A stretch of DNA of 24,486 nt, from positions 1 to 24,486 of IMG/VR virus record IMGVR_UViG_3300042090_000745. One strand, given 5' to 3'. Origin of the DNA: a virus. Shown here in pieces: positions 1 through 24,486 of the stretch (positions are counted from its first letter, which is position 1; each line of letters opens with the position of its first letter). The translations under genes and the position numbers were made by a program. The notes under the pieces are model-generated. The model saw only the letters and a program-made list of their open reading frames with translations, was not told the origin of the DNA and made no database searches.

Positions 1-464
1 TCGATAAGAAGGGTCCTGGCCGCGTGAACTCGTTGGTATAACGCTTCTGCGCGTTTTGGGAAAACTCCAAGCCAATGATCTCGTGCAAATTTTATAAACT
101 GATAATTAATATCGAATTTCTTTAAATCTTCGATATTGTTGGCTTTGATGGCGGGCGTTATACTTTTACTAAAAGAGGTGGCCGTTTCACGAAAATAAGG
201 ACGGGCCGATAAAATATTGTGGTTTTCAATACAGACCCTTTGTAAAAATTTCTTATAGATTTCCGTAGATTGTCGGTATTTGAGGATATTTTCTTTGAAT
301 TTTTTTTCGGCGTCTAAAAGTTCTTCCACCTGACGTTTTTGGATCTCAGTAGATTTGAGCCCATCTTCAGCAGGATTCTTATTACGTTTTATCGCAATGG
401 CGACTTCGTTGGCCAACTTATAAAAGGAATCGTCAAATCCCTCTTGCTTATATTTTTTGTGCAT
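1..464 (-). CDS. Partial protein, possible divergent phage sigma factor (N-terminal part)
   Basis: An open frame starts at an ATG whose complement lies at 462-464 and runs without a stop to the left edge, giving about 154 N-terminal residues. A weak Shine-Dalgarno (AGGAAC) lies upstream. The first 75 residues are charged and helical. The second half contains the stretches NILSARPYFRE and HAARTLLI. From memory these resemble the region preceding sigma-70 region 2 in some large-phage sigma factors, where an ARxLLIE-N-LPLA segment begins the core domain. The expected diagnostic part lies outside the window, so the assignment is weak. It lies downstream of the helicase on the same strand, with a gap of about 57 nt. 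Otherwise it should be called a hypothetical protein. Confidence 0.6.
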   Translation of the reverse strand, partial: MHKKYKQEGFDDSFYKLANEVAIAIKRNKNPAEDGLKSTEIQKRQVEELLDAEKKFKENILKYRQSTEIYKKFLQRVCIENHNILSARPYFRETATSFSKSITPAIKANNIEDLKKFDINYQFIKFARDHWLGVFPKRAEALYQRVHAARTLLI

Positions 465-521
465 GGTATAGTGTTCCTGGGACAATTGTGCCCTATGAAC
501 ATTCTATATCACGTAACCACC

Positions 522-2027
522 TTATTTGATTGCAATCCTACGAATTTCTGACCCAGAATCCATATAACAAGGAATGCGCCCTTCTTCTAAATGGCGGGTC
601 ATGGTAGGGATGTCCCATACGTCGAAATCGAATATATGCGCTATTTCTTTTTTAACGCATCGGTCCTTATACGGGTTCTGGTCGTGAAGTCTAACACTAC
701 GCCCAACTGCTCCTTGTTTGGTTTTGATTTCTGACGCACCGCCGACCCAGTTGACGGTGTAGTGGGTTGGATAAATGTTGGTCCCAGTAGCAATGCACGA
801 AGTTCCGATAAGAATTTGGACTTCATGTTTATTAAACTTTTCAACGGCTTCCTTGGTATCCGCTTTTTCCAGACCAAGCTCAAGTAGGCGTTTCGGATTT
901 TTTTCACTATGGGCATACGCATAAGGGACCTTCAATAGTTTAACTAATGCACTGATTTGGGACAATTCTTCAACGAGAACAAGGGTTTGACAGTTATGTA
1001 TGGCAACCCCATTTGCGAGTTTCGCAATAAATGCTGCGATGTTCCGATTATTCAAAAAATGAATACGCTTCATCTCTAAAGGTTCGTTGCTGTTATAATT
1101 TGGGTTCGAGGATTCAATTTTGACAATGGTAAAATCGTGTGGGCAAATAAAGCCACCTTTTACACCTTGTTCCGTGGTTAATGTAAAGACAGTTGGACCT
1201 ATGATGCTTTGCAGCAACTTTTCAGCTCCATCACCGCGAGTCTGGGTGCCAGACATGAAGAATCTGTAAGGTACCTTTTCAAAAATGCCATGACATATGG
1301 TTTCGAGGGTTTCAGCGCCCCAAGTATGACTTTCGTCAGCAATTATCATGTCCAGGCCGCTAAAAAATTCCCATTCCGGCGTATCCCGTTTGATATTTAC
1401 CAGGCTATCGGCGATGCAGACTGTGAAAAGTTTACCAATTTTCTTTTTCCCGTCGCCAAAGGCCCCGACGTTCCCGCGACCAAAATAATGTTCGAATTGA
1501 TCCAAAAGTTCATTAAAAATGCTTCTTGAAGGTGCTACAATCGCAGTGCGAAAACCTGTTTCTCTACAAAGCTTTAGGATGATTGCACTCTTTCCGGCCC
1601 CCGTGCAAAGTTCTACATTGGCATGTTTCTCTTTGAGTAAATTTTGCCAACTCAATGTTTGATAAGGATGGAGCATGAATGGGAGCATGTGTTTCCAAGC
1701 TATTGGTTTGGGAGTTGGATAGATAATTTTATTTTCAGCAATCTCGTAAGGCATTTGTAAATATTTCAAAGACGAAGGTCTTATATAGATGCCCTCATTG
1801 TCTTCAAAAACCAAAGTAGGCTTAACTTTGGATTTTAGATCGTCGAGCTTTCTTTCCCAACCCGCAGAATCCTTACGCCTTAGCCATTGATTGGCGTAAT
1901 GTCGCTTGACGTCGTGGGCCGCCGCCGTATTGGTATACGTCAGCTCTTTTTTTAAAGCCTCAAACTCTTCGTTTGTAAAATTTCCATGGAGGTATGCCCT
2001 CGTTGGAGATTCAATTGTGAATTTCAT
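522..2027 (-). CDS. SF2 DNA helicase, UvsW-like
   Basis: This 501-residue protein is a superfamily 2 ATP-dependent helicase. A Q-motif-like LHPYQ (119-123) precedes Walker A TGAGKS (142-147), a DESH Walker B box (231-234), motif III SGTQTR (259-264) and motif VI QGAVGRSVR (438-446). The order and length match the T4 UvsW family, which branch-migrates recombination intermediates and R-loops during phage replication. The ~115 N-terminal residues would be the UvsW-type DNA-binding part, but I see no specific motif there. The ATG at 2027 has no recognisable Shine-Dalgarno (the leader is AT-rich), and a structured element sits just upstream at 2072-2211. A restriction-type or other SF2 helicase is the alternative. 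The SF2 assignment is strong and the UvsW sub-assignment moderate. Confidence 0.93.
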   Translation of the reverse strand: MKFTIESPTRAYLHGNFTNEEFEALKKELTYTNTAAAHDVKRHYANQWLRRKDSAGWERKLDDLKSKVKPTLVFEDNEGIYIRPSSLKYLQMPYEIAENKIIYPTPKPIAWKHMLPFMLHPYQTLSWQNLLKEKHANVELCTGAGKSAIILKLCRETGFRTAIVAPSRSIFNELLDQFEHYFGRGNVGAFGDGKKKIGKLFTVCIADSLVNIKRDTPEWEFFSGLDMIIADESHTWGAETLETICHGIFEKVPYRFFMSGTQTRGDGAEKLLQSIIGPTVFTLTTEQGVKGGFICPHDFTIVKIESSNPNYNSNEPLEMKRIHFLNNRNIAAFIAKLANGVAIHNCQTLVLVEELSQISALVKLLKVPYAYAHSEKNPKRLLELGLEKADTKEAVEKFNKHEVQILIGTSCIATGTNIYPTHYTVNWVGGASEIKTKQGAVGRSVRLHDQNPYKDRCVKKEIAHIFDFDVWDIPTMTRHLEEGRIPCYMDSGSEIRRIAIK

Positions 2028-2071
2028 AAAATTACTATATCAGTAAAATGCAAGATGTGATATACATTTAT

Positions 2072-2211
2072 TGTTACGGTACTGGAGTCCTGATCGTCGG
2101 TACCCGATGGACGTAAAGTATGGGTGAACCAAAGCGGTACTACTGATGTAGAGCACCCCGTTAAGGGGAAACGCTGACTAGAGTTAATTCCGCGTGCCAA
2201 AGGCCGTAGCA
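2072..2211. ncRNA. Structured RNA element or leader, family unknown
   Basis: The gap between the divergent helicase and head operons folds into a closed multi-branch structure. An outer helix pairs 2072-2080 with 2203-2211 (nine pairs, two of them G-U). Inside is a hairpin with GTCC (2087-2090)/GGAC (2109-2112) and ATCG (2093-2096)/CGAT (2105-2108). A three-way junction follows, closed by AGCG (2133-2136)/CGCT (2172-2175). It holds hairpins CTAC-TGAT-GTAG (2140-2151) and CCCC-GTTAA-GGGG (2156-2168). Strand is undecided. On plus it would be the 5' leader of the gene at 2227, ending just before its ribosome site; on minus it would be the helicase leader. No known riboswitch class fits convincingly. 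Confidence 0.6.
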
Positions 2212-2226
2212 TATTTTGGGGAGAAT

Positions 2227-2511
2227 ATGGATTTAGATACAGCTAGTGCCGATGATCTAGATAGAATCGGTGATATGTGGGGTCTCAAAAGAGGCGTCAC
2301 AGAATCAGACAAAGACTTTCAACACAGAATTAGAATTTTTGCTCTTGGCGATACCGACATCGGTGCGCCATTTGAATTTAATGAAATTCCAGATACTAGC
2401 CCACAAGCTGTGCCACAAAAGATGCAACCTAGAAAATGCGAATGTGGCGCAGCCGCATTAGGTCACACTCAAACAGGACAAGGACATTCCTCATGGTGCC
2501 CTCTAAGATAA
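2227..2511 (+). CDS. Small phage protein with C-terminal zinc-binding tail
   Basis: This 94-residue hypothetical protein opens the plus-strand operon. I chose the ATG at 2227, preceded by GGGGAG, over an in-frame GTG at 2194, because the GTG lies inside the closing helix of the structured element. The N-terminal half (DDLDRIGDMWGLKRG, then ESDKDFQHRIRIFA) resembles a short helical motif seen in phage structural proteins that ask for a D..G...G..R..E.D..F..RI pattern. The last ~23 residues form a C-E-C-G-x12-H-x3-C-P-L tail that should bind one zinc ion. A related tail ends the unrelated protein at 16489-16845. The stop overlaps the next start (TAATG). Confidence 0.75.
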   Translation: MDLDTASADDLDRIGDMWGLKRGVTESDKDFQHRIRIFALGDTDIGAPFEFNEIPDTSPQAVPQKMQPRKCECGAAALGHTQTGQGHSSWCPLR

Positions 2512-2714
2512 TGATGCAATTCGAAATTACGGAAAAAGAATACAAGAAAATCTCAAAATGGCAAAAGAAGCTTTTAAGAGATAAGGCTCCTACAGGCGCC
2601 ATCGGCGGACGATTCCAATACACATTTACGCCCAATTCTATAGGGTTGGTTATAAAAGTTGTCGATTTGGTTACTAAACAAGAATTAGACATAACAGATT
2701 ATGAAAGCTGGTAA
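2511..2714 (+). CDS. Small conserved-type phage hypothetical protein
   Basis: The frame gives 67 residues from ATG 2511, or 66 from the adjacent ATG 2514. A longer in-frame start at 2436 would overlap the upstream gene in another frame and is unlikely. The product begins with a charged helix (EITEKEYKKISKWQKK). It continues with GAIGGRFQYTFTPNSIG and a beta-rich end finishing in LDITDYESW. Small proteins with this layout, including the GAIGGRF segment, are common hypothetical proteins in large phages. Function is unknown. The TAATG overlap with the previous gene and the 2-nt gap to groEL point to translational coupling in one transcript. Confidence 0.75.
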   Translation: MMQFEITEKEYKKISKWQKKLLRDKAPTGAIGGRFQYTFTPNSIGLVIKVVDLVTKQELDITDYESW

Positions 2715-2716
2715 AA

Positions 2717-4489
2717 ATGGCACACAGAAAAGCTAAAGACGCACCCAAAGTTTTTGAAACAGATCGAAAGAAAATTCGTCAAATGGTTCTACATACCATG
2801 AAAAGAATTTCTGACGCAGTTGGATCTACTCTTGGTCCTGGCGGTTTGAACGGTCTTATTGAAAGCGATTTTCCTGGCATTCCTAATAAGAATACCAAGG
2901 ACGGCGTTACAGTTTTTGAATCATTAGGAGCAATCGATGCCTACGAACATCTTATCATTGAACAAGCGCGTGACGCAGCGAAGAGAACTGGTGCGGAGGC
3001 TGGAGATGGAACTACTACAGCTACAATCCTTTCTTATGCCATTATCCAAAACCTTTTTGAATTCTGCGCCAAAAATCCAAAGTATAGTCCCCAAAAAGCG
3101 GCGCGAAGGATTTCGAAAGTAGCAAATAGCGTTCTGATCCCTTACATCAAAGAACGCTCTATAAAAATTACAGAAGATAATCAAAGTCTTTTAAAATCCG
3201 TGGCCACAATTTCCGCAAACGGCGATCACGATATGGCGAAAGCTGTTATTCAGGCTTTTGAAGAAATTGGTTATGGGGATGCTTCACACGTTACTATCCG
3301 TGAAGTTTCTGGCGAACCTGGTTACAAGGTTGAACGAATCGACGGTTTCCCAATAGCTATGGGTTACGAAGACTCTATTGGTAAAATGCATACCGCTTTT
3401 ATCAACGATCAAGCGAATCAACGGGTTTACTTAGAAAAGCCTTTATTTCTTTTGTATGACGGCCAAATGACTGACATTATGGCAATCATTCCTTTGTTGG
3501 ATGATATGACCAGAAAATATGTTGACGAAGGTAAGAGCGAATTTAAGAATCTTGTAATTGTTGCACATAATTTCTCAGAGTCAGTCATCACGCAACTTGC
3601 ATTTGCATTCTCAAATCCCACCCAAATGAATATCGTTCCATTGATTACTCCAATGGCGCAATTCGCAAACTCACAACTTCATTTCTTACAAGATTTGGCC
3701 GCGTTTACTGGAGCTAAGATGTTCGGTCTAAAAGATCAACTCGCAACGGTAACTCAAGACGATCTTGGTCGTGGAATGGAATACATTGAAATTTATCGCT
3801 TTCGCTCTACTGTGGTCGGCGACCCCGATCCTACGAACGTCGAAGTTCGCGCAGAAGATTTGAAAGTCATGTTGCAAAACTCTGAAAGTAAAGCTGAAAA
3901 AGTTTGGCTACAAGAAAGAATTGGAAAAATTACAAATGGAATCGCAAAACTCACAATCTACGGTGGTTCAAATGGCGAGCTTAAGGAAGCGCACGACAGG
4001 TGTGAAGACGCGGTTTGCGCGGTTCGCGCTGCTATCGGGCATGGTGCTTTACCTGGGGGTACTCGTGTTGCTATTGATCTTGCTCTTAAAATCGGACAGG
4101 AACTCGAAAGCGGAGATCCCGCAAGAGAAGTCCTCATGCCAAGCCTCATGTCCCTACCCCTAAGACTCCTGGAAAATGCCGGAAATAATGCGGATGAGAC
4201 CAATGCTATCATAGCGAAATTAATCGAAAATCCCGATTTAGTGTACGATGTTGAAAACGATAAGTTCGGAAAAGCCGAAGAGTTGGGCCTATTTGACGCA
4301 ACCAAGGCCGTCTCTGAATCTTTATCAAATGCGGTAAGTATCGCATCTGTCCTTGGTACCATGGGCTGTATCGTTTGCCATCCTCGTGATGGCGATTTCG
4401 AACGTGCAGAAGCCAAAGCAGATAATGAGTTTACTCGAAATACTGAAAATCCTAATGCTTTTGTAAATGAAGCGAACGAGAGACCGTAA
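2717..4489 (+). CDS. groL: Phage-encoded GroEL-like chaperonin
   Basis: The 590-residue product is a group I chaperonin subunit. The ATP-site blocks are present: TLGPGG (38-43), KDGVTV (61-66) and GDGTTTATIL (96-105). In the C-terminal equatorial domain, around residues 425-455, a DRCEDAVCAVRAA segment is followed by the LPGG turn. Bacterial GroEL is about 548 residues. This one has extra residues in the apical/intermediate region and lacks the Gly-Gly-Met C-terminal tail, ending NPNAFVNEANERP. No GroES-like gene is visible in the window, so it either uses the host co-chaperonin, a distant phage one, or none. Its place at the head of a capsid operon suggests folding of virion proteins. The start lies two bases after the previous stop, and the stop overlaps the next gene (TAATG). 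Confidence 0.96.
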   Translation: MAHRKAKDAPKVFETDRKKIRQMVLHTMKRISDAVGSTLGPGGLNGLIESDFPGIPNKNTKDGVTVFESLGAIDAYEHLIIEQARDAAKRTGAEAGDGTTTATILSYAIIQNLFEFCAKNPKYSPQKAARRISKVANSVLIPYIKERSIKITEDNQSLLKSVATISANGDHDMAKAVIQAFEEIGYGDASHVTIREVSGEPGYKVERIDGFPIAMGYEDSIGKMHTAFINDQANQRVYLEKPLFLLYDGQMTDIMAIIPLLDDMTRKYVDEGKSEFKNLVIVAHNFSESVITQLAFAFSNPTQMNIVPLITPMAQFANSQLHFLQDLAAFTGAKMFGLKDQLATVTQDDLGRGMEYIEIYRFRSTVVGDPDPTNVEVRAEDLKVMLQNSESKAEKVWLQERIGKITNGIAKLTIYGGSNGELKEAHDRCEDAVCAVRAAIGHGALPGGTRVAIDLALKIGQELESGDPAREVLMPSLMSLPLRLLENAGNNADETNAIIAKLIENPDLVYDVENDKFGKAEELGLFDATKAVSESLSNAVSIASVLGTMGCIVCHPRDGDFERAEAKADNEFTRNTENPNAFVNEANERP

Positions 4490-4683
4490 TGGCAATGAAA
4501 AAAGTGGATTGGTCAAATGCTAAGGTTTATCCACCAGGTGGAGATTTGCCATGTCCTAAAATAGATGTTTGTACTTGCTGTAACAAGAATCCTGCCGTAA
4601 GAGAAGGAATTGTTATTTGTAAGGAATGTATAGAAAAGCAGGATTATAGCGACATTTCTATAAGTCCAGCATCAATCGATTAA
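4489..4683 (+). CDS. Small zinc-ribbon-like protein
   Basis: This 64-residue protein starts at an ATG overlapping the groEL stop. It contains two cysteine pairs, CTCC (about 28-31) and CKEC (about 44-47), separated by NKNPAVREGIVI. This is the spacing of a treble-clef or zinc-ribbon knuckle. The rest is short and without motif. No function can be assigned; comparable mini zinc proteins are frequent in phage head operons. It is followed within two bases by another Cys-rich small gene. Confidence 0.72.
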   Translation: MAMKKVDWSNAKVYPPGGDLPCPKIDVCTCCNKNPAVREGIVICKECIEKQDYSDISISPASID

Positions 4684-4685
4684 TT

Positions 4686-4862
4686 ATGAAACACTTAGGC
4701 ATTGAAAAACTGAAACATTGTCAGTGCCGATGTTGTGTGGGTAACAAGGATAGTAAACCTATCAGAAAAGCCGTAAAACACAGCGGTCGTCACAGGATGA
4801 AATTAGAGACAAAAGATGCACTTCAGCTCACTGACAAACGAGGAAAAACTAGAGTACGCTGA
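4686..4862 (+). CDS. Short basic Cys-rich protein
   Basis: A 58-residue frame starts at ATG 4686, two bases after the previous stop. It contains a dense cluster HCQCRCC (residues 11-17) followed by a strongly basic stretch (KPIRKAVKHSGRHRMK). This suggests a metal-binding, nucleic-acid-contacting peptide. Its last 47 bases overlap the start of terL in another frame, as small genes in phages sometimes do. I do not recognise a named family. The position directly upstream of terL is where a small terminase subunit often sits, but the product is far too short to claim that role. Confidence 0.55.
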   Translation: MKHLGIEKLKHCQCRCCVGNKDSKPIRKAVKHSGRHRMKLETKDALQLTDKRGKTRVR

Positions 4863-6684
4863 GTTAATGTTCCAAAAATTAGATTCCGCAGAAGGAATCA
4901 AAAATTGGGCACGACTTTTCTTAAATCTAGAACTTCCATTAGAAATTACAGATCCCGAAAGTAACTCTTCGCCATTGGACGCTATTTGGCAGATCTATAA
5001 TACTTTCAAAAACAACTCAGGCGATGTGACCCCTGGTTACATCCTCATGTCTTGTCGTGAAGGTATGAAGACGGTTTCTGTAGCTATACTTGAGATGCTA
5101 CTTCTTTTGCATTTCGAACTCGACATCGGTCACGCTGCCGCCATCGAAGATCAATCATCTATCGCCCTTGGTTACATCAACGGGTTTATTATGAACATCA
5201 CACCCTTGATCGAAGTTTCTGGGTGGACCAAGATTTCGGAGAATAAACGTTTAATTAAATATCAAGTCCCTTCTGGCAAACAACCCTTTATTAAAATCGT
5301 AATTTGTAACCCTAAAGGTATGAACTCGCTACACGCGAACGTTCTATTTTTGGATGAGTTAGATCTTGCAGATCCCGCAGCTTTGAAGGAAGGCTTGTTT
5401 ATCACAGGTTATTCAAAAGGTTGGAACGGCGTCGAAGTCTTCTTGTCTACTCGTAAATACGCGTTCGGAAACATGGCTAAAGCTATTGATACCGCTGCAG
5501 AAAAGAACTATAAGATTTTACGATGGAATATCCTAGACGTTACAGAACGTTGTCCAGCCACTAGATATAAACCAGAAGGTGAAAAGAAAGATCGTTACGT
5601 CGCGAAAGCCCTCCCTTTACAACAAGTTTCCGTAGAAGACTATAATGGGATGCCTGATGTTGAAAAATCAAAATTTGATTTAATCAAAGACGCTTACGAG
5701 GGATGCCAATCTTGCGCTTTATTGCCAGTTTGCAGAATGAGACTTTCTGAAAAGCCCATAACTGCTACTGGAGGATTCTATAAACCTATTACGACCATCC
5801 TACAGTCTTTTAGAAAATCAGATCCAGATTCTGCAGAAGCTCAGTTACTATGTTGGAAGCCAGGATCTGAAGGTTTAGTTTACAAACGTTTTACTACCAC
5901 TAAAGCTCCTGGTAAAGATTCAAACGTTTTGACTCTCAAAGAAGCGTATGAAAAGTTGGTAGGTCCCACTGCCAGAACTTGGATCAGCGAAATGGATCTC
6001 TTACATGAGATGCGTAAAGCTGGAGTGAAGATCGTAGCAGGGGTTGACTGGGGCTATACTCACCCTTTCGTTATTATTATTTATGCAATTTTAGTTACTG
6101 GCGAAGTTTGGTGTATCGACTGTTACTCTGCGCCAGGCCTAGAATTTCCAGACATGTTAAACGCTGCACTTACATTCCGTGATAAATACGATCCTGAAAA
6201 ATGGTGGTGTGACCAACAACAACCGTCCCACATCAAATCCTTCAATAAAAACCGCATGAAGTCTCCAAAGTTTACAAAAGACGTCATGGGCGGTATCGAA
6301 TCCATGCGTTCTAAGATCACGACTGGAGATGGTAAGAAACTTTTCAAAATTATCGAGACTCCAAACACGGCCAAAGTCAAGACTGCGTTCCAGGCCCATA
6401 GATTTAAACTCGACCCTCAAGGTAACGTAACTTTAGAGCCCGATGACACCGCTGGAATCGCCGACATTTGCGACGCTGGTCGTTACATTGGTCAAAATGA
6501 GTTTCCAGTCAAGGGACCCCAAAAACCAGAGGTTTCCTGGACCGATGTTGAAGACCAATCCATGGAAAATCAAAACCCTACCGATACTGACCAAATGAAA
6601 GAGGAAATAGCCAAACGTATTGCAGATACTGGCCAATTAAAGGGTGGTACAGGGAAGAAAGGAGGGTTCCATTGGAATATATAA
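4816..6684 (+). CDS. terL: Terminase large subunit
   Basis: The 622-residue DNA-packaging motor has an N-terminal ATPase and a C-terminal RNase H-like nuclease. A deviant Walker A is SCREGMKT (79-86) and Walker B is VLFLDELD (176-183), followed by the FLST coupling motif (209-212). The nuclease acidic residues are expected at D411 (GVDWG), D466 (WCDQQQ) and D550/D553 (ADICDAG). Between the two domains is a cysteine cluster, C297-x2-C300-x5-C306 (with C246 possibly joining), likely a metal-bound linker insert. The enzyme translocates DNA into the prohead through the portal and cuts concatemers. The start has a modest upstream GAGACAAAAG leader and overlaps the upstream mini-gene. The 3' end overlaps the homing endonuclease gene. 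Confidence 0.95.
   Translation: MHFSSLTNEEKLEYAELMFQKLDSAEGIKNWARLFLNLELPLEITDPESNSSPLDAIWQIYNTFKNNSGDVTPGYILMSCREGMKTVSVAILEMLLLLHFELDIGHAAAIEDQSSIALGYINGFIMNITPLIEVSGWTKISENKRLIKYQVPSGKQPFIKIVICNPKGMNSLHANVLFLDELDLADPAALKEGLFITGYSKGWNGVEVFLSTRKYAFGNMAKAIDTAAEKNYKILRWNILDVTERCPATRYKPEGEKKDRYVAKALPLQQVSVEDYNGMPDVEKSKFDLIKDAYEGCQSCALLPVCRMRLSEKPITATGGFYKPITTILQSFRKSDPDSAEAQLLCWKPGSEGLVYKRFTTTKAPGKDSNVLTLKEAYEKLVGPTARTWISEMDLLHEMRKAGVKIVAGVDWGYTHPFVIIIYAILVTGEVWCIDCYSAPGLEFPDMLNAALTFRDKYDPEKWWCDQQQPSHIKSFNKNRMKSPKFTKDVMGGIESMRSKITTGDGKKLFKIIETPNTAKVKTAFQAHRFKLDPQGNVTLEPDDTAGIADICDAGRYIGQNEFPVKGPQKPEVSWTDVEDQSMENQNPTDTDQMKEEIAKRIADTGQLKGGTGKKGGFHWNI
6661..6666 (+). promoter_or_regulatory. Shine-Dalgarno of the GIY-YIG gene, inside terL
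   Basis: GGAGGG at 6661-6666 lies five bases before the TTG at 6672. It is embedded in the last codons of terL (the Lys-Lys-Gly-Gly segment). It is the strongest ribosome site nearby and decides the TTG start, since the next ATG (6720) would delete the first half of the GIY-YIG motif. Confidence 0.75.
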
Positions 6685-7490
6685 CAGGATTTATATATTT
6701 GATACGAAATAAAATAAATGGTATGGAATATGTCGGACAGACTATTCAAAATTTACAAAAAAGATTACAAATGCATCAATATATTAAAAGTCACTGTTCT
6801 TATCTAAGAAACGCCATGAATAAATATGGGTTTGAAAATTTTGAAATGATATGTTTAGAAAAAATTTTAGAGCCCACAAGAGACTCTTTGAGTGACAAGT
6901 TAAATATTTTAGAAAAAGAATATATTTTAAGAAAAAATACTCTTTTTCCAAAAGGTTACAATTTGACTACTGGTGGTAGTCAGCCAATAATTTCTAGTGA
7001 TAGTGTCGAAAAAAGAGCGAAAAAACACAGAAAGCCGGTTATATGCCACGAAACTGGGATCATATATCCGTCTCTTAAAGATGCCGCAAAAGCTTTTGGC
7101 ACTTACAAAGAATCCATTCATAGAGTTTTAAGGGGTAGGCGTTTGACGTTTAGGGGATTTACATTTTCTTATTATGGGGTAGAGCGTAGAAAACATTCCA
7201 AAGAAACTATTAAAAAAATTAAAGAAGCTAGAAAAAAGCAGAAAAAGGTTTTCGACATAGGAGCTTTTTCAAAAACGGAAGCCGGTAAGAAAAGAATGAG
7301 AAAACCTATAATGTGTCATCAAAATGGGATAATTTACGAATCTGCCAAACAGGCGGCTGAATTGCTAGGTATAGGTAGGGTTCATATTAGCTCTGTGCTA
7401 ACAGGTAGACGTAAACATACGTTTGGATTCACTTTTTGTTACGCCAACAATCTTAAGCTAGTAGCCTTAAGAGGACATATTAATGAGTAA
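6672..7490 (+). CDS. GIY-YIG homing endonuclease with NUMOD repeats
   Basis: The 272-residue protein starts at TTG and overlaps terL by 13 bases. The GIY-YIG nuclease covers about 1-95: GFIYLIRNK (6-14), EYVGQT (19-24), catalytic Arg within QKRLQMH (R31) and a downstream Glu in ILEKEYI. A NUMOD3-like basic segment (KHSKETIKKIKEARKK) lies between two NUMOD1-like helix-turn-helix repeats. Those begin HETGIIYPSLKDAAKAFG (about 125) and HQNGIIYESAKQAAELLG (about 214). Such enzymes cut a specific site and copy themselves into it; they are selfish elements rather than phage functions. Base composition is more AT-rich than the neighbours, consistent with a recent arrival. The 3' end overlaps the next virion gene by eight bases, so the insertion left both flanking frames intact. 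Confidence 0.93.
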   Translation: MEYITGFIYLIRNKINGMEYVGQTIQNLQKRLQMHQYIKSHCSYLRNAMNKYGFENFEMICLEKILEPTRDSLSDKLNILEKEYILRKNTLFPKGYNLTTGGSQPIISSDSVEKRAKKHRKPVICHETGIIYPSLKDAAKAFGTYKESIHRVLRGRRLTFRGFTFSYYGVERRKHSKETIKKIKEARKKQKKVFDIGAFSKTEAGKKRMRKPIMCHQNGIIYESAKQAAELLGIGRVHISSVLTGRRKHTFGFTFCYANNLKLVALRGHINE

Positions 7491-9183
7491 ATTCAACTTT
7501 TCCGTATACTTAAACGCTTATGAAGATAGGCACCCATCCAACGCTCCTTCTCGAAATAACTTCAAATGGGCAAGGGATGTTCATAGTTTAGTTGTAAACA
7601 ACCCAATCAACGAAGCGGCTCAAATCGCTCCTAGTGCTAGCCTTTCTCTATTTTCTGGCCTTCGAGCCCTAAATCAAGATGGTACCACGCAATACAGTAT
7701 TGCATTAGTTCCTTTAACTACAACTACTTACGAGCTTTCTTGGTCTGGCGGCACAGCCCCTAACTTCCGAACTCCTCGTGCATTGGGTATTGACGCAACG
7801 ACCCAAATTTTGACCACTGTAAACGGCCCCCTTGAAACTTTTACATCTTCTCCTGGAACATACGCCACGGTTTCTGCACAAATTGCAGGAATGATTCAGT
7901 CTGTAACTATTACAGCGAACAACCTGGGACCAGCCGGAAATTCGGTAATTTTGACGGCAAACGGTTCTTCTACCATAAGCGAATTGGTTATGGACTGGAA
8001 CCTGGCAAATCCCTCAAATATGATTACTTTAATCTCTGGAAGCGGTAATCAGATCCCTAATGCACCACTTTTCGCGGCTTTTGCTGGAATTATTCTAGGA
8101 ACGGCCAGCATTGTAGAAATTACAGCAGATAACGCCGGAACGGTGGGAAATTCTGTAGTTTTGACCGGCGATGGATCTTCAAGCATTAACCAATTAATTA
8201 CAGTGTGGAATCTCGAAAATCCTGGAAATACAATTTCCTTAACGAGCGGTGACGGTACCCAAATCCCAGCTGGTGGAACGTTCGCGTTTTACACTGGTGA
8301 TGGCGAACCTGCAACTCCAGATTTTTTCCCAATCACATTGACTGCGGATAATATCGGATTTATTGGCAATAACATCGAATTAATCGGCGATGGCGCATCA
8401 AACGTAAACACTTTAATCGCAAACTGGAATATAGCAAACCCATCCAATACCGTTTCATTAACGGCTGGTCTTGGCGGCCAAATTCCCCAGTTCGGAGCTT
8501 TATTTCAATTGTTGACTGGCACAAATCCTGCCATGGTTGACTTGGCTGGCGGACAAAACGCAAACATCCAACTGTCTGGCGGAACTACTGCCACGATGAT
8601 GAATACCTCAAGCGTTGTAGTTGGCGATTACGTAACAATCGGAAATCTCTTCAATTACTCCAATCAAGGAACGTTCCAAGTTCTGGCCACTGGCGCAAAT
8701 AGTTTCACAATCGCTAACCCACAGGCCGTAGTTGAGGGTCCAATTCTATTGGGTTCTGGATTCGCAACACAGCTTCAAGTTTACAGTGCTGCGGGCGTCC
8801 AAATCAACGACACGGTTGTAATTAATTCAGGATTTTCGCCAGCTACCCAAGGAAGCTACGAAATTACCTCAGTTCTACCGCAAAGCATTCAATTTTCGTC
8901 AACCGCCATCCTTCCCCAGGAAGGTCCTATCACCACTGAAATAATTATTTACTCAGAAGCAAAGAATTTGGTCTACATAGAGTCTGACGCTTCGCTTAAT
9001 GTGATAGTAAATGGAGTGAACGTAGGAAACATTGAACCCTTTATAGCTATAAACGCTGCACAGCCATCTTTACCTCCAACGAGGATTCCTGGCGTGTTTA
9101 TGTTTAAGACTGTAATTTATTCATTGTCTGTTACAAATATGGGACTTGACCCAGCTAACGTGTTCTTTGCAGCGGTAGAGTAA
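7483..9183 (+). CDS. Repeat-rich virion structural protein
   Basis: The 566-residue product is Gly/Asn/Thr/Ser-rich and almost entirely beta-strand in character, with no enzyme motif. Residues ~141-192, 211-262 and 284-335 are three copies of a module of the form ITADN.G..GN.V.LTGDG.S.I..L. followed by WN..NP.NT.SLTSG.G.QIP. Residues ~371-414 and 434-478 form a second two-copy repeat (VGDYVTIGN..NQGTFQV..F.I). The C-terminal region (LVYIESDASLNVIVNG) resembles domains of phage surface or minor tail proteins. Its place between terL and portal suggests a head- or neck-associated protein such as a fibre or decoration, but this is inference. The start overlaps the endonuclease gene. Confidence 0.85.
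   Translation: MSKFNFSVYLNAYEDRHPSNAPSRNNFKWARDVHSLVVNNPINEAAQIAPSASLSLFSGLRALNQDGTTQYSIALVPLTTTTYELSWSGGTAPNFRTPRALGIDATTQILTTVNGPLETFTSSPGTYATVSAQIAGMIQSVTITANNLGPAGNSVILTANGSSTISELVMDWNLANPSNMITLISGSGNQIPNAPLFAAFAGIILGTASIVEITADNAGTVGNSVVLTGDGSSSINQLITVWNLENPGNTISLTSGDGTQIPAGGTFAFYTGDGEPATPDFFPITLTADNIGFIGNNIELIGDGASNVNTLIANWNIANPSNTVSLTAGLGGQIPQFGALFQLLTGTNPAMVDLAGGQNANIQLSGGTTATMMNTSSVVVGDYVTIGNLFNYSNQGTFQVLATGANSFTIANPQAVVEGPILLGSGFATQLQVYSAAGVQINDTVVINSGFSPATQGSYEITSVLPQSIQFSSTAILPQEGPITTEIIIYSEAKNLVYIESDASLNVIVNGVNVGNIEPFIAINAAQPSLPPTRIPGVFMFKTVIYSLSVTNMGLDPANVFFAAVE
7903..8487 (+). repeat. Three tandem ~70-residue coding repeats
   Basis: Within the virion protein, three units of about 210-220 bases each encode a module ending in the signature WN-x2-NP-x-N and a QIP triplet. 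The copies are diverged in nucleotide sequence, so this is an old domain triplication, not a recent DNA duplication. Confidence 0.8.
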
Positions 9184-9184
9184 A

Positions 9185-11035
9185 ATGGCCGATCAAAAAA
9201 TGACTTTAAAATCAGCTCTGGCAGATGCCTCTAATGTAAAAATTAGTTCTGGCAATAAACTTGTCTTCACAGTTGACGTGGCACCTCAAGAAGAGTCCAT
9301 TGAAAGTTTAACCAAGGCTGAATACGAAACTTCAAGTCCTTTGATGCAAGCTGTCAAAGCTGCTTCTGGTCTCGCTGCGAAAAAAGCTCCAGCCCTAGCT
9401 TTTACTGAAAACCCAGCACCGTCAGACAACTTCTTAGGTTTATACAAAACTAAACGACGTTCGTTACCAGACGAAGTTATCAAACAAGTTCGAATCACAG
9501 ATCACCTGGTTGCCGCAATCCTAAGATCTCGCGGAAATATGATGTCCCTTTATGGACATCTTCGTAAGGACCGTTTTGATTGTGGTATCGAAATCGACAT
9601 CAAACCAGAATTCTACAAGATCCTAACTCCAGAGCAATTTGAAAAAGTTCAACAAAGAATTAAACGTTTTGAAAAGCTATTGATGAACTGTGGTCATACC
9701 GACGGTTTAGAAAATCAAGAGCAAATGACTTTTTCTGAATACCTTGAAACTCAAACCAAGAACGGTATAGCTTTTGGTCGTTTCGCTACAGAAGTAATTT
9801 ACGATAGAACAAAAGAACCTGATGAAGAAGGTAATTACCCTTTTCACAGATTCAGACCTACAGACGTTGCTACCATTTTAAGAGCAGTTCGTAAGGGTGA
9901 AAACGTTGGTAATAGCTTACGTATTTCTGCCATTCGTGCTCTAGAAAGTATTACCGGTGAAAAAATCAACATCGACCTTCGTAGCCTCCAAGAAGACAAA
10001 TATGCGTGGCTCCAAATCATCGACGGCGTTCCAAGACAAGCGTTCACCCATGAAGAAATGCTTGTATTCAATTTGTTCCCATCTACTGATGTTGAGCATA
10101 ACGGCTATCCTATATGCCCTCTTGACACTGTTGTTTCCTCTGTCACTACTCATATTAGTATTGATGCTTATAAGAAACTTTACTTCCAAAACGGTAGAGC
10201 TGCTAAGGGGATGTTGGTAATCCAATCTGATGAAGTAGATCAAGCAACACTTGACAACATGAAGCTACAATTTAACGCTTCCATCAACAACGTTTCAAAC
10301 TCCTTTAGAACTCCAATTTTTGGTATCGGTAAAGAAGATGACGTACAATGGCTCTCTATGCAAGGCGAAGGTCTTGGCGATGAGTTCCAATTCATGTACG
10401 ATCAGATCGCACGTAACATCTTATCAGCTTTCGGGATGTCTCCTGATGAATTGCCTGGATATGGCCATCTTTCAAAAGGTACCAATTCACAAACTCTCAG
10501 TGAATCAAATAATGAATTTAAGATGACCGCTGCACGCGATACTGGATTGAGGCCTTTGATCTTGAAGCTTCAAACCTTCATCAATCAACGTTTATTCCCA
10601 GTCATTGACCCACTCTTAGCCAAGATCTGCGAAGTTAGACTTGCAGGGCTTGATAGTCAAAATAAAGAACAAGAAACGACACGTCTACAACAAGACATGG
10701 CTGTTCATCTTACATATGACGAAACTCTAGATGAAGTTGATAAAGAACCCATTGGAGCTATGAGCGGTGGTAAATTCCCATTCAACGAACGATGGCAACT
10801 CCTTGTTGACAAGTACAAGAATGTTGGTGAACTCACTAGCGTTTTCATGGGCGACCATGCAGCTATCGTAGATCCTATTTTAAGATATAAACGTGATCCG
10901 TTTCATTTACAAAATATGCAATTACTCGCTTCAGTCAATCCAGCCGCAGTTCTCGCATACTTCGCTCCAAAGCCTTTCGCTATGGAATTTTTGAAGATGA
11001 TGATCGAAGACGAATTAGAAGATGATAACAGTTAA
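9185..11035 (+). CDS. Portal protein
   Basis: The 616-residue protein has the layout of a phage portal. The N-terminal ~90 residues are variable. A long core follows, with RFRPTDVATILRAV, an FNLFPSTDVEHNGYPICPLD wing-like segment and a helix region YKKLYFQNGRAAKGMLVI. The GMSPDELPGYGHLSKGTNSQ segment is the kind seen in portal clip/stem regions of SPP1/HK97-type proteins. A C-terminal acidic tail ends EDELEDDNS. The portal forms the dodecameric ring at one capsid vertex, binds terminase during packaging and later joins the neck. Neighbours support it: terL upstream and a gpF-like head protein downstream. The start lies one base after the preceding stop. Confidence 0.88.
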   Translation: MADQKMTLKSALADASNVKISSGNKLVFTVDVAPQEESIESLTKAEYETSSPLMQAVKAASGLAAKKAPALAFTENPAPSDNFLGLYKTKRRSLPDEVIKQVRITDHLVAAILRSRGNMMSLYGHLRKDRFDCGIEIDIKPEFYKILTPEQFEKVQQRIKRFEKLLMNCGHTDGLENQEQMTFSEYLETQTKNGIAFGRFATEVIYDRTKEPDEEGNYPFHRFRPTDVATILRAVRKGENVGNSLRISAIRALESITGEKINIDLRSLQEDKYAWLQIIDGVPRQAFTHEEMLVFNLFPSTDVEHNGYPICPLDTVVSSVTTHISIDAYKKLYFQNGRAAKGMLVIQSDEVDQATLDNMKLQFNASINNVSNSFRTPIFGIGKEDDVQWLSMQGEGLGDEFQFMYDQIARNILSAFGMSPDELPGYGHLSKGTNSQTLSESNNEFKMTAARDTGLRPLILKLQTFINQRLFPVIDPLLAKICEVRLAGLDSQNKEQETTRLQQDMAVHLTYDETLDEVDKEPIGAMSGGKFPFNERWQLLVDKYKNVGELTSVFMGDHAAIVDPILRYKRDPFHLQNMQLLASVNPAAVLAYFAPKPFAMEFLKMMIEDELEDDNS

Positions 11036-11044
11036 AGGACGTAT

Positions 11045-11737
11045 ATGCCAGGTGAAGTAAACTACAAACAAAAATATCAAGAACTTAGATCCAAGTACAT
11101 GAACGCCGTTGATGTGGCATTTCGTCTTGGTTTTGAAGAAGGTTCCAAGCAATCGCAAATGGATAGTGCTAATCAGCAAATGCAACAAGCTGCAGCACAA
11201 CCTCCTGGCGCTCCTGGTCAACCTCCTAAAGAAAATAATAATGGCGCTCCTGGAACTCCAAGTCAAGGTGCTGGTCCAGATAAGTCTGGCGCTCCAAGCA
11301 TTCAACCTCAACCTACAGAACCCGTTCCACCTGCAAGCTCTACTGGCGCACCAATGAAGGAATCTGAAAATCCTGAAGGTTCTGAATTAGACCAACATAT
11401 TGCGAAGCTTGAAAGCATGATCCAAAAGTCTGAGAATCCTTCTGAGGATTTAGTCGCATCTTTGGACGCAATCAAACACATTCGTGCCGACATGTTATTT
11501 CGCGCTGAATTAAGAAAATCCGCTGAAGCTATACCTGCAATTGCAAAAGCTTTGCATAAACCTGCATTCAAATTTGGAGTGCAAGCTTCTCATAATTTAG
11601 ACCATGCTGCTAAATCTGCCGCTACCATGCACCATAAGATCGTAGGTAACATTATGGAAAAATGGGAAAAAGAAGAGCAGAAGGCTGGAAAGGACATCCT
11701 CTCCGTGTTAAACGTTGAAGGTGTCACGAAAGACTAA
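11045..11737 (+). CDS. Hypothetical head-operon protein with Pro/Gln/Gly-rich linker
   Basis: The 230-residue product has a helical N-terminus (YKQKYQELRSKYMNAVDVAF). Residues ~45-105 form a low-complexity linker rich in Pro, Gln, Gly and Ala, with repeated GAPG-type motifs. A charged helical C-terminus with coiled-coil character (DQHIAKLESMIQKSE, MEKWEKEEQKAGKD) follows. An AAAGGACG ribosome site precedes the ATG. Position right after the portal and the helix-linker-helix design fit a scaffold-like or portal-associated assembly protein, but there is no motif that proves it. Confidence 0.8.
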   Translation: MPGEVNYKQKYQELRSKYMNAVDVAFRLGFEEGSKQSQMDSANQQMQQAAAQPPGAPGQPPKENNNGAPGTPSQGAGPDKSGAPSIQPQPTEPVPPASSTGAPMKESENPEGSELDQHIAKLESMIQKSENPSEDLVASLDAIKHIRADMLFRAELRKSAEAIPAIAKALHKPAFKFGVQASHNLDHAAKSAATMHHKIVGNIMEKWEKEEQKAGKDILSVLNVEGVTKD

Positions 11738-11739
11738 AG

Positions 11740-12081
11740 ATGATTATAACTGAATTTGACAAGCCACTCACAGCAGAAGACGCTCGTAAAATTTCAATCA
11801 ATAATCGTGACGACAGCATTGATCGCGGAAATTTTCGAGATATAATGTCGCAAATTCAATACGCATCATCTATTGGACATACTAGACTTATCACAAGTCA
11901 AAAATGTAGAAGTTTAGCTCCAAGTGAAATGGTTCAAAAAACAATTCGATCTTTTGGATTTAGAGTTATTGAAAAACGCGCATATAAATGGGATGAAAAA
12001 ATCAAAGATTATTCTACCGAGCATCCTCTTTTGGACTTTGACGGCAGAGAGCAGTTCTTCCTCGAAATCACATGGGGATAA
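11740..12081 (+). CDS. Hypothetical protein
   Basis: This 113-residue protein lies two bases after the preceding stop and three before the next gene's GTG, so it belongs to the head operon. It has a mixed alpha/beta composition, with a C-terminal half rich in aromatic and charged residues (RAYKWDEKIKDYSTEHP, then FDGREQFFLEITWG). No family is recognised and no membrane segment or metal motif is present. Genuine coding is supported by the operon spacing and by lack of a competing frame. Confidence 0.72.
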   Translation: MIITEFDKPLTAEDARKISINNRDDSIDRGNFRDIMSQIQYASSIGHTRLITSQKCRSLAPSEMVQKTIRSFGFRVIEKRAYKWDEKIKDYSTEHPLLDFDGREQFFLEITWG

Positions 12082-12084
12082 CCC

Positions 12085-12849
12085 GTGATTGGCGTCTCAG
12101 GTTCCACTAAACAGAACATCGGTAAAATTGTCGATGATATGTTTGACAATATCGCCCTCCAACTCATTGGCGACATTCCCCGTCTAAGAAACAAAAAACT
12201 CGCAATTATCAGTATGGAACATCACTTTGGCCTAGCCAATTTGTTCGTCCAAGCTATGCAAAACAAAGTTCCAAATGCTTTAGAGCAAGATCTTTTAAGA
12301 GGGCTTTTAGCTAGCACAGATGGATACATCGAATCTCTAAAGAATAAAACTCGCACAAATATAACTGAGCGAATTGACGGCAGAATTCGAGAAGCTAAGC
12401 TCAAAGGCCAGAAGGTTTCGGAAGCGGACATTTTAGCGGACATTTCTGATGAAATGAAGAAAGCTAAAACTCACATGACTGCAATCGTAGAATCTGAAGC
12501 TTCCAAACTTCGCAACCTTGGCACCATGACTAGCATTAGTCGAATGGCCGCAAGCGTTGGCGATGACGACCCTACCGTATTTTTCTCAGTTTTAAGAGAT
12601 AATGTTACTTGTAAAGAATGTATCAAACTTCACTTGATGCCTGATGGTGTTACCCCTAGACTTTGGAAATTTTCAGAGTTGAAACAAGGGTACCATAAAC
12701 GTGGTGAAGAAAATGCGTCAGCTTTCGGATTACATCCAAATTGTCGATGTACCCTAGTCTATCTAAGTCGTGGTTTTGGTTTTAATGAGATGGGAAAAAC
12801 ATCTTATCAAGAAGAAGGCTACGACGCCTACAAATCTCAAAGAAAATAA
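12085..12849 (+). CDS. Mu gpF-like minor head (head morphogenesis) protein
   Basis: The 254-residue product starts at GTG 12085. The N-terminal ~150 residues are helical. The C-terminal part (about 190-240) carries the signature of the phage Mu gpF / SPP1 gp7 minor head family. It has a VTCKECIKLH cysteine pair and a following HPNCRCTLVYL motif, so paired cysteines and a histidine probably bind metal. Family members associate with the portal, enter the prohead and are needed for normal DNA packaging or ejection. The location, third gene after the portal at the end of the plus-strand operon, fits. The stop is only one base from the first structured-RNA helix at 12851. Confidence 0.88.
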   Translation: MIGVSGSTKQNIGKIVDDMFDNIALQLIGDIPRLRNKKLAIISMEHHFGLANLFVQAMQNKVPNALEQDLLRGLLASTDGYIESLKNKTRTNITERIDGRIREAKLKGQKVSEADILADISDEMKKAKTHMTAIVESEASKLRNLGTMTSISRMAASVGDDDPTVFFSVLRDNVTCKECIKLHLMPDGVTPRLWKFSELKQGYHKRGEENASAFGLHPNCRCTLVYLSRGFGFNEMGKTSYQEEGYDAYKSQRK

Positions 12850-12850
12850 A

Positions 12851-13213
12851 ACAACCGTGGGCATTTTGGGCTTTACAAGTCTTCTCGCCCTAATGTCCTT
12901 TCGGACAGACTATCCCTCGTCAGGGTGTTTCCACGGTTGTCCCTCAATCATGCATACCAGGCTTGATTCTGGCTCGACGTAGTGGCCCCTAATCATATGG
13001 CTCTACGCAATCTGTCCAACGCGATCTGCGGATTAGGATCGTCCATCCTTTCGGATGCTTCGTTGGCACGTAGGTCCTTCCCTACCGATGCACTATGAAA
13101 AATGTTACCCCACGAATGCTTGCTGGCACCCTATCATTCCTTGTACTTCGGAACTTCCTCTCGCATTACTAATCTAGGTGCAACCCCAGACCACCCTGCA
13201 ATCAGTGGGACAA
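12851..13213 (-). ncRNA. Large structured RNA with RNase P-like conserved blocks
   Basis: A gene-free stretch reads on the minus strand as an ornate RNA. In order it shows GAGGAAGTTCC (13160-13150), AGGGTGCCAG (13132-13123), GGGGTAAC (13111-13104) and AGTGCA (13094-13089). These match, in order and rough spacing, bacterial RNase P blocks GAGGAAAGTCC, AGGGTGCCAG, GGGGTAAC and AGTGCC. Near the 3' end, AGAAGACTTGTA (12885-12874) resembles the last conserved block. AAG(U)UC and GACUU can form a P4-like helix with a bulged U. TTGTCCC (13213-13207) pairs with GGGACAA (12943-12937). The 3' domain is closed by ten pairs (12851-12860/12931-12940) and has a GAAA-capped hairpin. The middle part does not align well. 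It ends in a U-rich run and follows tRNA-Arg. Confidence 0.5.
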
Positions 13214-13221
13214 TTCGTAAT

Positions 13222-13298
13222 TGGTTGATCCGACTGGAATTGCACCAGCGACCTTCCCGTTCGTAGCGGGATGCTCTGTCTGTCTGAGCTACAGATCA
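13222..13298 (-). tRNA. tRNA-Arg(ACG)
   Basis: A complete 77-nt cloverleaf has acceptor TGATCTG/CGGATCA, D-stem GCTC/GAGC, anticodon stem TCCCG/CGGGA and loop CTACGAA (anticodon ACG, so A34 would need deamination to inosine). The variable loop is AGGTC and the T-stem GCTGG/CCAGT. Discriminator A73 and a gene-encoded CCA are present. The D-loop AGACAGACA has A18-G19 and the T-loop TGCAATT has G55, unlike the usual G18-G19 and T54-T55. It lies between hairpins (5' side) and the RNase P-like RNA (3' side). Confidence 0.92.
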
Positions 13299-13363
13299 AC
13301 ATCGTGTAGATGGCCTTTCACTTGGATTACTGACTCATAATATGACTTAACAAAATTATAGTC

Positions 13364-13377
13364 AGGTCCTCAGACCT
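13364..13377. other. Small perfect hairpin in tRNA spacer
   Basis: AGGTC-CTCA-GACCT is a five-pair hairpin with a four-base loop. It lies between tRNA-Arg and the 13379 hairpin. The spacer 13299-13363 contains short palindromes but no gene that I can see. It may help separate the mature RNAs in a common minus-strand transcript. Confidence 0.4.
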
Positions 13378-13378
13378 T

Positions 13379-13398
13379 GCCTCCTACACGAGGCTTTT
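13379..13398 (+). terminator. Candidate intrinsic terminator for the plus-strand operon
   Basis: GCCTC (13379-13383) pairs with GAGGC (13390-13394) across a six-base loop and is followed by TTTT. Stem length and short U-run make it a weak to moderate rho-independent terminator in the plus direction. It would stop read-through from the head operon before the oppositely transcribed tRNAs, but lies over 500 bases after the last plus-strand gene. On the minus strand it may simply be a processing hairpin. Confidence 0.45.
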
Positions 13399-13406
13399 AA
13401 ATAAAA

Positions 13407-13536
13407 AGGACGGTCTACGGGTTGTGAGCCCGTCGTTAACCACCCATATCGGCAAATTCCGGAATTACGCTGCATCTGAGCTAACTTCCGATACCCGTGG
13501 CTCACTTTGCTGCCAGTTAAAAATCCTGGCCGTCCT
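13407..13536 (-). ncRNA. Pseudoknotted structured RNA of unknown family
   Basis: AGGACGG/CCGTCCT (13407-13413 with 13530-13536) closes a 130-nt element. Inside are CCAG/CTGG (13513-13516/13526-13529), TATCGG/CCGATA (13447-13452/13488-13493) and GTGAGCC/GGCTCAC (13424-13430/13499-13505). ACGGGT (13417-13422) can pair with ACCCGT (13493-13498), crossing the GTGAGCC helix and making a pseudoknot. ACGGG can alternatively form a local anticodon-arm-like hairpin with CCCGT (13428-13432). On the minus strand the closing helix is followed by TTTTATTT, like the other structured RNAs here, which favours that strand. It lies between tRNA-Met and tRNA-Arg. No tRNA can be completed from it. Confidence 0.6.
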
Positions 13537-13544
13537 AAAAAAAT

Positions 13545-13622
13545 TGGTTGCGGAGGCAGGACTTGCACCTGCATCAATTTGCCTTATGAGGGCAATCTGG
13601 CACTACTTCCAGGCACTCCGCA
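13545..13622 (-). tRNA. tRNA with CAU anticodon (elongator Met, or Ile2)
   Basis: The 78-nt cloverleaf has acceptor TGCGGAG/CTCCGCA (seven perfect pairs), a D-stem CTGG/CCAG with an extra base before it, anticodon stem TTGCC/GGCAA and loop CTCATAA. The variable region is ATTGAT, the T-stem GCAGG/CCTGC, followed by A73 and an encoded CCA. A paired first base and lack of G-C triples in the anticodon stem exclude an initiator. Whether C34 becomes lysidine (Ile) cannot be decided. The D-loop contains A18-G19 and the T-loop is TGCAAGT (G55). Its trailer is U-rich. Confidence 0.9.
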
Positions 13623-13628
13623 ACGACT

Positions 13629-13655
13629 ACGCTTTTGTTTTTACGAGAAAAGCGT
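13629..13655. other. Spacer hairpin between two tRNAs
   Basis: ACGCTTTT (13629-13636) pairs with AAAAGCGT (13648-13655), eight pairs with an eleven-base loop. It sits between tRNA-Pro and the CAU tRNA and probably insulates or helps process the precursor. It is not long enough to be a gene. Confidence 0.5.
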
Positions 13656-13676
13656 CGCGTCCTAAAACTCGATATG

Positions 13677-13751
13677 TGGTCTGGGAGGCTGGAATTGCAC
13701 CAGCGGCCTCCTCGTTCCAAACGAGGCCGTCTTCTGCTGACTTACACCCAG
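13677..13751 (-). tRNA. tRNA-Pro(UGG)
   Basis: The 75-nt cloverleaf has acceptor CTGGGTG/CTCCCAG with one T-T mismatch at 6-67, a three-pair D-stem (GTC/GAC), anticodon stem CCTCG/CGAGG and loop TTTGGAA (anticodon UGG). Variable AGGCC, T-stem GCTGG/CCAGC, A73 and an encoded CCA complete it. C1-G72 with A73 fits bacterial proline tRNA. The D-loop AGCAGAA (A18-G19) and T-loop TGCAATT (G55) repeat the anomaly of the other two tRNAs. It is the first RNA of the minus-strand cluster. Confidence 0.92.
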
Positions 13752-13796
13752 ACGCGAAACTATAAGATTACTCTTTTGTCGAATGATTGTCAATAT

Positions 13797-14033
13797 TTAC
13801 TCGCCGCGTCGAGTGTCCCAAAGCATGACATTCCTTATATGTCCGCGAAACTTCTCAAATTCAGTTACAAGCTTGACAAAAGACTCTTTTACTTGCAAGT
13901 TACCCTCTTTATGGGCCTGAATAGCTAAAAGTTGAAGATTTTCTATTCGCATCTTCAGGGCCTCATTTAATTCACGTTTAGCCAGAAAATAACCTTCGCT
14001 GGGCGTTTCAAGCTTTTTAACTTCCCTGTGCAT
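13797..14033 (-). CDS. Small helical hypothetical protein
   Basis: A 78-residue frame starts at ATG 14033, preceded by GGAG, and overlaps the RNA ligase end by 17 bases. A longer in-frame start (14126) would overlap the ligase by 110 bases and is unlikely. The product is charged, helical and probably coiled-coil (LAKRELNEALKMRIENLQ, then FVKLVTEFEKFRGH). No family is recognised. It is the last protein gene before the tRNA cluster on this strand. Confidence 0.65.
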   Translation of the reverse strand: MHREVKKLETPSEGYFLAKRELNEALKMRIENLQLLAIQAHKEGNLQVKESFVKLVTEFEKFRGHIRNVMLWDTRRGE

Positions 14034-14862
14034 ATCGCTGTTTCTCCACGACTTCTTGCACGAATTTGAAAATATTTCCCGCAAGCTGTTTACGAATCCC
14101 ATTAACTTCAACCTCATTACCTTCAACCTGATTTTCTTTCATCAAATCTGCAAAATAATCCTTTACTATGTCGCCCATGGTTGATGGATAGCCTTTTAAA
14201 TACTTCTCATCGCGAGATAAAAGCTTCTCTAAACGCATGGGTTGTAACAAATGACCATATTTTGTCAGGGCGATGGCTGCTTTGTCAACCTTTTCTTTTG
14301 CGTAGGTTTCGTCTTTACCTTTCCATTTAGCGTCTTCCGCCTGGAAAACAACTTTATAACGTTCGCCTTTGATGCGGCATACCACACCTTCTGGACGCAT
14401 AAACCCTGGTACCAATTTGGAACCATTGGTTTTGAGATCATTCATAACTTCTTCAATCTTACTAAGATCGAAAGCGCCTTCGTACAAAACTGGGACAATG
14501 ACGGTATGCGGTGGCAACGGTCTTTCAGGAGGATATTTCCAGTGGTCAAACAGTACGAAAGTTTTTTCTTTCAAACCTTCGCCAGAATTAATGCCAGGAC
14601 CAGCCCATTCACCATAATGACGCCCGTAGCCAAGTTTATCAATGAATTCTTGTTTATTGGCATGAACCATCTCCGCAAAGCCATAATTGTCGCTTCCTGG
14701 AGCTATCCAACGGGTCCTAGAGCCACAAAGTAACTCAGCCCCAGTCTCGCCAGGGTAAATATAGATTTGTGCATTGGAGCCGTGAATTTTTTGAGTAATA
14801 AATAATGCGGCCTTACCAAGTTGCTTGATGTCTGGGAACGATTCGAATGGTGGCAAACTCAT
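14017..14862 (-). CDS. RNA ligase, Rnl2-like
   Basis: The 281-residue protein has the nucleotidyltransferase motifs of the PF09414-type RNA ligases. Motif I is KIHGSN (25-30) with K25 as AMP-lysine; SRTRW (48-52), GEWAG motif III (84-88) and FVLFDHW (102-108) follow. Motif IV is PEGVV (157-161) and motif V YKVVF (169-173). It would seal 3'-OH/5'-phosphate breaks in RNA, as T4 Rnl2 does, and could repair cleaved tRNAs or other RNAs. Gene order supports this loosely: it is 300 bases from a tRNA/structured-RNA island. It overlaps its upstream neighbour by four bases (ATGA). No polynucleotide kinase is visible in the window, so it may need a 5'-phosphate end made elsewhere. Confidence 0.88.
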   Translation of the reverse strand: MSLPPFESFPDIKQLGKAALFITQKIHGSNAQIYIYPGETGAELLCGSRTRWIAPGSDNYGFAEMVHANKQEFIDKLGYGRHYGEWAGPGINSGEGLKEKTFVLFDHWKYPPERPLPPHTVIVPVLYEGAFDLSKIEEVMNDLKTNGSKLVPGFMRPEGVVCRIKGERYKVVFQAEDAKWKGKDETYAKEKVDKAAIALTKYGHLLQPMRLEKLLSRDEKYLKGYPSTMGDIVKDYFADLMKENQVEGNEVEVNGIRKQLAGNIFKFVQEVVEKQRYAQGS

Positions 14863-15269
14863 ACTTTCTCTCCTGTTAAGTCTCCAGTTACGGTAGAATA
14901 GCCGCTTTCCTTATTTAATCTGAGATTAAGTCCAATTCCTTTAAATGGAGCCAAATTCACGTAGATGTGGGTATTATTTACGACAACACCATTAACTTTA
15001 AGCTTTTCAAACTTTTGCTTGCTTTCAGCCTCGGTACGGCCAGTAGTTTTGTTGTAACGATCCTTAAAGCTCAAAAATGTGACGCCAATGTTAAGTAAAG
15101 CAAAAACGTCATCATTGAAAGACTGTTTATCCATGAAGGCGGATGCAATTTTACGTATTTGATCGCCAGGTACGGGTTGAGCCGCAACTGTGCGACTTTG
15201 ATAACGTTTCCTGTCTTTGGGTCTTTCCCATTGTCCAGGTGGCACATTGAAATGTAAAAATTTGTTCAT
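14859..15269 (-). CDS. Hypothetical protein between the two ligases
   Basis: I place the start at ATG 15269, which has AGGAGA six bases upstream; in-frame starts further out (to 15326) lack one. The 136-residue product has a basic N-terminus (ERPKDRKRYQSRTV) and a KQSFNDDVFALLNIG segment. Its beta-rich C-terminus includes VVVNNTHIYVNL and GYSTVTGDLTG. No family or motif is recognised. It sits in one operon between DNA ligase (53-nt gap) and RNA ligase (4-nt overlap). Confidence 0.72.
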   Translation of the reverse strand: MNKFLHFNVPPGQWERPKDRKRYQSRTVAAQPVPGDQIRKIASAFMDKQSFNDDVFALLNIGVTFLSFKDRYNKTTGRTEAESKQKFEKLKVNGVVVNNTHIYVNLAPFKGIGLNLRLNKESGYSTVTGDLTGEKV

Positions 15270-15322
15270 TATTCGTCTCCTTAAAAAGTCTTGACTCATA
15301 CTACCAAATACGGGAAATAAAC

Positions 15323-16492
15323 TCAATCATTTTCTCGAATTCTTAGGCCAACTGGGAATCTTGGGACTCCCTCTTTACCTGTAAGGCCTTGGTATTGGAC
15401 CGTAAGGCGTTTTCCAAGATATGACTGGGGATTGCGAAAATACCAAGCAAGTTTCTGCGTATCTCCTGACATTTTAGCTTTAAATGGTTGTCCCTTGGGG
15501 CCTTCACAAATAAAGGCTCCGACGTGCCCAGCCAACTTACCGCGCCCTTCTTCTGCTCCAACAATAGTGTATTCGGCATCATCAAACTCCTTAACTTTCT
15601 GTAAATCATATGAGCGCTTGTTTACATATTCAGACGCACCGTTTCTAAGCATTGCACCTTCATAGCCCATTTTTTTAAACAGATCAAACCAGTACATCAC
15701 ATTATCTTCTGCGCTAACAATAGAAGTTTGGACAATTTTTAATGATGAAGATTCATCAAGATCTTCTAGCCATTTTGCAATAGTTTCAGATCTCATTCCA
15801 AAAGGAGCATCCGCGACCGTATCATAGATGTGATATTGAACCAAATAATGTTCTGGATCTGGCTCCTCTTGGCGCACTAGTGAAACGATTTTTTCGAAGT
15901 TTGTCTTATACTCGTGATTATACAGTTCACCATCGAGGGTTAAAGTCTGACCTTCAAAGATGGCCTCAAGTTCTTGAATGATATGAGGACATGATTTAAT
16001 AGGTTTACGAGTGCGAGACCAAAGAGTACACGCGCCATCTTCTATTACCGCAATACAGCGCAAGCCGTCAAGTTTTGGTTGGACGTAACATGGATATGAT
16101 ATTTTATGCGCGTGCTTATTAAAACTCTGAGCTAGCATGGGAACCACGCCACCTTCTATCAAATCATCAAGCTTGTCGTTTTGCGCATCCTTGATAGATT
16201 CAACGTAACCTTTTTTCTTTTGCTTTTCCCATTTAGCCTTAGCTTCTGCATCAGCTTGTTCTACTGGAGTAGTCTCATTTTTCTTACCAACATTCTTACC
16301 TTCTTTGATAGTATCGACGGTTGTCTGGGGAGAACCCGTATCTATTTGACCATATTTAGTGTAAATCAAACCGTAAGGAGGTATTCCTTGTATTTCTCCG
16401 CGTTCGCCATCGTTGTATTGAACTTCGGTTTCGATTTGCCAGAATTGAATGGCTCCAGTAGAAGTCTTTTTATACAAAATAGGAAAATTCAC
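15323..16492 (-). CDS. ATP-dependent DNA ligase with WGR-like N-terminal domain
   Basis: The start is GTG 16492, with GGAG ahead and a four-base GTGA overlap with the upstream stop; an in-frame frame reaches 16558 but would overlap by 70 bases. The 389-residue enzyme opens with an ~90-residue WGR-like domain (ILYKKTSTGAIQFWQIE; later GKNVGKKNETTP). The ligase core follows: motif I KLDGLR (140-145, K140 adenylated), LDGE (186-189), EGAMLR (278-283) and KVKEF (299-303). A C-terminal OB fold ends the protein. It would seal nicks during replication and recombination. WGR domains bind DNA ends in PARP-type proteins; the fusion to ligases is seen in phages. Confidence 0.93.
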   Translation of the reverse strand: MNFPILYKKTSTGAIQFWQIETEVQYNDGERGEIQGIPPYGLIYTKYGQIDTGSPQTTVDTIKEGKNVGKKNETTPVEQADAEAKAKWEKQKKKGYVESIKDAQNDKLDDLIEGGVVPMLAQSFNKHAHKISYPCYVQPKLDGLRCIAVIEDGACTLWSRTRKPIKSCPHIIQELEAIFEGQTLTLDGELYNHEYKTNFEKIVSLVRQEEPDPEHYLVQYHIYDTVADAPFGMRSETIAKWLEDLDESSSLKIVQTSIVSAEDNVMYWFDLFKKMGYEGAMLRNGASEYVNKRSYDLQKVKEFDDAEYTIVGAEEGRGKLAGHVGAFICEGPKGQPFKAKMSGDTQKLAWYFRNPQSYLGKRLTVQYQGLTGKEGVPRFPVGLRIREND

Positions 16493-16845
16493 TTTTTTCT
16501 CCAAAGAGGGCAATAAAACATATGCGCGTCTGGAAATCCTGTGTGTTTGGCCCCACATTCACACGAGCTATTTCCGGCATTGCTACCAATATTAAATTTC
16601 TGTTTAAAATCTATTACGGGCAATAGTTGTCCAAACATATCGTAGGGAAGTTTATGTGTTCCAATAGATCCATAAGTAAGTACGTGATCCACTTCACCAG
16701 TAGAATCTACATCATGGCAAATCCATTCCCAGTGTTTTCCATCAAAGAAAAATATATGAGGGAAGTCTAATAATAACGCTTGGTCCCAATCGACGATGAA
16801 CGGTACGATGTCATCGCCTACCCCGAAATATATAGCTAGCTTCAT
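16489..16845 (-). CDS. Hypothetical protein with C-terminal zinc-binding tail
   Basis: The 118-residue product starts with a hydrophobic-aromatic segment (MKLAIYFGVGDDIVPFIVDW). It has no recognised core domain. The last ~25 residues are a C-E-C-G-x9-H-x3-C-P-L tail, closely similar to the tail of the protein at 2227-2511 although the rest of the two proteins differs. It overlaps both neighbours by four bases (ATGA upstream, GTGA downstream), so it is translated with the oxygenase and DNA ligase. Confidence 0.8.
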   Translation of the reverse strand: MKLAIYFGVGDDIVPFIVDWDQALLLDFPHIFFFDGKHWEWICHDVDSTGEVDHVLTYGSIGTHKLPYDMFGQLLPVIDFKQKFNIGSNAGNSSCECGAKHTGFPDAHMFYCPLWRKK

Positions 16846-17660
16846 TTCTTTCCGTAGATCTGATCTATTCTTTCTTTCAAAAACTGTCCAGCTGTATAAT
16901 TTTCAGCCAACAAGGTTTCTGGATGTGGATGAATAAAAAGTGGCATAGATATTCTATCAGATGTATCGTCTGGAGGATTGACCACTCTGTGCGTGGTTGA
17001 TTTAAACACACCCATACTTTGCAATTGAAGCATGTCGCCAATATTCAACGTGATTGAATTCTTTTCATGCGGAACATCATGCCAGTTGCCAGCGACATCT
17101 TTGACCTGTAAGCCAGGAGCAGAAGCTGCCACTAAAAGCGTAATGTAATTGATGTCTTCGTGAGCAGCAGAACGAACTGCGCCATCTTTTGTATCTAGAC
17201 TTTTTAATGCAGGATAGTAAAGAGTGCGGAATAAAGTATTGGGACTTCCCTTAGCGGCTTCGACGTAATTTGCATGAGCGTATCTTTGCAGTACGTTCAA
17301 TACCAATAGACCCAATTCTGACAATTGGTTATAAAGAGTTTCGTTTACCCCTTGGAGTTCTTCGGGAATTATTTCACCTGGTTTCCAGTGGTAAAATTCC
17401 TTTAGGTCAGCAACGGTGGAACCTACTGCGGTTTCAGTTCCCATACCCCTGTAGCCCATATTGACGTTATTGCCGTTTACGAATAAATTTTTTCTCGTCT
17501 GTTCTTGAGTGAAAAATTTCTTCCATTCAAACTGAGCAGCTTTAATAAGCTTCTCGTCTATGCCGTGCTGCGTTAAAACAGCAAACCCTGTATTTCTTAC
17601 AGACCTTAAGAGATCTTGTTCGAAATGATATGATTTAACGTTACAAATCCCGACTTCCAT
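16842..17660 (-). CDS. 2-oxoglutarate/Fe(II)-dependent oxygenase, IPNS-like
   Basis: The 272-residue protein has the two-domain layout of isopenicillin-N-synthase-like dioxygenases. The N-terminal DIOX_N-type region includes RNTGFAVLTQHGID (22-35). The jelly-roll core has the iron ligands H167-x-D169 (AAHEDINY) and H224 (STTHRVVN). R236 in DRISMP would bind the 2-oxoglutarate carboxylate. Substrate is unknown; phage members may hydroxylate nucleotides, proteins or small molecules. AGGAGG lies nine bases upstream of the ATG, and a 63-base gap separates it from the divergent endolysin gene. It starts the minus-strand ligase operon. Confidence 0.9.
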   Translation of the reverse strand: MEVGICNVKSYHFEQDLLRSVRNTGFAVLTQHGIDEKLIKAAQFEWKKFFTQEQTRKNLFVNGNNVNMGYRGMGTETAVGSTVADLKEFYHWKPGEIIPEELQGVNETLYNQLSELGLLVLNVLQRYAHANYVEAAKGSPNTLFRTLYYPALKSLDTKDGAVRSAAHEDINYITLLVAASAPGLQVKDVAGNWHDVPHEKNSITLNIGDMLQLQSMGVFKSTTHRVVNPPDDTSDRISMPLFIHPHPETLLAENYTAGQFLKERIDQIYGKK

Positions 17661-17723
17661 TATAGCCTCCTCGTCATAATCTTAAGAGTATACAAAAGAC
17701 GGTTTTAAATCAATAGGTAAAAA

Positions 17724-18290
17724 ATGCAAAACGACAGTTTATTAGCACAAATTATAACTTTCATCATTGGACTACTATCGAAAGGTAATGGTGTTGCACC
17801 AATTCAAGTTTCCATTCCTCTTGATCCACAAGCGCCATCGAGTCAACCCTCGACTCCAGAGATAGATTGGAACTCCCCAGATTCCAAAGTCACTGAACAT
17901 TTTACAGTGGGTGATGCATGTATGCTCCACTCCTGGAATCGCTTAGCTAGTGACATCGACGGTTTTACTCCGCAAATGAAAGCCAACATGATTACCCTAT
18001 GTCAAAAGATGGAAGAAATCCGAACATTTTTAGGTTGCTCGATGAACGTGCATTGCATGTTTCGATCTCAACAATACAACCAGGAAGTTGTAAAGGCCAT
18101 TCCGAATGATGTCCATGCTCAAGGATTGGCATGTGATTTTGATTGCAATGAGGCGATGACAATCGATGAGCTTCACGCAAAGCTTGAACCCGTTTTAGAG
18201 CAGTACGGAATTCGGATGGAAAGAAATACTCCGACATGGTGTCACCTTGATCTGCATCCTGTGGGGAATGCTCGTTACTTTACAGCTTAA
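17724..18290 (+). CDS. Endolysin, M15-type peptidase with N-terminal hydrophobic segment
   Basis: The 188-residue protein begins with a short hydrophobic stretch (LLAQIITFIIGLL, 6-18), possibly a signal or signal-anchor segment. A Pro/Ser-rich linker to about residue 50 follows. The C-terminal domain has the M15 zinc peptidase pattern: FRSQ (113-116), H131-x6-D138 (HAQGLACDFD) and H174-L-D176 (WCHLDLH). M15 family enzymes such as the T5 endolysin cut peptidoglycan peptide crosslinks or stems. It is the only plus-strand gene in the right half and has its own upstream gap. A holin is not evident. It converges with, and overlaps by four bases, the minus-strand gene at 18287. Confidence 0.88.
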   Translation: MQNDSLLAQIITFIIGLLSKGNGVAPIQVSIPLDPQAPSSQPSTPEIDWNSPDSKVTEHFTVGDACMLHSWNRLASDIDGFTPQMKANMITLCQKMEEIRTFLGCSMNVHCMFRSQQYNQEVVKAIPNDVHAQGLACDFDCNEAMTIDELHAKLEPVLEQYGIRMERNTPTWCHLDLHPVGNARYFTA

Positions 18291-18478
18291 TTGTCGTATG
18301 GCCAGTTATATTGGCTGATGATGTTCATTTTGGTATAGCCAAGTTTTGGACTAAAAACTCCGCCTTCAATTCTCCAGCCCACAACTTCATATTCTGGACC
18401 AAACGCTTCTTCAATGGTTGCCCAGGTGTAGTTGGCATCTTGGACTTTGTTGTATAGAATTTCGAAATCTATTTGCAT
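18287..18478 (-). CDS. Small hypothetical protein
   Basis: A 63-residue frame starts at ATG 18478 with AGGGGA four bases upstream. It is aromatic-rich and acidic (NYTWATIEEAFGPEYEVVGW). No family is recognised. It lies directly after the structured RNA at 18500-18725 on the same strand, so that RNA may be its leader. It converges with the endolysin gene. Confidence 0.65.
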   Translation of the reverse strand: MQIDFEILYNKVQDANYTWATIEEAFGPEYEVVGWRIEGGVFSPKLGYTKMNIISQYNWPYDN

Positions 18479-18499
18479 ATTCCCCTAAAATAAAAAAAG

Positions 18500-18725
18500 A
18501 ACGATGGAGCCCCTATCCTTTACCCTGCTTCACACGGCACCAGGTTACAGACTCGGTTAGGCTTTTAGGCAATTCCAGGTAAACACTCCGTTCAGACGGG
18601 CTTCGAATCCCCTCTTCTCCCTGGTCAATTACGGAGTCAACTAGTGTGCGTCATAGTCGCCATCGTTTTGCCTTCAAGGGTACCTCCCTTTGGGCTTCCG
18701 AAACGTTTCACTACTTCCATTTCGG
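18500..18725 (-). ncRNA. Large pseudoknotted RNA, family unknown
   Basis: This gene-free stretch folds into nested helices. AACGATGG (18500-18507) pairs with CCATCGTT (18660-18667); CTAT (18513-18516) with ATAG (18653-18656); CACAC (18531-18535) with GTGTG (18644-18648). Inside, ACCAGG (18539-18544) pairs with CCTGGT (18620-18625). ACTCCGT (18585-18591) pairs with ACGGAGT (18631-18637), crossing it to make a pseudoknot. A GGG/CCC hairpin has a TTCGAA-containing loop resembling a T-loop. Two further hairpins (18676-18690 and 18698-18725) lie 5' of the closing helix. On minus the closing helix is followed by CTTTTTTTATTTT and then the 18478 gene. tmRNA does not fit. Confidence 0.62.
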
Positions 18726-18729
18726 TTTA

Positions 18730-18987
18730 TTACGTGTTGGGTGGTTTTGGTAATTCCGCCCAATAAACATTTTCTTCATCAAAATAACTTTTGCTGCCAA
18801 ACTCTGAAAAATAGCCTTTGGCTTCCATCAGATTATTGACCATCTCTTCACCACATCCATGTTGTAGTAATTCTTGCTTATCGTAAAAAATGGCACATGA
18901 GACGTACATATAATGGCCGGTCCAAACTAAATAATCTGGACCTTCTTTGGGCAACTTTTCAGTTACTTTATTCCATTCAGTAGTCAT
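18730..18987 (-). CDS. DUF551-like small protein
   Basis: The frame extends to a GTG at 19008, but the conserved-looking start is ATG 18987, giving 85 residues. It begins TTEWNKVTEKLPKEGPDYLVW and ends YWAELPKPP. This is the W..V.E.LP..G..VLV ... W..LP.PP outline of DUF551, a family common in phages and without a known function. No ribosome site clearly prefers either start, so the N-terminus is uncertain by seven residues. It overlaps the macrodomain gene by 11 bases. Confidence 0.75.
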   Translation of the reverse strand: MTTEWNKVTEKLPKEGPDYLVWTGHYMYVSCAIFYDKQELLQHGCGEEMVNNLMEAKGYFSEFGSKSYFDEENVYWAELPKPPNT

Positions 18988-19420
18988 AAACCGTAAAGCT
19001 TTCTCCACTCTCTTTGAGAATGGCTTTTGTGTCTTTCCAAGGAACCCTGAATAATCCAGAGTTTATCTTGCACATGTGCATCGGTTTCTTATCTACGTTC
19101 TGCGCGATCAAATCATCTATGGCCGTCTTAGTAGCCTTGAGTATTCTATCAGGACTATCCACGTATTGTCCAAAGCTTTTTGATGTAAAAAGGCACCCTA
19201 TAGTGTATTTTCCTGCGGGAATCAATAAACACGTACCTAGCAGTTTTGAACCATTGGCTTGACATACTGCAGAATAGATGTCTCTTTGCCTGGGGAATAA
19301 CTTTGCGAAAGCCTTGGCTATACCAGAACCCCAAACACCCTTAGTATTACAGGCGTGGATAATTATAGATCCATGAGGAGCGCTAAACAAGCTTCCCTTG
19401 ATGGTAGTCACGTTGCTCAC
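18977..19420 (-). CDS. Macrodomain protein, ADP-ribose-binding
   Basis: The 147-residue protein starts at GTG 19420 in a GTGA overlap with the upstream stop. It is a single macrodomain. IIIHACNTKGVWGSGIAKAF (19-38) holds the ADP-ribose pocket Asn and the glycine loop, and INSGLFRVPW near residue 118 is the second phosphate loop. The family binds ADP-ribose or hydrolyses ADP-ribosyl groups or ADP-ribose-1''-phosphate (Poa1p-type). It lies in the same minus-strand gene block as the Prs-like/Nampt-like pair, so ADP-ribose handling is a reasonable shared theme, and reversal of host ADP-ribosylation is another option. Which activity it has cannot be told from sequence alone. Confidence 0.88.
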   Translation of the reverse strand: MSNVTTIKGSLFSAPHGSIIIHACNTKGVWGSGIAKAFAKLFPRQRDIYSAVCQANGSKLLGTCLLIPAGKYTIGCLFTSKSFGQYVDSPDRILKATKTAIDDLIAQNVDKKPMHMCKINSGLFRVPWKDTKAILKESGESFTVYDY

Positions 19421-20598
19421 CCGAATTCACCTAAATATTTAGGTTCGACTTTGTAATTAAATGTTTCAAAATTTCCTTCTGCATCAGAACAGGCTATCAC
19501 TTCAGGAATGTTTAAGTATGTAGAAATTCCTCTTAAAAATTCATCCATCGTTTCACATTCTTGAACTTCGCCATCAATGGTGTACTTGTACTCGCCAACT
19601 AAATCGAGACAGGTAATTACGAGAGTTCTATTTTCCGTATTTCGGATGTAAGGGTCTCGTTCGATACCGTATTTAAGTAGATCTAAATCCAATATGGATT
19701 TTCTGAAAGCGCCCTGAAATTCATTCTGGACATTGGTATCATTGGGATTATCTTTTATCTTGTTTGGCAAGTGCTCGTTAGTCATCGGTCCATTACCATG
19801 CCTAGTTTGATATGCTCTAGTGACTAGATATAAATACGGCGCATCATTAGGTACCATTTCGCGTATGTTCTTGGTACCAGTATTTGATGGGGTAACGTGC
19901 GGAAAAAATCCAATACTTTGATCTAACAAAAGACCTTGAGATCCTTCAAAAATGTAATGGCTCACACTTTTTAAATAATCTGTAAATCTGATGTTCGTCT
20001 CCGTATTTATGAAATTACAAGCTTCTTCAAATTTTTCCAAATCGTGAGCAGTTGCTACTGCGTAGCCCACCTTACTTATGTAATAATCTTGAATCATGCT
20101 CATTTTCATTTTAACCACGGTTGGAAATTGCAGATCTCCAACTAGTAATGAGACATGCTCTTCTTCACGTTTAAAGGTAGCTCCAACACCAACTCCACAA
20201 GTTCCATGTTTCATGGCTTTTGAGAAATTCTTATTGTAATATTTTTCGTAAGGGGTTGTGACAGGACTTGCTACATCAAGATAAAGAATTGGCCTTGATT
20301 CCGATTTCTTTACAAGGATGTCCCATTCTCTCTTCATTCCAACTGGATCAAAACTACAATATTTCGACCAGTGAGTTGGTGCGCCTTGTAGGCTACCGCT
20401 ACCAAAATTAGAGAATATGTGACTAGTTCCATTCCACAAGGTTACCATGTGACCGGCTTGCTGGCCTCCACTGTAGCGGACCACCAAAGAATCTTTTAAT
20501 TGTTTGGTGAGCCAGTTTACCGTGGTACCTTTACCTTCGTCTCCAAATCCAAGACCGATTACGGCGAAGGACTTTATCGAACGTCTTTGGCGATCCAT
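19417..20598 (-). CDS. Adenylosuccinate synthetase-like enzyme (PurA/PurZ superfamily)
   Basis: The 393-residue protein shows PurA motifs. The P-loop is GLGFGDEGKG (15-24), with catalytic Asp D20 kept. RYSGGQQAGH (41-50) has the catalytic His. GTCGVGVGATF occupies the IMP-loop position, EGSQGLLLD and VTPSNTG follow, and TRAYQTRHGNGP is the Asp-binding-type block. PurA joins IMP and aspartate using GTP. Phage PurZ homologues instead act on dGMP toward 2-aminoadenine DNA and typically lose that Asp; here it is retained, which favours PurA or the PurZ0-like group. Length is shorter than bacterial PurA (~430) and longer than PurZ (~350). Several pocket residues differ from host PurA (Gln for Asn before AGH). 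Confidence 0.87.
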   Translation of the reverse strand: MDRQRRSIKSFAVIGLGFGDEGKGTTVNWLTKQLKDSLVVRYSGGQQAGHMVTLWNGTSHIFSNFGSGSLQGAPTHWSKYCSFDPVGMKREWDILVKKSESRPILYLDVASPVTTPYEKYYNKNFSKAMKHGTCGVGVGATFKREEEHVSLLVGDLQFPTVVKMKMSMIQDYYISKVGYAVATAHDLEKFEEACNFINTETNIRFTDYLKSVSHYIFEGSQGLLLDQSIGFFPHVTPSNTGTKNIREMVPNDAPYLYLVTRAYQTRHGNGPMTNEHLPNKIKDNPNDTNVQNEFQGAFRKSILDLDLLKYGIERDPYIRNTENRTLVITCLDLVGEYKYTIDGEVQECETMDEFLRGISTYLNIPEVIACSDAEGNFETFNYKVEPKYLGEFG

Positions 20599-20601
20599 TT
20601 T

Positions 20602-21444
20602 CTACTCCAATAATAAGGTTGAAGTGGCCCCGATTTGTTGAACTTGTTTATGCTCCAAAATTGTTGAAGCTATGACTGAAGCTACGTCTTTGGAGTTCTG
20701 AACAACCAATACATTCTTGCCCATCAGTTTAATCCAACCGTCAACCGTACCGGCTCTTTGACCGGTGCTGGTTTCAGCAACATGGATATGATAAACATCA
20801 TAATTTTGTTGAGCTTGCTCCAATAGTTGCTTGGCTGTATAATTCGAATACTGCCCAGTTCCAAAAATGTTAAATAGAGCTTCTTTACCAAGGTAATTGA
20901 GAACGGGTTCGTCGCCAACCGTGAAAAGAATGCCTTTGCGGCCACGCTTTTCGAAAGAGTCGGTCGCAGTTCTGAAAGCTGCGAAATACCAGGCTAAAAG
21001 ATAACTCTCGCCAGCGTTTCCGCCGCCACCACCTTCTAAATAGACTTTGGTAAACCAGTTATGGAGCAATTCGTCGTTTGATTCAAATTGTCCAATTTGG
21101 AATGGGGCGTCGTCACATTCGTGGTCGCCAATACCCATAAAGAGGATCTGAGGATCTAACTCTCCACCTTTGATGATGGTTTCCATGATTGCGTTAAAAC
21201 CTTCTTTAATCAGGAAGTTGGGTACGGCACCCATTGATCCAGTGACATCTAAGCCTAAAACTACTGGATAGGAGTTTGGATGATCGGCTGAGTCGCGTGA
21301 CTCTCGAAGAGCTACGTTCAGCGGGTTCATGGCCGCATTAATATTTCGCTCTGTAAAGATGTCGAAATTAGTCTTGCCAGCATAACCGCGTGCGCTGCTT
21401 GTGAAAGTATTTGTCGAACCTATCGAATATCCACCGTGTCCCAT
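20602..21444 (-). CDS. von Willebrand factor A-domain protein
   Basis: The 280-residue product contains a vWA fold with a MIDAS motif DVTGS (about 66-70, in LGLDVTGSMG) and a glycine-rich loop EGGGGGNAGES. A TVGDEPV segment near residue 176 is the likely second acidic site. The first ~45 residues are Gly/Ser/Thr-rich. vWA proteins bind partners through a metal ion; phage members are often of unknown role, and bacterial ones occur with tellurite/TerY-type stress operons. AGGAGA precedes the ATG. It lies between the PurA-like and Nampt-like genes, three bases before the former. Confidence 0.88.
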   Translation of the reverse strand: MGHGGYSIGSTNTFTSSARGYAGKTNFDIFTERNINAAMNPLNVALRESRDSADHPNSYPVVLGLDVTGSMGAVPNFLIKEGFNAIMETIIKGGELDPQILFMGIGDHECDDAPFQIGQFESNDELLHNWFTKVYLEGGGGGNAGESYLLAWYFAAFRTATDSFEKRGRKGILFTVGDEPVLNYLGKEALFNIFGTGQYSNYTAKQLLEQAQQNYDVYHIHVAETSTGQRAGTVDGWIKLMGKNVLVVQNSKDVASVIASTILEHKQVQQIGATSTLLLE

Positions 21445-21484
21445 TTTTATCTCCTATATAAAGTTACTTAAGACAATTCTAGCA

Positions 21485-22990
21485 CTACACTTTTGAAAGT
21501 GCAATCCTTCTTTTTATATCGCTAAAATTTTCCTTAACCAGAAGCTTACCGTCTCTAAAGACTTCTCGCAATTGGTCGCCTACGATAGTGTCCTTTAAGC
21601 TAAAGCCATCTTGGACCTTATAGCTATCGCCTTCCCTCAAAACGACCACGCGGCCCTTTTGAGATTTTTTGATGCCGTTATCAGTCTTTGGATCTTTGAA
21701 AATCTGCTTTTCATCACCTTTTATGACGCATAAGGTGCTCTTAAGAGCAAATCCAAAGGTATCGCGAGTGTTATACTGATAGGTGTATGAACCTATGCCA
21801 AAAACCACGTTGGTTGATGCAAAACCTTTATCCATCAGACGCTTCATAATTTCATCAGCTCGTTTGAGAGTGATAGCATCGCCATAGATCAAGCCGATGT
21901 GGGAATCCAGGACTTTGTATCTTTTATAATCGGTTTTGAACGTTCCCTCAGAAAGAGTTCCGCCAAAAGTTTCCCATAAACATTCTACTGCGCCTTTATA
22001 TTGAGGCGAGTCCTTGGGAGCATCTGGGTCGCCGCATACAATAAGTACGGGGTCGCCAGAATCCGGTCGAATTACGACTTTATCTCCATTTGGTCCACCG
22101 CTACGTGCCAATATGTCTTTCTTAAGTGCGGGCACTACGCGGGTGATAACATCCCAGAAGTCGTAACCATCGGAGACGATTGAAACTATACCATTTTTGT
22201 GAACTTCTGAAAGCATTCTTTTCAGGTATGTCATGTCATTGCCGTAAGCGCATTGAATCGAGTGTTCTGTGGCGGGTACTGAAGTCCCAACCAATTCCTT
22301 TTCAATGTTCGCGTTATAATAATACTCTGCGGCAGGTATGGCCGGAATGGTATCCGTTCCAACAAACGAGGTCAAGTGACCCATACCACTCAAAATTGCA
22401 GATCTTAATGAGGACATCCCACGGAATGAAAAATCATGTCCTTGAAATGGAGTAAAGTCAGTACTTCCAACAGTTTTGATGGCATAATGATCCATCATAT
22501 TTTTATATTCACGAGCAATAGTTGCGCTTGTAGTGGCTTGCCACAATTCGGCTGAAGCCAAAGACTCGATAAAATTTGTCAACCAAAAGAATCGAGGATC
22601 TGTGTTTTGTATGGTCATCGTTGGAACTCTTAATGGAACTAGGGTTCCTTCTGGAAGCGCCTTGATTGAAAGGGGTAGATAACCAAGATCATGCAGATCT
22701 TCGAGATGTTTGGTTTCAGGATTTGGATCTCCAAGAGTGCATGTAATGATTCTCTTGTATTCTCCGATCATCACGCCTTTATCTTTTTTGAAAAAATGCT
22801 CATTAAACATGTCGATAAGGTATTCTTGATAGAATGCTTGTCCACCAAACCATACGACGTGATCGACACCCTTCATGCGCGTAGCACGAGGAGTCCAGGT
22901 TGAGTAAACGACTTCAGTACCTTCTGGGTACATCGCTCGATGAGCAATTTTGTAAAAGTCACATAAAATGGGCATTATCAGGTTTCTCAT
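21485..22990 (-). CDS. nadV: Nicotinamide phosphoribosyltransferase-like enzyme (Nampt/NadV or Namat)
   Basis: The 501-residue enzyme aligns well with human NAMPT (491 residues). Y13 (CDFYKIAH) and F187 (DFSFRG), the nicotinamide-stacking residues, are present. So are R190, D213 (GTDT), the catalytic-His block PATEHS (H243), R308-P-D310-SGD (RPDSGDP) and the IYGDAIT and FGIGS phosphate-loop regions. Classical members make NMN from nicotinamide and PRPP. In the phage NARP1 route a homologue (Namat) instead joins nicotinamide to ADP-ribose-pyrophosphate to give NAD+ directly. The partner gene is directly upstream, and no NMN adenylyltransferase is visible here. Its ribosome site lies inside the upstream gene, so the two are co-translated. 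The two activities cannot be separated by motifs alone. Confidence 0.95.
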   Translation of the reverse strand: MRNLIMPILCDFYKIAHRAMYPEGTEVVYSTWTPRATRMKGVDHVVWFGGQAFYQEYLIDMFNEHFFKKDKGVMIGEYKRIITCTLGDPNPETKHLEDLHDLGYLPLSIKALPEGTLVPLRVPTMTIQNTDPRFFWLTNFIESLASAELWQATTSATIAREYKNMMDHYAIKTVGSTDFTPFQGHDFSFRGMSSLRSAILSGMGHLTSFVGTDTIPAIPAAEYYYNANIEKELVGTSVPATEHSIQCAYGNDMTYLKRMLSEVHKNGIVSIVSDGYDFWDVITRVVPALKKDILARSGGPNGDKVVIRPDSGDPVLIVCGDPDAPKDSPQYKGAVECLWETFGGTLSEGTFKTDYKRYKVLDSHIGLIYGDAITLKRADEIMKRLMDKGFASTNVVFGIGSYTYQYNTRDTFGFALKSTLCVIKGDEKQIFKDPKTDNGIKKSQKGRVVVLREGDSYKVQDGFSLKDTIVGDQLREVFRDGKLLVKENFSDIKRRIALSKV

Positions 22991-22992
22991 AG

Positions 22993-23781
22993 CTATAATC
23001 TCCTATAGGCTATTTGGTTTTGGATACCTTTACACGCTTCACCATCTTGTGTAAAGATCCGTTTAATTCCAGCTTCTTGAAGGGGAGCTAAACCCTTTGA
23101 AAATATTCCATGTGTTACGAACAGATTTACTTCTTTAGCACCGCGCTCATAAAGAGCCTTAGCTAAAAGAACGAATGTGGCACCGCCATCACAAATATCA
23201 TCTACAATTAAGACTTTGAATCCACATGGAGCACCAAATTGGCTATCTGCAAGTTCATAGCTTGTGATTTTACCAGTTTTTTGATCCCTAACTTTATTTC
23301 CATGCAATTCTGCGTATTGGTATATTTTTGTGTATTTCTCAAATGCACCTTTATCGGGATAGCAAACGCCATCACTTCCGGTAACCAACATAACCTTTTC
23401 AACCATTTCTATAGGATATACTGCTTTAGCCATAAGAATATCCGTAGCCACTGAACTATGAGGGTCCATTATAGTTATTTCTTTAAATGACATTGAGTTG
23501 ATAAGTTTCGCAAACGAGCGAAGGGCGAACGTAGTGTCGTTTGAAATCTCTTTATCTTGACGACCATATGGCAAATAATCAAAATACAAACTTATGCGAG
23601 TAGTATTGTGACTTAAAAGATCGTATAACTGGGCAAGATGGGTTATTTCACCTTCGCTGTCAAATTTCCAACGAATAGTGTATTGCTTATGATCGCAAAG
23701 TTGATTTGGAAGATTCCAAATCTGGCTGGTCCCGTCTGGGAAAATGGTAGGTTTTATAGGAACTTCGTTTACGTAAAACAT
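22993..23781 (-). CDS. Ribose-phosphate pyrophosphokinase-like enzyme (Prs or Adps)
   Basis: The 262-residue protein shows Prs motifs. The pyrophosphokinase ATP block is YLPYGRQD (69-76), DPHS (106-109) is in the place of the metal-binding DLH loop, and VDDICDGGAT (193-202) is the PRPP-type phosphate loop. It is clearly shorter than bacterial Prs (~315). The N-terminal hexamer-forming part is reduced and the segment TGSDGVCYPDKGAF (134-147) replaces the usual SPDxGG flag region. Prs makes PRPP from ribose-5-phosphate; the NARP1 enzyme Adps makes ADP-ribose-pyrophosphate from ADP-ribose. The gene is upstream of the Nampt-like gene with a two-base gap, which is the NARP1 layout. It follows a terminator at 23812-23844, so it may start its own transcript. 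Confidence 0.9.
   Translation of the reverse strand: MFYVNEVPIKPTIFPDGTSQIWNLPNQLCDHKQYTIRWKFDSEGEITHLAQLYDLLSHNTTRISLYFDYLPYGRQDKEISNDTTFALRSFAKLINSMSFKEITIMDPHSSVATDILMAKAVYPIEMVEKVMLVTGSDGVCYPDKGAFEKYTKIYQYAELHGNKVRDQKTGKITSYELADSQFGAPCGFKVLIVDDICDGGATFVLLAKALYERGAKEVNLFVTHGIFSKGLAPLQEAGIKRIFTQDGEACKGIQNQIAYRRL
22999..23004 (-). promoter_or_regulatory. Shine-Dalgarno of the Nampt-like gene inside the Prs-like gene
   Basis: AGGAGA on the minus strand lies eight bases before the ATG at 22990. It is made by the last Arg-Arg codons of the Prs-like gene. Termination of one protein thus exposes or recycles ribosomes onto the next, supporting a fixed ratio of the two enzymes. Confidence 0.7.
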
Positions 23782-23811
23782 ATCGCCTTTCTCGCAAATA
23801 TCCTTGCGATC

Positions 23812-23844
23812 AAAACCGGCCCGTCATCAATCTTGGGCCGTTTT
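23812..23844 (-). terminator. Intrinsic terminator (possibly bidirectional)
   Basis: On the minus strand, AAAACGGCCC pairs with GGGCCGGTTTT (one bulged G) around a twelve-base loop. The structure carries A-runs and T-runs on both sides, so it can act in either direction. It lies 17 bases after the TROVE-like gene and insulates it from the Prs-like gene. A second hairpin, TCGCAA/TTGCGA (23792-23797/23804-23809), is just before the Prs-like start. Confidence 0.7.
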
Positions 23845-23861
23845 CTGTTACCTTAGATAGA

Positions 23862-24486
23862 TTACTTCTTCTGAACGTTATTGTCCAGTGAAATTTTTTC
23901 AACTTCAGCGACCATGACGCCAGGCGCAACTTCGTTTCGCTCCATGATGTCAAAAATCTTATCGCTCCAGCCCGTCAATTTCATAATTTGAGCATTTTGA
24001 GGAGTCATCTCATTCGAGTAGCCCTTCAAATTGATCGTATAGATTTTGACGTCAGGGTTGATTTTCATATATTGTGTTAAAAGCTTGTTAAAATTGTCGG
24101 CACGGTTTCCAACGGTATCGTACCATTGGCAAGTATCCCCAACTTGACAGTCGGAAAAAATTACAATGCGATCAACGATGTCTTTGGTCTTGATGAGGAT
24201 CTTGAAAGCATCGAAAATACCTTGTTCTGTGCCAGAACCAACTTCTCCACCGGTCTTGGCAACTACTTTATAGTTTTCGAGCACACCTTTGGTGCGGTCC
24301 AATTTAGGTGAAAGGAGTCTGTCTCCGAACAGTCCGACAGAAGTGTTGTCTGCACGCATCCAATATAATGCTGCGAATAAATTTGCAATACTTGCCGTAG
24401 TGCGTTGTGAATATGCGGATGTCAAAGACGATCCATATGCGTCACCGCGCATAGATCCAGAGTTGTCGGACAAGATAAGGGTGCGG
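23862..24486 (-). CDS. TROVE/Ro-like protein, vWA C-terminal part (partial)
   Basis: The open frame continues past the right edge; 208 C-terminal residues are visible. The vWA segment begins RTLILSDNSGSMRGDAYG (MIDAS DNSGS), followed by SVGLFGDRLL, GSGTEQGIFDAF and IVIFSDCQVGD. These match the vWA domain of Ro60/TROVE ring proteins, which hold Y RNAs and misfolded RNA ends. The N-terminal HEAT-repeat ring part would lie outside the window, so the TROVE assignment needs confirmation. It is followed by an intrinsic terminator. Ro and Y-RNA genes are known from some mycobacteriophages; a candidate Y-like RNA (18500-18725) lies 5 kb away. Confidence 0.72.
   Translation of the reverse strand, partial: RTLILSDNSGSMRGDAYGSSLTSAYSQRTTASIANLFAALYWMRADNTSVGLFGDRLLSPKLDRTKGVLENYKVVAKTGGEVGSGTEQGIFDAFKILIKTKDIVDRIVIFSDCQVGDTCQWYDTVGNRADNFNKLLTQYMKINPDVKIYTINLKGYSNEMTPQNAQIMKLTGWSDKIFDIMERNEVAPGVMVAEVEKISLDNNVQKK

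Follow-up and report, generated by a model that had tools for sequence, protein, structure and literature searches.

The contact of G18 with U55 is one of two nearly universal base contacts at the corner of a tRNA. In this elbow, residue 18 is inserted between 57 and 58 and touches residue 55, which begins the turn of the T-loop (PMC4810234; PMC7912444); reviews regard pseudouridine-55 and its partner G18 as universal features of tRNA (PMC7912444; PMC4810234). T-loops built on a GNR triloop have been described in the AdoCbl and FMN riboswitches (PMC2258182). In the open-access literature we found no description of a tRNA elbow with A18-G55 and no paper on CPR tRNA loops, and phages go unmentioned in a review of non-canonical tRNAs from 2020. 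The DNA analysed here, a 24,486-base IMG/VR virus record from an uncultured phage (the window), contains exactly three tRNA genes according to ARAGORN, all on the minus strand (Table 1), and all three have A18-G19 in the D-loop together with U54-G55-C56-A57-A58 in the T-loop.

Table 1. Positions of the tRNA genes, their elbow residues and other features within the window.
Feature	Position	Strand	Evidence or remark
tRNA-Arg(ACG)	13222..13298	-	ARAGORN; Rfam tRNA 57.2 bits; CCA encoded
tRNA-Arg elbow	A18 13281, G19 13280, U54 13244, G55 13243, C56 13242		structure numbering
tRNA-CAU	13545..13622	-	ARAGORN; Rfam tRNA 40.4 bits; CCA encoded
tRNA-CAU elbow	A18 13604, G19 13603, G55 13566, C56 13565		structure numbering
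tRNA-Pro(UGG)	13677..13751	-	ARAGORN; Rfam tRNA 52.4 bits; CCA encoded
tRNA-Pro elbow	A18 13735, G19 13734, G55 13698, C56 13697		structure numbering
RNA ligase gene	14017..14862	-	Pfam RNA_ligase 1.7e-12; PHROG 548 3.7e-30
Structured non-tRNA RNA between CAU and Arg tRNAs	13405..13545	-	fold z -1.9; closed by GGACGG/CCGUCC
Second closed-stem structured RNA	13300..13402	-	fold z -4.0
Closed-stem structured RNA with 11-bp terminal helix and three hairpins	12850..12946	-	fold z -4.9
Phage GroEL chaperonin	2717..4489		upstream of terminase
GIY-YIG/NUMOD homing-type endonuclease	6672..7490		overlaps end of terminase gene
Macro-domain protein	18977..19420		
NAMPT	21485..22990		
PRPP-synthetase-like protein	22993..23781		
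Probable Ro60-like vWA RNA-binding protein, C-terminal part	23862..24486	-	PHROG 850

Measured against the canonical bacterial elbow, the three tRNAs lack G18-G19 and U54-U55-C56-R57-A58 but keep G19-C56 and the Levitt pair 15-48 (G-C in tRNA-Arg and tRNA-Pro, A-U in tRNA-CAU); U54-A58 is also retained in all three. In structure numbering the D- and T-loops read AGACAGACA and TGCAATT in tRNA-Arg, AAGTAGTG and TGCAAGT in tRNA-CAU, and AGCAGAA and TGCAATT in tRNA-Pro. The original prediction had assigned A18-G19 and a TGCAANT T-loop to all three genes, which ARAGORN, Rfam and structure numbering bear out, and had held G19-C56 and the Levitt pair to be preserved, as they are. It had also linked the loss of U55 to the loss of the pseudouridine-55 target of TruB, and this much is certain from the sequence: G55 stands in all three tRNAs where a TruB substrate has uridine, and with U55 and G18 both gone there are no pseudouridine-55 and no Gm18 sites. 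The UU or CU at 18-19 and the glycine anticodon that mark the staphylococcal cell-wall tRNA-Gly are likewise absent, the window tRNAs having A-G at 18-19 and the anticodons ACG, CAU and UGG. The GTGCAANTCC motif has three matches in the window, all of them at the three tRNAs, where 0.22 would be expected by chance.

All three genes score above the 29-bit gathering score of the RF00005 covariance model and have its acceptor, D, anticodon and T stems with 7-nt anticodon and T loops, with minor mismatches in tRNA-Pro (U-U at 6-67 and A-G at 10-25); tRNA-CAU has a 3-nt linker 5' of the D-stem, a 6-nt variable loop and G21. The CAU gene is an elongator Met or Ile2 tRNA and not of the initiator type, since it has a full 1-72 pair and 29-31 is not GGG. 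It was not caught by the whole-window Rfam scan and was matched in a second Rfam search, an example which suggests that models expecting UUC at 54-56 score swapped tRNAs low.

In viruses and bacteria alike, the letters at 18 and 55 show very strong covariation, in line with the expectation that the change is concerted. The 'A18-U55' matches of a first A18 scan were mostly AGG, that is, GG shifted by one place, and for this reason a second scan required G55 and left any letter open at position 18. This complete scan, covering 2.9 million viral contigs in one tRNA frame, found 39 G55 tRNAs on 37 contigs, 37 of the 39 with A at position 18 (33 unambiguous A18, four AGG, one TGG and one GG); the pattern scans use one D-stem frame and two of them give counts of the 'at least' kind, so that their frequencies should not be extended to tRNAs in general. 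The bystander tRNAs, those fetched that matched no search pattern, gave 100 A18:G55, 7 A18:U55, 2 G18:G55 and 1185 G18:U55, counts that include related sequences and are not phylogenetically independent; the Fisher p of ~4e-138 is a guide only because relatedness is ignored. Over all tRNAs fetched, UC at 55-56 is accompanied by GG at 18-19 in 94% of cases, while GC is accompanied by AG in 97% and by GG in only 2% (n=249). G55 predicts A18 beyond chance. Half-switched tRNAs do exist (twelve A18:U55 and five G18:G55), and thus neither half-switched state is forbidden. Reportedly, the suppressor-tRNA libraries of the Steinberg group may bear on which 18-55 combinations are permitted. Judged from these letters, the A18-G55 swap is compensatory and recurrent.

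The 19-56 contact covaries too. Among all tRNAs fetched, G56 goes with GC at 18-19 in eight of eight cases, U56 with GA in six of seven and A56 with GU in three of three, the alternatives being Watson-Crick in each case (C19-G56, A19-U56 and U19-A56). Matching 18-19 letters are present in 21 of the 23 viral tRNAs that have a residue other than C at 56, compared with 7.6 after shuffling (0/20,000 shuffles). Since 18-55 and 19-56 both covary, both of these tertiary contacts between the D- and T-loops show compensatory change. The viral and array-borne tRNAs with C-G, A-U or U-A at 19-56 come from L254/L276, L265, L041, L067, L109, L188, L245 and L246; elsewhere the pair is nearly always G-C.

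Among viruses we found 92 distinct A18-G55 tRNAs at 40 loci, with 36 anticodons and all 20 amino acids represented. Position 57 is always a purine in these tRNAs, with A57 commoner than in canonical ones, A58 is present in 87 and U54 in 80. Most viruses with the swap have one swapped tRNA amid canonical ones; there are also arrays swapped almost throughout (L076/L279, on a 172 kb contig, where about 20 of the 21 tRNAs of L279 are swapped, and L259/L278) or in large part (L254/L276 and L265), and L276 mixes several elbow types, including C19-G56 and the double switch A18-C19/G55-G56. On the 172 kb contig of L076 a tRNA with the amber-reading anticodon CUA (L280:8448) has a canonical elbow; the other tRNAs of that virus are almost all A18-G55. 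Among phages the swap is the exception, and most unrelated phage tRNAs are without it: no swap was seen in Vibrio, Rhizobium, Agrobacterium and Enterococcus phages with similar tRNAs, which are canonical, and among cultured phages with similar tRNAs only Mycobacterium phage Bongo, in its tRNA-Cys, combines G55 with AG in the D-loop.

In bacteria, A18-G55 occurs, among the matches listed, in CAU (elongator and initiator) and Phe tRNAs of Patescibacteria, in Ile-GAU tRNAs of Endomicrobia and Firestonebacteria and in His tRNAs of Pelagibacter-like bacteria. Three metagenome bins (Oscillochloris, Opitutaceae and Chloroflexales) carry swapped arrays, and these look like foreign or mobile DNA because the chromosomal tRNAs sampled from those bins, 44 in total, are canonical without exception; such bins are incomplete and may contain foreign contigs. 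Mostly swapped arrays on contigs assigned to Opitutaceae and Chloroflexales bins (L140, L177, L188 and L189), which differ from the canonical chromosomal tRNAs sampled in three of these bins, are perhaps phage or mobile elements. Since the same paired swap is found both in other viruses and on the chromosomes of a few bacteria, it would seem to be a genuine and functional alternative, though one that cannot carry pseudouridine-55.

HIMB114, a free-living alphaproteobacterial isolate with a genome of 1.24 Mb in a single contig, has 32 tRNA genes; 31 of them are G18-U55 and the sole tRNA-His is A18-G55. That this is the only tRNA-His of the organism indicates that tRNAs with the swap are able to function in translation. 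The gene is probably essential, unless histidine is decoded in some other way, and it is the strongest evidence to suggest that a swapped elbow supports translation. The HIMB114 genome carries TruB, and thus loss of TruB is not a necessary condition. As a cause of the swap, TruB loss was rejected: TruB is present in 10 of 16 genomes including HIMB114, several of the others are incomplete bins, and the 16 include two bins with swapped arrays.

A search with the portal gene of the window phage identified 26 viral relatives, many of 150-176 kb, whose tRNAs are few and nearly all canonical. In one of these relatives (L324) the CAU tRNA has an orthologue that is 80% identical, with D-loop AAGAAGTG and T-loop TGCAAGT, in which the A18-G55 pair is retained despite divergence of the D-loop. 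In the closest relative (L343; portal 76%) a syntenic tRNA-Pro(UGG) follows the RNA ligase gene and has G55 in a TGCAAGT T-loop; its D-loop has AGG and position 18 is ambiguous. The nearest cultured relative is Myxococcus phage Mx1 (OR576727.2; terminase 30%), which shares with the window GroEL, RNA ligase, macro, NAMPT and Ro60-like genes and a CAU tRNA with G55 and AG in the D-loop, but in which 36 of 37 tRNAs have U55. A swap of the whole phage family is ruled out by its mostly canonical members and by Mx1, with one swapped tRNA in 37, and on the same evidence the claim that it is a trait of this phage as a kind is, as stated, unsupported. Since L324 and L343 share the trait within a mostly canonical family, it is inherited at particular genes and not family-wide.

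The RNA ligase gene lies directly upstream of the three tRNA genes, also on the minus strand, and has a possible role in tRNA repair. Several structured RNAs, each closed by a long helix at its ends, occupy the spaces between the tRNAs and the stretch that follows them, beside this gene (window 12850-13545, minus strand), and had no Rfam match in the whole-window scan; the layout is similar, with different sequences, in the relatives L343 (11388-11827, plus strand) and L324 (about 13590-13735). The Ro60-like protein could bind the nearby structured RNAs; Mx1 has a TROVE/Ro60 protein. The NAMPT, PRPP-synthetase-like and macro-domain genes of the window resemble NAD-restoring counter-defence, and Mx1 has NAMPT and NMN adenylyltransferase.

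Why the swap was fixed is a different matter from what it is, and the likelihoods that we attach to the following explanations, which concern the former, overlap with our preferred reading of the latter. The data would accommodate drift, independence from modification or evasion of elbow-reading enzymes; drift or modification independence is ranked above escape from a nuclease because ordinary chromosomal isoacceptors also fix the swap. If A18-G55 is a near-equivalent of the canonical pair, two mutations away from it, then neutral compensatory drift could have fixed it at random in small or fast-evolving genomes. We regard this as a plausible account, if one that falls somewhat short of an even chance: the swap recurs in unrelated isoacceptors and lineages, small-genome bacteria among them, and half-switched intermediates exist in low number, but drift acting gene by gene is unlikely to yield three swapped tRNAs out of three in the window or the nearly complete replacement in arrays such as L279. 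A role in counter-defence, in which the letters of the elbow change and its shape is kept in order to evade a putative nuclease or other enzyme of the host that recognises U55/G18 or the T-loop, seems to us unlikely. Some viral arrays do vary their elbow letters in several ways at once (A18-G55, C19-G56 or both; G003/L276), the cassette adjoins an RNA ligase gene and the phage has NAMPT and macro-domain genes of counter-defence type; against this, the swap is also fixed in those chromosomal isoacceptors, no matching nuclease is known here and many phages have only one swapped tRNA of many. To the same low degree we would entertain an 'elbow code', by which viral arrays would alter 18-55 (G-U/A-G) and 19-56 (any Watson-Crick pair) in a compensatory manner, one tRNA at a time, with selection preserving the L-shape and favouring escape from enzymes that recognise the universal GG/UUC letters, whether host modification enzymes or anti-phage tRNA nucleases.

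The suggestion that the pair reflects the host lineage, whose own tRNAs would carry A18-G55, finds a foothold in the chromosomal pair of Patescibacteria (CAU and Phe), Endomicrobia (Ile) and some alphaproteobacteria (His), lineages that use it in one or two isoacceptors. Against it stand the three MAGs with swapped arrays, where every sampled chromosomal tRNA is canonical, HIMB114 and a Dojkabacterium, which were read nearly or fully and have one swapped isoacceptor each, and the largely canonical Mx1, which infects Myxococcus; as the explanation for the window we consider it improbable. More improbable still is that the three genes are degenerate or serve outside translation in the manner of the staphylococcal cell-wall tRNA-Gly, which has UU/CU for G18G19 (PMC4052509). 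The stem and linker irregularities of tRNA-Pro and tRNA-CAU are minor and are set against near-complete cloverleaves, encoded CCA, retained 19-56 and 54-58 pairs, a conserved orthologue and the sole tRNA-His of HIMB114. A mis-numbered D-loop or a tool artefact may practically be dismissed: some 'AG' calls are AGG with GG one place along (4 of 39 in the complete scan), but G55 in the T-loop is free of any choice of numbering, and because none of the three window D-loops contains GG, A18-G19 is the only reading that fits G19-C56.

We think it likely that the three genes encode phage tRNAs of a working type, with an alternative tertiary pair at the elbow. G55 would fill the second position of the T-loop to give the U-GNR-A form, and A18 would sit between 57 and 58 and pair with G55, replacing G18-pseudouridine-55 and leaving G19-C56, U54-A58 and 15-48 unchanged; on the simplest reading, the A18-G55 purine pair would keep the stack 58-18-57-56/19 intact. 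We infer an A18-G55 contact in the folded molecule and an L-shape that would be equally stable without pseudouridine-55 and Gm18, making the stability of the elbow independent of both modifications; through the swap the phage may likewise have become independent of host TruB/TrmH. A natural and recurrent replacement in viral arrays and in a single-copy, probably essential bacterial tRNA shows that a tRNA can do without the 18-55 pair and without the sites for TruB and Gm18, provided that both letters change together. Swapped tRNAs are thus a natural test set for the roles of pseudouridine-55 and Gm18 and for whether phages reshape tRNAs to dodge host enzymes.

The T-loops of the AdoCbl and FMN riboswitches (PMC2258182) have a U-GNR-A form like that of U54-G55-C56-A57-A58 in the window; these riboswitches are not tRNAs, and the comparison concerns the form of the triloop. 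With canonical elongator tRNAs (G18-pseudouridine55, G19-C56, U54-A58) the window tRNAs have in common the cloverleaf, the 7-nt T-loop, G19-C56, U54-A58, R57, the Levitt pair and CCA, but they have A18-G55 where the canonical elbow has G18-U55 and are without a TruB or Gm18 site. The non-proteinogenic tRNA-Gly of Staphylococcus aureus (PMC4052509) is also a natural bacterial tRNA with altered 18-19; there G18G19 is replaced by UU/CU and the EF-Tu binding pairs are weakened, whereas in the window tRNAs G19 is kept and 18 and 55 change together.
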